Shown here: piece by piece, positions 1-64,000 of the stretch
How positions within the stretch are numbered: the first letter of the stretch is position 1
How the letters are laid out: each line of letters opens with the position of its first letter
Source of the DNA: Alkaliphilus serpentinus
Lineage (GTDB): Bacteria; Bacillota; Clostridia; Peptostreptococcales; Natronincolaceae
DNA length: 64,000 bases
Direction: 5' to 3'
Assembly (NCBI RefSeq): GCF_009017255.1
Contig: NZ_WBZB01000022.1
Span: 1-64,000 of the forward strand
Position numbers and translations under genes: made by a program
The notes under the pieces: generated by a model
Told to the model about the DNA's origin: nothing
Seen by the model: only the letters and a program-made list of their open reading frames with translations
Databases searched by the model: none

Positions 1-245
1 CTGTTCCTATTGGTTCCCAAGCGATATTACTTAAATCAATGCTTCTCATTAATGCATAATGAGCCTCTAAGTTATTTGCCATTGCCTGTAGGTCTTCAAT
101 TGAATATATTAATAATGGATCATCAATTGTTCCAGTTCCATTTTCCATGATTAGTGAAACATTTATTAATTCACTCCATTCGCCAACTTCTGCTGCACTC
201 TTAGCTCTAACACGATATACATAGTTAGCTCCAATCTCTACTCCA
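1..245 (-). pseudogene. Out-of-frame continuation of the FN3 protein (end of FN3 repeat 6 plus start of a GLUG-like domain)
   Basis: Reading the minus strand one base out of register from about position 243 gives an open frame to the window edge. It first completes FN3 repeat 6 (VEIGANYVYRVRAK, then GEWSEL). It then reads GTGTIDDPLLIYSIEDLQAM and RSIDLSNIAWEPIGT, which resembles the leader of GLUG-type or right-handed beta-helix surface domains. The intact gene would therefore extend beyond position 1. Adding one AC dinucleotide to the ACAC at the break restores the frame. The gene is cut by the window edge, so its full length is unknown. Confidence 0.7.
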
Positions 246-1790
246 GTGTATAAATTCTGTTTGTGAAACACTCTCAATTGCGCTCTCATTTACCTCTATA
301 TCGTAACCTTCTGCACCTTCTACTACATCCCATGATATCCTTACACTGTTTTCTAATGTTTCTGTAATTATGTTTTGTGGTATTCCTATAACTATTTCTT
401 CATTTATTACTTCTTCAACCTGAACGATTAGAGCTTCACTCCATTCACCGGTTACATTCTCATTCTTAGCCCTTATCCTAAGAGTATAGGCTATTCCTAG
501 TTCTGGATTAGCTAAAATGTATTGTGCTTCATTTACGCTCTCAATGGTGGTTCCATCTATTTCAACTTCATATCCCACCACATCAACTACTACATCCCAT
601 GATATCACTACACTGTCTTCTAATTTTTCTGTAACTATGTTTTGTGGTATTCCTATAACTATTTCTTCAACCTCAACTACCAGAGCCTCACTCCAGTCAC
701 CGGTTACATTTTCATTCTTAGCCCTTATCCTAAGGGTATAGGCTACTCCTACTTCTGGATTAGATAATATGTATTCTGCTTCATTTATACTCTCAATGGT
801 GGTTCCATCTATTTCAACTTCATATCCCACCGCATCAGCTACTACATCCCAAGATATCCTTACACTGTTTTCTAATGTTTCTGTCATTATGTTTTGTGGT
901 ATTCCTATAACTATTTCTTCAACCTCAACTACCAGAGCCTCACTCCAGTCACCGGTTACATTCTCATTCTTAGCCCTTATCCTAAGGGTATAGGCTATTC
1001 CTAGTTCTGGATTAGCTAAAATGTATTGTGCTTCATTTACGCTCTCAATGGTGGTTCCATCTATTTCAACTTCATATCCCACCGCATCAACTACTACATC
1101 CCATGATATCCTTACACTGTTTTCTAATGTTTCTGTAATTATGTTTTGTGGTATTCCTATAACTATCTCTTCATTTATTACTTCTTCAACCTCAACGATT
1201 AGAGCTTCACTCCACTCACCGGTTACATTCTCATTCTTAGCCCTTATCCTAAGGGTATAGGCTATTCCTAGTTCTGGATTAGCTAAAATGTATTGTGCTT
1301 CATTTACGCTCTCAATGGTGGTTCCATCTATTTCAACTTCATATCCCACCGCATCAGCTACTATATCCCATGATATCACTACACTGTCTTCTAATGTTTC
1401 TGTAACTATGTTTTGTGGTATTCCTATCATAATTTCTTCATTTATTACTTCTTCAACCTCAACTACCAGAGCCTCACTCCACTCACCAGTACCTTCATGG
1501 GTTTTAGCTCTGACTCTATATGTATAACTAGAGCCAATAATTACATCTTCGTGTATAAATTCAGTACTTAATCCATTTTCCATCATACTTCCATTAACTT
1601 CAACCTCATAATTGGTAGCATTACTTATCTCGTCCCATGTAACTGTAATTGTTGTTTCGGTTATGTTATAACTCAAGTTGGACGGTATATCTACAGAACT
1701 AGATGCTGAACTAGCCCTGATATTTACCATAGATAAAATAAGAATAGTGGACAGAAATAATGCTATTAACTTCTTTTGCTTTTTTAACAT
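225..1790 (-). CDS. Secreted fibronectin type III repeat protein, N-terminal part of a frameshifted gene
   Basis: The start is preceded by a signal peptide-like N-terminus (KKQKK, then a hydrophobic stretch to about residue 26), so the product is exported. Six fibronectin type III repeats follow at about residues 35-114, 115-203, 204-292, 293-376, 377-460 and 461 onward. Repeats 2-5 are nearly identical (ISWD, GYEVEIDGTTIES, YTLRIRAKN, WSEAL motifs); repeats 2, 3 and 6 carry a VINEE linker that 4 and 5 lack. Repeat 6 breaks after His516, where the frame runs into TAA at 225-227, while the missing end of the domain continues in another frame. FN3 arrays usually act as spacers or adhesion modules in extracellular proteins; the ligand is unknown. 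The protein may be a pseudogene, a phase-variable gene or a sequencing error. Confidence 0.8.
   Translation of the reverse strand: MLKKQKKLIALFLSTILILSMVNIRASSASSSVDIPSNLSYNITETTITVTWDEISNATNYEVEVNGSMMENGLSTEFIHEDVIIGSSYTYRVRAKTHEGTGEWSEALVVEVEEVINEEIMIGIPQNIVTETLEDSVVISWDIVADAVGYEVEIDGTTIESVNEAQYILANPELGIAYTLRIRAKNENVTGEWSEALIVEVEEVINEEIVIGIPQNIITETLENSVRISWDVVVDAVGYEVEIDGTTIESVNEAQYILANPELGIAYTLRIRAKNENVTGDWSEALVVEVEEIVIGIPQNIMTETLENSVRISWDVVADAVGYEVEIDGTTIESINEAEYILSNPEVGVAYTLRIRAKNENVTGDWSEALVVEVEEIVIGIPQNIVTEKLEDSVVISWDVVVDVVGYEVEIDGTTIESVNEAQYILANPELGIAYTLRIRAKNENVTGEWSEALIVQVEEVINEEIVIGIPQNIITETLENSVRISWDVVEGAEGYDIEVNESAIESVSQTEFIHWSRDWS
243..1448 (-). repeat. Tandem DNA repeat encoding FN3 modules (252 or 267 bp units)
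   Basis: Five successive copies of a near-identical coding unit lie here. Equivalent points are spaced 252, 252 and 267 bp apart; the extra 15 bp encodes the VINEE linker. High nucleotide identity between copies suggests recent duplication or gene conversion, and the array may misassemble or change length. Confidence 0.85.
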
Positions 1791-2102
1791 TCTTTAACCT
1801 CCTTATGTCATTATTTTTTAAAAATTTCTTTATATTGTAATTATTACTATATTTTATAACATGATAATATTGATATCTACAATATTCGTCCCTGAAATTT
1901 CGACAAATATTCTGAAACTTTTGTAAATCTCTTCACTTTCACAATCTAATGATTGATATATTTAGTACTCTAAGCCTATATAATGTATTATCTCAAAAAC
2001 AAAAAGAAGCCAATTTCCTAGCTTCTTCATGTTTTCTTTAATTTCTAACTTGTAACAACCTCTCACCTTATGGAATAAGCTTTACTGAGGGGAGAGAGTT
2101 CT
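1791..2102. other. Intergenic region between divergent genes
   Basis: This AT-rich gap should hold the promoters of the FN3 gene and of the gene at 2103. The only clear structure is a hairpin at 2004-2027 (AAGAAGC paired with GCTTCTT) followed on the minus strand by a T-rich run at 1993-2003. It looks like a minus-strand terminator upstream of the FN3 gene, with no obvious gene to serve. No other ORF or RNA is visible. Confidence 0.4.
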
Positions 2103-2417
2103 ATGTCAATTAAGTCCTTTGTATCTAAGGTTTTTAAGAGGGATGATTCTCAAAAGGATTATGTTAAGGTTGAGCTTGAAGATCTTAAAATGGAAATGGT
2201 TAGAATTACCGATAAAGAAATTCCCCATGAGGTAACGGTGGTTATTCCTAGAGTAGAAATAAGGGAGAAGTATGATGGGGATGGTAATTTAACCGAAAGA
2301 GAGGTTATTCTCAACAGTATTACCATGGTTCATGCCCCCAGACATCCCCTTGCAGGCCCTCCTGCTCCACCTCCTGAAATACCCGAAAGAACAGACGTGA
2401 ATTTTAGACGAAGATAA
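2103..2417 (+). CDS. Hypothetical protein, 104 aa, proline-rich C-terminus
   Basis: I do not recognise this protein. It begins MSIKSFVSKVFKRDD, has a charged first third (KVELEDLKMEMVRI), a central region likely to form beta strands (HEVTVVIPRVEIREKYD) and a proline-rich tail (GPPAPPPEIPE) ending in arginines. There is no signal peptide or membrane segment, so it is probably cytoplasmic. A GGGGAGAG ribosome site precedes the ATG by about 10 bases, and a strong hairpin terminator follows at once, so it is a single-gene transcript. Codon use and ribosome site support a real gene. Function unknown. Confidence 0.6.
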   Translation: MSIKSFVSKVFKRDDSQKDYVKVELEDLKMEMVRITDKEIPHEVTVVIPRVEIREKYDGDGNLTEREVILNSITMVHAPRHPLAGPPAPPPEIPERTDVNFRRR

Positions 2418-2420
2418 AAT

Positions 2421-2457
2421 AATTGCTACCCTATAGTAGTGGGTAGCAATTATTTGT
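2421..2457 (+). terminator. Rho-independent terminator
   Basis: An 11-bp inverted repeat (AATTGCTACCC with GGGTAGCAATT) around a 9-nt loop, followed by a T-rich stretch, directly after the stop codon of the 104-aa gene. Confidence 0.8.
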
Positions 2458-2475
2458 GTAGTCATATAATATGTT

Positions 2476-2590
2476 CTATTCTATTTCTCTAACATCAATG
2501 ATAGCCCCTTGGTTAAAGTCTTTTTGAGATAGGAGCTTTAGAACTTTTTCAGCTACAAAGTCTGGTGATAATAGTCGACCTTCGTTTGTG
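2476..2590 (-). pseudogene. C-terminal remnant of a short-chain dehydrogenase gene
   Basis: The minus strand encodes about 38 residues (TNEGRLLSPDFVAEKVLKLL, then SQKDFNQGAIIDVREIE) ending at a TAG at 2476. LLSPDFVAEKVLKLL followed by a G-x-I-I-D-V end is typical of the C-terminus of SDR oxidoreductases. No start codon, Rossmann glycine motif or YxxxK motif lies upstream; the reading frame instead runs into repeat-like sequence near 2590-2627. This is best read as the last scrap of a deleted gene. The family call rests on the tail motif only. Confidence 0.55.
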
Positions 2591-2627
2591 CATCAACAAA
2601 TCATATGATAGTTTTTCAACAGTCTGA
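2588..2627. repeat. Partial copy of the dispersed palindromic repeat (right end)
   Basis: The sequence GTTTTTCAACAGTCTGAAG at the end of this stretch resembles the right end of the fuller copy near 21050 (GTTTTTCATCAGACTGAGAG). Only about 40 bases remain. It abuts the remnant of the dehydrogenase gene and may mark the deletion junction. Confidence 0.4.
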
Positions 2628-2647
2628 AGCTGTATAACAAATACAGC

Positions 2648-3187
2648 TTAACTAATTAACTCCCTTAGTTTACCTTCAATATATTCAACCAGTGGTTGAT
2701 CTCCAATAGTGATTTTGTTATTCTCATATAAATCTGCCTTCACTCTAAAGAAGTTGATGATTAACTTATAATCCTTAATTATGTACTCAGTACTGTGGGC
2801 TGGAACAAAAACCACTTCCAACTCTTCATATTTGCTATCTTGAAGCTTATCTATTAAGGAATCTAAATTTAGCACCTTCAGTGGAGCAATCATGAGATTG
2901 GTATAATCCAAATCCTCCAGCATCCACATATTGTTGTTCCAATAAACCCTTTCTTTTTTTATGTCACTATGAAATATTTCTCTATTGGATATGGCACTAA
3001 GAACCTTTCTAACAGATTCTTCATTGAATTCATTGTCATAGAAATACTTCATTTCAGGATTTGAAGCCATATTATTTAAATAAGCCTCCCCTACCTTCTC
3101 CTTATCCTTAGTTGCCTGCCAATAATATAACATGCCCTCAACAGCATCTAGCTTTATTTTAATCCTTTTTAGCATAAGTCTTTTCAT
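2648..3187 (-). CDS. Hypothetical protein, 179 aa (possibly TDE2712-like family)
   Basis: This is a soluble protein without signal peptide or membrane segments. It starts MKRLMLKRIKIKLDAVEGMLYY and contains aromatic, charged motifs such as YWNNNMWMLEDLDYTN near the middle (about residues 82-97) and a VVFVPAHSTEYIIKDY segment near 125-140. The start follows GGAGATGAAAAG. I have a weak recollection of a conserved uncharacterised family called TDE2712 with a similar N-terminus, but cannot confirm it. It is transcribed alone, divergent from the C_GCAxxG_C_C gene. Function unknown. Confidence 0.6.
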   Translation of the reverse strand: MKRLMLKRIKIKLDAVEGMLYYWQATKDKEKVGEAYLNNMASNPEMKYFYDNEFNEESVRKVLSAISNREIFHSDIKKERVYWNNNMWMLEDLDYTNLMIAPLKVLNLDSLIDKLQDSKYEELEVVFVPAHSTEYIIKDYKLIINFFRVKADLYENNKITIGDQPLVEYIEGKLRELIS

Positions 3188-3399
3188 CTCCTTTTGGTTG
3201 TTTATATGTTATTATCAACGATTTCCATTATTATATTACCACAATTGCTGGCATTAAGCCATGATGTTTATGCTCTTTTTCAAGGATGTATATAAAAACC
3301 TAATGGATAAACGGAGTATGATAGAGATATTCTATTGTTATTTTTCAAGCAATGATGATATTCTTTATTATAGTAAAGTTTAATAAAGGAGGACATAAA

Positions 3400-3867
3400 A
3401 TGAAGACTGAAATAAACATTGAAAAAGTTAAGGCTGATGCCGAGGAACTCTTTAGAAAAGGGGATTTCTTCTGTTCAGAGGCCATTGTATCATCTATAAG
3501 AGACAATTTTGAAATTGATATGCCTGAAGAAATGATCGCTATGGCTTCTACCTTTCCTGTAGGGATTGGCCGTTCTAAATGTGTATGTGGAGCAGTTTCA
3601 GGCGCATTACTTGCCTTAGGCTATTTCTTCGGAAGAACCAAAGGGGGCGATCCAAAGGTACAAAAGACCTTAGAATTAGCCAATGAGCTTCAACAAAGCT
3701 TTAAAGATAATCACAAGGTATTATGCTGTAAGATTTTAACCCATGGTATGGATATGGCATCAGGTGAGCACAAAGCCCAATGTGTATCCTTTACAGGAGA
3801 GATGGCAAAAAAGGCAGCAGAAATCATTGTCCGAGAAAAAGGCCTGAAAACTGCTGATGGACTATAG
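3400..3867 (+). CDS. C_GCAxxG_C_C family protein
   Basis: The 155-residue product carries the family signature: a Cys in FFCSEAIV (about residue 26), the CVCGAVSGALLALG core (about 65-78), and later Cys residues in VLCCKIL and AQCVSF. The family (TIGR01909/PF09719) is thought to be a redox or metal-binding protein, function not established. The ATG at 3400 has AAAGGAGG seven bases upstream and is preferred over an in-frame ATG at 3352. The gene lies 11 bp before a TDT-family transporter and probably shares its transcript. A selenocysteine-containing paralogue lies at 21098-21769. Confidence 0.85.
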   Translation: MKTEINIEKVKADAEELFRKGDFFCSEAIVSSIRDNFEIDMPEEMIAMASTFPVGIGRSKCVCGAVSGALLALGYFFGRTKGGDPKVQKTLELANELQQSFKDNHKVLCCKILTHGMDMASGEHKAQCVSFTGEMAKKAAEIIVREKGLKTADGL

Positions 3868-3878
3868 GGGGAATTGTA

Positions 3879-4832
3879 ATGGTTAAGCTTATTAAAAAGG
3901 TTCCCATACCAATGGCGGGCTTAATGCTTGCATTGGCGTCATTGGGAAATTTAGTGTTATCCTATGGTAGCGGTTATCGAAATGTTTTTGGTTTGTTATC
4001 AGCTATATTATTGATTTTGTTAGTGGGAAAGGTATTAATAGATGGTGGAGCAGTGGCTGAGGATATGAAAAACCCAGCAATAGCCAGTGTTGCCCCTACC
4101 TTCTCTATGGGTATTATGATTTTGTCAACTTATATTAAACCCTTTAACGCTACCTTAGCCTTTACAGCTTGGATGATTGGTTTAATCCTTCATGGTTTAT
4201 TCATTATCTATTTTACAAAGGCCTTTCTACTAAGGTTTGAAATGAAGAAGGTTTTAACCAGCTACTTTGTTGTTTATGTTGGGATTGTCGTGGGAAGTGT
4301 TACAGCTCCTGCCTATAATATGCAAAACCTTGGACAGCTGATCTTTTGGTTTGGTTTTATATCTTATTTGATTTTACTACCAGTTGTGATTTATAGAGTT
4401 TTAATTATTAAAGGGATTCCAGAGCCCCTTTTACCTACTATAACGATATTTGCAGCTCCTGCCAGCCTTTGTCTTGCAGGTTATATCAGTACCTTTTCAG
4501 TAAAAAGCAATCTATTGATTACCTTTATGATGGTTTTAGCTATGGTTATGACCCTATCAGTATTACTATATTTACCTAGGCTATTAAAGCTGAAGTTTTA
4601 CCCTAGTTATTCAGCCTTCACCTTCCCCTTAGTAATCAGTGGTATTGCAACAAAGCTAGCCAATGGATACTTGGTAAAGAGTGGCAACACTATTGATATG
4701 CTAAAATATATTGTAAGGTTTCAAGAGGCCTTATCCATTGCGATCGTCTTATATGTTTTAATCAGGTATATAATGTTTTTAACTTCAGACTTAAAGGCTA
4801 CCAAAGCACCTGCAGCTCCAATAACTAAGTAA
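3879..4832 (+). CDS. TDT (TehA/SLAC1) family transporter
   Basis: This 317-residue integral membrane protein has about ten hydrophobic segments and the SLAC1/TehA-type pattern near the start (IPMAGLMLALASLGNL), then a conserved ASVAPTFSMGIMIL helix. Relatives are the tellurite-resistance/dicarboxylate transporter family, which act as anion channels or C4-dicarboxylate carriers in the inner membrane. The substrate cannot be told from sequence. It follows the C_GCAxxG_C_C gene by 11 bp with a GGGGGAATTGTA ribosome site, and a hairpin terminator lies at 4878-4912, so the two form an operon. Confidence 0.8.
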   Translation: MVKLIKKVPIPMAGLMLALASLGNLVLSYGSGYRNVFGLLSAILLILLVGKVLIDGGAVAEDMKNPAIASVAPTFSMGIMILSTYIKPFNATLAFTAWMIGLILHGLFIIYFTKAFLLRFEMKKVLTSYFVVYVGIVVGSVTAPAYNMQNLGQLIFWFGFISYLILLPVVIYRVLIIKGIPEPLLPTITIFAAPASLCLAGYISTFSVKSNLLITFMMVLAMVMTLSVLLYLPRLLKLKFYPSYSAFTFPLVISGIATKLANGYLVKSGNTIDMLKYIVRFQEALSIAIVLYVLIRYIMFLTSDLKATKAPAAPITK

Positions 4833-4835
4833 TGG

Positions 4836-4880
4836 TCAATAAATCCAGACTGTCGAGGCGTAGTTTTTCAACAATATAAA
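4836..4880. repeat. Degenerate copy of the dispersed palindromic repeat
   Basis: The sequence CCAGACTGTCGAGGCG followed by TAGTTTTTCAACA combines the left (AGACTG..GAGGCG) and right (TTTTTCAAC) end signatures of the fuller copy near 20.9-21.05 kb, with the middle missing. Confidence 0.4.
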
Positions 4881-4912
4881 GGTGGATTATTCATTGAATA
4901 ACCCACCCTTTT
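4878..4912 (+). terminator. Rho-independent terminator of the TDT transporter operon
   Basis: AAGGTGGATTATTC pairs with GAATAACCCACCCTT around a short loop, followed by TTTTTA. Confidence 0.75.
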
Positions 4913-4965
4913 TATATGCTTGTTTAAATTTGATCTTTATGAATATTGTACATGTTATAGTATTC

Positions 4966-5020
4966 AATTCTTAATTCTTAATTCTTAATCCTTAATTCTT
5001 AATCCTTAATCCTTAATTCT
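4966..5020. repeat. Heptamer tandem array (TTCTTAA / TCCTTAA)
   Basis: Seven consecutive 7-bp units alternate between TTCTTAA and TCCTTAA. The array ends at the stop codon of the PilZ gene. It is one of about twelve intergenic heptamer arrays in the window. Confidence 0.9.
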
Positions 5021-5375
5021 ACATTGTTTCGGTTGTCGTTAACTCTTCGCCATACTCGTCTACCTCTTTACTTAAAATATCAGCCAATCCAACAAACTCA
5101 CAGCCTACAAAAAATCCAATTTCCATCTCAATACATCTTACAATCTTTAGCACACTAAAGAAGTACTTGTCCTCTGAAAGCTGAATCTTTGCATCGAAAT
5201 AGTAATCAAGGGGGAGCTGGTGCTTGCACTTAAATCCGATTCCTGCCTTGGAGATGTTTTCTACTTCTATACCCTCATTAATATTCTCCAAAGATTTATT
5301 ATCCTGCTTAAATAAAGAAGTGATTTTTAGCTCAAGACTAAGGGGTAACCTCTTGCTTCTTCTTTTCTCACTCAT
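5019..5375 (-). CDS. PilZ domain protein, predicted c-di-GMP receptor
   Basis: The 118-residue cytoplasmic protein has both parts of the PilZ c-di-GMP signature: RRSKRLPLSL at residues 5-14 (RxxxR) and NISKAGIGF near 41-49 (N-x-S-x-x-G). PilZ domains bind the second messenger c-di-GMP and relay it to motility, secretion or surface functions. It is a stand-alone domain with no fused output, so it likely acts through a partner protein. AAAGGTGG lies eight bases before the ATG. No diguanylate cyclase is near. Confidence in the fold is high, in the partner none. Confidence 0.85.
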   Translation of the reverse strand: MSEKRRSKRLPLSLELKITSLFKQDNKSLENINEGIEVENISKAGIGFKCKHQLPLDYYFDAKIQLSEDKYFFSVLKIVRCIEMEIGFFVGCEFVGLADILSKEVDEYGEELTTTETM

Positions 5376-5499
5376 ACCTATTCAACCACCTTTGGTTTTA
5401 TCCTATGTATTCTATATACCTAAATATGTCCATGTTAAACGGATGCTTCCCTCTCATTATAATATAATAGGGACTATTTTCAAAGTTGTATCTTTTTAA

Positions 5500-6510
5500 C
5501 TACTTATAAGAAAGGGAGTTAATATTTTTAATTAATATGGATATGGTTCCATCATGATTATTTAAATATTCTATATTGTTGTCTTCATTATCTAAGGTAA
5601 TATTTATTTCAATGCCATGATCGGTTTTAATTTTTCGTTTAGAAAATACCTTTTCTATAACCTCTTCCTTTATTTCAACCTCCTTAGCATCAAATCCATT
5701 ATTCTCCAGATGGTTTAAATAAACCTCTTTAAGCTCATGATTATTAGGAAAAACCCGTTCTGAAATCTTCTCTATGTTTATAATACCCTCGTCTTCGATA
5801 CTATTGATGATTGCTTTTCCAAATTCATCGGATATTTGCATATCTCGATTACAGAATTTTTTATTAAAGGCCTCTGTTTGCTTCTTCAGCTTTTTCGCCA
5901 GCTCCATATCTGAAATCCCTGTAGTGGATTGTAAAAAATCACTGGAAAAATAACTTCTTTTTTCACCGTCAATCTCATATTCCCTTTCAAAAAGGGTTAT
6001 TTTATAATCATCCAATGAAATTATGGCCCACTCATCGGCCTTCTGTCCCATCCCCGGTAGGGTAGTTTTGTATTTAATAATGCTATTATGTGGTCCCTCC
6101 TCACCCTCATGAATATAGTGAGTAAAGGAAGGTCTATAGTTAAACTTTAATACTCCCAAAAATGTTTGGCCTTGATGTTGAAAAGTAGTTATAAGTAAGT
6201 CTGCAGAAGGAATTTCAGACTGTTGAAGGATAATTTCGTAAAGAATGGAAGCGATTCTTCCAGATTCCTTAACAAAGGTCCTCTGATCCTTGAATATTTC
6301 TTCAGCGATGGATTTAACCCTGCTATCCTCTAAAAAATCAGCAGCCTTTCCATTATGATCCTTCAGGATTTTTGCAAGATGAGCCTCCATAAACTCTTGA
6401 ATATCATTATTTATGGGATGCTCCTTTGATGAAATAACCGGTGCCCCTATCGAGCTGTCTAAAATATGAAGGATTATTTGATTAATTGTTACATGAACTG
6501 CTTCAGTCAA
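5500..6510 (-). CDS. Nucleoid-associated protein (NdpA/YejK-like)
   Basis: The roughly 336-residue protein matches the 37-kDa nucleoid-associated protein family (PF04245): N-terminal INQIILHILDSS, central GVLKFNYRPSFTHYI and a C-terminal mixed region. Characterised members bind the nucleoid; the exact role is not settled. A TTG at 6508-6510 has AGGGAG eight bases upstream and is the best start; the GTG three codons earlier sits directly on the ribosome site. It is a single gene divergent from the GNAT gene at 6657. No motif for catalysis was seen. Confidence 0.8.
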   Translation of the reverse strand: MTEAVHVTINQIILHILDSSIGAPVISSKEHPINNDIQEFMEAHLAKILKDHNGKAADFLEDSRVKSIAEEIFKDQRTFVKESGRIASILYEIILQQSEIPSADLLITTFQHQGQTFLGVLKFNYRPSFTHYIHEGEEGPHNSIIKYKTTLPGMGQKADEWAIISLDDYKITLFEREYEIDGEKRSYFSSDFLQSTTGISDMELAKKLKKQTEAFNKKFCNRDMQISDEFGKAIINSIEDEGIINIEKISERVFPNNHELKEVYLNHLENNGFDAKEVEIKEEVIEKVFSKRKIKTDHGIEINITLDNEDNNIEYLNNHDGTISILIKNINSLSYK

Positions 6511-6656
6511 AAAAAACACTCCCTAGAATTATTTTTAGTATATAAACCATTGTCCTTATAATATTATATATTAAAATTCCTTAGTTTGAATTTATTTTTT
6601 TATAATTGTATTATACAATGTGATAAATGATAATTTTAAGTTTAGGAGGAACTTTT

Positions 6657-7127
6657 ATGCTTAAGGTAAGGATCGCCAATGATGGAGATAAAGAATATTT
6701 TATAAAAGATTATCTCGCAAGATATGGTAATGATACGGAGTTGGCAGAAAAGCATGCATTGGTTTGTATAAATGTACATAGAACAATTCTATTAGTTAAT
6801 GATGAAGAAATAATCGGTAGTGTGACCTGGGCTATAAGAGAAGGGGTTAAGGCAGGTCTTGTAGTGATTTTTCAAATGTCCATTGCTAAGGAAGTGAATA
6901 GAGGCAAGGGCTATGGCAGTACACTGGTAAAGCATTGTATTAATGATATTGAAACCTTCTATGGCTTTAAGGGTCATGATTTAAGGAGGATATTCATCGT
7001 TATTCACGAAGAAAATCTTGCCGCCAGAAATATCTATAAAAATAACGGCTTTCGAGTTGTTTCAGAACTTAAGGATCACTTAGGTAAAGGAATGAAGGCC
7101 CTGGTTTATGCAAAGGATTACTTTTAA
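6657..7127 (+). CDS. GNAT family N-acetyltransferase
   Basis: The 156-residue protein has the GNAT acetyl-CoA binding loop RGKGYGSTLVKH (Q/R-x-x-G-x-G/A) near residue 92, preceded by the IFQMSIAKEV strand, and the C-terminal AARNIYKNNGFRVVSE motif near 128-143 that is typical of the fold. The acceptor substrate is unknown. The ATG at 6657 follows AGGAGGA by six bases and is preferred over an upstream in-frame ATG at 6627. A bidirectional terminator follows at 7165-7191. Confidence 0.85.
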   Translation: MLKVRIANDGDKEYFIKDYLARYGNDTELAEKHALVCINVHRTILLVNDEEIIGSVTWAIREGVKAGLVVIFQMSIAKEVNRGKGYGSTLVKHCINDIETFYGFKGHDLRRIFIVIHEENLAARNIYKNNGFRVVSELKDHLGKGMKALVYAKDYF

Positions 7128-7164
7128 AGAATTTAAAGGCCTTTGTATATCTTTATAATATTTA

Positions 7165-7191
7165 AAATGCTCCCACTTGGTGGGAGCATTT
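7165..7191. terminator. Bidirectional terminator between convergent genes
   Basis: AAATGCTCCCAC pairs with GTGGGAGCATTT around a three-base loop, with T-rich sequence on both sides; it serves the GNAT gene and the FMN-binding protein gene. Confidence 0.8.
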
Positions 7192-7205
7192 CTATTTGAT
7201 GATTC

Positions 7206-9116
7206 TTATTGATTTTCGATGATTTCAAATGCTCTAGGTACTAACTGAACATATCCTTTACCCCAGTTAGTAGCTCCAGTTACGGCATCTATTTCGTAAG
7301 TCTTGTTTTCCATAACATAGTTGGTCATTTCATCAAGAACTACTAATGGTAGTTTTCCAGCTAAAGAAGTATCTTTATAATTTGTATACCATCTTCCAGT
7401 TTCACCAACATAGCTTGGGTTGTGCTGCTTAGCCAATGGATTTCCTCTTTGGAACTCTACGTAATCAATAGCCTTTACTTCATTTCCTTCTGCAATTGCT
7501 AATAATTGAACATAATAGGCACTGAAGTAGGTGGCATCGCCTATAAATACATAGATGGTTTCTTCTTGAGCATCCACTAAAGCTTTAGCACCCAATTCTT
7601 GAATGCTATTTTTCCAGCCAGTTGCTCCAGTAATACTGTCTATAGAAGAAAGGTCTTGAGTTTCAACGATCTTAGCTTCCATAGCTTGAAGAATGGCAAG
7701 GGGATCAATACCATATTTTTCACCCCATCTACCAAGGTAATCTGGGTTAACTCTCTTGCTAAGCCCTTCAGCGTCATAGTCATTAAATTCAACTGTTGAA
7801 ATTTGACCATTTGTAATAACAAGTTTAACTTCTGGAGTATAACCTCTTGCATCGGTTTCACCCTTAACTACATATTCACCATCTGCATAGGTAAAGTTTA
7901 CATCTGCTCTTGCAGCGTGATATAATGCACCTGCAGTAAATCTCTTTAAGTCTTCTCCCCAGCCAGTTGCACCTGTAGCAACGTCCACTAGGTTAGGGTC
8001 TTGAGTATCGATTAACTGTTTTTCTCTTTCAGTAATGATTGCTACTGGATCTACTTCTATACCAGCATCCGCTTTCATCGTAATCCATCTAGTTAAATAT
8101 CCATCGTCATTCTTTTTATTAGCACCTTCTGCATTATATGAATCATAGTTAACGGATACAATTTTGCCTCCTTCTATAACCATATCAACAATTGAAGTCC
8201 AGCCTCTTGAATCAGTTAAACCAACGATTCTATAATTACCATCCTTATATCCTTCTACAACTTCTCCACCAAGACCAGCTATTGTAGTCTCGATTGTAGC
8301 TTCATACATAGCCTTAGCCATTGCTTTTTTTGTTAATTCAACAAATTTATGGTGGCTTGAGGTTGCAGTAGTTACAACATCTACAAGGTCAGGATTTTGC
8401 TTAGCTAATAAATCTTCTTCGAAGGCAGGAATAGCTGTCAACATAATATCCCACTTGTATGCATATGCTGGGTCAGATTTACCTAAACCGCTCTCGATAT
8501 CATATTCATCATACACAACTTCAGTTATTTTACCATCTTGAATTGTGATGTCTACCTTAGGAAGTCTATTTCTATTGGTGCTAGCAAGACCTGTTGCAGT
8601 GTAAACTCCATCCTTCATTTGAGCATCAGCTTCAAAATAGTAAACACTATTGGTTCTTACATCTTCATAGGAATATTTTCCTAGAGCTTCTGCCAATTCA
8701 GCAGCAGAAACATAAGATTTACTATCTTTAATTTCAAAGGTTACTTCCTTCATTACTCCATTTACGAATAGATTGAAGCTACCAGCAGCAGCCCTTTCAG
8801 CAGGTGCAGTAACTATAGCTGCTTCACTATCTACTACGAAAATACTTCTAGTTGCAGCATCGTATTTAATGAATAGGCCTAGCTTTTCTACAACCTCTCT
8901 TACTGGAAGGTAAGCCAATCCACCTTCCCATAAGCTTTCACTTAAGCTTTGGTTTTCTCCATTAATGAATAAAACAGTGAACTGGGGTGTTTCACGATAA
9001 TTTGTTGCTGGATCAAGGTTAGGCACTGGCCTATTTGTTGGCAATTCATCCGCTGCAAAGGCTATCATTGGGATCGCCATAAGAATAACTAATAGTACCG
9101 CTAATAGTTTTTTCAT
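7206..9116 (-). CDS. Secreted multi-domain FMN-binding protein with N-terminal copper amine oxidase-like (stalk) domain
   Basis: The 636-residue protein has a type I signal peptide (cleavage near AFA-ADE at 21-22; no lipobox), then a stalk-type domain typical of clostridial cell-surface proteins (LPVREVVEKLGL at about 70-81). Four FMN-binding-like modules follow. Three have TGAT motifs (DVATGATGW, DSITGATGW, DAVTGATNW) matching the D-x-x-T/S-G-A-T site where ApbE attaches FMN through a phosphoester to threonine; the first is degenerate (VTTATSS). The divergent neighbour is apbE, which supports covalent flavinylation outside the cell. Such proteins serve in extracellular electron transfer or reductases; the partner here is unknown. 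GGAGGAAAAAC precedes the ATG. Confidence 0.85.
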   Translation of the reverse strand: MKKLLAVLLVILMAIPMIAFAADELPTNRPVPNLDPATNYRETPQFTVLFINGENQSLSESLWEGGLAYLPVREVVEKLGLFIKYDAATRSIFVVDSEAAIVTAPAERAAAGSFNLFVNGVMKEVTFEIKDSKSYVSAAELAEALGKYSYEDVRTNSVYYFEADAQMKDGVYTATGLASTNRNRLPKVDITIQDGKITEVVYDEYDIESGLGKSDPAYAYKWDIMLTAIPAFEEDLLAKQNPDLVDVVTTATSSHHKFVELTKKAMAKAMYEATIETTIAGLGGEVVEGYKDGNYRIVGLTDSRGWTSIVDMVIEGGKIVSVNYDSYNAEGANKKNDDGYLTRWITMKADAGIEVDPVAIITEREKQLIDTQDPNLVDVATGATGWGEDLKRFTAGALYHAARADVNFTYADGEYVVKGETDARGYTPEVKLVITNGQISTVEFNDYDAEGLSKRVNPDYLGRWGEKYGIDPLAILQAMEAKIVETQDLSSIDSITGATGWKNSIQELGAKALVDAQEETIYVFIGDATYFSAYYVQLLAIAEGNEVKAIDYVEFQRGNPLAKQHNPSYVGETGRWYTNYKDTSLAGKLPLVVLDEMTNYVMENKTYEIDAVTGATNWGKGYVQLVPRAFEIIENQ

Positions 9117-9379
9117 GTTTTTCCTCCTTTTATTTATAAATCCTTCGAAGACATTGTTAAATATGTAACATTTTGAGGCATGTCTTCAAACGTACACAAT
9201 TAATAAATATTCTACAAAAATGATATAATTCCTGCTAAATAATAGAATTTTATAATTAATAATTGTTTTAAACTGTTCATATTGTTAATAACCTTCCTAT
9301 CCCTTGGTTGAGGAGAATCTTTACAATTTATATGCAAATTGATATAATTACTTAGTATAAAGAGGAGGGTGTCGTATTT
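9117..9379. promoter_or_regulatory. Divergent promoter region between the FMN-binding protein and apbE
   Basis: The gap carries AT-rich promoter-like sequence for both directions, including a TATAAT-like -10 (GATATAAT near 9340-9350) ahead of apbE. A perfect 8-bp inverted repeat (GAAGACAT at 9147-9154 and ATGTCTTC at 9180-9187) lies in the leader of the FMN-binding protein gene and could be an operator or RNA stem. Confidence 0.4.
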
Positions 9380-10426
9380 ATGTCAAAGTTTTCATATAGA
9401 GTATTACTTTTGGCTCTATTGGTGTTAATTACTTCCCTATTTTCCGCCTGCAGTACAGAACCCAAGGAGCCAGTTCAAGTAGAGGATGATCAATCAATTT
9501 TAGGAACCTTTGGTCAGATTCGAGTTTTTGCTGCCAGTGAAAAAAAGGGAATTAAAGCCATAGAGGCAGCCTTTAAGAGAATACAATATGTTGAGGATAC
9601 CATGAGTACCTCTGTTAATGATAGTGATGTACATCAAATAAATCAGGCTGCAGGAGAAGCTTCAGTAAAGGTTGCCCCTGAAACCATAAAGGTAATCGAA
9701 GCAGGAATAAAGTATCACCAGATTACTGGTGGGAGGTTTAATATCCTACTAGGCTCCCTAATCGAGCTTTGGGGTATCGGTAAGCCTCATCAGAAGGTTC
9801 CCACCGATGTTGAAATTGATGAAGCAAGAAAGCATATTGATATTCAACAGATTGAAATAACCAATAACAAGGTTCATTTAAAGGATTCTGATATGCTTAT
9901 GGACTTAGGGGGAATTGCAAAGGGCTATGCAGTGGATGAAGCCGTGAAGGTCTTAAAGGATCATGGAGTTAAAAGTGGCTTTGTAAATATGGGGGGAGAT
10001 GTTTATGCCATTGGTTCAAAGCCTGATGGAAGCCCTTGGTATATCGGAGTTCAAAATCCTATTATCGGAGCTAATAACTCTATTATAAGAGTCCCCTTGG
10101 TGGATCGATCAATCGTAACCTCAGGAGATTATGAGCGATACTTCGTGGAGAATGGAGAGCGTTATCATCATATAATTGATCCAGCCACCGGAAAACCTTC
10201 TAGAAAACAATTGGTAAGTGTAACAATCCTTTCAGATAAAGGAATGGATGGAGATGCCCTTTCAACAGCAGTCTTTGTTATGGGCCTTGAGGAGGGTTTA
10301 GCCTTTATTGAAGCCCAAGAGGGAATTGATGCCATCCTCATAACCAAGGATAAGGAAGTATATGTAACCACTGGTATAAAAGATCAGATTGAAATTATTG
10401 ATAATCAATTTAAAATAGCAAATTAA
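9380..10426 (+). CDS. apbE: FAD:protein FMN transferase ApbE (lipoprotein)
   Basis: ApbE cuts FAD and transfers FMN to a threonine or serine of exported flavoproteins, using Mg2+. The 348-residue product has a lipoprotein signal with lipobox LFSAC (Cys24), the substrate and flavin binding motifs MSTSVNDSDV and DLGGIAKGYAVD (about 177-188), NMGGDVYAIG (about 204-213) and the HHIIDPATGKP catalytic region near 265-275, and the SDKGMDGDALSTAVFVMG metal-binding end. Location outside the membrane fits a role on the secreted FMN-binding protein encoded divergently at 7206-9116. AGAGGAGGG precedes the start; a terminator follows at once. Confidence 0.93.
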   Translation: MSKFSYRVLLLALLVLITSLFSACSTEPKEPVQVEDDQSILGTFGQIRVFAASEKKGIKAIEAAFKRIQYVEDTMSTSVNDSDVHQINQAAGEASVKVAPETIKVIEAGIKYHQITGGRFNILLGSLIELWGIGKPHQKVPTDVEIDEARKHIDIQQIEITNNKVHLKDSDMLMDLGGIAKGYAVDEAVKVLKDHGVKSGFVNMGGDVYAIGSKPDGSPWYIGVQNPIIGANNSIIRVPLVDRSIVTSGDYERYFVENGERYHHIIDPATGKPSRKQLVSVTILSDKGMDGDALSTAVFVMGLEEGLAFIEAQEGIDAILITKDKEVYVTTGIKDQIEIIDNQFKIAN

Positions 10427-10453
10427 ACGAGGGAGCCAAAGGCTCCCTTGTTT
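10426..10453. terminator. Bidirectional terminator after apbE
   Basis: A GGGAGCC-AAA-GGCTCCC hairpin followed by TTGTTT; it also serves the convergent HAD gene. Confidence 0.8.
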
Positions 10454-10456
10454 AAT

Positions 10457-11182
10457 TTAGATAATATCCACTTCAGCACCGACTTTATATATGACATCTT
10501 TTCTTTCAATGATAATTAGAGTATTCTTTACCAACTGGGGGTCACTTTTAATATTAAGCAATAACTCCCTTGCTGGGTTTATAGCAACTGGATTACCCAC
10601 CAGCTTCAGCATAGAAAAGTCACCGTTGGTATCACCATAGGCATAACTTCCTTCAAGATTTATGTTGTATTTCTCTACAAATTCCATTATAGCATCATGC
10701 TTATTATTAGAGTCCCACATTTGATCAATCTCTCCAGTAAAATAGTCATTTTCATCTACTTTATATTGAGTACCCTTAAAATCTGTTACTTTATACTTAA
10801 TAGCCATTTTCTCTACCAGGTAATCAGGACTACCTGAAACAAAGAATATTTTATGACCTTGTTCTTTATGCCACAGAATCTGATCCCTTGTATATCTATA
10901 AACTCTATCCCCCTTCATATCAATGATTTGATTGGAAATAAAATTAATTTCACCTCGATTTAAGCCCTTCATGGATTGCAGGTATATTGCTGCCACCTCA
11001 AGAAGATAATCCTCATAATCACCTTGTCTTTTATCCCAACTATGAAAAAGCTTCTTTGCTGCACTGTGCCATATAGCTGGATCTATAATTTCATATTTCA
11101 ATAGCTTTTGAAAATGCTCCAGCATCAAGGAATTTCTATATAAGGTTCCATCTATATCAATAAAAACACCAATACTACTCAT
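10457..11182 (-). CDS. HAD family hydrolase (phosphoserine phosphatase-like, IB type)
   Basis: The protein of about 241 residues shows the HAD motifs: IDIDGTL with nucleophile and acid Asp9/Asp11, the FFVSGSPDYL motif II, a helical cap with YFTGEID (PSPase-like/HAD-IB pattern), and GDTNGDFSML as motif III. Members hydrolyse small phosphomonoesters such as phosphoserine or sugar phosphates; the substrate is not visible. The ATG at 11180-11182 has GGGAGG seven bases upstream and is preferred over an in-frame ATG at 11200 that lacks one. No catalytic residue is missing. Confidence 0.8.
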   Translation of the reverse strand: MSSIGVFIDIDGTLYRNSLMLEHFQKLLKYEIIDPAIWHSAAKKLFHSWDKRQGDYEDYLLEVAAIYLQSMKGLNRGEINFISNQIIDMKGDRVYRYTRDQILWHKEQGHKIFFVSGSPDYLVEKMAIKYKVTDFKGTQYKVDENDYFTGEIDQMWDSNNKHDAIMEFVEKYNINLEGSYAYGDTNGDFSMLKLVGNPVAINPARELLLNIKSDPQLVKNTLIIIERKDVIYKVGAEVDII

Positions 11183-11294
11183 ACCATTCCCTCCCATCAT
11201 TCATGTTTTTTTATTAATACTCTAAATTCAAACTTATAAACAATAATACCATACTTATAGATTAATTCTATCACATAATAGACAAGAATATAAA

Positions 11295-11328
11295 AAACAA
11301 CTGATAAGCATTAGCCTATCAGTTGTCC
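11295..11328 (-). terminator. Terminator of the cyanophycin operon
   Basis: ACAACTGATA pairs with TATCAGTTGT around a ten-base loop; on the minus strand it is followed by TTTTTTA, 20-50 bases after the cphA stop. Confidence 0.75.
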
Positions 11329-11344
11329 TCTGATCATTTTTACA

Positions 11345-13999
11345 TTAAGCCTTAATTGCCAGCTGTGGCTCAATTGTCACCTTTTCACCAGTATGATCTA
11401 ATACAGCTTCATAGTGTTTAATTAAATCTAGTAGCGGTTTATATTCTTCGTAGAAAACAATAATGGTATCATTGGGTTGTGCTCCTTCGATTGCCCTCCT
11501 AAGGGCTTCAACCTCACAACACTCTATGAGGATTTTGTCCTCAGGAACTCCACCTAAACAGCAGCCTTTTTTTAGGATCTTAGCAACCTCTTCTTCTTTT
11601 CTTCCCCTTAAGTCCTTATCCTCTTTAATGTATATATAGTCAAAATATTTCCCACTTATTTCACCTACTTTTAAGATATTAATATCTGTTCTATCTCCAG
11701 GCACACCAATAACTCCTATTAACCGACCAGTTTTTATCTCCTTAAGACCCTCTAAAACCTTGGTATATCCATCAATATTGTGACCATAATCCACTATGAC
11801 CTTAAAGTCTTTTAGTTGGAAAACATTAAATCTGCCAGGATTATCTACATCATTACTATAGAAGGCCTCCATAGCCTCTTTTATGACTTTTCTATCAATT
11901 CCATAGGAGTAAGCTGCAGCCATAGCGGCTAAACTGTTTTCAATGTTATATTTTAGTATGCCTCCATAGGTGGAGGGTATTTTATTAACTGGCATTACAT
12001 AGTGACTTTTATTACCATCGTAGAAATATACTTTATTGTCTAGAAGATATACTGCTTTACCCCTATTCTCCATATGCTGCTTTAAGAGGGGATTATTAAG
12101 ATTTTGACTAAAATAAATCACCTTACATCTTACTCCCTCCAATATAAGGGGAGTATATTCATCATCTGCATTTAATACCGCATAACCCTCATCCTTTATT
12201 GCTTCAACAACAAGGGCCTTTACCTTAGCCATCTCCTCAAGATTGTTGATACCATCTATCCCCAAATGATCATCACCAATATTAGTGATAATGCCAACAT
12301 CTGCTAGATCATATCCTAAACCTCTATTGACAATTCCCCCTCTAGCAGTTTCTAATACCGCTGCCTCCACCCTCTTATCTAAAAGGACGGCCTTGGCGCT
12401 TTGAGGCCCTGTAGTGTCCCCCTTCATAACCTCTTCATCATTTATATATACTCCTCCAGTTGTGGTCATTCCAACTGTCACTCCAGTTTTTCGCAATATA
12501 TTGGCCAGCATTCTGGTGGTGGTGGTTTTACCGTTGGTACCTGTAATTGAGAAAATCGGAATTGAAGTAGGGCAATTGGCTGGAAATAACATATCCAATA
12601 TGGCTCCTGCAACGTTTCTATCCTTCCCTCGAGAAGGATAATGATGCATTCTTATTCCAGGACAGGCATTAAGCTCAATGATTCCCCCTCCTGTTTCCCT
12701 AATATTCATAGATATATCCTGGGCCACTACATCCACGCCAGCAATATCTAATCCAATAATCTCAACCGCCTTAGTAAATAACTTCACATTCTCTGGGTGA
12801 ATTTCATCGGTTACATCAATTGCAATTCCTCCAGTGCTGAGGTTAGCCGTTTCCCTTAGATAAACCACCTCATTTTCTCTAGGAATAGAATGAAGATCTA
12901 TTTGGTATTTCTCCAAAAATAGAGCCATAGCCTCATCCATCTTTATCTTTGTTAAGGGCTTTTCATGATCCTCTCCCCTTAAAGGATTCTGATTCTCTAT
13001 ATCTATCAGCTCTTTTATGGTATTTAATCCATTTCCTACTACATGAGCCACAATTCTTTCTGCCACCGCTACAAGCTTACCATCAACAACAATTCCACGG
13101 TAATGCTTACCTTTTATATAATCCTCCACCATAATTTGATCACCATAGAGGCTTGCTAAATGATAGGCCTTTTCAACCTCTTCAGAGGACTTCAAATTGG
13201 TTGAGACTCCCTTTCCTTGATTTCCGTTATTGGGTTTTACCACCACTGGATAGCTTAATTCCTCTGCCACTTTAATGGCATCCGTCAGAGTCGTTACTGC
13301 CCTTCCTCTAGGTACTGGAATATTAAATATCTCCAGCAAACCTTTTGTCAGCTCCTTATCACAGGCTGCATCTACCGATATGCAATTTGTTAAAGAAGAA
13401 ATAGTAGCCTGAATTCTTCTGCTATATTTACCATAACCAAGATGAACTAGGCTATTGTCTGCCAATCTAATGGTTGGAATGCCCCTTTTGTTGGCCTCAG
13501 AAACAATGGCCATCGTGCTGGGCCCCAATTGTTTTTCCCTTATTTTCTTTTGAATTTCTTGTAGTCTTTCATCTACATTTATGGATTTACCTTCAAGGTA
13601 ACCTTCTAGAATATCAAAGGCCAGTTTTCCTGCCTCGTAACCAGCAACCTCATCATAGTAAGTGAATACTATGGTATAGATTGTTTCCTTCTCTAGATAT
13701 CTGGTTTTTCCGAAATGCACTTTAAAACCAAGGATGCTTTGAATTTCAATAGCAACATGTTCTAATATATGGGGGATATAGGTACCCCTCTTTAACCTCT
13801 CAACAAATCCACCTTTATATCCTCTACTGCATTTATGCTCCTTCAGTCCCGGAAATTGTCTTAATAAAGTTTCATTAAAGTTTCTTATATCACAGGAGGG
13901 TATATCTAAATACTTATCTACATCTACATCCATTCTAATAACTGGAGAATGGCTATAGATGTTTCTACCCTGATATACCCTAATGTTGATAAGCTTCAT
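11345..13999 (-). CDS. cphA: Cyanophycin synthetase CphA
   Basis: CphA polymerises aspartate and arginine into multi-L-arginyl-poly-L-aspartate, a nitrogen store, using ATP. The 884 residues fit the usual length and domain order: an N-terminal domain (1 to about 160, with HILEHVAIEIQ), an ATP-grasp domain (about 210-470, with YPVVVKPNNGNQGKGV and GIIELNACPGIRMHHYPS) that adds aspartate, and a Mur ligase-like domain (P-loop GTNGKTTTTR at about 486-495) that adds arginine. The ATG overlaps the end of cphB by four bases, so the two are translationally coupled. GGAGGAGCAGAA is the ribosome site inside cphB. Confidence 0.95.
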   Translation of the reverse strand: MKLINIRVYQGRNIYSHSPVIRMDVDVDKYLDIPSCDIRNFNETLLRQFPGLKEHKCSRGYKGGFVERLKRGTYIPHILEHVAIEIQSILGFKVHFGKTRYLEKETIYTIVFTYYDEVAGYEAGKLAFDILEGYLEGKSINVDERLQEIQKKIREKQLGPSTMAIVSEANKRGIPTIRLADNSLVHLGYGKYSRRIQATISSLTNCISVDAACDKELTKGLLEIFNIPVPRGRAVTTLTDAIKVAEELSYPVVVKPNNGNQGKGVSTNLKSSEEVEKAYHLASLYGDQIMVEDYIKGKHYRGIVVDGKLVAVAERIVAHVVGNGLNTIKELIDIENQNPLRGEDHEKPLTKIKMDEAMALFLEKYQIDLHSIPRENEVVYLRETANLSTGGIAIDVTDEIHPENVKLFTKAVEIIGLDIAGVDVVAQDISMNIRETGGGIIELNACPGIRMHHYPSRGKDRNVAGAILDMLFPANCPTSIPIFSITGTNGKTTTTRMLANILRKTGVTVGMTTTGGVYINDEEVMKGDTTGPQSAKAVLLDKRVEAAVLETARGGIVNRGLGYDLADVGIITNIGDDHLGIDGINNLEEMAKVKALVVEAIKDEGYAVLNADDEYTPLILEGVRCKVIYFSQNLNNPLLKQHMENRGKAVYLLDNKVYFYDGNKSHYVMPVNKIPSTYGGILKYNIENSLAAMAAAYSYGIDRKVIKEAMEAFYSNDVDNPGRFNVFQLKDFKVIVDYGHNIDGYTKVLEGLKEIKTGRLIGVIGVPGDRTDINILKVGEISGKYFDYIYIKEDKDLRGRKEEEVAKILKKGCCLGGVPEDKILIECCEVEALRRAIEGAQPNDTIIVFYEEYKPLLDLIKHYEAVLDHTGEKVTIEPQLAIKA

Positions 14000-14847
14000 T
14001 TCTGCTCCTCCTTATCCTTTTCCTCATGTTGGAGAATAGCTTTTCTAGTAACTAAATTAAAGCCATATCCTGTAGGTAATATGTGTATCTTTATATTGGT
14101 AATGACCAAAGGCTCATTTGGAAATTGTTCTGATATATTGGTGTATTCTATATCCATACCATCAACGATGGTAACAACCCCAGACCCAATAACCTCCAAT
14201 TCAGTCTTTTTGTTAACAACAATGGCTGTATCTTCATCGATTCCAATCCCAAGGGTTGATGGATTTTGAGCAACAGCACCTAATAGTCTTCCAATTCTTC
14301 CCCTTTGATTAAAATGTTGATCTACTATGGCTCCATTTAAAAATCCCATACCCGGGGCCATCTTTATGGTACACTTTCGAGGGGCATCTTCGTCATCACC
14401 CTCAACCACCATTATCTGACTCATCATGGAAGCTCCAGCACTGGTTCCAGCCACCACTAAGCCCTCCTTCATCAGCTCCATGATTCTTTTATGAAAGGAA
14501 GTTCCTCCTAGTATACTGGAAATTCTCAACTGGTCTCCACCTACAAAAAAAAGACAAGATACATCTGATAAGGTATCATAAAATTGCTTTCGATTGGCCT
14601 CTATTCGATCCCTTATATTAATCGCTTCAACCCTTTCTGCTCCAATATCATAAAAAATCCTTTTATATTCCTCCCCCACCTCCAGGGGATAATTGGTGGC
14701 GGTGGTAATAATGGCTACCCTAGAATCTTTTCCTCCTGATACCTCTATTACCTTTTTTAAAATTTCTTTATCAGCCTTTTTATCCTCTCCACCACCAATG
14801 ATAATCAATTTTGTATAATCATCTCTATCGATTTCTGTCTTCTTCAT
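13996..14847 (-). CDS. cphB: Cyanophycinase CphB
   Basis: CphB is a serine exopeptidase of family S51 that breaks cyanophycin into beta-Asp-Arg dipeptides. The 283-residue protein has LIIIGGGEDK near the start, FVGGDQLR near 100, the nucleophile motif VVAGTSAGASMMS (serine near 135) and the GIGIDEDTAIVV strand that closes the active site. It is cytoplasmic, with no signal peptide. It leads the operon and overlaps cphA by four bases, so synthesis and breakdown of the polymer are co-transcribed. Start context is AGGAGTAAAGT before ATG. Confidence 0.93.
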   Translation of the reverse strand: MKKTEIDRDDYTKLIIIGGGEDKKADKEILKKVIEVSGGKDSRVAIITTATNYPLEVGEEYKRIFYDIGAERVEAINIRDRIEANRKQFYDTLSDVSCLFFVGGDQLRISSILGGTSFHKRIMELMKEGLVVAGTSAGASMMSQIMVVEGDDEDAPRKCTIKMAPGMGFLNGAIVDQHFNQRGRIGRLLGAVAQNPSTLGIGIDEDTAIVVNKKTELEVIGSGVVTIVDGMDIEYTNISEQFPNEPLVITNIKIHILPTGYGFNLVTRKAILQHEEKDKEEQK

Positions 14848-14932
14848 ACTTTACTCCTTCCCAACAAACTACCTATATTTTTTCCTTTCATAAGCTAAAT
14901 ATTCAGTGGTTATACTAAGGAAGTGGTCATAA

Positions 14933-14964
14933 ATAAAAAAAATCGTGTTTCCACGATTTTTTCA
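14933..14964 (-). terminator. Terminator of the Na/Pi symporter gene
   Basis: AAAAAATCGTG pairs with CACGATTTTTT around a short loop just beyond the stop codon of the minus-strand gene; T-rich on both strands. Confidence 0.75.
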
Positions 14965-14978
14965 TTATCCATTATTAA

Positions 14979-16592
14979 CTATTTTTTTTCTTTTAATTCA
15001 TCTAAAACTGACATTGCTATATTAGAGGAGTGGTCGCTAATTCTTTCTAGATTACTAATAATATCTAAAAAAATCACACCAGAGCTCGGAACACATTGTT
15101 GATTATTTAATCTACCGATATGATTTGCCCTTAGGGATTTTTCCATAGTATCTACCTTGCCCTCAATTTCTATTACCTTCATGGCTAAGCTTCCGTCTAG
15201 AGTCTTCATAGCCGTTAAAGAATCCTTAAAGGCCCTTATTACCAAATCTGACATTTCTTTAAGCTCCCCTATGGCTACCTCTGAGAAATTTAATTGATTA
15301 TCTAACTTGTATTGGGCAAGCTCAGCTATATTTTCTGCATGATCCCCAACTCGTTCAATATCGTTAATGGTATTAAATAAGCCATCCACTGTTTCTCTGT
15401 TTTTATTGGAAATATTTGTATTGGAAAGCTTTACTAAGTACTGAGCCAGCTCCCTTTCCAATTCATTTACAATTTTCTCCTTTTTAAAGGTTTCATCAAT
15501 TTTCTTTTGGCTACCCTCCATAAAGGACGCTATAGAGTGCTCTAGAGAATCTCTTGCAACATTACCCATATGCAGGGTTTCTTTAATTGCACTTCCCAAG
15601 GCAATTGAAGGGGTTTCTAGAATACGATAATCTATATACTTAACACCCACAACTGCATCCTCTTCACCAGGTATGATTTTTTTAGATAGATAAACCAGTA
15701 ACTTAGCAAAGGGTAGCATAATTAGAGTGTTGGTTATATTAAAGATTGTATGGGCGTTGGCTATTTGTCTTGGTATATCTGTTGGATCAATTCTGGTAAT
15801 TATCTCGAATAGAGGCCTTTGTAGGAATATAATAAAGACTAAAGTACCCACAACATTGAACATAAAATGTACGGCAGCGGCCCTTTTGGCAGTACGATTA
15901 GCCCCGATACTAGAAATTATTGCAGTAGTGGTAGTACCAATATTAATACCAAATAAAATAGGCAGGCCTGCAGTTATAGGGATTAGTCCCTGGGTAGCTA
16001 GTGCCAGAAGAATACCCGTTGAAGCCGAGCTACTTTGAACAGCAACAGTAATTAAGAATCCTGCTAAAATTCCATAGAATTGGTTTTCACCAAAGGATAT
16101 AAACATATCTTTAAAGAAGGCTGATTCCCTTAAGGGCCTTAAAGCATCTCCCATGTATTTCATACCGATAAATAGGATTCCGAAGCCAATTAAGGCCTCA
16201 GCCAGCTGCTTGATTCGTCTATTCTCGGTGAATAGCCAAACTCCTACGGCAATACCAACAATAATGGGGGCATATTTATCAATTTTAATGGTAATTAATT
16301 GAGCTGTAATGGTTGTACCAATATTGGCTCCCATAATTACTCCAACTGCTTGAGTTAGCTTCATCATTCCCGCATTTACAAAACCAACCACCATTACTGT
16401 GGTTGCACTACTGCTTTGAACTATAGCTGTTACTATGGCCCCAACTATCACTCCAATAAATCGATTGTTGGTTAACATACCTATAATTGCTTTTAGCTTA
16501 TCTCCGGCTGCCTTCTGCAAACCAGAGCTCATTACATTCATCCCATAAAGGAATAAACCTAAGCCTCCTATAAGACCAAATGCTATTTCCAT
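14979..16592 (-). CDS. Na/Pi cotransporter family protein with C-terminal PhoU-like domain
   Basis: The roughly 537-residue protein combines an NptA-type PNaS transporter (about eight to nine membrane segments, residues 1-320) with a cytoplasmic PhoU-like helical domain (about 340-530). The duplicated family motif appears twice as VQSSSATTVMVVGF and VQSSSASTGILLAL, each followed by a GxNIGTT sequence. It likely imports phosphate with sodium, or exports phosphate as some family members do. The ATG at 16590-16592 follows GAGGAGG and is preferred over an upstream start at 16640. No phosphate-system genes lie nearby. Confidence 0.88.
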   Translation of the reverse strand: MEIAFGLIGGLGLFLYGMNVMSSGLQKAAGDKLKAIIGMLTNNRFIGVIVGAIVTAIVQSSSATTVMVVGFVNAGMMKLTQAVGVIMGANIGTTITAQLITIKIDKYAPIIVGIAVGVWLFTENRRIKQLAEALIGFGILFIGMKYMGDALRPLRESAFFKDMFISFGENQFYGILAGFLITVAVQSSSASTGILLALATQGLIPITAGLPILFGINIGTTTTAIISSIGANRTAKRAAAVHFMFNVVGTLVFIIFLQRPLFEIITRIDPTDIPRQIANAHTIFNITNTLIMLPFAKLLVYLSKKIIPGEEDAVVGVKYIDYRILETPSIALGSAIKETLHMGNVARDSLEHSIASFMEGSQKKIDETFKKEKIVNELERELAQYLVKLSNTNISNKNRETVDGLFNTINDIERVGDHAENIAELAQYKLDNQLNFSEVAIGELKEMSDLVIRAFKDSLTAMKTLDGSLAMKVIEIEGKVDTMEKSLRANHIGRLNNQQCVPSSGVIFLDIISNLERISDHSSNIAMSVLDELKEKK

Positions 16593-16841
16593 TTTAAACC
16601 TCCTCATTTGTTTTAGCTGCAACCCTACTCCACAAAACACACCATCTAATACTAATCCTTTTCAAGGGTGGTTGCGTTAATTATTTGTTAGGTAAATGTT
16701 AATTTTGTGTTAATTTTTTTATGATTTCAATTAAGTTTTTTATCTCAATTTAGGGATATACATTTAAAGAAATTTATGGTATTCTAAATATGAATTTTTT
16801 TGCTTATAATTATACAAAGTATAAGAAGGAGGAATACATAA

Positions 16842-17069
16842 ATGTTTGAACAAATTCGTACTATCATTGCTGAGCAATTGGGGATTACAGATGTTGAGTC
16901 TATTAAAAGATCAACCTCATTAATCAATGATCTTGATGCTGATTCTTTAGATGCCGTTGAAATCATCATGGCCATCGAAGATGAGTTTGGAGTTGAAATT
17001 CCCGATGAAGAAGCAGAAGGCTTCAAGAATATCGGCGATATCGTTAGTTATGTAGAGAACCACAGATAA
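16842..17069 (+). CDS. acpP: Acyl carrier protein
   Basis: ACP carries growing acyl chains in fatty acid synthesis on a phosphopantetheine arm. The 75-residue acidic protein has the attachment motif [10 protein letters not shown] (serine near residue 37) and the conserved [14 protein letters not shown] helix, and its length is normal. AAGGAGG precedes the ATG. Unusually it is monocistronic, with no fab or plsX neighbour and its own terminator, so it may be a second, specialised ACP instead of the housekeeping copy; the sequence itself looks ordinary. Confidence 0.93.
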
Positions 17070-17095
17070 TTCATTGATATCTATTAAGATTTTTT

Positions 17096-17131
17096 ACTAA
17101 AGTGCTGAGATCCTCAGCACTTTAGTTTTTT
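17096..17131 (+). terminator. Terminator of acpP
   Basis: AAAGTGCTGAG pairs with CTCAGCACTTT around ATC, followed by AGTTTTTT. Confidence 0.85.
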
Positions 17132-17206
17132 CTATAAGACAAGTTTCCATTTTTTCCATAAAACATAGCCTATAATGAGATACATTTTATATAAGGAGGT
17201 TTTCTT

Positions 17207-17545
17207 GTGGAAGCTAGAAAAAATAATGGAAACGATATGACTCATCCAATGCCGGATGGCTGTATGCCCCCATATGGAATGATGCCTGGTATGATGCCTG
17301 GTATGATGCCTGACATGGGAATGATGCCCGGTATGCCCCCTAATATGACGCCCGGTATGATGCCTGGTATGATGCCCAGTATGGGAGCTATGCCCTATTG
17401 TCCTCCAATGTATGGGGACCATCACCACATGGAGGAGCAGATGGAACAAATGTATTATATGCACATGTACTTAGCCGCAATGAATAAAGCAGAGGCCTAT
17501 AGATACAAGATGATGCATCATGACCATCATGAATGTCACTGTTAA
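17207..17545 (+). CDS. Methionine-, proline- and histidine-rich small protein, possible copper binder
   Basis: The GTG start at 17207 has TAAGGAGG seven bases upstream. The 112 residues include repeated MMPGMMPGMMPDMG segments (about 25-60), a DHHHMEEQMEQMYYMHMYL middle and a cysteine/histidine tail (HHDHHECHC). Methionine-rich M-x-x-M/MxM patterns with His and Cys clusters are typical of Cu(I) or silver binding, which fits the HMA-DsbD-cupredoxin gene 430 bp away, but the same composition occurs in spore coat proteins. There is no signal peptide, so it should be cytoplasmic. The DNA is a 12-bp tandem repeat in places. Function not established. Confidence 0.65.
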   Translation: MEARKNNGNDMTHPMPDGCMPPYGMMPGMMPGMMPDMGMMPGMPPNMTPGMMPGMMPSMGAMPYCPPMYGDHHHMEEQMEQMYYMHMYLAAMNKAEAYRYKMMHHDHHECHC

Positions 17546-17562
17546 CAGGTAATAAGCCTGTA

Positions 17563-17925
17563 TTATGAGATTTTTATATCTTGAACGTATACATTAACCT
17601 TTTCCACAGTAATTTCTGTCATTGTTTCAATGGCAGATTTTACTTTTTGTTGAACCTCCTTAATTACATCTGGAATCACCACACCATATTCAATGGCTAC
17701 AGATAGGTTAATCACCACCTGTTTTTCTTCATTTTCTACGTTTACGCCCTTACGGGGATTGTTTTTTCTGTTGGTGGTATCCACTACACCTTTAGAAATT
17801 CCACCACTGAAGGAAATGATCCCCTTCACCTCTTCAACAGCCTTCTTTGTTATGACCATAATTACATCACTTGCTATCTTAATCTTCCCCTGTTGCCCTT
17901 GTACCTCCATAGAGTTTTTTGACAT
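17563..17925 (-). CDS. Asp23/Gls24 family envelope stress protein
   Basis: The 120-residue protein shows the family pattern: GKIKIASDVIMVITKKAVEEVKGI at the start, a central VVINLSVAIEYGVVIPDVIKEVQQKVK segment, and VEKVNVYVQDIKI at the end. Members are small cytoplasmic or membrane-anchored proteins linked to cell-envelope homeostasis and stress in Gram-positive bacteria. There is no membrane segment. It is convergent with the Met-rich gene, only 17 bp apart. AGGAGGCTTTAAT precedes the ATG. The biochemical activity of the family is unknown. Confidence 0.85.
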   Translation of the reverse strand: MSKNSMEVQGQQGKIKIASDVIMVITKKAVEEVKGIISFSGGISKGVVDTTNRKNNPRKGVNVENEEKQVVINLSVAIEYGVVIPDVIKEVQQKVKSAIETMTEITVEKVNVYVQDIKIS

Positions 17926-17979
17926 ATTAAAGCCTCCTTCAATTAAAATATTCTATCTATTATTCTAATCAACATGTTT

Positions 17980-19326
17980 TTATCTTTCGCCATCACAGCA
18001 TGGAGTAGTTGGAGCAGGTGTCCAATCCATATCCTGTGGTAAATTATTCAAATCCTCCACAACCAAGAAACTTCCATCTAGCATACCCATCCAGCAGCTA
18101 AATCCCAATTGCCCCTCTTCTTCTGGGGTAAACTCTATAACGTTATAGCCAGGTTCCACCTTCATATTGATACCTAAACTAGGAATTGCTACTTCATTAT
18201 TACAAGCGTTTACCTCTTCTCCACGAATTACCCATTTAACTGCTCTTCCTTTTTCTAAAACGAAGTAATTGGGCTCATAGCCATTGTTATTGGCATAGGT
18301 GGTAATTACTTGATACTCATTTATGATTTCTGGAAGCATAGCAGAAGTAATTTCTTGTTTAGCAGCGCTGGCAAATGTGGTTTTTCCCTGAAGGGCAAGT
18401 CCCCTATTGATAATTATTACCCCCAACACCATTACTAATACTGCTGATAATTTCAGAAGCTTTTTATTTAAACCAGAGCTAATATAACCACTTATAGTAC
18501 CAAATCCCATCATTAGAGGTACAGTTCCTATACTAAAGAAAAACATTGCAATAGCACCCTTAAGGGGACTTCCAGTTCCTAAAGCGTAAAGCTGCATAGT
18601 TTGTAAGGGGCCGCAGGGCATAAAGCCTGTAGCTAAACCAATATAAAAGGGAGCTTTACTATTGCCCATAAAGCTTGGAGCTTTAAAAAACTTAGGGATC
18701 TTGATGTAGCTTCTTAAAAACTTAAAGGGTTCCAACATACTTAAACCCAACAGAATCATAAATACTCCGGCAAAAATCGTGATATAACCCTTCATTAAAG
18801 GCGAAAAACTAATAACCGATCCAATTCCTCCAACAATTCCGCCTACGATTGTATAGGCTATTACTCTCCCAGCGTTGTAGAGAAGTGAAGATTTTACAGG
18901 GTTTTTAAAGGCTAAGCTTTGAGAAATTACAATACCACCGCACATGGTTAAACAATGCAGGGAAGTTATTGCTCCTAATATCAACAATATTGGATAGCTA
19001 GCATTCTCATCAAGCTGAGGCATATAGTTAAAGCCAATGGTGCTTTTTATAATTAAATAGAGACCTAATAAAACAGTGATACCCACAAATATGCCAGTAT
19101 AAGATGATTTTTTTATTTCTTTAGATTCTATTTGACTGCCTTCATAGCCTAAGACTTTAATAGAAGATAGAATTTTATCTATATTCGATGAGTCACAGGT
19201 TAATAACCCCTTTTCATAGGAAACCTCCACATTAATAGCCCCCAGCTTTTCTACAGCTTTTTTAATCCGATCACTACAATTATTACAATGCATACCAGTT
19301 ATTTTTAAAGTGATAGCCTTTTTCAT
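17980..19326 (-). CDS. HMA - DsbD/UreH-type membrane domain - cupredoxin fusion protein
   Basis: Three modules lie in one 448-residue chain. First, a heavy-metal-associated domain with GMHCNNC (about residues 12-18) that binds Cu(I). Second, a six-helix sulfite exporter/UreH/DsbD-like membrane domain (about 75-320) with the paired motifs LHCLTMCGG and FMPCGPLQTMQ, whose prolines and cysteines pass electrons or metal across the membrane. Third, a C-terminal cupredoxin-like domain (about 335-435) with NACNNE and FSCWMGM as likely copper ligands. The order suggests copper export or delivery to an extracellular site. The second ATG at 19326 has the better spacing from AGGAGA; 19332 is the alternative. 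It lies beside mobA and a CopZ-like zinc ribbon gene. Confidence 0.8.
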   Translation of the reverse strand: MKKAITLKITGMHCNNCSDRIKKAVEKLGAINVEVSYEKGLLTCDSSNIDKILSSIKVLGYEGSQIESKEIKKSSYTGIFVGITVLLGLYLIIKSTIGFNYMPQLDENASYPILLILGAITSLHCLTMCGGIVISQSLAFKNPVKSSLLYNAGRVIAYTIVGGIVGGIGSVISFSPLMKGYITIFAGVFMILLGLSMLEPFKFLRSYIKIPKFFKAPSFMGNSKAPFYIGLATGFMPCGPLQTMQLYALGTGSPLKGAIAMFFFSIGTVPLMMGFGTISGYISSGLNKKLLKLSAVLVMVLGVIIINRGLALQGKTTFASAAKQEITSAMLPEIINEYQVITTYANNNGYEPNYFVLEKGRAVKWVIRGEEVNACNNEVAIPSLGINMKVEPGYNVIEFTPEEEGQLGFSCWMGMLDGSFLVVEDLNNLPQDMDWTPAPTTPCCDGER

Positions 19327-19344
19327 GATCATCTTCTCCTAATA

Positions 19345-19944
19345 TTAGAATTGGTTTAAGTATTTATGAAAATCTTCTATTGTATTAATATTAATAAAGG
19401 ACTTTAGTTTTGGGTCCAATCGTCTGACTACTTCCTCCGAAAGTTTTTTTACCTTAACGTCATTAAAGAAATCAGCAATTTTATAGTTTTGATTTCTTAA
19501 TTGGCTTTCTATAGCGGAAATGCAATTTTTCCCATATATACTGTGGAGGGGTTCATAAAATCCACCTATAAAGGGAATTAATATATCCTCTTTACCTAAG
19601 AACTCAACCATGTATTTTAGCAATTGCACATTTAGAAAGGGCATGTCACAGGCTGTTACAAAAACATATGGAGATGTAGATTGATATAGCCCGGTAAGAA
19701 TCCCTACCAAAGAATTTTTAGAAATTGTTCTAATACAATCATCTACAAATCTTACATCCTCAAGAAAACTGTACTCTTCTGGATTATTTGTAATAATGAT
19801 GATTTCGTTAAAAACATCCCTTAAGGGATCAATAACCCATTCAATCATGGTTTTAACTCCAAGCTTCATAAGAGCCTTATTATGACCCATTCTGCTGCTG
19901 GCACCTCCAGCAAGAATTACGGCTGAAACCTTATTTTGTTGCAT
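19345..19944 (-). CDS. mobA: Molybdenum cofactor guanylyltransferase MobA
   Basis: MobA joins GMP from GTP to Mo-molybdopterin, making the dinucleotide form of the cofactor. The 199-residue protein has the nucleotide-binding LAGGASSRMGHNKALMKLG (about 11-29), the FVTACDMPF metal site (about 94-102), and ends in NINTIEDFHKYL, a MobA-like NTD motif. It lies 12-18 bp upstream of the HMA fusion gene on the same strand, so they may be co-transcribed without an obvious link. The MoeA-like gene at 25799 is the nearest other molybdenum cofactor gene. Confidence 0.88.
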   Translation of the reverse strand: MQQNKVSAVILAGGASSRMGHNKALMKLGVKTMIEWVIDPLRDVFNEIIIITNNPEEYSFLEDVRFVDDCIRTISKNSLVGILTGLYQSTSPYVFVTACDMPFLNVQLLKYMVEFLGKEDILIPFIGGFYEPLHSIYGKNCISAIESQLRNQNYKIADFFNDVKVKKLSEEVVRRLDPKLKSFININTIEDFHKYLNQF

Positions 19945-19977
19945 CAGTTAACCTCCGAAGATTAATTACTTGCTGTC

Positions 19978-20000
19978 TCATTACTAATTACTCATTATAT
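19978..20000. repeat. Short heptamer array (ATTACTA/ATTACTC)
   Basis: Three 7-bp units (ATTACTA, ATTACTC, ATTATAT) between mobA and the zinc-ribbon gene; the shortest member of the heptamer family. Confidence 0.6.
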
Positions 20001-20306
20001 CTATTTACCTTTCCCGCATCCTCCACAACCGCCACTACAGCCATCATGAGTCTTAATAACCTTATTAAAATCGGCGGAAAAATCTATGTCTTGAGTTAAA
20101 AACATTTGCTGGTGATCTTCTGAAAAAAACACCATATCACAGTCCTCATTTGAACAGGTATAATAGCTATCAGGTATTACTTGATTCTTTATTTTTTTCT
20201 TTAAGACCGTCTCTACTACAATATAATGCACTGCCTCTGATGAAGCCTTGCATAGGGGACACTCCATTGTCTTTTTTAACCCATAGTTGTTATTGCAACA
20301 GCCCAT
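20001..20306 (-). CDS. CopZ N-terminal-like zinc ribbon protein
   Basis: The 101-residue protein begins MGCCNNNYG and then has MECPLCKASSEAVHYIVVET and a second pair in YYTCSNEDCDMVFF. This arrangement resembles the cysteine-rich N-terminal domain of the Archaeoglobus CopZ copper chaperone (zf_CopZ), which holds zinc and a 2Fe-2S cluster, here without the HMA half. The tail is a glycine/cysteine string (GCSGGCGGCGKGK) suited to metal binding. The HMA half could be supplied by the neighbouring fusion protein. GGGAG precedes the ATG. The copper role is inferred from fold resemblance and context. Confidence 0.7.
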   Translation of the reverse strand: MGCCNNNYGLKKTMECPLCKASSEAVHYIVVETVLKKKIKNQVIPDSYYTCSNEDCDMVFFSEDHQQMFLTQDIDFSADFNKVIKTHDGCSGGCGGCGKGK

Positions 20307-20324
20307 TGGAAAACTCCCTTCAGG

Positions 20325-20750
20325 TTATTTAGCATGATTTCTAATAAACTCAATTATTGTAGTATAGGCAGTTTTAGGATCACAAATATCTAATACCATT
20401 TTCTCCATTGGACACATATCTGTAGCCAACCTATTTTTAATATATTCTACCTCCTGATGGAACTGAAGGGGTATTTCTGCCTCCTGTAGCAGCTCCTTAG
20501 CACTACTACTTATAACTTCAGCATATACTTCTTTTATGCCTCCATATATGGCTAAAAGGGCTGCAGCTTTACCAATACATCTATCTGCCAGCACCATACC
20601 CCTTATGGAATCTTCATCTTGGTTCAGGGGTAGAAGCAAAGGCCTTAGCCCTTTTTCTAGGGAGGTATAGCAAACCTTACCATTTAAAACCATTACACAG
20701 GTTAAATCTTCTTCCTTTAAAGTTTTCTTCGCCAATTCAATATCTAGCAT
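20325..20750 (-). CDS. DUF1893 domain protein
   Basis: The 141-residue product has the DUF1893 sequence pattern: VLNGKVCYTSLEKGLRPLL, GMVLADRCIGKAAALLAIYGGIKEVYAEV and a DMCPMEKMVLDI end with a conserved cysteine. The family is related in fold to cytidine deaminase-like proteins, with no confirmed activity. The ATG at 20748-20750 has AAAGGAGG eight bases upstream and is preferred over an ATG at 20774 that lies before that site. It is the first gene of a minus-strand run that continues to the zinc ribbon gene 18 bp on. Confidence 0.8.
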   Translation of the reverse strand: MLDIELAKKTLKEEDLTCVMVLNGKVCYTSLEKGLRPLLLPLNQDEDSIRGMVLADRCIGKAAALLAIYGGIKEVYAEVISSSAKELLQEAEIPLQFHQEVEYIKNRLATDMCPMEKMVLDICDPKTAYTTIIEFIRNHAK

Positions 20751-20882
20751 TTCATATACCTCCTTTATAATCATTTCAGCAAGTACACTATTCTACTAAA
20801 TATTATAACAAATAATTGTTGTGGTTGCTATTATTCCCTTTTATATCTTATCCACATTGATTATATTTAAAATATTTTACAC

Positions 20883-20917
20883 AAAAGAGGGTGCGTTGGA
20901 GAACACACCCTCTTTTA
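20883..20917. terminator. Terminator hairpin, copy 1
   Basis: AAAAGAGGGTGCGTT pairs with AACACACCCTCTTTT around GGAG. On the minus strand it is followed by TTTT. A near-identical hairpin lies at 21056-21085 on the other side of the palindromic repeat. Confidence 0.8.
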
Positions 20918-21055
20918 TTGATGAAATTACAGACTGATCAAAAGCCCTTAGATTCGAGGCGCAATCAAAAGTAGCGATTGCAACGTATACAGAAATACGT
21001 AAGGGTGCTGGTTTTGTGAAGCAACAAAGAATATGAGGGTTTTTCATCAGACTGA
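20918..21055. repeat. Dispersed palindromic repeat, fullest copy
   Basis: The element reads ACAGACTGATC near the left and ATCAGACTGAGAG at the right, with internal TTAGATTCGAGGCGCAA and GGTGCTGGTTTTGTGAAGC. The same modules recur near 4.84, 56.2 and 61.5 kb. It sits exactly between two copies of the GAGGGTGTGTT terminator hairpin, as if inserted into one with duplication of about 30 bp. It has no coding capacity; the ORF crossing it is fortuitous. Confidence 0.65.
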
Positions 21056-21085
21056 GAGGGTGTGTTGGAAAACACACCCTCTTTC
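21056..21085. terminator. Terminator hairpin, copy 2 (downstream of the selenoprotein gene)
   Basis: GAGGGTGTGTT pairs with AACACACCCTC around GGAA or its equivalent, just downstream of the minus-strand stop at 21098. Confidence 0.7.
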
Positions 21086-21097
21086 ATCATGAAAAAA

Positions 21098-21769
21098 CTA
21101 TAGCTTGCTGTTGAGTATTTCAACCATTTTTACAACTGTATCAGCTGTAACACCTGCACAACGCTCTTTTCTTTCAGGATCGCCATAAGCACATCCCTGA
21201 ACCTCCATGAACTTACCAACTGAATCAACGCATAATACTGATTCTGCAACGGTTGTTGGAAGGTTTAAGCCTGCTGGCTGGAAGATTGGGAAAGACTCTA
21301 CTTTATACCAATCCCATAATTCTTTAACGATTTCCTTTTGCTGATCCTTCTCACAAACTGTACCAACACATGCTGCGGCAACCCCTAAACATCCACATAG
21401 TGTGGCTTGACCGGCATAACCTCCAGCAGCATTAATAAATGCTTCTGTTGGGATTTGATTGAATGGATATCCTACTTGTTCTGCTAATGATCCGAAGAAC
21501 CCTTCGGCTACTCCAAAGCCTCAGCCAGCGCCTGTCTTATAGGCGTCATATGCCTTTTGGCCGGCTTTTTCAGCATCTAGCTTAGCATAGGTAAAGGGCC
21601 ATTGTGGTTTTTCTGCTGTTGCAGAAGTAGAAGGAGCTGCTGCTTTATCAGTACATGCAGTTAATAAGCTACCTACTCCACCCATAAGAGTAACTCCCGC
21701 TATGGAAGTTCCAACTCCCTTTAAGAAATCTTTTCTTGATATTTGCTTGTCTTTCTTTTCAGTTGTCAT
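21098..21769 (-). CDS. Predicted selenoprotein: C_GCAxxG_C_C family, Tat/lipoprotein-type signal, Sec83
   Basis: The frame from 21769 meets TGA at 21521-21523 and then stays open for 140 more codons to TAG at 21098. The downstream part is clearly the same protein: GGYAGQATLCGCLGVAAACVG is the C_GCAxxG core, with later Cys in VLCVDS, QGCAYG and ERCAGV. The UGA replaces the first family cysteine (TGAG-U-GFGVAEGFF), so it is read as selenocysteine. A SECIS-like hairpin follows: CCGAA-GGGUUC-UUCGG, its loop 19-24 nt after the UGA and starting with G. The N-terminus has SRKDFLK (twin-arginine-like) and lipobox LLTAC (Cys39). tatAC lie at 24.7-25.6 kb. Expected mature location is outside the membrane. 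Confidence 0.85.
21498..21513 (-). promoter_or_regulatory. Candidate bacterial SECIS element (C_GCAxxG_C_C selenoprotein)
   Basis: On the minus strand, starting 14 nt after the UGA, five pairs CCGAA/UUCGG close a six-base loop GGGUUC. Bacterial SECIS elements need an apical loop 16-37 nt after the UGA with a G in its first two positions; both conditions are met. Confidence 0.7.
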
Positions 21770-22066
21770 TAAGTAAACCCCCTTTATTAATAATAAAATA
21801 ACAAACCATGTTTTTTTTCAAAACACATGGATTTATCAAGTTCCAATACATTCATTATAATACATAAATATAAGTTTCTATAATAAGACTTGTTTATAAT
21901 GTATAATGATGATTTATAATTGTCTATAAATTAACAATTTTTTCAGTGTTAAAAATCAATGATATCCTAATAATTTTCATGTTATAATATACTTGTACCA
22001 TAAAAAATTATTATATCTACCTACTTATCTATTGAATATATCTATGAATAAAGGGAGTGATTCCTC
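21770..22066. promoter_or_regulatory. Divergent promoter/operator region with imperfect inverted repeat
   Basis: The region separates the selenoprotein gene from a LysR gene. A 16-bp imperfect inverted repeat (CATTATAATACATAAA at 21853-21868, TTTATAATGTATAATG at 21893-21908) is a candidate LysR binding site. AT-rich promoter-like sequence lies on both sides. Confidence 0.4.
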
Positions 22067-22957
22067 ATGAACCTTCAATATTTAAAAGCCTTTTATGTAA
22101 CTGTAAAGCTGAATAGCATTTCAAAAGCCGCCAAGGAGCTACATTTAACTCAGCCGGGCTTAAGTATGCAAATCCAATCTCTAGAAAAAGAATTGGCAGT
22201 TACCCTTCTTACTAGAAGTAATAAGGGGGTTGAACTAACCGAAGCCGGCACTGTGGTTTTTGATTATGCCAATACGATCCTTTCTATGCAGGATAACATC
22301 GAGAGGGATTTACAAAGCTTAAAGACCAATAAAAAGGATCTACTAATTGGTTCATGTAAGGCAGTCGGTGAATATGCTCTTCCCTGTAGCATATATATCT
22401 ATAAGCAGGATCATCAGGATGTAGATATTCATTATAACATTGTCAACTCTGAGGAGGTCCTCAATAGTTTATCCGACAGAACCATTAACATCGGAATTCT
22501 AAATGGCTATTTGCAAAAGGATCATATTAAGCTTGAAAAAATAACCTCTAATCGACTTCTATTGGTTACTTCCTTACCTCTAGTAAAGGATAAAATCACC
22601 TTAGAGGAATTAGTGAAGCTTCCCTTAATTTTCAGGGAAGAGGGCTCAGGAACCAGAGCTACCATACTGGAAAGTCTAAAAGCTTATAATATAAAATTGA
22701 AGGATATGAATATTATCTATGAACTAAATTCTATGGAGGCAATTAAAACCTCAGTAATTGCAGGTAAGGGTATCTCCTTTATACCAGAGCTAAGCATTAA
22801 AAGGGAGCTGAGGGATGGCGTTTTAAGAGAAATACAAATTGAAGGCTTAAATATTCAAAGTAACTTTTATATAGCCTATAGAGAGGATCATCAATTTACC
22901 AGCTTCGAAGGGGAGTTTGTAAGTTTCATTAAATCCTCTAAGAGGGGTTTTTGCTAA
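22067..22957 (+). CDS. LysR family transcriptional regulator
   Basis: The 296-residue protein has the LysR winged helix at the start (LNSISKAAKELHLTQPGLSMQIQSLEKEL, helix-turn-helix at about 18-37) and a periplasmic-binding-like effector domain from about residue 90 (LLIGSCKAVGEYALP, FREEGSGTRATIL, SVIAGKGISFIPE). The FREEGSGTR motif recurs in regulators of sulfur, nitrogen and CO2 metabolism such as CysL and CbbR. It is divergent from the selenoprotein gene and next to a YeeE-TusA sulfur or selenium transport set, which are its likely targets. AAAGGGAGTGATTCCTC precedes the ATG. Confidence 0.88.
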   Translation: MNLQYLKAFYVTVKLNSISKAAKELHLTQPGLSMQIQSLEKELAVTLLTRSNKGVELTEAGTVVFDYANTILSMQDNIERDLQSLKTNKKDLLIGSCKAVGEYALPCSIYIYKQDHQDVDIHYNIVNSEEVLNSLSDRTINIGILNGYLQKDHIKLEKITSNRLLLVTSLPLVKDKITLEELVKLPLIFREEGSGTRATILESLKAYNIKLKDMNIIYELNSMEAIKTSVIAGKGISFIPELSIKRELRDGVLREIQIEGLNIQSNFYIAYREDHQFTSFEGEFVSFIKSSKRGFC

Positions 22958-22982
22958 TGAAGAAGCTTTGCCATGTAATAAG

Positions 22983-23024
22983 AAAACAACCTTAGCTATC
23001 GAAAAAGCTAAGGTTGTTTTCTTA
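22983..23024. terminator. Bidirectional terminator
   Basis: GAAAACAACCTTAGCT pairs with AGCTAAGGTTGTTTTC around a seven-base loop between the LysR gene and the convergent YeeE-like gene. Confidence 0.85.
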
Positions 23025-23540
23025 TAGTAGATACTTGTATAGTATTTTGCAGCCGATGGCAGCCCCTACAAACATAAAAATTCCAAATACCCAACCATGG
23101 AGGGAAAAAGAGGGTATAGCGCTAAAATATGCCCCTATATTACAGCCAAAGCTCAGTCTGGTCCCATAACCCATTAGAATTCCTCCTAATAGAGCAAATC
23201 CCAGTTGCCTAAAGCTTTTGATCTTCTTCCACTTAAATTCAGAAGCCCATAGCACAGCTAAAAGAGCTCCAATAATTACGGCAAAATTGATAACTGTATA
23301 GGTGTTCATAAAGAAGCTTTGTCCATCCTTAAGGCCATTGTTGTATGCAGCAAAATAGTACCATTTATTAGGAGCAAATCCAACTTTCTCTAGAATCCCT
23401 GCTCCCCAAAATAAAAATCCTGTAGTTACCTTCCATGCTGAACCAGTTATGGAAAGCATCAAAATATTTAATAATGCAAGGATTATTCCACCAACCCAGT
23501 AGGGCCAAGGCTTTTTAAATATTTTATGATATATTTTCAA
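23022..23540 (-). CDS. YeeE/YedE family membrane protein, C-terminal-half type
   Basis: The 172-residue membrane protein has four to five helices and the family motif YGTRLSFGCNIGAYFSAIPS (about 123-142) followed by SLHGWVFG. This corresponds to the second half of full-length YeeE/TsuA transporters, which move thiosulfate or related sulfur compounds through conserved cysteines. The first half is encoded by the gene at 23803-24501, with a TusA gene between. A TTG at 23538-23540 preceded by GGGAGGGAAGGAT is the best start; an upstream ATG at 23561 has no ribosome site at proper spacing. Confidence 0.82.
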   Translation of the reverse strand: MKIYHKIFKKPWPYWVGGIILALLNILMLSITGSAWKVTTGFLFWGAGILEKVGFAPNKWYYFAAYNNGLKDGQSFFMNTYTVINFAVIIGALLAVLWASEFKWKKIKSFRQLGFALLGGILMGYGTRLSFGCNIGAYFSAIPSFSLHGWVFGIFMFVGAAIGCKILYKYLL

Positions 23541-23564
23541 ATCCTTCCCTCCCTTTAGCATCCT

Positions 23565-23792
23565 TTATCTTGCCTTTTCAATATAAATCTCCCATTCCCC
23601 TTCAGATATCTCTATATAGTCAATATAATGCCCTTGCTTTTTGGTCCATTCAACAACATTTTTAATAGAGCAATTATGATCTGTATGCATAATTAATACG
23701 TCCCCTATACTCATCTTTTCTAGTTGTTTTAAGGCCTTTAACAATGGGATGGGACACGCCTCAAATAAACAATCTAACTTATACTCTGCCAT
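23565..23792 (-). CDS. TusA/SirA/YedF-type sulfurtransferase-like protein
   Basis: The 75-residue protein has the family motif CLFEACPIPLLKALKQLEKM (about 8-27), with the CPxP cysteine near residue 13, and a VLIMHTDHNCSIKNVVEW core with a second cysteine. TusA-type proteins carry persulfide sulfur (and in selenium systems, selenium) from a transporter to acceptors. It lies between two halves of a YeeE/YedE transporter, in the order seen for thiosulfate or selenium uptake sets. GTAGGAGGAGTATT precedes the ATG. Confidence 0.88.
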   Translation of the reverse strand: MAEYKLDCLFEACPIPLLKALKQLEKMSIGDVLIMHTDHNCSIKNVVEWTKKQGHYIDYIEISEGEWEIYIEKAR

Positions 23793-23802
23793 AATACTCC
23801 TC

Positions 23803-24501
23803 CTACATAGATGACATGATACTATTCTTTTTGTCGAACCAATCCGCTACAAAATAAAGGCCAACCAATACTATCAGCTGTATAATCAGGGAAGGAAATA
23901 ATCCCAAATACTTTGGTATATAGATTGTCTTAGATTTTGAAATTAGAATTTTGTCCCAAAATTCAAAATGCCTTGCTCCCATAGTTGCACCAATGATAAA
24001 GCCAATTAAAACTACAATTTGCAGGATATAGCCCTCTCCAATCCTCATTAGAGTTCCAGAAGCACAGCCTCCGGCTATAACCATTCCAACACCAAATAAT
24101 ATTGCCCCTAGGGCCGTATGCAAACCTACTGGTTTTAGTTGTCCTGGAATATTTTCCAGCAGGTGAAGACCATGAATTTCAATTGTATTATATTGAATGA
24201 TGAAGAAACCCACAGTTGAGATGATAAGAGCTATCAGTATTGCCTTTAACAAAGAGGTACTTCCTACCATAATTGGATCTCGAAAGCTGGCAGCAAAACA
24301 AAAGCGGGATCTTTGCATTGTAACCCCTATTAAAATACCAATAATCCAAAAGCTACTAAAGCGTAGATTATAGTTTAAAAGGGCTAAATAAATAACTAAA
24401 GCTAGTAATGTTACACCAATACCATAGGGTGTTTGATTTTTTTTCTTTTTGTTTTCCATCTGCCTCTTTTTAATAAGCTCTTCAATTTTATTTGATGTCA
24501 T
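23803..24501 (-). CDS. YeeE/YedE family membrane protein, N-terminal-half type
   Basis: This 232-residue membrane protein has a basic, cytoplasmic first 25 residues and then about six helices. Motifs MQRSRFCFAASFRDP (about 83-97) and GGCASGTLMRIGEGY (about 144-158) are the two cysteine sites of the first half of YeeE/YedE transporters. It leads an operon with tusA (10 bp away) and the second-half protein. Functionally the two halves should assemble as one transporter for thiosulfate, or possibly a selenium compound given the selenoprotein gene nearby. ATAGGAGGGTTGATATA precedes the ATG. Confidence 0.85.
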   Translation of the reverse strand: MTSNKIEELIKKRQMENKKKKNQTPYGIGVTLLALVIYLALLNYNLRFSSFWIIGILIGVTMQRSRFCFAASFRDPIMVGSTSLLKAILIALIISTVGFFIIQYNTIEIHGLHLLENIPGQLKPVGLHTALGAILFGVGMVIAGGCASGTLMRIGEGYILQIVVLIGFIIGATMGARHFEFWDKILISKSKTIYIPKYLGLFPSLIIQLIVLVGLYFVADWFDKKNSIMSSM

Positions 24502-24623
24502 TATATCAACCCTCCTATAGTTACCATTGTCAAGTTTATTGTTAGTTAATTATATCACATACTGCTCCTTATTTAATAAAAATTATTGATTAAGAAAAAA
24601 ATACCAATATCTTCATAAGACAA

Positions 24624-24656
24624 AAAGGAGTTCCTATGTATAGGAACTCCTAGCAA
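24624..24656 (-). terminator. Terminator of tatAC
   Basis: AGGAGTTCCTA pairs with TAGGAACTCCT around TGTA; on the minus strand it is followed by TTTTTGTC. Confidence 0.85.
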
Positions 24657-24666
24657 TCTGTTATTT

Positions 24667-25377
24667 TTACTTGTTCTTTCTCTTATAGATAAAGCTGGAT
24701 ATGATGATACTAAGTTCAAAAAGCAAAACCATTGGTGTTGCCAATAGTATTTGAGATACAATATCCGGCGGCGTTAGAATTGCTGCAACAATAAAGATAA
24801 TCAAAATAATAAACTTCCTAGACTTTCTTAAGAAAGTAGGATTTACTATATTAAACTGAGATAACATCATTACTAATATTGGCAACTGAAATGTTAAGCC
24901 AAAGGATAATAGCATAGAGCCCACAAAGCTGATATAATTTGCAAAGGAAAAAAGAGGCTCAATGTCGTCCCTAGACATTTTTATAAAAAATTCAATCGTT
25001 AATGGCACGATTCCAAAATAGGCAAAGGCTGCCCCTAGTAGAAAAAAAACCATCGCCAATATATTGGCAAGTACTAGATAAAGCCTTTGCTTTAGATCTA
25101 GTCCTGGCAAAACAAAACGCCATATTTGGTATAAAACGATGGGCAAAGTTATTATTAAGCCCGTAAGCAGAGATATTTTAATGTAGGCTAAAAATAAATC
25201 GGGAGGACTTAAATAAATAAACTTTAATTCCTTAGCTGGCATAATGATATAATCTACTATTTTATCAACATAGAAATAACTTATGACCCCACCCATTATA
25301 AGAGCTATGGCTATTATAATAATTCTCTTTCTTAATTCTTCTAAATGACCTACTAAAGAAAGCTTCTTATCTTCCAT
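24667..25377 (-). CDS. tatC: Sec-independent protein translocase TatC
   Basis: TatC is the receptor of the twin-arginine translocase and binds the RR signal of folded proteins for export. The 236-residue protein has six membrane helices and the family motifs HLEELRKRIIII near the start, YQIWRFVLPGL (about 83-93), and a central FIKMSRDD loop. It lies 16 bp downstream of tatA with no tatB, as is usual in Gram-positive bacteria. The C_GCAxxG_C_C selenoprotein with a twin-arginine-like signal is a plausible client. Length is normal. Confidence 0.93.
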   Translation of the reverse strand: MEDKKLSLVGHLEELRKRIIIIAIALIMGGVISYFYVDKIVDYIIMPAKELKFIYLSPPDLFLAYIKISLLTGLIITLPIVLYQIWRFVLPGLDLKQRLYLVLANILAMVFFLLGAAFAYFGIVPLTIEFFIKMSRDDIEPLFSFANYISFVGSMLLSFGLTFQLPILVMMLSQFNIVNPTFLRKSRKFIILIIFIVAAILTPPDIVSQILLATPMVLLFELSIIISSFIYKRKNK

Positions 25378-25392
25378 TGTGCTATCCTCAGT

Positions 25393-25581
25393 TTACTTAT
25401 CTGATTCTTTTTTTTCAGCTTCACCCTTAACCCCTGAGGTTATTTCTGATGTGTGGCTTTTAAACTCTCTAATACCCTTTCCTAATGCTTTTCCGATTTC
25501 GGGCAGCTTACTTGGACCAAAAACCACTAGGGCAATCACTAATATTAAGATTAATTCAGGTGCACCTAATTTACCAAACAT
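25393..25581 (-). CDS. tatA: Sec-independent protein translocase TatA
   Basis: The 62-residue protein has the TatA layout: a short N-terminus ([13 protein letters not shown]), one membrane helix ([18 protein letters not shown]) with the conserved FGPxKLPE hinge, an amphipathic helix ([16 protein letters not shown]) and a charged tail. TatA multimers form the transport pore recruited by TatC. GGAGGAATAAATTT precedes the ATG. It is the first gene of the tatAC pair. Confidence 0.93.
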
Positions 25582-25798
25582 AAATTTATTCCTCCTTGGA
25601 TCTTCTTAATTAATAAGTTTGATAAAATTATACCATACTTTTTATAGAGTGTAAGAGTATAATTCTGTAAGAACAAGATCCATATCCACGATTTTAATTG
25701 GATTACCCCAAGACAAATAGCCTAATTCAAAGCCTTCATCCCATTACCAAAAAAAACTATAGAACAAAACCCTTATATTCTATAAGGAATCCTTATAT

Positions 25799-26821
25799 TT
25801 AATATTTTCCAAAATGACAGTTGGGGTAGGTACAATCATCACATTTTAGACATAGACCCCCATAACCCAATCGAGAGATATCCCTTCTAACTATTCTCTC
25901 ACCGGCAAAAATCTTTGGCAATAAAATATCAAAGGCTGTGGTATGGGAAAACATCACACATCCCGGCAAACCAAATATGGGTATCTCATCTAAATAGGCC
26001 ACCATCAACATTGACCCAGGTAAAACTGGTGATCCATAGCTGATAACCTCTGCTGCTGTAGCTTTGATTGCACCCGGAGTTTTATCATCTGGATCCACTG
26101 ACATTCCCCCCGTTACAATAATTAACTGAGCTCCTGCCTCCTTAGCTTTAAGGATTGTTGTCTTAATAGTATCCAAATCGTCGGGAACAATTTTTTTTAT
26201 TATAATATCAGAGTTAAAGGTCTTTAATTTTTTCTCAACTACTGGACCAAATTTGTCTTCTATTAAACCTTTATATACCTCTCCACCGGTAACAATTACC
26301 GCTGTCTTCAATCTTGTAAAAGTCTTAACAGATATTAAGGGTGGTCTTTTCTCCAGGATCTCCTTTGCTGAATGAAGCTTTTCCTTGTCTATAATTAGGG
26401 GGATTACCCTACAGCCACCTATAAGCTCATCCTTATTTACTACTCTATCCCCCTGAATTGTGGCTATACTAATATCTCCTAGATCATTTACCTCCTCCAA
26501 CAAATTTCTATCGATTTTTAATAGCCCCTGATATTTTGCCTTAATATTGATTTTCCCTTCCCTTGGCTCAGTAAAATAGATCCCCTCACCAGCCATCATT
26601 TCACCTAAAAAAATCGATGCATCATCTTCATGAAGCTGATTTTCTTTTATATCTAATATATATATATTTTCTTTACCTATTCTCAGTAAATGGTCTATGT
26701 CTTCTTCTCCAATGACATGACCCTTTTTAAAGGCTACACCCTTAAATTTTCCTGGTACGATCTCTGTAATGTCATGGGCAATGATCTTGCCAACGGCCTC
26801 AGTTGTTGGAATTGTTTTCAT
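25799..26821 (-). CDS. MoeA/MogA-like molybdopterin-binding protein
   Basis: The 340-residue protein has the molybdopterin-binding fold in its second half: TAVIVTGGEVYKGL, LIIVTGGMSVDPDDKTPGAI (GGxSxD-type motif near 240-250) and IFGLPGCVMFSHTTAFDI (GLPG motif). The first part is not a typical MoeA domain, so it fits the shorter molybdopterin-binding family used in molybdenum cofactor handling. The tail is cysteine-rich (LCLKCDDCTYPNCHFGKY), which suggests an extra metal or cluster site. It stands alone between tatA and the CoA-transferase operon. Exact step in cofactor synthesis uncertain. Confidence 0.8.
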   Translation of the reverse strand: MKTIPTTEAVGKIIAHDITEIVPGKFKGVAFKKGHVIGEEDIDHLLRIGKENIYILDIKENQLHEDDASIFLGEMMAGEGIYFTEPREGKINIKAKYQGLLKIDRNLLEEVNDLGDISIATIQGDRVVNKDELIGGCRVIPLIIDKEKLHSAKEILEKRPPLISVKTFTRLKTAVIVTGGEVYKGLIEDKFGPVVEKKLKTFNSDIIIKKIVPDDLDTIKTTILKAKEAGAQLIIVTGGMSVDPDDKTPGAIKATAAEVISYGSPVLPGSMLMVAYLDEIPIFGLPGCVMFSHTTAFDILLPKIFAGERIVRRDISRLGYGGLCLKCDDCTYPNCHFGKY

Positions 26822-26937
26822 AATAACACCTCGTTTTTTATATAGAATGCTTATAATAATTTTACACCTTTGGCGAGGGTTTTGAAATTAAAAAATGTAA
26901 TTTCTCCTTAGAAAACTAAAAGTTTGTAGTAAAGTAA

Positions 26938-26966
26938 TAAGTCTGGCAAGAAGTCAGACTTATGGT
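26938..26966 (-). terminator. Probable terminator of the CoA-transferase operon
   Basis: ATAAGTCTG pairs with CAGACTTAT around a hairpin loop about 85 bases beyond the minus-strand stop at 27051. Confidence 0.5.
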
Positions 26967-27050
26967 TTATGATTTAATTCTATTAGTGAATTTTTCAAAT
27001 ACCTGATGAAATTGTTAAAAACCAAGATTTCTCTTTAATAGGTTATAGGG

Positions 27051-27707
27051 TTATTCTGCGACTTCCATAATCTTCAGATTCTCATCGATTATCAACTCAG
27101 CCTCTGTAGCATTTTTGATATCCTCTATCGTAATATCTGAGGCAATTTCCCTTAATACCAATCCCCCTTGGGTAACCTCCATAACCCCCATTTCAGTAAT
27201 AATTAAATCCACTTCTCCTTTAGCTGTTAGGGGCAGAGTGCATTTTTCCAATATCTTGGCCCTGCCTTTTGCAGTATGCTCCATTGCCACAATTACCCTC
27301 TTGGCTCCAACTACAAGGTCCATAGCCCCTCCCATACCTGGAACCAGCTTACCAGGAATCATCCAGTTGGCCAGATTACCCTCTTTATCAACCTGAAGGG
27401 CCCCCAATACTGTAACGTCAACATGACCCCCTCTGATAATACTAAAGGACATAGTGCTATCAAAGAAGGCAGCACCCCTTTTAGCTGTTACATAGATACC
27501 ACCAGCATTAACCAAATCCTTATCAACCTCAGCTTCCCCTGCAATAGGGCCCATACCTATAAATCCGTTCTCCGATTGAAGATGAATTTCCACATCATCT
27601 GGAATAAAATTTGCCACCATAGTGGGTAAGCCAATACCAAGATTTACAACATCTCCATCCCTTAGTTCCTTTGCTACCCTCTTTGCAATTCGATCTCTAA
27701 TATCCAT
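27051..27707 (-). CDS. CoA-transferase subunit B (AtoA/ScoB-type)
   Basis: The beta subunit of a short-chain CoA-transferase holds the catalytic glutamate. The 218-residue protein shows it in [13 protein letters not shown] (glutamate near residue 47), with the [13 protein letters not shown] motif before it and [14 protein letters not shown] later. The enzyme moves CoA between acetoacetate, acetate, butyrate or related acids; the substrate pair is unknown. The ATG overlaps the stop of subunit A. The operon has a sigma-54 promoter and lies beside a sigma-54 activator gene. Confidence 0.9.
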
Positions 27708-28360
27708 TAGCCTCTCCCCTTTACTATATAATCTACAAAAATTCCAGGAGTTACAACATTACTTGGATCTATTTCACCTGCTTTAACAATTTCTTCTGCC
27801 TCAACAACAACTAAATCAGCAGCCGTAGCCATAACAGGATTAAAGTTTCTAGTGGATTTGTTGTACCAAATATTCCCCTTCTCATCAACTTTACTTCCCT
27901 TAAGCAAAGCTAAATCAGCCTTGATGGGGAGCTCCAAAAGATAGGTTTTCCCATCAACTAAGATCTTTTCCTTCCCCTCTTCCACCATTGTTCCTATGCC
28001 AGTGGGTGTTAAAAAGCCTCCTAATCCAGATCCAGCAGCTCTGATCTTCTCAACCAGAGTTCCTTGAGGAATCAGTTGAACCTCTATTTCTCCTGCATTC
28101 ATCTGTCTTCCTGTTTCTGAATTTGTTCCTATATGAGAGGTTATAACCTTCTTAACCTGCCTGTTAACCACCAGCCTTCCGATTCCCTTATCAGGAAAGC
28201 CAGTATCATTACAAATAATCACTAAATCCTTTACATTCTTTTCGATAAGGAAATCTATCAATGATTCTGGGGTTCCATTAGCTAAAAATCCCCCAATCAT
28301 CAAGGTCATTCCGTCCTTTAGAAATTCTGATAAAGCTTCCTTAGAAATGATTTTCTCCAT
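27707..28360 (-). CDS. CoA-transferase subunit A (AtoD/ScoA-type)
   Basis: The 217-residue alpha subunit has the CoA-transferase I glycine motif [18 protein letters not shown] (about 22-39), [22 protein letters not shown] (about 97-118) and a [20 protein letters not shown] segment typical of the family. It pairs with the overlapping subunit B. AGGAGGCTTTAAA precedes the ATG, and a -24/-12 promoter lies 38-53 bp upstream. With the flanking sigma-54 activator, it is likely induced by a short-chain fatty or keto acid. The exact substrate is not visible. Confidence 0.9.
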
Positions 28361-28396
28361 TTTAAAGCCTCCTCTTAATTTTTATACTACGAATAT

Positions 28397-28413
28397 TTGC
28401 AAAAATCATACCA
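28397..28413 (-). promoter_or_regulatory. Sigma-54 (-24/-12) promoter of the CoA-transferase operon
   Basis: On the minus strand the sequence is TGGTATGATTTTTGCA, matching TGGCAC-N5-TTGCA with GG and GC ten bases apart. It lies 38 bp before the ATG of subunit A. Confidence 0.8.
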
Positions 28414-28531
28414 TAACAATGAAATTAAATAAAAAAAGCATTTCATCCAGCAATAGTAGGGGATAAAATGCCTATTAACAAAAAAAGTTAGGGAATATGG
28501 TCTATTCTATTATACAGAAAATCACCTATTC

Positions 28532-28625
28532 GATGCATAAACACATCATGTAAGCTAGTTTTCTTTAGTTTTTAAGGGTTTTATTCAGATGCGTTTTAGC
28601 ATCACTATTGATGCATTAATCCATC
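28532..28625. promoter_or_regulatory. Three 16-bp inverted repeats, candidate enhancer sites
   Basis: GATG-N8-CATC occurs at 28532-28547, 28588-28603 and 28610-28625 (GATGCATAAACACATC, GATGCGTTTTAGCATC, GATGCATTAATCCATC). They lie 120-215 bp upstream of the sigma-54 promoter, the usual distance for activator sites; the third overlaps the end of the activator gene. Confidence 0.7.
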
Positions 28626-29980
28626 ATTTTCATTCCATACTTTTGAAGTTTTCTCACCAGAGTTGATTGATCAATTCCGAGGGCTTTGGCTGCCCTTCGG
28701 GTGGTCTTATTGACAACTATACTTTCTCTTAATAGCTTTACTTCCAACTCCATCAGTTGCTCCTTTAGGGACCCCTTCCCTTTATCGGCCAAGAGAGGCT
28801 TATTCTGAATTATCGCAATATCCTCAGCAGCTATCACATTTCCATCCACAACCACCGCCAGCCTCTCTATGGTGTTTTCTAGCTCCCTTACGTTTCCTCT
28901 CCATTGGGACCTTTCCAATGCCTCTAGGGCTCCTTTAGATAACCTTTTATTGAGGCTGTATTTTTTATTAAAAAGATCCATAAAATATCTTGCTAGGGGC
29001 TGGATATCCTCTACTCGATTCCGCAATGGGGGTATCTTTATACTTACCACATTCAATCGATAGTAAAGGTCCTCTCGAAAAAGACCGGTATCAATGGCTG
29101 TTTCTATGTTCTTATTGGTAGCAGCAATCACTCTGCTTTCGATAGCAATTGATTTAGTAGCTCCAATGGGGATTACCTCTTTGTCTTGGATCACCCTTAG
29201 GAGCTTTGCCTGCAGATGGGTTGGAAGTTCTGCAATTTCGTCTAAAAAAATGGTTCCGTTGTTGGCCATTTGGAATAGTCCAGCCTTTCCATCCTTTTTT
29301 GCTCCTGTAAAGGACCCGTACTCATACCCAAATAGTTCACTTTCAAGTAGAGTCTCTGGGATGGCGGCACAGTTTACCTTAATGAAGGTTCCCTTTACCC
29401 CACTGGCCTTATGAATTAAATTGGCGATAACATCCTTACCCACACCCGATTCGCCTAGAATCAATACATTGGAGGTTACCTTGGATGCTTTGAGGGCCAA
29501 TTCCACCACCTTGTCCATGGCAGGACTATGAAAAATGAAATCAACCTCCTGTTGAAGGGAAGATGCCTTTGGTCCTATGGTCTCGTTTTCTAAGCTATAG
29601 ATCTCCGTTAAATCCCATACATTATTGACAATCATTTTAATCTTACCGAAGGAATCAAAAACCGGAACCCCCTTAGCCAAAAGACGTTTTCCTGTATTCA
29701 CAGTGTACATCACCGTTGCAGGTGCCTTTAGCTTTAAAACCTGGAGGCTAGCTGATTGTGAGAAAACCCCCTCCTTCACCAATTCCTCCATGTTCTTTCC
29801 TACCAGGTCCTCCTTCTTAAGGCCAGACATTCTTTCATAGGTTTTATTGACACGTAGGGTTTTACCTGATCCATCGGTTATATAGACGCCATCACAGAGG
29901 TTTTCGATAATATCATTAAGCTCTTCATTTTTTTCAATTACCTCTTTCAACTGATTGACCAGCTCCTTTTTAGCATCCAT
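28616..29980 (-). CDS. Sigma-54 dependent transcriptional activator with PAS domain
   Basis: The 454-residue protein has a PAS sensor (about 20-130; ITDGSGKTLRVNKTYERMSGL), a sigma-54 AAA+ domain (about 150-380; Walker A GESGVGKDVIA, the sigma-54 contact loop GSFTGA, Walker B GTIFLDEIAELP) and a C-terminal Fis-type helix-turn-helix (RRAAKALGIDQSTLVRKLQKYGM). Such proteins bind upstream inverted repeats and open sigma-54 promoters on sensing a ligand. The gene is next to the CoA-transferase operon with a matching promoter and three inverted repeats. It begins 36 bp after panD and may be partly co-transcribed with the pan genes. Confidence 0.92.
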   Translation of the reverse strand: MDAKKELVNQLKEVIEKNEELNDIIENLCDGVYITDGSGKTLRVNKTYERMSGLKKEDLVGKNMEELVKEGVFSQSASLQVLKLKAPATVMYTVNTGKRLLAKGVPVFDSFGKIKMIVNNVWDLTEIYSLENETIGPKASSLQQEVDFIFHSPAMDKVVELALKASKVTSNVLILGESGVGKDVIANLIHKASGVKGTFIKVNCAAIPETLLESELFGYEYGSFTGAKKDGKAGLFQMANNGTIFLDEIAELPTHLQAKLLRVIQDKEVIPIGATKSIAIESRVIAATNKNIETAIDTGLFREDLYYRLNVVSIKIPPLRNRVEDIQPLARYFMDLFNKKYSLNKRLSKGALEALERSQWRGNVRELENTIERLAVVVDGNVIAAEDIAIIQNKPLLADKGKGSLKEQLMELEVKLLRESIVVNKTTRRAAKALGIDQSTLVRKLQKYGMKMMD

Positions 29981-30016
29981 AGGATCCCCTCCCCTTTGTA
30001 ACTATATCATCAATAA

Positions 30017-30400
30017 TTATAAAACTTCTCCGTGATGCTCCTCATCCTTAAGCTCTATTATATCATTATCATCATCTAGAATAACAACCTTTGGTTTAAA
30101 GGTTTTTAACTCCTCTTCTCCGATCCAGCAATAGGCAATAATAATCACCATATCTCCAGGCTGTACAAGCCTTGCTGCTGCACCATTTAAACAAATCACC
30201 CCGCTATTTCTCTCACCCTTTATTACATAGGTCTCGAATCTAGCTCCATTATTATTATTAACAATTTGAACCTTTTCGTTTGGGTAAATCCCCGCCGCCT
30301 CCAGCAGGGCTTCATCAATTGTAATACTTCCTACATAATTTAGATTGGCTTCCGTCACAGTAGCTCTATGAAGCTTTGATTTAAACATATTTAACAGCAT
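30017..30400 (-). CDS. panD: Aspartate 1-decarboxylase PanD
   Basis: PanD turns aspartate into beta-alanine for pantothenate. The 127-residue protoenzyme starts [20 protein letters not shown] and carries the self-cleavage site NYVGSITID (Gly-Ser near residues 24-25, giving the pyruvoyl group). The C-terminal [19 protein letters not shown] is conserved. It is the last pan gene, 3 bp after panC. GTGGAGGTTTAAAAA precedes the ATG. The acidic tail ([16 protein letters not shown]) is slightly longer than usual. Confidence 0.95.
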
Positions 30401-30403
30401 TTT

Positions 30404-31255
30404 TTAAACCTCCACAATTATATTGTCAATTAATCTAACCTTCCCGACTTTTACTGCAAGGGCAATCAAAACCCTACCCTCAATAAAATCCATCAGCTCT
30501 AATCTAGGAAATGAAACAGCCTCTACATATTCTGGCTTTAGGAGGGGTTCTTCAGAAAGAAGATATCTAATCATTTTCTTAATCTTTTCTATATTCCTTT
30601 CTCCCTTTTCCACTGCCTCCTTAGCATGAAAAAGACTTCTAGATATCATAAGAGCAGCTTTACGATCTTCATCACTGAGATACACATTCCTAGAACTCAT
30701 AGCCAGTCCATCAATCTCTCTGATGATGGGGCATGGAACAATTTCTATATCCATAAATAGGTCTTCAACCATTGTTTGAATTACAGCCACCTGTTGAGCA
30801 TCCTTCAGACCAAAGTAGTTTCTGGTTGGACTTACTATTTGAAAGAGCTTATGAACAACGGTTGTTACTCCTTTAAAATGGCCTGGCCTAGACCCTCCAC
30901 AAAGAATATTTGTAATATCTGTAACTTCAACATAGGTTCGATAGCCCATTGGATAGATCTCATCAGCCGAGGGATGAAAGATATAGTCACCACCGGCTTC
31001 CCTTGTAAGCTGGCTATCCCTGTCAATATCCCTTGGATATATATCAAAATCCTCATTTGCTCCAAACTGAGTAGGATTCACAAATATACTTACAACAACA
31101 AGATCATTTTCTTTTCTAGCTCTCTCAATTAAGGACCTATGACCCTGATGTAAATACCCCATGGTTGGAACAAATCCAATGGTTTCTCCCAGAGCTTTAT
31201 GGTTTTTTACAATTCCCTTCATTTCCTTTACGGTGGTAATAATCTGCAATTTCAA
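30404..31255 (-). CDS. panC: Pantoate-beta-alanine ligase PanC
   Basis: PanC joins pantoate and beta-alanine with ATP to give pantothenate. The 283-residue protein shows the cytidylyltransferase-like fold motifs FVPTMGYLHQGHRSLIERAR (HIGH-type, about 28-47), VVVSIFVNPTQFG (about 53-65), YFGLKDAQQVAVI (KDxQQ) and MSSRNVYLS (KMSKS-like). The start is TTG at 31253-31255, with GAAGGAAGG seven bases upstream; an ATG here is absent. Second to last gene in panG-panB-panC-panD. Confidence 0.95.
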   Translation of the reverse strand: MKLQIITTVKEMKGIVKNHKALGETIGFVPTMGYLHQGHRSLIERARKENDLVVVSIFVNPTQFGANEDFDIYPRDIDRDSQLTREAGGDYIFHPSADEIYPMGYRTYVEVTDITNILCGGSRPGHFKGVTTVVHKLFQIVSPTRNYFGLKDAQQVAVIQTMVEDLFMDIEIVPCPIIREIDGLAMSSRNVYLSDEDRKAALMISRSLFHAKEAVEKGERNIEKIKKMIRYLLSEEPLLKPEYVEAVSFPRLELMDFIEGRVLIALAVKVGKVRLIDNIIVEV

Positions 31256-31310
31256 TACCTTCCTTCAATAATTTATCTACTATAATTTGCTTCCATATTT
31301 GGAAGCTACA

Positions 31311-31345
31311 ATAATTCAACATTCAACATTTAACATTCAACATTA
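31311..31345. repeat. Heptamer array (CAACATT/TAACATT)
   Basis: Four to five 7-bp units ATTCAAC/ATTTAAC in tandem between panB and panC. Confidence 0.8.
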
Positions 31346-31349
31346 GCTC

Positions 31350-32189
31350 TTAAGCTTTTAAATTAATTTTATCCAAAATTGCCTCATCAATGGTGAAGGT
31401 GTGCTTTTCTGCTGGAAAGGCTCCTTTTTGAATTTCTTCTTTAAATGCTGCAACAGCCCCTTTAATGTCTGACCCTACATCACAATATTTCTTAACAAAT
31501 TTCGGACTAAAGTCACTAAACATCCCCAACATATCCTGAGTAACCAAAACCTGTCCATCACAGTATTTACCCGCTCCTATCCCTATAGTGGGAATGTCTA
31601 TGGCTTCGGTAATGATTTTTGCTAGCTTTTCTGGTACACACTCTAATACTATTGAAAATACCCCAGCCTCCTGTAATAGCTTTGCATCCTCAAGAATTTT
31701 TCTAGCTTGAACCTCGTCCTTGCCCTGAACCTTGAAGCCCCCCATCATGTTTACCGATTGGGGAGTTAATCCAAGGTGACCTACTACAGGTATTTGTGCC
31801 TTTACTAAGGCCTTTATTTTGTCTACAACCTCAGTTCCGCCTTCAAGCTTTACAGCATGGGCATTGGCCTCTTGTATCATTCTACCTGCATTCTTTATTG
31901 TTTCTTCAACACTAATATGATAGGAAAGAAAGGGCATATCTGCTATTACCAGCGCTCTCTTACAGCCCCTTGCCACTGCCTTAGTATGATGGATAATATC
32001 CTCCACCGTTACCTGCAGGGTGTTTTCATAGCCTAAAATCACCATTCCCAAGGAATCACCAACAAGTATACTATCTACTCCTGCCTCATCCAAAAGCCTA
32101 GCAGTAGAATAATCATAAGCTGTCAACATTGATATTTTTCTTCCTTCTTTTTTACTACTTAAAAAGGATGCAGTTGAAAATCTACTCAT
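31350..32189 (-). CDS. panB: 3-methyl-2-oxobutanoate hydroxymethyltransferase PanB
   Basis: PanB adds a hydroxymethyl group from methylene-tetrahydrofolate to ketoisovalerate, the first step to pantothenate. The 279-residue protein shows [19 protein letters not shown] (about 18-36), the metal site [28 protein letters not shown] and [20 protein letters not shown]. The ATG at 32187-32189 has AGAGGAGATTGT upstream and overlaps the panG stop by four bases; the upstream ATG at 32207 is not needed. Length and motifs normal. Confidence 0.95.
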
Positions 32190-33058
32190 ACAATCTCCTC
32201 TTTCCATAATTTATTTAAATCCTCAATAGCTACCTCATCCTTCAGCCTACCCTTCTTGGCAAGGGAAGTGGTTTCCCTACCCAAAAACTTATAAAATTCC
32301 AGCTTATTTGGAAGCTTTTCCTCAAGCTTGTCTATATGACTTTTTATGGTATGAACATCTCCTCTTACGATGGGCCCCGTCAGGGCCTTTATGGTGCCAA
32401 GATTTTTAATATTATTCATGCTTCCAGTTATCAAAGGATACAAGGCGTCAAAACCAACATCAGCATCTATTCCTGCCGCTGTTAGTAGGCTTATTCCTAA
32501 GTCCATCAGAGTCACCAAATAATTTGAAACAACGCAGGCAGCCCCATGGTATAGAGCCTTATCCTCCCCTTTAAGTGTAAAAAATTTATTGCCACAATCC
32601 TGGATAAGCTCCAATAATATTTCCTTAGCCTCATCATCCCCTTCTATACTAAATACAGTTTCCTTCAAATCTAAAACTGCCTTTTCAATATTGGCAAAGG
32701 CCTGTAGGGGATGTAGGGATGCAATATAACAACCCTCATCTTTAGCTTTTGTTAGCAACCGAGAAGAATGGGCCCCACTCATATGAATTAATAGCTGACC
32801 TTTCTTCAATTTTCCTGTTTCAGATAAGCTATTGGCCACCTCTTCAATGGTATCATCCGGGGTGGTAATGAAAATAGCATCAGAGGCCTCAACAATGGCT
32901 TCAAGACTTTCAAATTCGAGAGAATTTGTAAAGTTAGCAGACTCCTTAGCAGATTTTAAACTTCTGCTATAATAGCCTACAACCCGATATCCATTGTTTA
33001 TTAAGTATTTTCCGAAGCTCTTCCCAACCTTACCTCCACCAATAAATCCAATATCCAC
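32186..33058 (-). CDS. panG: Rossmann/DUF2520 oxidoreductase, probable ketopantoate reductase (PanG-type)
   Basis: The protein of 290 residues has an NAD(P)-binding motif at the start ([18 protein letters not shown]) and the DUF2520 C-terminal helical domain ([47 protein letters not shown]). DUF2520 proteins linked to pan genes were shown in Francisella (PanG) to reduce ketopantoate in place of PanE. Here it overlaps panB by four bases, and no panE is in the operon, so ketopantoate reductase is the likely role. The GTG at 33056-33058 follows GGGGGAAGGATT; an upstream in-frame ATG would add 49 unrelated residues. Confidence 0.8.
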
Positions 33059-33329
33059 AATCCTTCCCCCCTCATTTAACGATAAATAACAAAAACCTCT
33101 TCCATGGTTATCACAGAAAAGGCATGTAAATAAAATACACCTATTTGAGGATTCAAAAAGGTGCTTAGCATCGATTTTATTTGTCTTTTCTGTCTCAGTC
33201 CCCATGGCTTAGAGCAGAAGTAATATAATTTTTTATAATTATTGAACTTTAAAAGGTTTAGCTCTCTAGCTGAGTAGCCATCCTAACTTGAGTTTACCAT
33301 ATATTATATTTATATTCAAGACAATAAGA

Positions 33330-34583
33330 TTATAGTGCTCTTTTCATAACGAAGGACTTTCTTCCGTCTAAACCTCTAAAGGCAAAATAATAGTATATGG
33401 CGGAGGTTGCATAGAGGGTTCCTGCTAGATAGAAAATCCATTCATAACCATAGCCATCTATAATAATCCCGCTGAGTCTTGTACAAACAGCCCATCCAAC
33501 CTGAACAACGGCTTGACTCAAGCTGTTGGTTAAGCCCTTTAGATTTTCTGGAACCTCCTCCATCATAATGGTTGAGGAGATGGGTCCACTGGCATTCATG
33601 ATCGCTTGCCTTATTAAAAAGGCAATAATGGCAATCCAAAGAATACTCGTATCCCCCAGCATGATCATAAAGGGTATTGATAAAATTTGAAGCATAAAGA
33701 CAGTCTTAACCTTTCCCAGCTTTGATGCTAGAAAGGGCCCCATCATCACTGCAATGATTGTGGAAGCCTGCCCGGCGGAAATAATAAAGCCTATGGTACT
33801 ACTGTTTAAGCTAAATTGATTCTCAAAATAAACATTAGAAAAGGGTACAAATAGACCCGCACCAAAGCCTACTAACCCACTTGAAAATATGAGTTTAGAC
33901 ATAAGCCTCCAATTGTTTTTGGAGGTTATATTTTTTACAAACTCAGGCCATTGATTTTCTTTCTTGGAACCCTTGGATTTAATCTTGCTCATAGGAATCA
34001 GAGCCAGCAAACTAAAGGATGCTGCTATCAACAGAGTAATCCTTTGACTCTGATCTAGGGTATTCACCCCCAGCTTTATCAATAATAACGGTAAGCTACC
34101 TCCGATTATACTACCCACCATAGAGGAGAATATCATTAAAGCAGTATTTACGCTAAAAATTCTAATTCGGTTTTCCTTTGTTGTATTTTCCATTAAAAAG
34201 GGAGCATTACTAACCATAAAAAAGGAGTTAAAGATCCCCAGCGTAAAGCTGAACAACAATAATTGTCCTTGACTAAGGAATAAGGCCCTAAAAATCTGAC
34301 AAAGGGCAGTTACAAAAATACCTGTCATCATAATATTTTTTCTGCCTAATCGATCACTAAAAAATCCTACAGGAACTAAAAATATTGCGCTGGCTAGGGC
34401 TGTCATGGAAATTAACTGCCCCATAAAGGCTTTATTAAAGCCAATTTCTTGAAGGTACAAATTATACAAGGTGGAAATCATGCCATTGCCTAAGTTATTA
34501 AGTAGTACTACAGCAAAAATCCATTTTATATTTACAGGTAATATCCCTATGTCTGCCTTTAGTCTTCCGAGAAGTCTTTTCAT
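33330..34583 (-). CDS. Major facilitator superfamily transporter
   Basis: The 417-residue protein has about twelve membrane segments and the MFS loop motif GFFSDRLGRKNIMM (about 71-84; G-x-x-x-D-R-x-G-R-K/R). Two halves of about six helices are joined by a charged loop (KIKSKGSKKENQWPEF). The closest shape is drug/unknown-substrate exporters. The ATG at 34581-34583 after GGGGGCTGAGTTA is chosen over one at 34661 whose extra 26 residues look unrelated. It stands alone, facing away from the DegV gene. Substrate unknown. Confidence 0.8.
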   Translation of the reverse strand: MKRLLGRLKADIGILPVNIKWIFAVVLLNNLGNGMISTLYNLYLQEIGFNKAFMGQLISMTALASAIFLVPVGFFSDRLGRKNIMMTGIFVTALCQIFRALFLSQGQLLLFSFTLGIFNSFFMVSNAPFLMENTTKENRIRIFSVNTALMIFSSMVGSIIGGSLPLLLIKLGVNTLDQSQRITLLIAASFSLLALIPMSKIKSKGSKKENQWPEFVKNITSKNNWRLMSKLIFSSGLVGFGAGLFVPFSNVYFENQFSLNSSTIGFIISAGQASTIIAVMMGPFLASKLGKVKTVFMLQILSIPFMIMLGDTSILWIAIIAFLIRQAIMNASGPISSTIMMEEVPENLKGLTNSLSQAVVQVGWAVCTRLSGIIIDGYGYEWIFYLAGTLYATSAIYYYFAFRGLDGRKSFVMKRAL

Positions 34584-34858
34584 TAACTCAGCCCCCAAAT
34601 TATTTCGAAAATCTAAATATACATCCTTATATAGGATAAACCTAATAATTCTAAAAGTCAATAGATCTTTTTAAGGCTGATATAAATAGTACATATTCAC
34701 TATCTTCTAGGCTTCTTACGATATTCTATGGTAGGAGTTATTAAATGAATGGTTCTAGAAATACTATTTGTTAGTAGCACTTTTAAATTATAACTTTACA
34801 ACAGGTATTAGTACCTGGTATTATTATTATATACTATTATTCGTAAGGAGATGATATA

Positions 34859-35680
34859 ATGATCCAAATAGTCACCGATAGCACCGCTTACTTCGAAAGG
34901 GCCGAAATGGAGAAATACGGATTGAAAATTGTTCCCCTTTCAGTGAACTTTGAAAACACTGTAAGTGATGAGGGCTTTCCAGGGGAATTTGACGAATTTT
35001 TTAATAGACTTGCTGTATCTAAGGATTTTCCTACCACCTCCCAGCCTTCTGCTGGCGCCTTTGCTGAGGTGTATAAAAAAGCCATCGAAGAAGGCAAAGA
35101 AGTGATTACCATAACCCTCACAGCCAAGCTTAGTGGTACATATAATAGTGCCATTACTGCTGCAGCCTTAGTTGACCAATCTAAGGTTACGGTAGTGGAT
35201 TCTGAAACAACTGCAGCCAATTTAAAGGAGCTAGTTATGATGGCCCTTGAACTTTCCAATAATGGATTGTCAAGAAATGAAATAGTGAATATCTTAGAAT
35301 CTCAAAAGAAGAGAATGGGTGTAAATTTAACTGTAGGAACCCTTGAATATTTGAAAAAGGGTGGACGTCTTTCCAACACCGGGGCCCTTATAGGGAATCT
35401 TTTGAACATTAAGCCCATTATCGCCTTAAAGGATGGTAAGCTTGTACCGGTAGGAAAGGTTAGAGGTAGAAAAAACGCCATAGAAAAGATCAGCGAAGGG
35501 ATTCCACAAGAGGTTAAAACCATAAGCATCTGTCATATTTTTGCCCTTGAGGAGGCTACTGAGATTAAAGAATACTTTATAGACAAATATCCCAGTGCTA
35601 CTATAAACCTAGAGGTTTTAGGACCAGTAATTGGCGCCCACCTTGGCCCAAAGGCCCTTGGAGTTTTATATAGTTACTAG
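34859..35680 (+). CDS. DegV family protein (fatty acid binding)
   Basis: The 273-residue protein shows the DegV pattern: MIQIVTDSTAYF (start), TTSQPSAGAFAEVYKKA, ITLTAKLSGTYNSA (about 84-97), NLTVGTLEYLKKGGRLSNTGALIGNLLNIKPI and a final GPVIGAHLGPKALGVLY. In Gram-positive bacteria such proteins (FakB) hold fatty acids for phosphorylation by FakA. AGGAGATGATATA precedes the ATG; a promoter-like AT-rich region lies before. No FakA kinase gene is adjacent, so the pairing is with a distant gene. Confidence 0.9.
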   Translation: MIQIVTDSTAYFERAEMEKYGLKIVPLSVNFENTVSDEGFPGEFDEFFNRLAVSKDFPTTSQPSAGAFAEVYKKAIEEGKEVITITLTAKLSGTYNSAITAAALVDQSKVTVVDSETTAANLKELVMMALELSNNGLSRNEIVNILESQKKRMGVNLTVGTLEYLKKGGRLSNTGALIGNLLNIKPIIALKDGKLVPVGKVRGRKNAIEKISEGIPQEVKTISICHIFALEEATEIKEYFIDKYPSATINLEVLGPVIGAHLGPKALGVLYSY

Positions 35681-35716
35681 CTAATAGTTCTTCCTCCAAC
35701 AGAACTAGAATATAAA

Positions 35717-35770
35717 ACGATAAAAATCGAGTAGAGGAAATAGTCCCTTCTACTCGATTAGTTTTTTTAT
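35717..35770 (+). terminator. Terminator after the DegV gene
   Basis: AATCGAGTAGAGG pairs with CTTCTACTCGATT around a nine-base loop, followed by AGTTTTTTT. The hairpin overlaps the end of the convergent gene at 35750. Confidence 0.8.
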
Positions 35771-36256
35771 CTTAAATATTATATCAGTAGTATCTTTCTC
35801 TCGAATCCTAAACCTTTGATATCCTAAGTAACAGTAATTTTCACCTTGATCAAGAAGATAGTAAATTGAAAAGATTTTTTGTTGAAGAAACTTTAGGGAG
35901 CTTAGGATTTCATCATTTTCATTTAAACTGAAGGAAAAGGTAGCCTTTTCTTTATCAACAATCAGAGTAAGGAAAAGGACCTCTCCTGTAATTGATAGCT
36001 TGCAGCTAATATCATTTAATATCCAATTTAGGTCCCTCTCACCCTCACATTCCATATAAAAGGCAGTTTTGTCATATTGAAAAAGAAAATAAATTTCAAC
36101 ATCTTCTAAAGGGGCTCGCCTATAGCTATTGGGGAAATTGAGTATTGTGCCTTTGTTAATAACCTCCATGGGCTTAAGCTTTAGAAGGGGATTTATGCTT
36201 TCCAAAACAGCCTTGTTATGGGTAGTGTCTAATAAATTATTGAATGTGTTCTCCAT
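35750..36256 (-). CDS. Hypothetical protein, 168 aa
   Basis: I do not recognise this protein. It is soluble, with no signal peptide or membrane segment. Features are NKGTILNFPNSYRRAPLEDVEIYFLF near residues 34-59, a beta-rich middle (AFYMECEGERDLNWIL) and an IFSIYYLLDQGENYCYLGYQRFRI segment near 129-151. The ATG follows GGGGGATGGGAAGCT. It is transcribed alone, and its 3' end shares a terminator stem with the DegV gene. No motif gives a function. Confidence 0.5.
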   Translation of the reverse strand: MENTFNNLLDTTHNKAVLESINPLLKLKPMEVINKGTILNFPNSYRRAPLEDVEIYFLFQYDKTAFYMECEGERDLNWILNDISCKLSITGEVLFLTLIVDKEKATFSFSLNENDEILSSLKFLQQKIFSIYYLLDQGENYCYLGYQRFRIREKDTTDIIFKIKKLIE

Positions 36257-36642
36257 AGCTTCCCATCCCCCTTTAATATGTATATTCTATTTTCCCACAT
36301 ATAAAGACATTTTTCCTGCCTTAATTCTGATTTATGCGAACAAAAGCAATTCATGCGTTAATACTTATGGTTAAAATGCTTTTGTTTTCCAGAGAACCCA
36401 TGCGTTCTCTAGGACACTTCGTTGTACTCTCCTTATTTTTATAAGGGGGTTACCCCCTTAAAATCCCCCATTTAATAGGTAAAAAAAGAGAACTTTCCTA
36501 TTAAATAAAAAAGGTAAATATTAATTTACTACAATAAAAGTTAAAAAAATTTAACTAAATTTATGCAGTATTTTAACCTACTTAGAGTGATTTTTTAGTA
36601 TTATTTATATATCAAAAGTATTCATCTTGAGGAGCCAGTTAT
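36257..36642. other. 386-bp intergenic region with dispersed repeat
   Basis: The left part (36373-36513) is the longer copy of a repeat shared with 40411-40504. The rest is AT-rich, and TTTTTTAG/TATTTATAT before 36640 may be the promoter of the 69-aa gene. No reading frame is supported. Confidence 0.5.
36373..36513. repeat. Dispersed repeat, family 2, longer copy
   Basis: It contains TGCTTTTGTTTTCCAGAGAAC, then CCCCCTTAAAATCCCCCATTTAATAGG and GAACTTTCCTATT. The second copy near 40.4 kb has these modules in the same order but lacks the middle about 50 bp (CCATGCGTTCTCTAGGACAC and following). Confidence 0.7.
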
Positions 36643-36852
36643 ATGACAACCTTACAAGCAGTTATAAGATTAAAAGAGATTAAAGAGACAATTGAAAACT
36701 ACAAGATCCCCTCCGACCTTCTGGTTAACATCCAACAGGAATTTTTATCTTTGAAGTCCCAGCTACTGAGTTCTAGTTTTGCCTTCGAGGGTGTAATTGG
36801 TCTAATAGATGAGGTTGAAGCTAAGTTAAATAAGGCTAAGATTATTCATTAA
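36643..36852 (+). CDS. Small hypothetical protein, 69 aa
   Basis: The ATG at 36643 has TTGAGGAGC about seven bases upstream. The 69 residues form a helical, charged protein (AVIRLKEIKETIENYKI, then VNIQQEFLSLKSQLLSSS and LIDEVEAKLNKAK), possibly a coiled-coil dimer. There is no membrane segment. It is convergent with trmB and overlaps its end by 11 bases. I do not recognise it; the ribosome site and codon use suggest it is real. Confidence 0.5.
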   Translation: MTTLQAVIRLKEIKETIENYKIPSDLLVNIQQEFLSLKSQLLSSSFAFEGVIGLIDEVEAKLNKAKIIH

Positions 36853-37474
36853 TTCCAACACATTTATATATAGCCTTCCCCATTCTAAAAAACTTTTCTT
36901 CATACTCTGTCATAATATTTTCAAGGTCTTTTTCCTTATGGAGGTCATAGATAACCTCCATAAGCTTTAGTCCACACCTTCGCATCTCATCTAAAGTAAA
37001 CTCAAATAATTCTAAACCATCGGTTTTAAAGTGTATTTCACCTTTTGGGGGTAAAATCTTTTTATATTTAACTAATAGACTACTATGGGTTAGCCTTCTT
37101 TTTTCATGGCGTTTTTTCGGCCACGGATCGCTAAAGTTTAGATAGATTCGTTGAATTTCTCCCACTAAAAAAAAATCCTCTATTTCCTCAGCAATGGCTT
37201 TGGTTAGCAGTAAATTATTTAAGCCTTTTTCTTCAACTTCCCTTGCGGCTTTATATAGCAATTCACCTGACTTTTCTATTCCTACATAGTTGATGTGGGG
37301 GTTCTTTTCTGCTAATGTCATGATAAACTTCCCCTTCCCCATACCTATTTCAATATGTATAGGGTTTTCATTATTAAATCGTTTTCTGAAGCTACCCTTG
37401 GATTTTGTTGAATCCACGAAAAAGCTGAATTCCCTTAGTAAATTATCTACTCCTGGTATATTTCTTACCCTCAT
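36842..37474 (-). CDS. trmB: tRNA (guanine-N7-)-methyltransferase TrmB
   Basis: TrmB places m7G at position 46 of tRNA using SAM. The 210-residue protein shows HIEIGMGKGKFIMTLAEKNP (SAM site, about 36-55), NYVGIEKSGELLYKA, the TrmB-specific IYLNFSDPWPKKRHEKRRLTHSSLL (about 109-133) and LHFKTDGLELFEF-like HFKTDGLELF. Length and motifs are normal. AAAGGACC precedes the ATG. The gene's 3' end overlaps the convergent 69-aa gene. Confidence 0.95.
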   Translation of the reverse strand: MRVRNIPGVDNLLREFSFFVDSTKSKGSFRKRFNNENPIHIEIGMGKGKFIMTLAEKNPHINYVGIEKSGELLYKAAREVEEKGLNNLLLTKAIAEEIEDFFLVGEIQRIYLNFSDPWPKKRHEKRRLTHSSLLVKYKKILPPKGEIHFKTDGLELFEFTLDEMRRCGLKLMEVIYDLHKEKDLENIMTEYEEKFFRMGKAIYKCVGINE

Positions 37475-37508
37475 ATGTATAACCGGTCCTTTCAGTATTA
37501 TAAACCAG

Positions 37509-37538
37509 TGAAAAGTTAAAAATTAAAAGTTAAAAGTT
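37509..37538. repeat. Heptamer array (AAAAGTT/AAAAATT)
   Basis: Four 7-bp units AAAAGTT, AAAAATT, AAAAGTT, AAAAGTT upstream of trmB. Confidence 0.8.
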
Positions 37539-37718
37539 GCAGTGAGATAAGGCCAATTACAATTGAGCCTTATTCTCATGATATTGTTGTTTATCAGCTA
37601 TTTCCCAATGAAAACAACATACCACGAAGGCATATTTATAATTTTCAATTCTAAATTTTGCAATTTCAATTTTCCTACCTTCTACTATATCACTTCTTCT
37701 AAGATAAAGTATACCTTA

Positions 37719-38408
37719 TTAAATAATCGTGATCTTTCTTATACCCTTTGTATCCTTTAAGATGATGGCTATATCTTCCTTATGGAATTCATGTTGTTTG
37801 TTACCTTTGGACTTAACCTTAAGGGTTAATAATGCTGTTTCGCTTTCCTCAGTCATCATATCCAAAGAAACCTGTATAATTGAAATATCGTTCTTACCTA
37901 AGGCTTCTGCTACCCGGCCCAATTGGCCGGGAACATTGTCAATAGTCAGCTGTATGGCAATGATACTTCTTTTGTCGGGTATATAAATTTCTAAGTGGGT
38001 AAAAACCTTAAGGGCCAATAAAACAGTAATGGTTGCTATAATGGCTCCAGTATAAAATCCTGCACCTATGGCTAATCCAATGGCAGCAACTGTCCATAGA
38101 CTAGCTGCAGTAGTTAAACCCTTAATAGTATTGCCCTCTCTAATAATTGTCCCAGCTCCTAAGAAGCCCATTCCACTTATAACCTGGGCCCCTAGCCGCG
38201 CCGGATCAATATCGGAGTAATTCCTATAGTTTCCGTATAGATGTAAGGAAAGAAGCATCACTAGCGAAGCCCCTATACACACCAATATATGGGTTCTAAA
38301 ACCTGCAGCTCTCCTAATGCTTTCCCTCTCGATGCCTACTAATCCCCCTAATATAACAGCCAATGCCAATCGAATAATTATTTCATTTACAGATAACATA
38401 TCCTTCAC
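37719..38408 (-). CDS. MgtC/SapB family membrane protein with C-terminal ACT-like domain
   Basis: The 229-residue protein has five membrane helices and the MgtC core LGGLVGIEREsi-RRAAGFRTHILVCIGASLVML (about 19-52) and GMGFLGAGTIIREGN and GLTTAASLWTVAAIG motifs. The last 75 residues resemble an ACT-type regulatory domain (IQLTIDNVPGQLGRVAEALGKNDISII). MgtC proteins affect ATP synthase and Mg/phosphate balance; a transport role is not proven. The recorded start is GTG at 38406-38408; an ATG three codons on is the alternative, both with weak ribosome sites. It stands alone. Confidence 0.87.
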   Translation of the reverse strand: MKDMLSVNEIIIRLALAVILGGLVGIERESIRRAAGFRTHILVCIGASLVMLLSLHLYGNYRNYSDIDPARLGAQVISGMGFLGAGTIIREGNTIKGLTTAASLWTVAAIGLAIGAGFYTGAIIATITVLLALKVFTHLEIYIPDKRSIIAIQLTIDNVPGQLGRVAEALGKNDISIIQVSLDMMTEESETALLTLKVKSKGNKQHEFHKEDIAIILKDTKGIRKITII

Positions 38409-38545
38409 CTAGCCTTGTAGATGGTTTATAATAAATATATGTGTATTTAAAGTATTTGCTTCTTTTTATTTGCAATTACAAAAAATAAAAAAATCTTTGT
38501 TCATATGAATTTATAAATTTTTTAATATAGAAGGGGGAAAATATA

Positions 38546-38818
38546 ATGGATTATATAGATACTGGGGGATTTTTGTTATGGGAATGGCTAAAAACGCTCA
38601 TTATTTTTTCTGTAATAGATATCCTATTTATCAAGAAAAAATTTAGGGATGTTATAAAGAGTCCTGATACCTTTATATCCTCTTTGATTGTTGCATCTTT
38701 TTTGTTAATCATCCGTGGACAGCAGCATTTCTCAATAGGTCTTTTTGTTCTATGGACTATAGCTTCCATTATTCTTTATCTAATACTAAAAATTTTGTAT
38801 AATATGTTTATGCGATAA
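38546..38818 (+). CDS. Small membrane protein, 90 aa, unknown
   Basis: I do not recognise this 90-residue protein. It has a hydrophobic N-terminal segment (LLWEWLKTLIIFSVIDILFI), a charged loop (KKKFRDVIKSPD) and two more hydrophobic segments (SSLIVASFLLIIRG and FVLWTIASIILYLILKIL), so it is a likely three-helix membrane protein with the N-terminus outside or in. AAGGGGGAAAATATA precedes the ATG. It lies directly before the c-di-AMP riboswitch. Function unknown. Confidence 0.55.
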   Translation: MDYIDTGGFLLWEWLKTLIIFSVIDILFIKKKFRDVIKSPDTFISSLIVASFLLIIRGQQHFSIGLFVLWTIASIILYLILKILYNMFMR

Positions 38819-38887
38819 TTAGTTGTTATTATTTTCCAAATTAAACTTACATTAACATCATATTTTCATTTTAGCCTGTAAAAAATA

Positions 38888-39012
38888 TAAATGAGCCGAA
38901 AGTTTATTAAAATAAACTGCGGGGGACCCAAAAATGGGGTGAATCGTCTATTATGACGTAGGCTATTTCCCAAGCCGAACCCGACAGCTAACCTCGTAGG
39001 CTACAGGGAGGG
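38888..39012 (+). promoter_or_regulatory. c-di-AMP riboswitch (ydaO-yuaA type)
   Basis: The sequence has the conserved core of the ydaO-yuaA element: GCGGGGGACCC, then TGGGGTGAATCG, GTAGGC, AAGCCGAACCCGACAGCTAACC and TCGTAGGCTAC, in the usual order. It sits directly before a gene for a SleB-type wall hydrolase, a classic target. c-di-AMP binding switches such genes off. Confidence 0.88.
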
Positions 39013-39018
39013 TTTAAA

Positions 39019-39544
39019 ATGAAAAAAAATCTGTTAATGTTGGCTCTATCCTTTATGCTGATTGCACCTAGTATACAAGAAATAAATGCCTATAAGGATT
39101 ATGGCTCTGATTTATTGATTTTAGAGGAAACCCGAGAGGCAACCCAATCAGAGGCTTATCTCAGGCATTACAGTTAGCGGTAAATACTATTCTTCCCACG
39201 AAATCTATCTACTAGCAAAGATTATCCATGCTGAAGCAAGAGGCGAAGATGAAATGGGTATGATTGCAGTAGGTGCAGTAGTCCTTAATCGTGTAGGCTC
39301 AGGTGAATTTCCAAATAGAATAGAAGAAGTAATATTGCAACCAAAACAATTTAGCTCAGTTGATGATGGTCAATTTCAGCTAGAACCTAATGAAGTGGCC
39401 TATAAAGCAGCTTTTAAGGCTCTAATGGGCAATGATCCAACAAAGGGATGCTTATTTTTTTACAATCCCCAAATTGCAACAGCGGGATGGAGCTTTAATA
39501 GGGAAACTGTTGTTGTCATAGGTGACCATCATTTCACAAAGTAG
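39019..39544 (+). pseudogene. SleB-type cell wall hydrolase, frameshifted
   Basis: The ATG at 39019 has GGGAGGG upstream and codes for a signal peptide (MKKNLLMLALSFMLIAPS) and 52 residues ending at TAG near 39175. The hydrolase domain is in the next frame: GKYYSSHEIYLLAKIIHAEARGEDEMG, AVGAVVLNRVGSGEFP and a final FYNPQIATAGWSF, ending at TAG 39542-39544. SleB/CwlJ-like enzymes cut spore cortex or cell wall peptidoglycan at the AEARGE glutamate. A one-base insertion (or two-base deletion) between about 39122 and 39177 breaks the gene. It may be a true pseudogene or a sequence error, since the catalytic frame is otherwise intact. Confidence 0.85.
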
Positions 39545-39587
39545 ATAAAAAAACAACAGATTGAAATATCTGTTGTTTTTTTATCTA
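39544..39587. terminator. Bidirectional terminator
   Basis: GATAAAAAAACAACAGAT pairs with ATCTGTTGTTTTTTTATC around a six-base loop, between the SleB-type gene and the convergent DUF881 gene. Confidence 0.9.
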
Positions 39588-39590
39588 CAT

Positions 39591-40304
39591 TTATCCTTCA
39601 TTAGGAACTGTTTTATAAAATTGTATGGGTTTTTCCTTAGTTACCTTGGGTATTTCCATGTTTTCACTAAAATCGATTTTACTTTCTATTCCATCGTTAG
39701 ACATTAGGCTAAATATCAATGTTCTATATTCAACATATCTCTTTAATGCATTTACATCTCCTATGGCACCAACTGTATAGGGTGGTGATATGGGCATACC
39801 ATTGACATTTATGTGGTTTCCTGCACGAATAATTTCACTTCTAGCAGTAATTCGATTATCATTTATGGTTATAACCTCAGCACCAAAAACCCTTAATTCA
39901 TTCACTAAGTTTATCAGGTACCTTTTATCGTCTATTACAGGAGCAATATTTACTCCCTCTTCTCCTTCAATGGTTATGATAATCCCAGGCCCCGTAACCG
40001 CCATATGTCCACTTAACAACTTAAATTGATTTACATCAGCCCTTAACTTCTTTAGTGGAATACTTTCTGTAGCCCTCTCCTTCTCAAATTCTTCAACTCT
40101 AGCTTCTAATTCTTGAATATTTTGTCTCATTTCCTTATTATTCTTTCTTAGAGCGTTGATTTCACTTATGTCAGAATCATTGTTTATATTATTATTAAAG
40201 CTATTGGGCTGGATTTTTTCGTGGGTATTTAATTGTATCCCTACAAGCAAACCAAACAATATAAAAAAAACCATTAATGTTAAATGTACAATTTTATTTT
40301 TCAA
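39591..40304 (-). CDS. DUF881 family protein
   Basis: The 237-residue protein has one N-terminal membrane helix (LTLMVFFILFGLLVGIQL), a coiled coil (about 45-90, with EINALRKNNKEMRQNIQELEARVEEF), and the DUF881 core with GHMAVTGPGIIITIEGE, INLVNELRVFGAEVITINDNRI and SPPYTVGAIGD. Members such as YlxW/YlxX lie in cell division clusters of Bacillus, but the function is unknown. The start is TTG at 40302-40304 after GAGGAAGTGTAACC. It stands alone here, after the hydrolase gene. Confidence 0.87.
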   Translation of the reverse strand: MKNKIVHLTLMVFFILFGLLVGIQLNTHEKIQPNSFNNNINNDSDISEINALRKNNKEMRQNIQELEARVEEFEKERATESIPLKKLRADVNQFKLLSGHMAVTGPGIIITIEGEEGVNIAPVIDDKRYLINLVNELRVFGAEVITINDNRITARSEIIRAGNHINVNGMPISPPYTVGAIGDVNALKRYVEYRTLIFSLMSNDGIESKIDFSENMEIPKVTKEKPIQFYKTVPNEG

Positions 40305-40410
40305 GGTTACACTTCCTCAAGTTATATTATCTCTTATTCCTTCTATTGTACCAAATGGTGAAAGAAAACGTCAAATAACAAAAGTATTTCATTAATTAAA
40401 TATTTTAGGT

Positions 40411-40504
40411 GAAATTGCTTTTGTTTTCCAGGGAACGCCCCCCTTAAGAACCTCCCATTTTATAGGACTTAAAACGAACTTTTCCTATGAAAAAATAAAA
40501 TAGG
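40411..40504. repeat. Dispersed repeat, family 2, shorter copy
   Basis: Same modules as at 36373-36513: TTGCTTTTGTTTTCCAGGGAAC, CCCCCTTAAGAACCTCCCATTTTATAGG, GAACTTTTCCTAT. It sits next to the SASP gene terminator. Confidence 0.65.
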
Positions 40505-40522
40505 AAGGTTAAGACCTTCCTA
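40490..40522 (-). terminator. Terminator overlapping the SASP stop codon
   Basis: TAGGAAGGTCTTAACCTTCCTA on the minus strand contains the stop codon TAA in its loop, followed by TTTTATTTTTT. Confidence 0.8.
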
Positions 40523-40691
40523 AATGTGTTAAAGACTTCTCTGCTTCCTCTACCATTTTTTTAACCATGTTGCCGTCAACATAGCCTGCTCTAGTCTCGT
40601 TTTCTAAGCCTAATTCCTTTGCAATCTCTTCTTTAAATGAATTTAGAGCCTGACGAGCCTCAGGTACTACAGGCCTTCTATTGTTATTCAT
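40509..40691 (-). CDS. Alpha/beta-type small acid-soluble spore protein
   Basis: SASPs coat and protect spore DNA and are cut by GPR during germination. The 60-residue product starts MNNNRRPVVPEARQALNSFK and has the GPR cleavage sequence EEIAKELG (about 21-28) and the DNA-binding GNMVKKMVEEAEKSL end. The ATG at 40689-40691 with GAGGTGATATTT is the right start; the longer frame to 40754 reads through promoter sequence. Direct evidence that the organism sporulates. Expression is expected from sigma-G in the forespore. Confidence 0.93.
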   Translation of the reverse strand: MNNNRRPVVPEARQALNSFKEEIAKELGLENETRAGYVDGNMVKKMVEEAEKSLTHLGRS

Positions 40692-40758
40692 AAATATCAC
40701 CTCAAGTATAATATACCTTCTTATTAAATAATTTATTATTGGTATATTATTCATGTTA

Positions 40759-41754
40759 TTATTTGAGGGTTATCAGTCCCAAGCTTTCCCTTACCTCCCT
40801 CATGGTGGTCTCAGCCATTTCACTGGCCCTTTCGGCTCCCTTTGTATATACAGACACAACGTAATCTAGATTATTAGTATAATCTTCATATCTTGTCTTG
40901 AAGGGTTTTAAGGTCTCATTAACCACCTCTGCTGCCTCAGTCTTTAATGCTCCATAGCCCTTTCCTTCAAAGGATTCCACCACTGCTTCTATGCTTTTAC
41001 CACTCAGGGTAGATATAATGGTTATCAGGTTTTTAACTCCTGGCTGATGATCACTATAGGCTATTCTTCCTTCATTATCAGTTACAGCCCTTTTAATTTT
41101 CTTAACAATAACATCCTCAGAATCCATTAGGAAAATAGTGCCATTGCTATCTTCATCTGACTTTGACATTTTTTTAGTTGGATCTTGAAGGCTCATGATT
41201 TTAGCCCCCACCTTCGGTATATGATGCTCCGGCACGGTGAAGGTATCACCATAAACCTGATTAAATCGAAGAGCGATATCCCTAGTCAGCTCTAAATGTT
41301 GTTTTTGGTCCTCTCCTACAGGAACAACATCTGTTTTGTATAAAAGAATATCTGCTGCCTGCAGCACTGGATAGGTGAATAGACCTGAGTTAATGTTATC
41401 CTTATGCTTATCTGACTTCTCTTTAAATTGAGTCATTCGGCCCAGCTCTCCCATATAAGTATAACAATTTAGAATCCATGATAATTCTGTATGCTGAGGA
41501 ACATGGGATTGAAAAAATAATATGTTTTTCACTGGATCTAAACCACAGGCTAAATATTGTACTAAAAAGGATAAACAAACTCTATTAAACTCCTTAGGGT
41601 CCTGCCTAACGGTTAAAGAATGTAGATCAACAATGGAATACAAGCATTGATATTCCTTTTCTAAAGCTTTCCAGTTTTGAATAGCCCCAATATAGTTTCC
41701 TAGGGTCAAACTTCCCGTTGGTTGTGCACCACTAAATATAATCTTCTCCTTCAT
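40759..41754 (-). CDS. trpS: Tryptophanyl-tRNA synthetase TrpS
   Basis: TrpS charges tRNA-Trp. The 331-residue class I enzyme has IIFSGAQPTGSLTLGNYIGA (HIGH-like TLGN) at the start, a DLHSLT motif, EDQKQHLELTRDIALRFN (about 147-164) and KMSKS in TKKMSKSDEDSNG (about 195-207). The ATG at 41752-41754 has GGGAGGTTATATA upstream; the frame upstream to 41856 is part of the T-box leader. Length is normal. It is regulated by the tryptophan T-box described below. Confidence 0.95.
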   Translation of the reverse strand: MKEKIIFSGAQPTGSLTLGNYIGAIQNWKALEKEYQCLYSIVDLHSLTVRQDPKEFNRVCLSFLVQYLACGLDPVKNILFFQSHVPQHTELSWILNCYTYMGELGRMTQFKEKSDKHKDNINSGLFTYPVLQAADILLYKTDVVPVGEDQKQHLELTRDIALRFNQVYGDTFTVPEHHIPKVGAKIMSLQDPTKKMSKSDEDSNGTIFLMDSEDVIVKKIKRAVTDNEGRIAYSDHQPGVKNLITIISTLSGKSIEAVVESFEGKGYGALKTEAAEVVNETLKPFKTRYEDYTNNLDYVVSVYTKGAERASEMAETTMREVRESLGLITLK

Positions 41755-41772
41755 TATATAACCTCCCATCAA

Positions 41773-42016
41773 TTTATTAAATAAAAAACTCCTCATCTCT
41801 AAATTAAGAGACGAAGAGTATTCTCCGCGGTACCACTCTAAATTGTGCCTAAGCACCCCTTATTGGTTTAATAACCTATCCTTCTAACGGAGGATTGCCG
41901 TCTAGCTTTTAACCAGCACTCATAAGTCCATTCAAAGTAGGATTTAGTTCGATCTTCCACCATCATCGACTCGCTATTATAAATTGCCTACCTCTACTAT
42001 TCTCAATCATCGTTTT
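41773..42016 (-). promoter_or_regulatory. T-box leader of trpS (Trp specifier)
   Basis: On the minus strand the leader has an AG box (GATGGTGGAAG), a specifier loop with UGG in GAATGGACTT, the T-box core AGAGTGGTACCGCGG (about 41824-41838) and a terminator/antiterminator region (AGAGATGAGGAGTTTTTT near 41780-41800). Uncharged tRNA-Trp is expected to stabilise the antiterminator and raise trpS expression. Confidence 0.9.
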
Positions 42017-42074
42017 ATTATTTTGAATTATATAATATTGGAAAAGTTCTTGTCAATATGATAATTTTAATAAT

Positions 42075-42149
42075 TCATGTTAAATGTTGAATGTTAAATG
42101 TTGAAATTATTGTAAATGAAGAATGTAGAATTTAGAATGTAGAATTTAT
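42075..42149. repeat. Two adjacent heptamer arrays (AAATGTT-type and GTAGAAT-type)
   Basis: At 42076-42107 units of TTAAATG/TTGAATG repeat four times, and at 42118-42149 GTAGAAT/TTAGAAT/GTAGAAT. All have a 7-bp period. Confidence 0.85.
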
Positions 42150-42211
42150 GGTAAAATTTGAAGAACAAAGTTCAATTTTTAGATTATTTAAGCTTGGGAT
42201 TTTATTTTTAT

Positions 42212-42252
42212 TATTTCTCAATTCTCAATTCTCAATTCTCAATTCTCAATTC
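42212..42252. repeat. Heptamer array (AATTCTC)
   Basis: Five exact TCAATTC units in tandem directly before the 42258 gene stop; the most regular array in the window. Confidence 0.9.
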
Positions 42253-42257
42253 ATTTA

Positions 42258-42461
42258 TTATTCCTCAAAATGATCCTCTATATCCATAAGTTCCTTTTCT
42301 AGTTCTTCTACCCTTTTTTCTAGCTTTACGATCCTTCGAAGGAGCTCATCCTTTGGGGTAGATCTACCAAAATACTTAAGCAATAACACAGTAATAATCA
42401 CAGGCACACCCATTAATAATAGGACTACAAGAATACTAAGGAATTGATATATCGTAGACAA
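42258..42461 (-). CDS. Small membrane-anchored coiled-coil protein, unknown
   Basis: The 67-residue protein has one hydrophobic N-terminal helix (FLSILVVLLLMGVPVIITVLLL) and a charged heptad coil (DELLRRIVKLEKRVEELEKELMDIE). It resembles many small anchored Gram-positive proteins, but I cannot name a family. The TTG at 42459-42461 has GGAGG seven bases upstream; the ATG at 42479, six codons earlier, would add MGGGDP that includes the ribosome site. It is divergent from the H-NOX chemoreceptor gene. Function unknown. Confidence 0.55.
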   Translation of the reverse strand: MSTIYQFLSILVVLLLMGVPVIITVLLLKYFGRSTPKDELLRRIVKLEKRVEELEKELMDIEDHFEE

Positions 42462-42606
42462 AGGATCGCCTCCACCCATTATAATATCTTAAATTATATC
42501 ATAAATACTTAAAAACATAAAAAATAATAGTTTAAAACCTATAATAAGTGCTATTATATAATAGACGACATTATTCTACAAATTTCACAATGGAAGGAGC
42601 TGTGCT

Positions 42607-44421
42607 ATGAAGGGAACGGTAGTTTCAACTTGGCTAAAAAGCCTTAGAGGGATTTATGGTGATGAGGTAATAAATAATGCAATTAAATCAGTTGCATGGA
42701 ATCAGGATAGAATCATTAGCCCTTTAGAGGATATAGTGGATTCGGAAATATTTAGGATCTTTGATTATATTTCCAAGGAGGTTAAAGAACCAGTTGCTAA
42801 TATATGGCGGAAGGTTGGTAGGGAAAATATTTATACCTTTCAAAAATGGTTTCCTTCATATTTTAAAAGATATAGCCTTAAGGGTTTTCTGATTATGATG
42901 GATGATGTACATACTCAGTTAACTAAAATAGTCAAAGGCGCCAATCCTCCAAGAATGTATCCTAAGGAAATAAACGAAAAAGAAATAGAAATTACCTATA
43001 TATCGAAAAGAGGCTTATTCGATTATTTCATAGGACTTCTAGAGGGCAGCTCAAAGTATTTTCAAGAAAAGCTTGAGTTAGAAATCCTTGAAAAGGGTAA
43101 AACTCATGATGATAAACACATGATGAGGGTGAGAATAAAGCTGGAAAAAACCCCCGATAGAACCATATCGTCACCGGTAAGCAAACTGTTAGGCTTAGGT
43201 TTTATTAAGAGTTTGCCCTTTAAGATCAGTCTTTCACCTGGAATCCTAGTATTTATTATAGCTTATTATATTAATGGTACAGAAAATATTTTGGATAGTT
43301 TGCTGATATCAATTGTCTCAATTATTTCAACCTTTACAGTTTCCTTCCTTACCCTTAAACCCTTTAAACTAATTAAGGAGGAAGTGGCTAAGCTTCAGGA
43401 ATATGATTTCGCAAGCAAAACATCCATAAAAAGCCATGATATTTCCCAAGAAATAATTGAAACCCTAAATACCTCTAAAGATGTGGTTAAAAAGGATTTC
43501 CTCTTTTTAAAGGGTGGTACTGATGATATGAATAACTATGTTAAGGAATTTTCTGATATAGCCTCCCACATGAAGGATCTATCGGATTCTATATCATCTG
43601 TTGTACAGGAGGTTGCCTTAAGTGCAACCAATCAAGCAGAGGAAACCGAAAACGCCGTTGTCATATTAGATGAATACATAACTACTTTAAATAAAATTGT
43701 TAAAGAAGAAACTGAGGGTAAGGATCTTTTAGAGGATTCTGTCAGCAGCTTGAAGGGTTCCTATAATTCTATAAAAAATGTAAATCATATGATTAATAAT
43801 GTTAAAAATAATTTTTCCAGTGTGAATCAACAGGGAAAGGACCTTGCAACCCAAGCCTCTAAAATCATGGAAATAAGTGCTACTGTTGAAGCAATTGCTG
43901 ATCAAACCAACCTTCTGGCCCTAAATGCTGCCATTGAAGCTGCTAGAGCAGGTGAAGCGGGTAAGGGCTTTACAGTTGTTGCAGATGAAATAAGAAAACT
44001 AGCAGAAAATTCTAAGGAGTCAGTTCACCATATAAATGATAATTTGATTTTCTTTATTAATCAAATTGAAAAGTTTGTAAGGGACATTCAAGAACAGTAT
44101 CACCAGCTTGAATCCAGTAATGAAACCCTTGATAAAGTCACCATTGACAATGAAAACTCTACCCAACAGATTATAAATGTTGCCAACGTCATCGTAAAGC
44201 TCATCAATGAATTATCAGCTGAAACTGCAAGGCTAACAGGAGTGGTTGAAAATATTCACTCATTAGCAGCCATTGCCGAGGAAAACTCCGCTTCATCAGA
44301 GGAAATGAGTGCAAGTGTTACTCAATACTCAGATAAGGTAAAGGATTTATCACAGCAGATTTCTCAGCTAGAATCCCTTATTAATAGCTTTAGAAACGAG
44401 TTAAAAAAGTATAAAATATAA
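42607..44421 (+). CDS. H-NOX (heme NO/O2 sensor) methyl-accepting chemotaxis protein
   Basis: The 604-residue protein fuses an H-NOX domain (1 to about 180) with two membrane segments (about 205-250) and a chemoreceptor signalling domain (about 310-590; [25 protein letters not shown] hairpin). The heme site is complete: proximal His102 ([11 protein letters not shown]), Pro115, and the YxSxR motif (YISKR, 131-135). By comparison with the Thermoanaerobacter H-NOX Tar4, the distal residues Trp9, Asn74 and Tyr140 that allow O2 binding are also present. The likely role is taxis away from O2 or NO. GGAAGGAGCTGTGCT precedes the ATG. No che genes are adjacent. Confidence 0.93.
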
Positions 44422-44432
44422 AAGGTATATAA

Positions 44433-44468
44433 AAAGAATCAGAGATTACCCCTCTGATTCTTTTCTAA
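44433..44468 (+). terminator. Terminator of the chemoreceptor gene
   Basis: AAAAAGAATCAGAG pairs with CTCTGATTCTTTT around a short loop, just after the stop codon. Confidence 0.8.
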
Positions 44469-44481
44469 TTAAAAAATTTTT

Positions 44482-44715
44482 CTACTCTGCTAAAAGACCT
44501 TCTATTTTACCCTTATCGAAGCCCACAACTGCTTCTCCGTCGATTTCTATCACAGGAACTGCCATAATTCCTTTTTTCATGAGTTCTTTTCTAGCAACTG
44601 CATCCTCTTGTACATTTTTTTCTGTGTACTCAACACCCTTTTCCGAAAGATACTCTTTCGCTGTATGGCAGTGGGGTCATGTATTGCTGGTGTAAATGAT
44701 TACTTCCTTTGCCAT
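44482..44715 (-). CDS. Predicted selenoprotein: glutaredoxin-like, U-P-H-C active site
   Basis: The frame from 44715 is broken by TGA at 44677-44679 (residue 13) and runs on to TAG at 44482. The protein reads [26 protein letters not shown] and then [20 protein letters not shown], the glutaredoxin/NrdH fold: UxxC active site, cis-Pro VPV and GF-D-K motifs. Selenocysteine at the first position of the CxxC is known in other glutaredoxin-like selenoproteins. A SECIS-like stem follows: CGAAAG-AGUAU-CUUUCG, loop 23-27 nt after the UGA with G second. AAGGAGGAGTGAATC precedes the ATG. Length (77 residues) is normal. The gene is shorter than most callers accept because of the TGA. Confidence 0.9.
44647..44663 (-). 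promoter_or_regulatory. Candidate bacterial SECIS element (glutaredoxin-like selenoprotein)
   Basis: Six pairs CGAAAG/CUUUCG close the five-base loop AGUAU, whose second base is G; the loop is 23-27 nt after the UGA, within the 16-37 nt window. Confidence 0.75.
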
Positions 44716-44812
44716 GATTCACTCCTCCTTTATAAGATGTAATAGTTAAGTATTATAGACATTTTGTCTTCTTACACAATTTTAACATATAATCTCTCAA
44801 AACCCAAATTTT

Positions 44813-45355
44813 TCAGCGGGATTGTCTTATAATTTCTTTCACAACAGCTTCAAGATCAACTTCCCTATTCATATTTCGATCTTTAAGTTGGGATTCGTTA
44901 ATGGTAGCCCTTGGGTCATAGGCTCCTATTTTTGCAGTATAACAATTGGCCTTTATACCAGCTGTTATATCTGTATCTCTATCCCCCACCATCCAGCTAC
45001 AACCCAAATCTATATGATATTTTTCCGCCAATTTAAATAGCATACCAGCCTCCGGCTTTCTATATTTACTGGGCCTTTTAAAGTCAGGGCAATACTCAAT
45101 ATCCTTTATGACACAATAACCTTCTAGAAGTTCCCTTAAACGAAGATGTATATCATAGAGCATCTGGTGGGTGAGATGACCTAATTCAATCCCCCCCTGA
45201 TTGGTAACCACAAATATATCGAAGCCCGCTTCATTGGCTAAGACCAAAGCTTCCCTCACTCCATCATACAAATTTAAATCTTGGGGTTTATTTACATGCT
45301 TTTTGTTATCATTTAGAACGCCATCTCTGTCAAAAAATATTCCCTTATTCATCAT
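44813..45355 (-). CDS. HAD-IIIA family hydrolase (GmhB/HisB-N-like phosphatase)
   Basis: The 180-residue protein has the motifs FFDRDGVLNDN (nucleophile Asp near 9-11), FVVTNQGGIELG (motif II), YCPDFKRPSKYRKPEAGM (about 87-104; the GmhB-like zinc loop is reduced, with one clear cysteine) and MVGDRDTDITAGIKAN (motif III). GmhB dephosphorylates heptose 1,7-bisphosphate and HisB-N histidinol phosphate; this protein may act on another small phosphate. It lies 1 bp after the 80-aa gene and forms an operon with it. The start is one of two adjacent ATGs. Confidence 0.82.
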   Translation of the reverse strand: MMNKGIFFDRDGVLNDNKKHVNKPQDLNLYDGVREALVLANEAGFDIFVVTNQGGIELGHLTHQMLYDIHLRLRELLEGYCVIKDIEYCPDFKRPSKYRKPEAGMLFKLAEKYHIDLGCSWMVGDRDTDITAGIKANCYTAKIGAYDPRATINESQLKDRNMNREVDLEAVVKEIIRQSR

Positions 45356-45356
45356 T

Positions 45357-45599
45357 TTATTCTCCCTGAGATCGAGATTGGGGTTGGTTCTGAATAAAAT
45401 ATTTTTTAATTCCTTGTCGAATTTCTCTCCTAGTAAAGAGTGGATCTCCTTGTTCCTTCACATTTTGGTATTGAATGAGCTCAATAATTGCATCAATATT
45501 AAATTTGTTTATTTCATCAACGCTATTAAAAAAGCCCCTCTCTTCATCTAGTTTTTGAATAAAGTCTACTATTTCAAGTTTGATGTTTGCAGATACCAT
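45357..45599 (-). CDS. Hypothetical protein, 80 aa
   Basis: I do not recognise this small soluble protein. It is helical and charged (VDFIQKLDEERGFFNSVDEINKF, IELIQYQNVKEQGDPLF), with a basic TRREIRQGIKKYF end. The ATG at 45599 follows AGAAAGGAATGTACTTATT. It lies directly upstream of the HAD gene (1 bp gap), so the two are co-transcribed. It may be a partner or regulator of the hydrolase, but nothing in the sequence shows this. Confidence 0.5.
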   Translation of the reverse strand: MVSANIKLEIVDFIQKLDEERGFFNSVDEINKFNIDAIIELIQYQNVKEQGDPLFTRREIRQGIKKYFIQNQPQSRSQGE

Positions 45600-45630
45600 A
45601 ATAAGTACATTCCTTTCTGGTAAAATCAGA

Positions 45631-45661
45631 ATTAAAAATGAAAAGTTAAAAATGAAAAGTT
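45631..45661. repeat. Heptamer array (AAAAATG/AAAAGTT)
   Basis: Units alternate AAAAATG, AAAAGTT, AAAAATG, AAAAGTT. Confidence 0.85.
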
Positions 45662-45766
45662 ATGGTCAAAATAACGTTTTATAAATATCATTATTTAAAT
45701 AATCTGCTTACAAATAGTTATATAGCTATTATGTAAATAAATACCATGCATAAGAGTATCAACTAG

Positions 45767-45795
45767 TTTTTCATTTTTCATTTGGCACTTTTCAC
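45767..45795. repeat. Heptamer array (TTTTTCA)
   Basis: Units TTTTTCA, TTTTTCA, TTTGGCA, CTTTTCA: 7-bp period, with the third unit diverged. Confidence 0.7.
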
Positions 45796-45913
45796 TATTG
45801 ATCACTGTACTTATTTTACATCAAGAGGACAAAATATATTCCTTGTTGATTATATTATATTTCCCTATTGAAGGTTTCCTGTATTCATGATAATTTAAGA
45901 CAACAATCTATCA

Positions 45914-46174
45914 TTATTTCATGAATTTGATAATATTCTTTATGATGTCCTCTATCTCTTCATTGGTCACATGATCCTTCATAAGGCATTCCTTAGAATT
46001 CTCTTCAATTATTAACAATCCTACCTTTTCAATTGATGCCTTTATGGCGGTTATTTGAACTAGGACCTCATGACAGCCCTTATCCTCCTCAATCATTTTT
46101 TCTATTCCGTTAATATGACCCTTGATGGTTTTTAGCCGGTTTATGATATCCTTTTTTACATCCATTGCTTCCAT
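45914..46174 (-). CDS. CsoR/RcnR/CstR family regulator with Cys-Asn-Cys sensor positions
   Basis: The 86-residue all-helical protein is a CsoR-type repressor (VKKDIINRLKTIKGHINGIEKMIEEDKGCHEVLVQITAI). The three sensor positions of copper-type CsoR are Cys, His, Cys; here Cys34 and Cys63 are kept but the His position 25 residues after the first Cys is Asn59. Copper binding therefore looks unlikely, and the pair of cysteines fits CstR-like persulfide or thiol sensing. The ATG at 46172-46174 has AAGTGAGTTA upstream. It lies upstream of no clear target; nearby genes are not obviously sulfur-related. Function inferred. Confidence 0.82.
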   Translation of the reverse strand: MEAMDVKKDIINRLKTIKGHINGIEKMIEEDKGCHEVLVQITAIKASIEKVGLLIIEENSKECLMKDHVTNEEIEDIIKNIIKFMK

Positions 46175-46265
46175 TAACTCACTTCCCTTCCACATTATAA
46201 ACTAATAATATTTTCTCATAAGTCATAAAAAATATAAAGGTTAAAATTAACTATTTTTACCCAAC

Positions 46266-46300
46266 AGAAAACCATAGACCCTAGAATCTATGGTTTTAGT
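46266..46300 (-). terminator. Terminator of the flotillin gene
   Basis: AAAACCATAGA pairs with TCTATGGTTTT around a seven- to eight-base loop, right after the stop at 46304 on the minus strand. Confidence 0.75.
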
Positions 46301-46303
46301 TTT

Positions 46304-47716
46304 CTATTCTTCTTTTGGAATGTCTTCATTCTTTTTATTAAAGTTCTTTATAACCTCATTTAAATCAATTCCTGTTAGAGCATTTACTGTTTCAGGAAGC
46401 TGGGCCATAATATCTGTAACATAGCCCGTTACTTTACTTGCTCCCTTTCCGCCTTCCTTCCCACTGCCACTATCAACAATAACAATTTTTTCTGTTTTCG
46501 CCAAAGGCTCTGCTATTGATTTTGCAATCTCCGGTAGCTTTTCAATAATCATCTGAGTAACAGCTGCTTCGTTATAGAGCTTAAAGGCCTCTGCCTTTTT
46601 AGCCATGGCTTCTGCTTCTGCATTACCCTTTTCCCTGATGATTTCCGCCTCAGCCTTACCCTCTTCTCTAATGGCCTTAGCCTTTGCAAGACCCTGTAGC
46701 TCTATAGCCCTTGCCATTGCCTCTGCCTCTTGAATTTCTTTAAACTTACTGGCCTCTGCTTCCTTTTCATGCTTGTATTTCTGAGCATCGGCGTCCTTTC
46801 TAATGGATGCCTCCAGCTCCTTTTCCCTTTTAATAGCTTCCTTTTCTGCTAATTCAATTTGTCTTTCCCTACGTAGCAGCTCAACCGCCATTTCAGTTTC
46901 TGTTACTTCCTTCTTCACCTTGTTTTGTTCTATTTCATAAGCAAGGTCTGCCTTAGCCTTTTCAGTTTCCTGATCCTTCCTATAGGACTGAACCTTTAGT
47001 TCTTTATCCTTCTCTGCCTCTGCTATTTGAGTTTCTGCATTTAATCTTGCCTGCTCACCAATCCTATGGGCCTCTGCAGTCTTAATCTTAGCATCCCGCT
47101 TAGATTCAGCCTCAGCTATTTCAGCATCCTTTTTTACCTCGGCGATTCTTTTCTTCCCAAGGGCTTCAAGATATCCGTTATCATCCTTGATATCCCTGAT
47201 GGTAAAGGCCTTTATTTCTAGGCCCATATCTGCTAAGTCAGATGCAGCAACACTTTGTACCTGTGAAGCAAATTTTTCTCGATCCTTATAGATGTCTTCA
47301 ACTGTCATTTTAGAAATAATCTCACGAAGTTTCCCTTCCAGTACATGCTTTGCAGTATCGCGAATGACTTCTATTGTACCATCTTCATTACCCGTATTAA
47401 ACTGTTCTATAGCTGATAATATACTTTCTGCGTCGGATTTTACCTTAATAACCGCAACTCCATCGGCCTTAATTTCAACACCCTGCTCCGTTAAGGCACC
47501 ATCGGTTCGCACCTCTAGCTTAATATTTTCTAGTGAAATCCTGTCGGTTCTTTCTAATAGAGGAATAACAATGCCACCCCCACCAGCAATTACCCTCTTT
47601 TTAAGACCCGTTACAACAATAGCCTTATCCTGTGGCGCCTTTTTCCATGTTAATAGCAATCCGAAGGCCAACAGAACTACAACTCCAACAATGATAAATG
47701 GTATAAAATTTGTCAC
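46304..47716 (-). CDS. Flotillin-like SPFH-domain protein (YuaG/FloT type)
   Basis: The 470-residue protein has one N-terminal membrane hairpin (FIPFIIVGVVVLLAFGLLL), an SPFH/band 7 domain (about 30-220; AIVVTGLKKRVIAGGGGIVIPLL, LREIISKMTVEDIYKDREKFA), a long alanine/glutamate-rich coiled coil (about 220-390) and a glycine-rich tail. Flotillins organise membrane microdomains and partner with NfeD-type proteins, which is the next gene upstream. The start is GTG at 47714-47716 after GGGAGGAGATTAA. Length and repeats of EAEA are typical. Confidence 0.9.
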   Translation of the reverse strand: MTNFIPFIIVGVVVLLAFGLLLTWKKAPQDKAIVVTGLKKRVIAGGGGIVIPLLERTDRISLENIKLEVRTDGALTEQGVEIKADGVAVIKVKSDAESILSAIEQFNTGNEDGTIEVIRDTAKHVLEGKLREIISKMTVEDIYKDREKFASQVQSVAASDLADMGLEIKAFTIRDIKDDNGYLEALGKKRIAEVKKDAEIAEAESKRDAKIKTAEAHRIGEQARLNAETQIAEAEKDKELKVQSYRKDQETEKAKADLAYEIEQNKVKKEVTETEMAVELLRRERQIELAEKEAIKREKELEASIRKDADAQKYKHEKEAEASKFKEIQEAEAMARAIELQGLAKAKAIREEGKAEAEIIREKGNAEAEAMAKKAEAFKLYNEAAVTQMIIEKLPEIAKSIAEPLAKTEKIVIVDSGSGKEGGKGASKVTGYVTDIMAQLPETVNALTGIDLNEVIKNFNKKNEDIPKEE

Positions 47717-47761
47717 TTAATCTCCTCCCAACATTTATATATGAATTTTAGTACTGCTAAG

Positions 47762-48346
47762 CTACTCCTTCTTCTTTTCTACATAAAAGATATGCCCTTC
47801 GATCTTCTTTATTACCACCAAATCTCCATCCTCTAAATCCGACATATAATCTATAGATTTAGCAGGGGCTGTATATCTATTATGTTGTACAACATATCTA
47901 ATTCTTCCCATTTCTCCCCCTCTAATTGGTAATATGATTTTAGCTTCATGGCCAATCAAGTCTTTATTGGAATGGGCTAGAGATTGCCGTTTGTGTAATG
48001 GAATTATGATGAATTTATACATTGCCCCTGCAACAATAAAGCCCAAAGCTGCCCCTAAAGTGCTTGCAGTAAAATCATTATACCCCCTACTAAGGGACAT
48101 AAGGCCAACACCACCAAATACAGTGATGAAGGTGGCTATAATTGCTGGTTTCAAAGGAGTCACCGTCCCTAAGGCCTTATCTGCACCCCCTATAGACACA
48201 TCAGAATCTATATCGATGTCAACATCTACATCTAGGTCTGTATCAATCCCTAACTCTGAATCTCCGCCAAATAATTGGCCTAAAACAAAGGAAACAACGG
48301 TAAATAATACTCCTGTTTTAAAGCAAATGTCAAATATCTCTTCCAA
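47762..48346 (-). CDS. NfeD-like membrane protein (YuaF type)
   Basis: The protein of about 194 residues has a first membrane helix, an acidic loop of alternating D and I/V (DTDLDVDVDIDIDSDV), two to three more helices (about 75-130), and a C-terminal OB-fold-like domain (GHEAKIILPIRGGEMGRIRY, DLEDGDLVVIKKIEG) typical of NfeD. Such proteins pair with flotillins, whose gene follows 45 bp on. The TTG at 48344-48346 has GGGGGG seven bases upstream; an ATG two codons earlier and one at 48391 are alternatives. The acidic loop is unusual and could bind cations. Confidence 0.82.
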   Translation of the reverse strand: MEEIFDICFKTGVLFTVVSFVLGQLFGGDSELGIDTDLDVDVDIDIDSDVSIGGADKALGTVTPLKPAIIATFITVFGGVGLMSLSRGYNDFTASTLGAALGFIVAGAMYKFIIIPLHKRQSLAHSNKDLIGHEAKIILPIRGGEMGRIRYVVQHNRYTAPAKSIDYMSDLEDGDLVVIKKIEGHIFYVEKKKE

Positions 48347-48444
48347 TAACATTCCCCCCATCAAAATAGTACAAATACCATAATTCTCCATAAAGTAGTA
48401 TTTTCCTGCAATATTTCCTAAATATTATATATGTTTTCAGAAAG

Positions 48445-48473
48445 GGTAGCTTAATTTTTTAAAGCTACCCATA
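48445..48473 (-). terminator. Terminator of the ABC exporter operon
   Basis: GGGTAGCTT pairs with AAGCTACCC around a nine-base loop beyond the stop of the minus-strand gene at 48483. Confidence 0.7.
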
Positions 48474-48482
48474 AATAGTCCT

Positions 48483-50279
48483 TTAAATATAGTATTGAGA
48501 CTGAGTGTTATACATTTGAGCGTAGGTAAGGTGGGGAAACTTCATTAATTCACTATGATTACCATATTGAATAATTCTACCCTTTTCAAAAACGGCTATT
48601 TTATCGCAGAATCTACAGCTGGATAATCTATGGGATATATAAATTGCTGTTTTGTTTCCAACTAAATCATTAAATTTGTTATAGATTTCAAACTCAGCAA
48701 TTGGGTCTAGGGCTGCTGTTGGTTCATCAAGGACTACAATTGGAGAATTTTTAAATAGAGCCCTTCCTATAGCCAGCTTTTGAGATTGCCCTCCTGAAAA
48801 CTCTATTCCTGTTTTATCGAATTGCTTATAGATGGGAGTATGAATTCCTCTTTCGAGCTTCGCTAGATCCTTCTCAAGCCCAGCCTCCTTAAGAATCTTC
48901 AGTATTTCATCATCACTGACAGCGTCGGCATTTTCAAGGGCTATATTCTCCTTTATGGTAAAGGCCAAAAGCTTGTAATCCTGGAATACAACAGAAAGTA
49001 TTTTCATGTATTCATCATATTTGTATTCATTTATATTTATTCCATTTATTAGTATTTCTCCTTCAGTAGGCTCATACAATCGGGTTAAAAGCTTAATAAA
49101 GGTGGTTTTACCTGCTCCATTTAAACCCACCACCGATAGCTTTTCACCTTGGTTAATAACGATGGAAACATCCTTTAGGGCATATTCTTCCTTTCTGGGA
49201 TACTTAAAGGAAACCCCCTTAAATTCGATTACGTACCTTTCTGATAATTCAATTGCCCTTGTACCCGCCTTGCTTTTATTTTCTATTTGTTCGAACTGCA
49301 TAAAGAGCTCAAGATATCTACATAGCTGATTTACTTCTATAAAGGTATTAACAAAGGTTGAAATAGATGTACAAAAGCTGTTGGTGGCACTGGCATACAT
49401 TGTAAAGCTACCAATTTCCATAGTACCTTTAAAAACCCTGTAGGTTAAGTATCCGTAGACAATAATGAGCTGAAACTGTAGGTTGATGGCACTTAAGCCA
49501 TTGAGTTTTCCCTCTGTTCTAAAATGCTGTGTATTAACCCTTACAACCTGACTTGTGAAATTTTGCACCTTTGAGGTGATTACTGGAGCAATATTATACA
49601 GCCTTATATCTTTACCCAATGAAAAATCTGAGGTTAAGGTTCCAAAGTATCCAAAGGCTCTATTACCAGGAATATTTTTTTGACCTGCTTCATATCTTAG
49701 CTTCTGCACCTTCATAAAGATCTTTGAGTTTAAAGCAACAATGGCTAGGACAACAAAAATCAATATACCGTTTAAGGTTAAGATTAAGGCAGTTAATCCT
49801 ATAATGCTAATGGTACTGGATACCATAACGGCTAAGTTTTCCACCAGTCGCCAGATGGCACCCTCATTGTATATTGCGAATAATGCCCGTTCTCTAAGGT
49901 TTAAAATTTCGGGATCTTCGATGTTTTGAAAATCCATATCGGCAATTTTTTCGCTGATAACGAGGTCTAATCCATAAATCAGTTCCTCATTCACTACCTG
50001 AACCCTCATCTCAAACCATTTATTGATAATGTTGAAAATAAAGTTTCCTAATATAATTAAAGCAATCAATTGCACAAAAACCTCTGTTCGCTGCTGGCCC
50101 ATAAGCTCATCGATTATAAACTTCGGCAATATGATGTTTATAAAGGGTGCTGCAGATTTAAACAATGATGAAAACAGCAGTGTGGGTATATAAATCTTCG
50201 AAACCCTATTGGTTAACCCTAAAAAATACAGCATTACCTGGAAGGTATCCTTTAAGCCCTTCCAATCCTTTTTATTCAT
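48483..50279 (-). CDS. ABC exporter, fused membrane and ATPase domains (subunit 2)
   Basis: The 598-residue half-transporter has six membrane helices (about 15-320) and an ATPase domain with Walker A GLNGAGKTTFIKL (about 385), signature SGGQSQKLAIGRAL, Walker B PIVVLDEPTAALDP and H-loop YISHRLSS. It follows the 606-aa exporter by 31 bp and both are likely subunits of one heterodimer. The ATPase glutamate after the Walker B Asp is kept. Substrate unknown; lipids, peptides or drugs are possible. GAGGGGAATGATTAT precedes the ATG. Confidence 0.88.
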   Translation of the reverse strand: MNKKDWKGLKDTFQVMLYFLGLTNRVSKIYIPTLLFSSLFKSAAPFINIILPKFIIDELMGQQRTEVFVQLIALIILGNFIFNIINKWFEMRVQVVNEELIYGLDLVISEKIADMDFQNIEDPEILNLRERALFAIYNEGAIWRLVENLAVMVSSTISIIGLTALILTLNGILIFVVLAIVALNSKIFMKVQKLRYEAGQKNIPGNRAFGYFGTLTSDFSLGKDIRLYNIAPVITSKVQNFTSQVVRVNTQHFRTEGKLNGLSAINLQFQLIIVYGYLTYRVFKGTMEIGSFTMYASATNSFCTSISTFVNTFIEVNQLCRYLELFMQFEQIENKSKAGTRAIELSERYVIEFKGVSFKYPRKEEYALKDVSIVINQGEKLSVVGLNGAGKTTFIKLLTRLYEPTEGEILINGININEYKYDEYMKILSVVFQDYKLLAFTIKENIALENADAVSDDEILKILKEAGLEKDLAKLERGIHTPIYKQFDKTGIEFSGGQSQKLAIGRALFKNSPIVVLDEPTAALDPIAEFEIYNKFNDLVGNKTAIYISHRLSSCRFCDKIAVFEKGRIIQYGNHSELMKFPHLTYAQMYNTQSQYYI

Positions 50280-50310
50280 ATAATCATTCCCCTCTGAAAA
50301 ATGCTTTCCC

Positions 50311-52131
50311 CTATGCCCCCTTGGATATTAACTGATCCTCTTTATAATATTGGGCTTGTATATTAAACATCTCTGCATATTTTTCCTTTAGGTCCATAAG
50401 CTCCGTATGGGTTCCATATTCCTTTATCTCGCCATCTTCGAAGAAGGCAATAACATCACAGAATCGGGTGCTTGATAATCTATGGGATATGTACACAGAG
50501 GTCCTATTCTCGATCATATCATCAAAGCCCTTATAAATATCATGCTCTGCAATTGGGTCTAGTGCTGCAGTAGGCTCATCTAAAATTACAATTTCTCCAT
50601 CCTTATATAAGGCCCTTGCCAATGACAGCTTTTGATTCTCCCCACCGGAAAACTCTACCCCATACTCATCAAGAACCTTTAATACATTGGTTTTAATCCC
50701 ATTCTTTAAGGAATCAATTTTCTCCTTTATCCCTGCTTTTCTAATGGAGTCCTCTAGCCTATCCATATTGATATCTTCGCTATAGGCAATATTTTCAGCA
50801 ACATTAAAGGCAAACATTTTAATCTCTTGGAAAACTACCGAGAAAATTTTGAAATACTCCTTTTGGTCAAAATCCTTAACATTGATGCCATTCAGTAGAA
50901 TTTCTCCCTCTGTCGGTGAGTATAATCTTGTTATAAGCTTTACTAGGGTGGTTTTACCAGCACCATTGATACCAACGATGGCCAGCTTATGGCCTGCCTT
51001 AATTTTTAAGTTCAGATTTCTAAATATATACCTTTCAGTATTAGGATATTTAAAGGACACATTCTTAAATTCGATCTCATAGGGTTTTTCCTTAGGAATA
51101 GCCGTAATATTCTTACTGCCCTCTTCATCCTCTATATCCAAGAAATTTCTTAGATCATTGATATACATGCAATTAATTTTGATAAAGGCGATATCCTTCA
51201 TAAGGGTATCCATCCATCCAGCAAAGCTACCAATGGAGGCTGCATACATGGTAAAGTTTCCGAGGGTCAAGCCTTTAAAAATCACACTATAGACAAGGTA
51301 TGTATATACAACACCCTCCCTTAATAAAAGTAAGGCAGAGTCTACAAGGGAGGTTTTGAAGTATCTTCCCTGCACATCCTTGGCAATATCTACCCTTTTA
51401 CCATCAAAGGTTCTTTTCTTACGTGATAAAAGGGATTTTAAGCTATAGATTCTTATATCCTTTCCAAATTGAAAATCTGACATTGTCATGTTAACATATC
51501 TAGATTTTCTCTCGTAATCTGAAAGTTCATCTTTTTTGCTTCTTTCATAACCCTTAGCCCTTAAGGTAAGGTAATAGGTAATACACACGTTAATAATTAG
51601 GAAGACCAAAATTATTGGGTTTAATAGCATAATGATGGTTACATAGCCAAAGAAGCCTATTAAGCTTCCCAATATGGTAAAGACCTTTTGCAAAACTCCA
51701 CCTACACCTTCCCAAGGATTTCTCACGGTCCTCCAAGCCAAGTGAATATCATTTAGTATTTTAGGATCTTCAGTATGTCTATAATCCATCTCCATAGCTT
51801 TATCATTGATGATGTCGATAAAATTGAAACGAATATTAGACATTTTCATTCTAAAGGCCCCTATAGAATAGGCAATACTATAGTTGGTAATAGCAGATAT
51901 CACCAAGGCTGATGCTAGGATTCCCAGCATTACCTCCACTCTCTTTAAACCCAATAGCTCATCTATTAACAGCTTAGGGGCAAATATCCATATAAATGGT
52001 GATATTGCCAAAAAGATTGAATGAAAGCCTACTGAAAGGAAAACCGATTTATCCCACTTCCAAATATAGCTAAATACAAACATTAAGTTGTTAAAGGTAG
52101 ATCTTTTCTTCTTATGATTTTCATGATTCAT
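50311..52131 (-). CDS. ABC exporter, fused membrane and ATPase domains (subunit 1)
   Basis: The 606-residue half-transporter has a cytoplasmic start (MNHENHKKKRSTF), six membrane helices and an ATPase domain: Walker A GINGAGKTTLVKL (about 393), signature SGGENQKLSLARAL, Walker B EIVILDEPTAALDP and YISHRLSS. It is about 30% like its neighbour by eye and leads the two-gene operon. The terminator at about 52250 separates it from the crp-type gene upstream. Substrate unknown. GAGAGGGGATAGAC precedes the ATG. Confidence 0.88.
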   Translation of the reverse strand: MNHENHKKKRSTFNNLMFVFSYIWKWDKSVFLSVGFHSIFLAISPFIWIFAPKLLIDELLGLKRVEVMLGILASALVISAITNYSIAYSIGAFRMKMSNIRFNFIDIINDKAMEMDYRHTEDPKILNDIHLAWRTVRNPWEGVGGVLQKVFTILGSLIGFFGYVTIIMLLNPIILVFLIINVCITYYLTLRAKGYERSKKDELSDYERKSRYVNMTMSDFQFGKDIRIYSLKSLLSRKKRTFDGKRVDIAKDVQGRYFKTSLVDSALLLLREGVVYTYLVYSVIFKGLTLGNFTMYAASIGSFAGWMDTLMKDIAFIKINCMYINDLRNFLDIEDEEGSKNITAIPKEKPYEIEFKNVSFKYPNTERYIFRNLNLKIKAGHKLAIVGINGAGKTTLVKLITRLYSPTEGEILLNGINVKDFDQKEYFKIFSVVFQEIKMFAFNVAENIAYSEDINMDRLEDSIRKAGIKEKIDSLKNGIKTNVLKVLDEYGVEFSGGENQKLSLARALYKDGEIVILDEPTAALDPIAEHDIYKGFDDMIENRTSVYISHRLSSTRFCDVIAFFEDGEIKEYGTHTELMDLKEKYAEMFNIQAQYYKEDQLISKGA

Positions 52132-52244
52132 GTCTATCCCCTCTCTTTCTCCCCCAAAAAGTTCTACAAGTTTGAATTGATTTTTATATCTGACAATTCA
52201 TACTAAAAGATTATATCATACAAAATATGCTAATATATGTTACA

Positions 52245-52278
52245 AAAAAAAGACATTATAGAAATCTATAATGTCATT
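52245..52278 (-). terminator. Terminator of the Crp-family gene
   Basis: GACATTATAGA pairs with TCTATAATGTC around two to four bases; on the minus strand it is followed by TTTTTTTT. Confidence 0.85.
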
Positions 52279-52430
52279 ATATTTGTAAAACGATTAAGAA
52301 TGTAGAATCTTGATTCTATGCTGAACTTTCATTAACAAATTTCAATTTTTTTGTTGTTTCTCAGTTTCCTGTTTGTTTTATTGCAGTTTTGTCTATATTT
52401 AACTCTGAAATCTTCATCTTCTCTGTTTCC

Positions 52431-52463
52431 ATAATTACTCATTACTAATTACTAATTACTCAC
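52431..52463. repeat. Heptamer array (ATTACTA/ATTACTC)
   Basis: Units ATTACTC, ATTACTA, ATTACTA, ATTACTC in tandem near the end of the crp-type gene. Confidence 0.85.
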
Positions 52464-52480
52464 TGGTTTTTAACTATATA

Positions 52481-53164
52481 TTATTGAATCCAGCTTCTTA
52501 GCTTTTCAATATCCTTAATAACAATCCTTTTACCGCTTATATCGATGGAGCCTTCCTTTTTAAACTGACTTAAGGCTCTACTTACTGTTTCCCTTGCCGT
52601 ACCGATCATATTGGCTAATTCCTGCCTTGAAAGTCCCAGCTTAAGCTCCAATCCACCAGCAGACTCTTCACCATGCTCCCTTATTAACTTTAAGAGAACC
52701 TGGGCCGTCCTCATATAGGTATCCCCCAATGCCAGCTCCTTTACCTTTTGCTGAGAGGTAAAAAGCTTTTTACTCAAAACCTTTATAATCCTAAGGGCTA
52801 TGTCTGAATGATCCATTATCAGCTTCTCTAAATCTGCATTTCTGATCATTCCGAGGCTGGTATCCTCAAGAACCTCCGCCGATGCTGGGTAGTTCATGTC
52901 ATTAAACAAGGTTACCTCGGCAAAAATATCCCCCTCCCCCAAGAGGGCATAAATCAATTCTCTACCATCTGGAGCTGTTTTAAAAATCTTTACTTTCCCA
53001 GATTTGATAAAATAAAAGCCCTCCCCAGGATCCCCTTCCATAAAGATGATGGCTCCCCTTCTATAATTTCTTTCTATAGTAATGGCCTTAATCATCTCCA
53101 AGCTATTATCTGAAAGGGTGGTAAATGCAGGTATCTTCTTTAGTATTTCAATAGTTGTTTTCAT
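52481..53164 (-). CDS. Crp/Fnr family transcriptional regulator
   Basis: The 227-residue protein has the cyclic-nucleotide-type sensor domain (1 to about 120; GDPGEGFYFIKSGKVKIFKTAPDGRELIYALLGEGDIFAEV) and a C-terminal helix-turn-helix (about 168-215; LGLSRQELANMIGTARETVSRALSQFKKEG). It is divergent from the CO dehydrogenase gene 156 bp away. The heme ligands of the CO sensor CooA (Cys75, His77) are absent at the matching GDIFAEV site, so it is not CooA-like; the signal is unknown. GGAGGTAAATA precedes the ATG. Cys residues for a 4Fe-4S cluster (FNR) are also missing. Confidence 0.9.
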   Translation of the reverse strand: MKTTIEILKKIPAFTTLSDNSLEMIKAITIERNYRRGAIIFMEGDPGEGFYFIKSGKVKIFKTAPDGRELIYALLGEGDIFAEVTLFNDMNYPASAEVLEDTSLGMIRNADLEKLIMDHSDIALRIIKVLSKKLFTSQQKVKELALGDTYMRTAQVLLKLIREHGEESAGGLELKLGLSRQELANMIGTARETVSRALSQFKKEGSIDISGKRIVIKDIEKLRSWIQ

Positions 53165-53335
53165 TATTTACCTCCGATTTTAGTTAAGCTACTATTCTAA
53201 TTATAAATCATTTTCATTATCAATTAAAGTACTCTAACTAAATTATGATCAATAGAAGGCCAAAGGATAATTATTACATAATTTCCATAGCTATAGGGAT
53301 ACTATACCTATATTTGAAATATGGAGGTTGATAAG

Positions 53336-55462
53336 ATGTCTGATAAAGTAAAAGAAAGCTTTGAAAACAGTACCGCCACCATCAGTCCTGGGAAGGTTGG
53401 CTTAAAGGCCAATTCATCCGGACTTAGTGGTACTAATGATCCTACCCACCATGAAGATTTACACCAAAGGATTCAAGTAAACTATAAAAATATTAAAAAG
53501 TCCCCATCTCCTGATGAGGTTCATAAATGGCAAAGAGACCATATTAAAGTAGATGATCAAAGTCCCGAGGGCTATCCCCTCAATATTATTATCGATCCTG
53601 CCATGAGGGAAATGTATCAGGTGGTCCATAACGCTGATATGACCAATGTATTCGACCGTTTCTCTGAGCAACAGCCCCAATGTCGTTTCTGTGTGGAGGG
53701 TCTATCCTGCCAGCTCTGTGCCAATGGTCCCTGTAGAATCAGTCCTAAAGCCCCTAGGGGTGTATGTGGTGTAGATGCACATACCATGGTGGCAAGAAAC
53801 TTTACCTACCGACACGTTACCATTGGTACTTCCGCCAACATCTTTCATGCCCATCAGGCAGCTAGAACCCTAAAGGCAGCAGCAGAGCACCCAGAAAGCC
53901 AATTAAAAATTCGAGATGTAGATAAGCTTAAGAAATATGCTGAAATGCTGGGATTAAACAGCAGCCTTCCTGTTCCTCAGCTGGCCAAAGAATTTGCTCA
54001 ATTGGTTATTGATGATATTCATAGACCCGCCCATGAGGATTCTGTCTTAGTAGAGGCCTTTGCCCCCACTAAGCGTAAGGAGCTTTGGAGAAGCCTCGGA
54101 TTATTCCCTGGTGGTGGCTATAGTGAAGTAGCCTTTACCCAAACAAAATGTATGACTAATCTAAGCTCAGATCCGATAGATTTTCTATTGAACTGCGTAA
54201 AGCTAGGTATCGCCAACGAGTATCAAGGCTTATTTATGCTGGATATTCTTCAAGAAATTTTGATGGGAACTCAAAAGATTGAATTTAAGAAGCAGAATAT
54301 GGGTCTCCTTAGCCCTGACATGGTAAATATCATTACCAATGGTCATATGCCATTAATGGCTCAGGTGGCTATGGATATTGCTTCCTCCGATGAGTGGCAG
54401 GAAAAGGCCCGTCAGGTTGGAGCCAATGGCATTCAAATATTAGGCCATGTATGTGAAGGACAACAGCTGATGAACTATTCCGGAACCCAAAGCATGAGGG
54501 CCTATGGTGGTCAGGAGGGTGAGTGGCTATCGGAAGAGTATCTGTTGGCAACAGGAGTAGTTGATCTCTTTATGTTTGATTACAACTGTACCGTTCCAAC
54601 CCTTCCAATTTATGCAAAGCGATTTGGAACCAAGCTGGTTTCCACCCATCCAGTAATACAGCTTCAAGGAACTGAAACCATTGACTTTGTACCAGAAAAA
54701 ATGAATGAACAGGCGGAAAAGATTCTGAATATGGCGCTAGAAGCCTTTAAGGAAAGAAGAAAGGAAAACCGTGAGATTTATGTACCTCCCTATACCTCTG
54801 AGTGCATGATTGGCTTTAGTACTGAGTCTGTTAGAGATGCCCTAGGTGGAAGCTTCGATCCATTGATAGAGCAAATAGCCAATGGAAATATTAGAGGGAT
54901 TGCAACAATCGTAGGCTGTACCACTGCCCGTTATGGCCAAGGGGGTAGCAATATATTTAAAATAACCAAGGGCTTAATAGAAAACAACATTTTGGTCCTA
55001 TCTGGCGGCTGCACCTCCTCAGTTATGCAATACACAGGTCTAACCCACCCCTCTGCTGCAGAGGAGGCCGGCGAAGGCTTAAAGGCCGTTTGCAAACAGC
55101 TGGGTATTCCACCAGTACTGTCCTATGGAGCCTGTGTTGATATTGGCAAAATGACCCATACTGCCATGGAGCTAGCGGATGCCTTAAATGTGGATACCAA
55201 CAAGCTTCCCCTTGTCATCGGTGCTCCAGAATACCTAGAGCAGAAGGCCGTTGCCGATGCTTGTACTGCAGTTGCCTTGGGTTGGCTGGTTCATGTTGCC
55301 CCAGTTCCCTCTATAACCGGTAGTGATGTTGTAGTTAAAACCCTTACAGAAACCACTGATAGTCTTGGCTTAGGTAAGGTTATGGTGGAACTGGATGCTG
55401 AAAAGACTATTCAAATCTATGTTGATCATATCGAGAAAAAAAGAAAGGAGTTGGGTATTTAG
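53336..55462 (+). CDS. cooS: Anaerobic carbon monoxide dehydrogenase catalytic subunit CooS
   Basis: CooS oxidises CO to CO2 at a Ni-4Fe-4S C-cluster. The 708 residues are longer than usual, with about 75 extra at the N-terminus. The first cysteine cluster reads QCRFCVEGLSCQLCANGPC (116-133): a CX2C motif stands where most CooS have CX7C for the D-cluster, as in the Desulfovibrio enzyme, which carries a 2Fe-2S D-cluster. C-cluster candidates are His in NGHMPLMAQV, and Cys in GHVCEGQQL, FDYNCTVPT, IVGCTTARY, SGGCTSSVM and YGACVDIGK. The ATG at 53336 follows GGAGGTTGATAAG. No cooC, cooF or acs gene lies nearby. Confidence 0.94.
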   Translation: MSDKVKESFENSTATISPGKVGLKANSSGLSGTNDPTHHEDLHQRIQVNYKNIKKSPSPDEVHKWQRDHIKVDDQSPEGYPLNIIIDPAMREMYQVVHNADMTNVFDRFSEQQPQCRFCVEGLSCQLCANGPCRISPKAPRGVCGVDAHTMVARNFTYRHVTIGTSANIFHAHQAARTLKAAAEHPESQLKIRDVDKLKKYAEMLGLNSSLPVPQLAKEFAQLVIDDIHRPAHEDSVLVEAFAPTKRKELWRSLGLFPGGGYSEVAFTQTKCMTNLSSDPIDFLLNCVKLGIANEYQGLFMLDILQEILMGTQKIEFKKQNMGLLSPDMVNIITNGHMPLMAQVAMDIASSDEWQEKARQVGANGIQILGHVCEGQQLMNYSGTQSMRAYGGQEGEWLSEEYLLATGVVDLFMFDYNCTVPTLPIYAKRFGTKLVSTHPVIQLQGTETIDFVPEKMNEQAEKILNMALEAFKERRKENREIYVPPYTSECMIGFSTESVRDALGGSFDPLIEQIANGNIRGIATIVGCTTARYGQGGSNIFKITKGLIENNILVLSGGCTSSVMQYTGLTHPSAAEEAGEGLKAVCKQLGIPPVLSYGACVDIGKMTHTAMELADALNVDTNKLPLVIGAPEYLEQKAVADACTAVALGWLVHVAPVPSITGSDVVVKTLTETTDSLGLGKVMVELDAEKTIQIYVDHIEKKRKELGI

Positions 55463-55469
55463 GAAAACT

Positions 55470-55503
55470 TTAATGAGTTAGGCATTGTCCTAACTCATTT
55501 TTT
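55470..55503 (+). terminator. Terminator of cooS
   Basis: AATGAGTTAGG pairs with CCTAACTCATT around CATTGT, followed by TTTTTA. Confidence 0.9.
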
Positions 55504-55580
55504 AATGTCGTTGTAGATTTTATTAACTTTATATCACTAATTACCTCTTTAATTCTCAGGAAATAAAATAGGATAGGGTA

Positions 55581-56027
55581 TTAACAACCCTGTCCCTTAG
55601 ATAATGTATTAAAAATATAGGAGTTTAGTTGATACCTAGCCTTTGTATTAAACAGGATTCTAATCCCCACATCACAGGTAAAGTACTGCAGGAGCTTTTT
55701 TTGCTTATCATCCATTGGAAACTGTAGCTTGTTTTCTAATATTTCAAATATCCTCTCATCAATATCATAAAAATCCATAAGTACATTTAGTAGCTTATAG
55801 CCATGGCAAATCCTATCCTTTGAATTCAACTGCTTAAGAAGCTGATCCTTATAGTTATCCAAGCTTCTTTTTAATCGGCTAATAGCTTCAACTAAAGCTT
55901 CAGCCTCCTCTTCATCCATCATATCTATCTCTATCAGTATTTGAATAAGCTCTTTATTTTGTTCTTCAATTATCAAATATTCATTAATTGTTTCAAATAC
56001 AGAATCCTTTAATCTATCCCAATCCAT
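55581..56027 (-). CDS. Hypothetical protein, 148 aa
   Basis: I do not recognise this soluble, mostly helical protein (KELIQILIEIDMMDEEEAEALVEAI, then LDNYKDQLLKQL). It ends in a GCG-like tail and includes LLQYFTCDVGIRILFNTKARYQ near residues 112-133. The ATG follows GGGGGGAAGGAAT. It is transcribed alone between cooS and the activase genes, convergent with cooS. A role cannot be assigned. Confidence 0.5.
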   Translation of the reverse strand: MDWDRLKDSVFETINEYLIIEEQNKELIQILIEIDMMDEEEAEALVEAISRLKRSLDNYKDQLLKQLNSKDRICHGYKLLNVLMDFYDIDERIFEILENKLQFPMDDKQKKLLQYFTCDVGIRILFNTKARYQLNSYIFNTLSKGQGC

Positions 56028-56199
56028 ATTCCTTCCCCCCTAAAGTTTTACAAGCCCTAAAATTACCATTTACTAAAGGATATAAGACATTTTGCAGGAA
56101 TATGCTTGATGAGTTAAAATTCTTTAAAATCGAAGTTCACTATAACAGAGGAAGTACGATATAGTGGGACGATTTGAACCGTCCGATACCACTGAAAGA

Positions 56200-56300
56200 G
56201 TCCATATTTTGCGAGACTATTTAAAAGGCCTTAGATTTGAGGCACAAGAAAAACCAGCGAACACAATATATACAGGCAAGAACCGTCTTCGGTTTATTTA
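56200..56300. repeat. Dispersed palindromic repeat copy
   Basis: The stretch GGCCTTAGATTTGAGGCACAAGAAAAACCAGCG matches the central and left parts of the copies at 20.9 and 61.5 kb. The right half is diverged (GTCTTCGGTTTATTTACAG). Confidence 0.55.
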
Positions 56301-56440
56301 CAGATAATGTAATTAAATGATATAATAGTTAATAAATGGTTGTGTAAGTTCAATAATAATATAATCAAAACTATAAATATTGGCGGTCAATATTTTGAAA
56401 TTTAGTGATGTTTTAAAGGATAAGAAATTCCACATCACGA

Positions 56441-56527
56441 TGGACACCCTTGCCTTCGGCTAGTGGTTCCCACTACCAAGCCCACAGCGGTCTTTCTCCG
56501 CCAAGTTATCGCCCATGCTGGGCACAC
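56441..56527. other. GC-rich patch of consecutive small hairpins
   Basis: In an AT-rich genome this 87-bp stretch holds GCC-TTC-GGC, GGTTCCCACTACC, GCGGTCTTTCTCCGC and GCCCATGCTGGGC, each a small stem-loop. It is not part of a recognisable gene. It could be the end of a lost insertion element (such as an IS200/IS605 right end) or a structured RNA; the sequence does not decide. Confidence 0.4.
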
Positions 56528-56529
56528 AA

Positions 56530-56563
56530 GCAAAAAGCCTCCCTACTATTAGGAGGCTTCTAT
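56530..56563 (-). terminator. Terminator of the activase operon
   Basis: AGCCTCC pairs with GGAGGCT around an ACTATTA-like loop; minus strand then reads TTTTTGC. Confidence 0.85.
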
Positions 56564-56567
56564 AAGC

Positions 56568-57551
56568 TTACGCCAGCTTCTCTACATCACTCTTCACTTG
56601 ATTACTCCACTTACCGCACTTATCTCCCCATCGGGACATCAGAATTCCATCTCTGATAATTTCTACAACCTCACATAGGTTGGAGCAATCTTCACATTCC
56701 ATACCTCTAACCTCGTAACCAGAATTCATAATTTCAAAGCCCTGGAAGTTGGTGTTATTTTTCTTAGCTGCATGCTCCTTAGCCAATAGACAACAGCCTA
56801 TGGCCCCCATAACCTCATGGTGGGGAGGAACAAAGATTTCTTGATTTAATGCTTCCTCAAAGGATTTTTTGATGCCTGCATTGGCTGCAACTCCCCCTTG
56901 AAATACGATAGGCCCTGCTAAGTCCTTACCCTTTCCAAGATTATTCAGGAAATTTCTTACCAATGCATCGCATAGACCTTTGATGATATCCTCTTGATTA
57001 TGGCCCAGCTGTTGCTTATGAATCATGTCGGATTCTGCAAATACTGCACATCTACCCGCAACTCGAACGGGATTCTTGGATGTTAGGGCCTGTTGACCAA
57101 ACTCACTTATATCAATACCTAGTCGAGCCGCCTGACGATCTAAAAAGGAACCTGTGCCTGCAGCACATACGGTATTCATGGCAAAATCGCTGATGATGCC
57201 ATCCTTCAGTAAAATGATTTTAGAGTCTTGTCCACCTATTTCAAATATGGTTCTTACACCCTTAACAAAATTCAGGGCTGCAATTCCATGGGCTGTAATT
57301 TCATTTTTAACCACATCTGCTCCTACAATCATGGAGGCCAGATGCCTACCACTTCCCGTAGTGGCAACCCCCTTAACTTGAATATCCCCTTTAATTTGTC
57401 CACTAATTTCCTTTAAGCCCCTCTTCACAGCATCTATTGGTTTACCTTGGGTAGCGGTATATACCTTTCCCAGGATTTTATTTTGATCATTCATCAATAC
57501 TACATTAGTACTGACGGAACCAACATCAATTCCCAGATAGCAATTCTCCAT
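56568..57551 (-). CDS. Acyl-CoA dehydratase activase (ASKHA ATPase, HgdC-like)
   Basis: The 327-residue ATPase has the ASKHA phosphate loops YLGIDVGSVSTNVVLMND (about 5-22) and FEIGGQDSKIILLKDG (about 91-106) and the two cysteines that bind the shared 4Fe-4S cluster (NTVCAAGTGSFLDRQ and AGRCAVFAESDM). Activators of this type pass an electron to 2-hydroxyacyl-CoA dehydratases or benzoyl-CoA reductases by ATP hydrolysis. The C-terminal extension has extra cysteines (ECEDCSNLCEVVEI, DKCGKW). It overlaps the next gene by 26 bp and ends a three-gene operon; the target enzyme is not encoded nearby. Confidence 0.9.
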   Translation of the reverse strand: MENCYLGIDVGSVSTNVVLMNDQNKILGKVYTATQGKPIDAVKRGLKEISGQIKGDIQVKGVATTGSGRHLASMIVGADVVKNEITAHGIAALNFVKGVRTIFEIGGQDSKIILLKDGIISDFAMNTVCAAGTGSFLDRQAARLGIDISEFGQQALTSKNPVRVAGRCAVFAESDMIHKQQLGHNQEDIIKGLCDALVRNFLNNLGKGKDLAGPIVFQGGVAANAGIKKSFEEALNQEIFVPPHHEVMGAIGCCLLAKEHAAKKNNTNFQGFEIMNSGYEVRGMECEDCSNLCEVVEIIRDGILMSRWGDKCGKWSNQVKSDVEKLA

Positions 57552-58638
57552 TATAAGCCTTCTCCTTCCTTCTTCTTAGTAAATCGACAAAGGCCTCAAG
57601 TCTTGTTGAATAGCCTGCCTCGCCAGTCATTTCATCAACAATTAAGCATAAATATGGAATACTATAATCCTTCTCAACAGTAGGTAAAATACTTTGGGCA
57701 ACAATTTCAGGCATACAGGTTAGAGGATAAATTTGAATGACCCCATCGTATCCCTTTTTACCATATACTACAGCATAACCTATTGTTTCTCTGGCATGGC
57801 CACCAATCATAGTCTTTAGATAGGGTTTCGCGGCTCTCCAAACATCCTTTTCGGCTGTTAATCCTAAGGGACTTAAGTAAAGATGCTCTGTTAGCCACCT
57901 ACTAATCTTTAAGGATTTATCGATTTCTACCCCCATGTCCCCTAACTTTTTCTCAACATTTAAATTAACAAAGGGCTCAATTATTGTATAAATTTCACCA
58001 ATAATCCCAATTTTTATTACGTCCCTTGTGGGATCCTCCTCTACTTCCTTCATTTTCCTAATTGTATCCCTTATTAAGGTAGATACCTCTTTATAACCCT
58101 TGGCCTCTCGAACAACCCTATGGAAATGGTCGTAGTGGATGTCGACTTCTCCCTGTCTAGCCTGTCTAGGACGCTTATAATAGGATAAATCCTCCATCTC
58201 ATCGAGAAGGTACAAGGTTCTAGTTGCTCTAGCTAAGGCTTTTACAATTTTATATGGATTCTTAGTGTTTGTTAGATCATAAACTCGTTTAAAAAAGCCC
58301 TTATAATCTCCCTGGGGTGGATCCAATAATATAAATTTTAGATTATCATAGCCCATTGATTTCAGTATTTCCTTCTGTAGAATAGAATAGTACCCGAACC
58401 TACAGGGGCCACAGCTACCAGTGATTACAACGGTATCTGCTCCCTTTTTCACACTTTCTATATAATTTCCGATATTCACCTTCAATGGTAAGCAAATGGA
58501 TTCTGGCGAATGCTTTGTGCCTATATCTAAGGTGTCCTTACTGCATTCTGGTGGAATGATGTTTTCTACCCCCAGCTCATCCAGCAAAACCTTTGTTGCA
58601 ACATATTGATTACCCATGTGGGGAAAGGTCACTTTCAT
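57526..58638 (-). CDS. Acyl-CoA dehydratase activase-related protein (HgdB/DUF2229-like), subunit A
   Basis: The 370-residue protein belongs to the set of proteins related to the dehydratase D-component that sit beside activases. Motifs include GTKHSPESICLPLKVNIGNYIE (about 37-58), VVITGSCGPCRFGYYSIL (about 70-87) with two cysteines, and a final LIVDEMTGEAGYSTRLEAFVDLL that also occurs in the 340-aa partner. GATTGGAGGGTTAATC precedes the ATG. In many clostridia the three parts form one large chain. Its redox role is inferred. Confidence 0.82.
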   Translation of the reverse strand: MKVTFPHMGNQYVATKVLLDELGVENIIPPECSKDTLDIGTKHSPESICLPLKVNIGNYIESVKKGADTVVITGSCGPCRFGYYSILQKEILKSMGYDNLKFILLDPPQGDYKGFFKRVYDLTNTKNPYKIVKALARATRTLYLLDEMEDLSYYKRPRQARQGEVDIHYDHFHRVVREAKGYKEVSTLIRDTIRKMKEVEEDPTRDVIKIGIIGEIYTIIEPFVNLNVEKKLGDMGVEIDKSLKISRWLTEHLYLSPLGLTAEKDVWRAAKPYLKTMIGGHARETIGYAVVYGKKGYDGVIQIYPLTCMPEIVAQSILPTVEKDYSIPYLCLIVDEMTGEAGYSTRLEAFVDLLRRRKEKAYNGELLSGN

Positions 58639-59596
58639 GATTAACCCTCCAATCTATCATATCTAAAAAAGCTTCTAATCTGGTATTGATACCTGCTTCT
58701 CCCGTATGCTCATCGATGGTAAGGAGGAGAAAGGGTATGCTATGGCTTCTGCTCCATCTTTCAAAAAGATCCTCAACAATTGAATCTATTCCGCAGCCAA
58801 AGGAGGAAATATAAATAATTCCATCAATCTCTCGACTTTCGCCAAAATGGAGGGCTGCACCCAATAGCTTTCTTCCATAGCTCCAAAACATTTTCTTTTC
58901 TAGGGTTGAAGCAAGCTTATTTATTTTATTCATATTCATCATTTCTGGAACTATAACCGACACCTTAGAATCTCGCAATTTTTGTAAAATACTCATAGAA
59001 CCATAGCTATCATAGAGATGATAGGTGTGTCCCACAACTGCAATGCTTTTACTGTTATTTGCAACTACAGAAGGCTTTTTTGGGCTAAACTCACCATCAA
59101 TGGGTAATTTCCCATCCTTTACATCCTCCCTGTACTTTCTATAAGCCATCAGTGCATTATTAAAGGCCCTTCTAATCTTAATAGGATTTTTTGTAACGTA
59201 GCTTCCAAAGCGATATGCTGTAATCATCAGACTTTTTCTAGATTTACTAAAATTAATTTCTGTATCGATTAGGGGTGGTAATCCTTTAATAGAATGGTTT
59301 ACCATCTCGGGTAAACCACAGAATTTAGGGCATATGTACTCATCCTTATATACACTCATCATCTTTGGTACAAAGATATAATCTACCTTATCCTTTAGGT
59401 TAATGACATGTCCGTGAAATAGCTTAACAGGTAAGCAGGCTTCATCCACACAATTCTTAACCCCTTGGTCTAGAATTTGTTTATTGGTTTTATCAGAAAA
59501 AATGATCTCTGCTCCCAACTCTTCATAAAAGGTCTTCCAAAGAGGAAAATAATCATAAAACCATAATCCCCTTGGTATTCCTATTTTTACTGACAT
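58610..59596 (-). CDS. Acyl-CoA dehydratase activase-related protein (HgdB/DUF2229-like), subunit B
   Basis: This 328-residue protein resembles its downstream neighbour: KIGIPRGLWFYDYFPLWKTF at the start, CVDEACLPVKLFHGHV with two cysteines (about 60-75), YICPKFCGLPE, and a final LTIDEHTGEAGINTRLEAFLDMI. The paired sequences suggest an old duplication. The ATG at 59594-59596 has GGGGAGGAATACTT upstream and is chosen over one at 59632 that lacks it. It starts a three-gene operon with the activase at the end. Confidence 0.82.
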   Translation of the reverse strand: MSVKIGIPRGLWFYDYFPLWKTFYEELGAEIIFSDKTNKQILDQGVKNCVDEACLPVKLFHGHVINLKDKVDYIFVPKMMSVYKDEYICPKFCGLPEMVNHSIKGLPPLIDTEINFSKSRKSLMITAYRFGSYVTKNPIKIRRAFNNALMAYRKYREDVKDGKLPIDGEFSPKKPSVVANNSKSIAVVGHTYHLYDSYGSMSILQKLRDSKVSVIVPEMMNMNKINKLASTLEKKMFWSYGRKLLGAALHFGESREIDGIIYISSFGCGIDSIVEDLFERWSRSHSIPFLLLTIDEHTGEAGINTRLEAFLDMIDWRVNHESDLSPHG

Positions 59597-59659
59597 AAGT
59601 ATTCCTCCCCTCAGCATCTGTATAGTATGCACAAAGAAGGAGGAAAATATACACTAAAT

Positions 59660-59694
59660 GCAATGTTGAATGGTAAATGTTGAATGTTGAATTA
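59660..59694. repeat. Heptamer array (AATGTTG)
   Basis: Units AATGTTG, AATGGTA, AATGTTG, AATGTTG in tandem before the activase operon start. Confidence 0.8.
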
Positions 59695-59832
59695 ATGTAG
59701 ATTTTGAAACAAATTTCATAATCCTATTACTTGCTTTCCTTGATTACTTGTCTACACTTTTTATTTTTTACTATTGCCTGCTTTTATCACCCATATTGCC
59801 TATTCACTAATAATTAATAACTAGGGGCATCT

Positions 59833-59886
59833 CTATAATCTATAATCTGTTATTTACCTATTACCTATTCCCTATTCCCTATTGCT
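59833..59886. repeat. Heptamer array (TATAATC then ATTACCT/ATTCCCT)
   Basis: TATAATC units are followed by ATTACCT, ATTACCT, ATTCCCT, ATTCCCT; the longest mixed array, ending next to the cardiolipin synthase stop. Confidence 0.85.
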
Positions 59887-59890
59887 GACC

Positions 59891-61390
59891 CTACGCCAAT
59901 GGAATAATTAGTTTACCGATCCAAAGCTTAAGTCGCTTCAATAATGGAGGGTTTTTATACTCTTCATAGGTTACCCTTTCACTTTTATCAATATATTCTT
60001 TAAATATCTTCTCTACCTCCCCAGCGACTCCTTCGTCATAAATAACAGCATTAGCCTCATAATCTAAGAATAAGCTACGGGTGTTTAAATTTGCAGAGCC
60101 AATGGATACAATCTGATTGTCGGTTAGTAAAACCTTAGAATGTACAAAACCATCCTTGTGCATATAGATATCTACCTTTGCCTTTAAAAGAATATTGAAA
60201 AAGGATTCATTGGCCCAACCCACCAGGAATAAATCAGGCTTCTTTGGTATAATCAGCTTAACTTCTACTCCCCTCATGGCGGCAGTCTGTAGAGCCTTAA
60301 TTAAGCTATCATTCAATATTAAATAGGGGGTAGCTATATAAACCTTTTCTTGGGCTCCAGCAATCATAGAAAAGTATAACTGACTGATCTCATTCCAATG
60401 GGTATCAAAGCCACTGGTAATCATTTGGCAGGGCAACCGTTTTTCGATTTGATTTTCAGGAAAATAACTTTTATCAACTACAGCTTCCTTTGTAATATAA
60501 TACCAGTCCCCTAAAAAAATTTTTTGAGCCCAGTTTACTACCTCTCCATGAACCTTTATATGTAAGTCCTTCCATTTACCGATGTTATCATCTCTACCAA
60601 GATACTCATCTCCAATGTTAAAACCCCCAATATAGCCAATCTTGCCATCAACAACGACAATTTTTCTGTGGTTTCTGTGATTTAGCTTCCCCCTTATGGC
60701 AGACATAATGCTTCCATTAAAAACTCCTATTTCAACTCCATTCTTCATCAATTTCCTCTTAAACTTAGGCTCAATTGACCTACTACCAAGGCCATCATAA
60801 ATGAGCCGAACCTTGACTCCCTCCTTAGCTTTTTTAATCAGTACATCCTTAAATTTATTTCCTATTTGATCATCCCTTATAATAAAGTACTCTACATGAA
60901 TATGATCTTCAGCCTTTGAAAGAGTCTCTATCATTTCATCGATAACAGCTACTCCATCGGCCAATACCTTTACTTCATTATAATAGGTTAAGGGGATGCC
61001 AGTATTACCCTCTATAAGGGTGGATATACCAGTCTGAAGATTAGTTAACTCCACATCTGCATCCCTATACTCAGTTATATTCATTAGCTTATCCATATAG
61101 ATACTTCGTTCTTTCTGATAATCATTGGTTAAATAGGCATTTCTGAATATTTGAATAAAGGTATAGAAAAAAAAGATGATTATAAATAGAAAAACCCATT
61201 TTACTCCCAACTTAAGAAACTCTATTTTTACAAAATGCCAAATAAGCAAAAAAATACCAACCATTGCAAACAAGGCTAAGATATAGGGATAAACCCCTAG
61301 AATTATTCCATTGCTGAGAAATCGAAAAAGGTTATAGGAAATCAATAAAGTAAGAATTATGATCAATGTATATTGCAAAAGCTTTAGCAT
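59891..61390 (-). CDS. cls: Cardiolipin synthase (phospholipase D family)
   Basis: The enzyme condenses two phosphatidylglycerols to cardiolipin at the membrane. The 499-residue protein has two N-terminal membrane helices (to about 60) and two HKD motifs: HRKIVVVDGKIGYIGGFNIGDE (about 224-245) and HSKVLLTDNQIVSIGSANLNTRS (about 410-432). Length is typical of ClsA. The ATG at 61388-61390 has AAGGGTGATTTT upstream; an ATG at 61459 is not needed. It stands alone; a heptamer array follows its stop. Confidence 0.92.
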   Translation of the reverse strand: MLKLLQYTLIIILTLLISYNLFRFLSNGIILGVYPYILALFAMVGIFLLIWHFVKIEFLKLGVKWVFLFIIIFFFYTFIQIFRNAYLTNDYQKERSIYMDKLMNITEYRDADVELTNLQTGISTLIEGNTGIPLTYYNEVKVLADGVAVIDEMIETLSKAEDHIHVEYFIIRDDQIGNKFKDVLIKKAKEGVKVRLIYDGLGSRSIEPKFKRKLMKNGVEIGVFNGSIMSAIRGKLNHRNHRKIVVVDGKIGYIGGFNIGDEYLGRDDNIGKWKDLHIKVHGEVVNWAQKIFLGDWYYITKEAVVDKSYFPENQIEKRLPCQMITSGFDTHWNEISQLYFSMIAGAQEKVYIATPYLILNDSLIKALQTAAMRGVEVKLIIPKKPDLFLVGWANESFFNILLKAKVDIYMHKDGFVHSKVLLTDNQIVSIGSANLNTRSLFLDYEANAVIYDEGVAGEVEKIFKEYIDKSERVTYEEYKNPPLLKRLKLWIGKLIIPLA

Positions 61391-61465
61391 AAAATCACCC
61401 TTAATTATGATTACTACTAGTAAAAAGCATCTCCTAAAGGGTTGAATTGTATGCTTCAATCATCA

Positions 61466-61570
61466 TACTGCTGAAAATTTCTTCAGATTCAAGGCACAAG
61501 AAAAACCAGCACCGGAGCCTATGTAATAATAGGTGAGGATGCTGGTTTCTTTGCAGTAACGCTTTAAAGT
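61466..61570. repeat. Dispersed palindromic repeat copy
   Basis: CTTCAGATTCAAGGCACAAG, AAAAACCAGCACCGG and GGATGCTGGTTTCTTTGCAG lie in the order of the family; the ACCAGCA and TGCTGGT arms pair. It sits upstream of the cardiolipin synthase gene. Confidence 0.65.
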
Positions 61571-61582
61571 GAGGTATGACAT

Positions 61583-63103
61583 CTACTTATTTCGGGAGAT
61601 GCTTAATATAGCCTCCAAAACCTCCCTACCAATTTCATACTCTGGTGCCACCTCCACGGTCCTTCTTGCATACCTTTCCGCCTTTTCTAAATCATCTAGA
61701 TTTAAGTAGGTTATGGCTAAGTCAGAAAGTATTACAGGATGGTTTAAATCATAGGCCAGAGCCTTCTTAAAGGCTTTAAGAGCTTCATAGAAGTCTTCCT
61801 CTTGGAGATGCTTTGTGCCTAAGCCTTCGTAGGCCTCAATGATATGCAGCTTAATTCTATCGTTTTTCTTTAAATCAGGGCTTTTGTATATTAAACTCTC
61901 AAAATATTCTACTGCCTTTTTATATTCCTCTTCCTTGGTTAATTTAATTCCAGTCCACAGAAGCTGCTGCACCTCATCCTGAAGCTTCTCATTAGAGATT
62001 GTATCTCGAAGCCTACGATAGGGATTGTTATTTTTATTTTTTAAGGATAGCTCAAAGAGTCTGTCTGATAGAGCCAACATCTCATCTAAATTTCTAAGCT
62101 TATAGGTGTAGCCCTTAGGAATGTTATTATAGCCTAGGTATGCACCGGCAAGGGTTATTGCCATACTGGCAACGGTATCAGTGTCGGTTGCTGTTAAAGA
62201 ATCCTTTAAAACCCTTTCAAAATCATTGGGATTACGCAGGAATACAAATAAAGCGAAGGGCAAAGATTCCAAGGAATAACCCCCACTTCCCCATTGCTGT
62301 TGAATCGTTTCTAGGGTGGCATCCTTTTCTATGGCTTCCTTAAGCTGACGACTAATACGACTATACAAATTTACAATTTCATTGGTCTCCCTAGACAAAT
62401 AAACATTGGTTTCTATTCCCCTAATGCTTTTGCTCAGGGTATCGATTAATTGGATTACATCCTCTTTTCCTTTTATAGAGTAAGGAGGTTGATTTACCAG
62501 ATAAGCTATAGTAGTTGCATGTAGAATACTAGAGGCTATGGCCATCTGATCCATATGGGTGATGGCTGCCTGCATTCCACTCATAAGCTTAAGGCTTATA
62601 TAATCTCCATAATTTATAAGGGCAACTGGAGCACACCTCATGGCAGCACCATTCCCGGCAGATTCTACGCCACTTTTATACCATTCAAATCTTCTATCAC
62701 GATGATTTGTTATAAATTCTCTTATGGTATTACCCATCTTTGTAATGGGAAACTTAATAAATCTATTGCTTATATCTTCAGGATTAAAGCTTTGAAATAC
62801 AATTAATGATTCTGCCAGCATAATGGTCATTTCAGTATCATCGGTTATATCTAATAAAATGGAACGTTTTTCTGTCTTTAAAAAATCATTGATGTATTCT
62901 AATTCCTTTGTATGCTGTCCTTCAAGATGGCAGCCAAAGGCGTCTCCGATGGCTAAACCCACAAGACTACCCCTTATTTTGTCCCTATACTCTATACTAG
63001 GTATCGGAAGCAAATTTATCCCGTCGTTATATTCCATGAAATCAGGCATATCAGCCTTATCCACCAGAAATTCATACAATTTTTCTAATGATAAAAAGTA
63101 CAT
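61583..63103 (-). CDS. ADP-ribosylglycohydrolase family protein with C-terminal TPR domain
   Basis: The protein of about 506 residues has a DraG/ARH-type domain (about 40-350) with the metal motifs GLAIGDAFG, DITDDTEMTIML (about 88-99), GNGAAMRCAPVAL (about 160-172) and TDTDTVASMAITLAGAYLG (about 310-328). After a short linker it carries tetratricopeptide repeats (about 395-500; YKKAVEYFESLIYKSPDLKK, EDFYEALKAFKKALAYDLNHP, DDLEKAERYARRTVEVAP). It likely removes ADP-ribose from proteins or nucleic acids, with TPR providing partners. The ATG at 63101-63103 follows GGGGTGCCCATTA; an ATG five codons earlier is the alternative. No ADP-ribosyltransferase lies nearby. Confidence 0.85.
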   Translation of the reverse strand: MYFLSLEKLYEFLVDKADMPDFMEYNDGINLLPIPSIEYRDKIRGSLVGLAIGDAFGCHLEGQHTKELEYINDFLKTEKRSILLDITDDTEMTIMLAESLIVFQSFNPEDISNRFIKFPITKMGNTIREFITNHRDRRFEWYKSGVESAGNGAAMRCAPVALINYGDYISLKLMSGMQAAITHMDQMAIASSILHATTIAYLVNQPPYSIKGKEDVIQLIDTLSKSIRGIETNVYLSRETNEIVNLYSRISRQLKEAIEKDATLETIQQQWGSGGYSLESLPFALFVFLRNPNDFERVLKDSLTATDTDTVASMAITLAGAYLGYNNIPKGYTYKLRNLDEMLALSDRLFELSLKNKNNNPYRRLRDTISNEKLQDEVQQLLWTGIKLTKEEEYKKAVEYFESLIYKSPDLKKNDRIKLHIIEAYEGLGTKHLQEEDFYEALKAFKKALAYDLNHPVILSDLAITYLNLDDLEKAERYARRTVEVAPEYEIGREVLEAILSISRNK

Positions 63104-63252
63104 TAATGGGCACCCCATTCTCTATTATATATAAAAGGTATTCTACATATGGGATTCTATTCCTTCATAAATTCCACTTATTATTACATTTTTTCCAAGG
63201 GGATATTGGTGTATACTTTCTCTCCACCCCCCCGAACACTATAAATATATAA

Positions 63253-63281
63253 TTGACACCAGCCAGGAAAAATGATATATT
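63253..63281 (+). promoter_or_regulatory. Sigma-A promoter of pyrB
   Basis: TTGACA, a 17-bp spacer and TATATT give a near-consensus promoter; transcription would start near 63288, just before the first PyrR loop. Confidence 0.75.
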
Positions 63282-63296
63282 TTGAAAAGGTAGATA

Positions 63297-63332
63297 ACCT
63301 TTAAATTGGTCCCGTGAGGCTAGTAAGGAAAA
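63297..63332 (+). promoter_or_regulatory. PyrR-binding loop 1
   Basis: GGTCCCGTGAGGCTAG with flanking CCTT/AAGG matches the PyrR anti-antiterminator consensus; the terminator at 63369-63410 follows. Confidence 0.85.
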
Positions 63333-63368
63333 TGAATACATTTTTATTGTGTTCTTGGTGTACATTCA

Positions 63369-63410
63369 CACCCCTTTGATTTCATGCGGATCAAAGGGGT
63401 TTATTTATTT
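63369..63410 (+). terminator. Attenuator terminator of the pyr leader
   Basis: ACCCCTTTGAT pairs with ATCAAAGGGGT around a loop, then TTATTTATTT. Confidence 0.85.
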
Positions 63411-63413
63411 GAA

Positions 63414-63461
63414 ACACCTTTAATTTGGTCCTGTGAGGCCAAAAAGGGAGTGCATACTCCC
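63414..63461 (+). promoter_or_regulatory. PyrR-binding loop 2
   Basis: GGTCCTGTGAGGCC with CCTTTAATT before and AAAAAGGG after repeats the first loop. It is followed by a GGGAGT-ACTCCC hairpin (63446-63461) with little T, so this second site may act at the ribosome site or by stacking with the first. Confidence 0.8.
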
Positions 63462-63513
63462 GGTTTAAGAAATTACTTTATAATTTCTATTATCAGAAAA
63501 GGGAGGAATCATT

Positions 63514-64000
63514 ATGAATTTAAAGGGTCGACATTTAATTGATCCAAATGATTTTACACTAGAAGAGCTGCAGCAAATTATTGAGTTAGGGCTAAAGATG
63601 TATGAAAACCCTGAAAAGTACTCAGAAGTATGTAAAGGTAAAATTTTAGGAACCCTATTTTATGAACCCAGTACTAGAACTCGATTAAGCTTTGAATCAG
63701 CCATGCTCAGGATGGGTGGTACTGTTTTAGGCTTCTCAGATGCCAATACCAGCTCCGTTAAAAAGGGAGAGAGCATTGCCGATACCATACGTTGTATGGA
63801 CGACTATGCAGATATCCTTGTAATGAGACATCCTAGAGAAGGAGCTCCATTATTAGCATCCCAATTTTCAACTGTCCCCCTTATCAATGGTGGTGATGGT
63901 GGTCATCAGCACCCTACTCAAACCCTAACGGATTTAATTACTATTAAATACTACAAGAAGGACATAAAAAACCTAAAGGTGGCCTTTTGCGGAGATCTCC
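63514..64000 (+). CDS. pyrB: Aspartate carbamoyltransferase catalytic subunit PyrB (partial, 3' end beyond window)
   Basis: PyrB makes carbamoyl aspartate from carbamoyl phosphate and aspartate, the first committed step of pyrimidine synthesis. The visible 162 residues include [20 protein letters not shown], the carbamoyl phosphate site [21 protein letters not shown] (about 49-69), [12 protein letters not shown] (about 104-115), and [31 protein letters not shown] precedes the ATG at 63514. The two PyrR loops upstream show control by pyrimidine level. The gene runs off the window edge. Confidence 0.95.

Follow-up and report, generated by a model that had tools for sequence, protein, structure and literature searches.

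A minus-strand reading frame in the genome of Alkaliphilus serpentinus raises the question of whether the UGA codon within it is a stop signal or encodes selenocysteine and, if the latter, what the full-length protein might be. The frame occupies 21098..21769 (-) of the window, by which we mean the whole 64,000-nt stretch that was analyzed (contig NZ_WBZB01000022.1, positions 1 to 64,000). It opens with an ATG at 21769 and runs for 82 codons to the UGA at 21521..21523 (-), beyond which 140 further codons remain open up to a TAG stop (21098-21100). These are exactly the coordinates reported in a first-pass annotation of the window, which had proposed a hidden selenoprotein here and had stated that standard gene calling would truncate it. 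The ordinary gene call indeed stops at the UGA, under which the gene would remain an 82-aa fragment, while reading the UGA as selenocysteine at codon 83 (Sec83) gives a protein of 223 aa. From sequence comparison we put at roughly 0.93 the probability that this is a selenoprotein gene whose product is kin to split-Soret cytochrome c.

The opposite reading, that the UGA is an ordinary stop, a sequencing error or the mark of a pseudogene and that the 82-aa piece is the functional product, agrees with the standard gene call and with the use of TGA as stop codon by a few other open reading frames (ORFs) of the window. The distribution of the codon argues otherwise. An order-level search of 297 genomes revealed a close homologue in 24, and in each of these one copy or more contains a single in-frame TGA. 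When 399 genomes from across the phylum were sampled, 12 more genomes, in other families, had UGA forms sharing >40% identity, and many Cys forms were seen at <40% identity. Thus 36 genomes (source genome included) and 45 distinct loci share the UGA at this codon, and such recurrence across dozens of independent genomes excludes a sequencing error. The first-pass annotation had suggested inspecting this column in homologues, and every aligned homologue has either Cys or Sec there. Moreover, when the window gene is compared with seven relatives, pN/pS is 0.20-0.40 after the UGA and 0.26-0.43 before it, which indicates that the sequence past the UGA is under purifying selection, like the segment preceding it. 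With 140 selected codons beyond the UGA, Cys at this position elsewhere and a conserved hairpin downstream (see below), a plain stop or pseudogene is highly improbable.

Several observations were made alongside this survey. Genomes G376, G329, G393, G307, G403 and G321 carry remoter homologues that contain one in-frame TGA, and there may be additional Sec branches. In G037, G113 and G074 the selenoprotein gene is present in tandem copies, and in G074 one neighboring copy (L032:2490-3029) is devoid of the stretch around Sec. A scan of the window for hidden Sec genes showed one further TGA-ended ORF with a long open extension, at 35302-35529 (-).

We propose that the cell's own SelA/SelB/SelC/SelD read codon 83 as selenocysteine, directed by the downstream hairpin. 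A search for this machinery, which the first-pass annotation had recommended, recovered every component in the genome: tRNA-Sec (72.7 bits, above the Rfam cut-off), selB and selA (scoring 378.9 and 628.9, respectively), which are adjacent to each other on another contig than the gene, and selD (408 bits), near selA/selB. This selD (L059, at G000:C34:32983-33906) has one in-frame UGA of its own. Among the 36 genomes with UGA forms, 33 have selA, and the three in which it was not found are represented by incomplete assemblies (63, 79, and 90%). An alternative genetic code, in which UGA would be a sense codon throughout, was rejected because UGA ends other ORFs and the Sec machinery is complete.

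The bacterial SECIS-type hairpin lies at 21492..21507 (-) and consists of CCGAAG (21507-21502) paired over 6 bp with CUUCGG (21497-21492), on either side of a GGUU loop (21501-21498). It begins 13 nt downstream of the UGA, leaving 19 nt between the UGA and the loop, which starts at nt 20. Published constraints on bacterial SECIS elements (PMC13188914) specify a loop of 3-9 nt, a stem of 4-16 bp, a G in the first two loop positions, a distance of 16-37 nt from the UGA and a minimum free energy ≤ -7.5. The window hairpin satisfies them in length, loop sequence and spacing, and with a folding energy of -8.3 kcal/mol. When the window sequence is folded alone, as the first-pass annotation had advised, an overlapping competitor hairpin reaches -10.5 and is the lowest-energy structure over 50 nt. 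With a z of -1.3 the hairpin is not outstanding, and its energy is uninformative. We accept the hairpin as real because of the comparison across species, rather than its energy in a single sequence.

In the homologues the stem extends to 7 bp (GCCGAAG/CUUCGGC), the window's own outermost pair being G-A. As the stem lies within coding sequence, synonymous codons were resampled as a null (2000 draws). In the 45 UGA genes, 305 of 315 stem cells are paired, against 242 ± 5.5 expected (max 260), and the full 7-bp stem is present in 37 of them, compared with a resampled mean of 6 and a maximum of 13. This resampling led us to reject a chance hairpin imposed by the peptide AEGFFG. None of the 17 Cys genes keeps the stem. 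The consensus fold of 28 distinct sequences shows the identical 7-bp stem with a 4-nt loop, and its covariation score is 0.247 versus 0.151 ± 0.016 in shuffles, with slid alignments scoring far lower. Three stem pairs vary on both sides through compensatory exchanges (G-C/C-G, A-U/G-C, and G-C/U-A). For example, both strands are altered and pairing is retained in GCCCAAG-GUCU-UUUGGGC and UCCGAGG-GGUU-CCUCGGA. The SECIS-like hairpin that had been noticed from the window alone is thus borne out by its agreement with published constraints, its conservation with covariation and its absence from Cys homologues. A separate observation concerns genome G030, in which a gene inside the Sec clade (L045:1498-2154, on the minus strand) has a TGC Cys codon at the Sec position and a decayed hairpin. 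The same genome also holds two UGA copies, making L045 a natural control for the hairpin.

As for the identity of the protein, its best match in NCBIfam is the split-Soret cytochrome c family NF047622 (residues 10-222, E 7e-38), although at 130.6 bits it scores below the curated cut-off of 400. The only clear solved relative by sequence is split-Soret cytochrome c itself (PDB 1h21, E 2.7e-25), and the AlphaFold model (pLDDT 86) gives a Foldseek match to that one solved fold (E 2.1e-12, TM 0.69). The protein is thus related to split-Soret cytochrome c but has no haem part, a relationship that the first-pass annotation, which had assigned it to the C_GCAxxG_C_C family, had overlooked. That family (PF09719) does match residues 89-218, past the UGA (E 2.1e-9; 37.9 bits vs. 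a gathering cut-off of 27), and a profile-profile comparison with the short PF09719 proteins (E 1.6e-16) aligns the second to fourth Cys. Sec83, however, is about four residues, or one helical turn, ahead of their first Cys, and the window protein differs from these short members also in being longer and, by prediction, exported. Its search against TIGR01909, named "C-GCAxxG-C-C family (seleno)protein" in NCBIfam, gave no match at E 0.001. Elsewhere in the window, at 3352-3867 (+), there is a second C_GCAxxG_C_C protein, a Cys form that scores 116.7 bits with TIGR01909, above the cut-off.

Among 48 aligned sequences, the only invariant Cys/Sec positions are U83, C125 (21395..21397 (-)), C180 (21230..21232 (-)), and C204 (21158..21160 (-)), with U83, C125 and C180 placed by the AlphaFold model at or beside helix starts. 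The UGA had been described as falling at the first redox cysteine position, followed by four more conserved cysteine motifs. It does occupy the invariant first Cys column, but that of the split-Soret clade rather than that of the short PF09719 proteins, and three Cys, not four, are invariant beyond it. The protein shares with Desulfovibrio desulfuricans split-Soret cytochrome c (1h21) the fold, the full-length domain and the four invariant Cys/Sec positions. In contrast to it, the window protein has Sec for the first Cys, no His after Cys180 and no C-terminal CxxCH haem motif. We found no CxxCH anywhere in the window protein, while two such motifs are present in nearly all Cys relatives and in seven UGA homologues (L067-L073). 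A dihaem reading was therefore rejected for the window protein; it holds for L067-L073, which are predicted Sec-containing dihaem split-Soret-type cytochromes in their own right, with both motifs C-terminal.

In a tree of 62 rows, built with a quick method and midpoint rooted for drawing, the family resolves into a Cys clade with two CxxCH, a UGA grade with two CxxCH (L067-L073) and a haem-less UGA clade that includes the window protein. The Sec/Cys state requires two changes on this tree. The tree, the root of which was not inferred, is compatible with a direction from Cys with haem, through Sec with haem, to Sec without haem. The His after the Cys180 equivalent is present in all proteins with haem motifs and in no haem-less ones, the pattern expected if it were a haem ligand.

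The first-pass annotation had also recognized a Tat-type lipoprotein signal. Its lipoprotein part is present, with a lipobox LTAC at residues 36-39 (21653..21664 (-)) that includes the presumptive lipid-anchor Cys39. The Tat-like motif SRKDFLK (21719..21739 (-)), however, reads RK and not RR, the form seen in homologues outside the clade. As Tat signals, RK variants are weaker. The neighboring TatAC probably exports the selenoprotein, as the only TatC of the genome sits at this locus, tatA/tatC are conserved as neighbors in most loci, and relatives have the RR form. Moreover, of 24 genomes that carry the gene 21 have TatC, whereas of 20 listed genomes of the order that lack the gene only 5 do (Fisher p 4e-5, uncorrected for kinship). 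In two genomes carrying the selenoprotein gene (G026 and G123) no TatC was found, which, together with the RK motif, makes the general Sec pathway a possible export route for the lipoprotein, with the adjacent Tat genes serving another cargo. Given the genomic company of TatC and the RR of the relatives, we regard that route as unlikely.

The Tat genes are part of a larger cluster. Upstream on the same strand are tatC (24667..25377 (-); TIGR00945 above cut-off) and tatA (25393..25581 (-); TIGR01411 above cut-off), as well as a YedE/YeeE-type transporter split into two genes around a TusA/YedF-like sulfurtransferase (23565..23792 (-); PF01206, E 3e-21). The first half of the transporter is at 23803..24501 (-) (PF04143, E 4e-33) and the second at 23022..23561 (-) (PF04143, E 6e-36; NF033796). 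Divergent from the selenoprotein gene is a LysR_Se-like regulator (22067..22957 (+)), which scores 239.6 bits with NF040786, just below the cut-off of 250. On the other side, at 17980..19332 (-), a membrane protein with HMA and DsbD_2 domains and a cupredoxin-like end is a neighbor in several relatives too. The tatAC genes and the sulfur/selenium-type transporter set had been noted before. What had been overlooked is that the cluster formed by the gene with tatA, tatC, split YedE, tusA and the LysR_Se-like gene is conserved. Across 22 separate loci, the YedE-TusA-YedE block lies within ~8 kb of the gene in 14, Tat genes are nearby in 14, and a divergent LysR gene 67-81% identical to that of the window is present in 10. 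As observations apart, two near-identical 33-nt hairpin repeats, at 20886-20918 and 21055-21087 and 169 nt apart, flank ~200 bp right after the selenoprotein gene, and are a candidate small repeat element or pair of terminators.

Comparative genomics has tied YedE, SirA/TusA-like and LysR_Se genes to selenium (Lin et al. 2015, PMC5322559), and YeeE/TusA has been linked to the import of thiosulfate and sulfane sulfur (PMC11582611). The window shares with the selenium-linked genes the YedE-type transporter beside a SirA/TusA-like gene and the selenium-linked type of LysR; it differs in that two half-genes of YedE flank tusA and are accompanied by tatAC and the gene of an exported selenoprotein, an arrangement for which no description was found in the literature searched.

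The fold, the invariant residues and the gene company together make an exported Sec redox lipoprotein serving sulfur/selenium chemistry the most likely function. The product would be a lipid-anchored protein made up of the core domain, but not the haem tail, of a split-Soret-type cytochrome c, in which Sec83 replaces one of the four invariant Cys. Sec83, Cys125, Cys180 and Cys204 might then form a small iron-sulfur centre, to which we give about an even chance, or, somewhat less probably, a selenol/thiol redox site. In the latter case, a metal-free oxidoreductase would cycle Sec83 and Cys by a disulfide or selenenyl-sulfide and be reduced from inside via the DsbD-like neighbor. The description of PF09719 as a putative redox-active protein is consistent with this, as is the presence of the DsbD_2/HMA gene in the window and several relatives, and Sec at only one of the four positions favors catalysis over a structural ligand. 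Yet exactly four invariant Cys/Sec positions is the number that a metal site needs, and the title of the 1h21 entry names a novel iron centre, reported solely for the haem protein. Under either chemistry, the target could tentatively be a sulfur/selenium species, reduced or zero-valent, on the outer side of the membrane, handled with the split YedE and TusA under the divergent LysR_Se-like regulator. It is doubtful that the protein instead exchanges electrons with a respiratory or molybdenum enzyme, with shared selenium regulation as its only link to sulfur/selenium uptake. Split-Soret cytochrome c is of the electron-transfer type, and mobA and a MoeA-like gene are close by in the window; but the conserved neighbors are the YedE-TusA-YedE block and LysR, not molybdenum genes, and MobA and MoeA-like queries matched none of the family loci. 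A more elaborate version of the sulfur/selenium role, which we consider improbable as a whole, is an exported Sec-ligated Fe-S protein, descended from a dihaem cytochrome that first gained Sec and then lost its haem, that would pass sulfur/selenium to the YedE-TusA importer.

Selenoproteins of PF09719 have been listed before, which tempers the rarity suggested by the first-pass annotation. Published lists include one entry in 2022 (PMC9312934) and two forms (1 and 2) in 2026 (PMC13188914), of which form 2, WP_012158890.1, possibly belongs to the same branch as the window protein. In the literature searched, nothing joined split-Soret cytochrome with selenocysteine, and the new parts are the haem-loss series and the gene cluster. 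A single domain shows Cys with haem, Sec with haem, Sec without haem and, inside the Sec clade, a Cys copy with a decayed hairpin, so that gain and loss of both Sec and haem are traceable within it. Its close association with Tat, split YedE, TusA and LysR_Se gives a way to approach the role of exported selenoproteins and the substrate of the transporter. Elsewhere, the window also contains a c-di-AMP riboswitch (38884-39017 (+)), a T-box leader (41804-42019 (-)), and a PyrR site (63294-63408 (+)).
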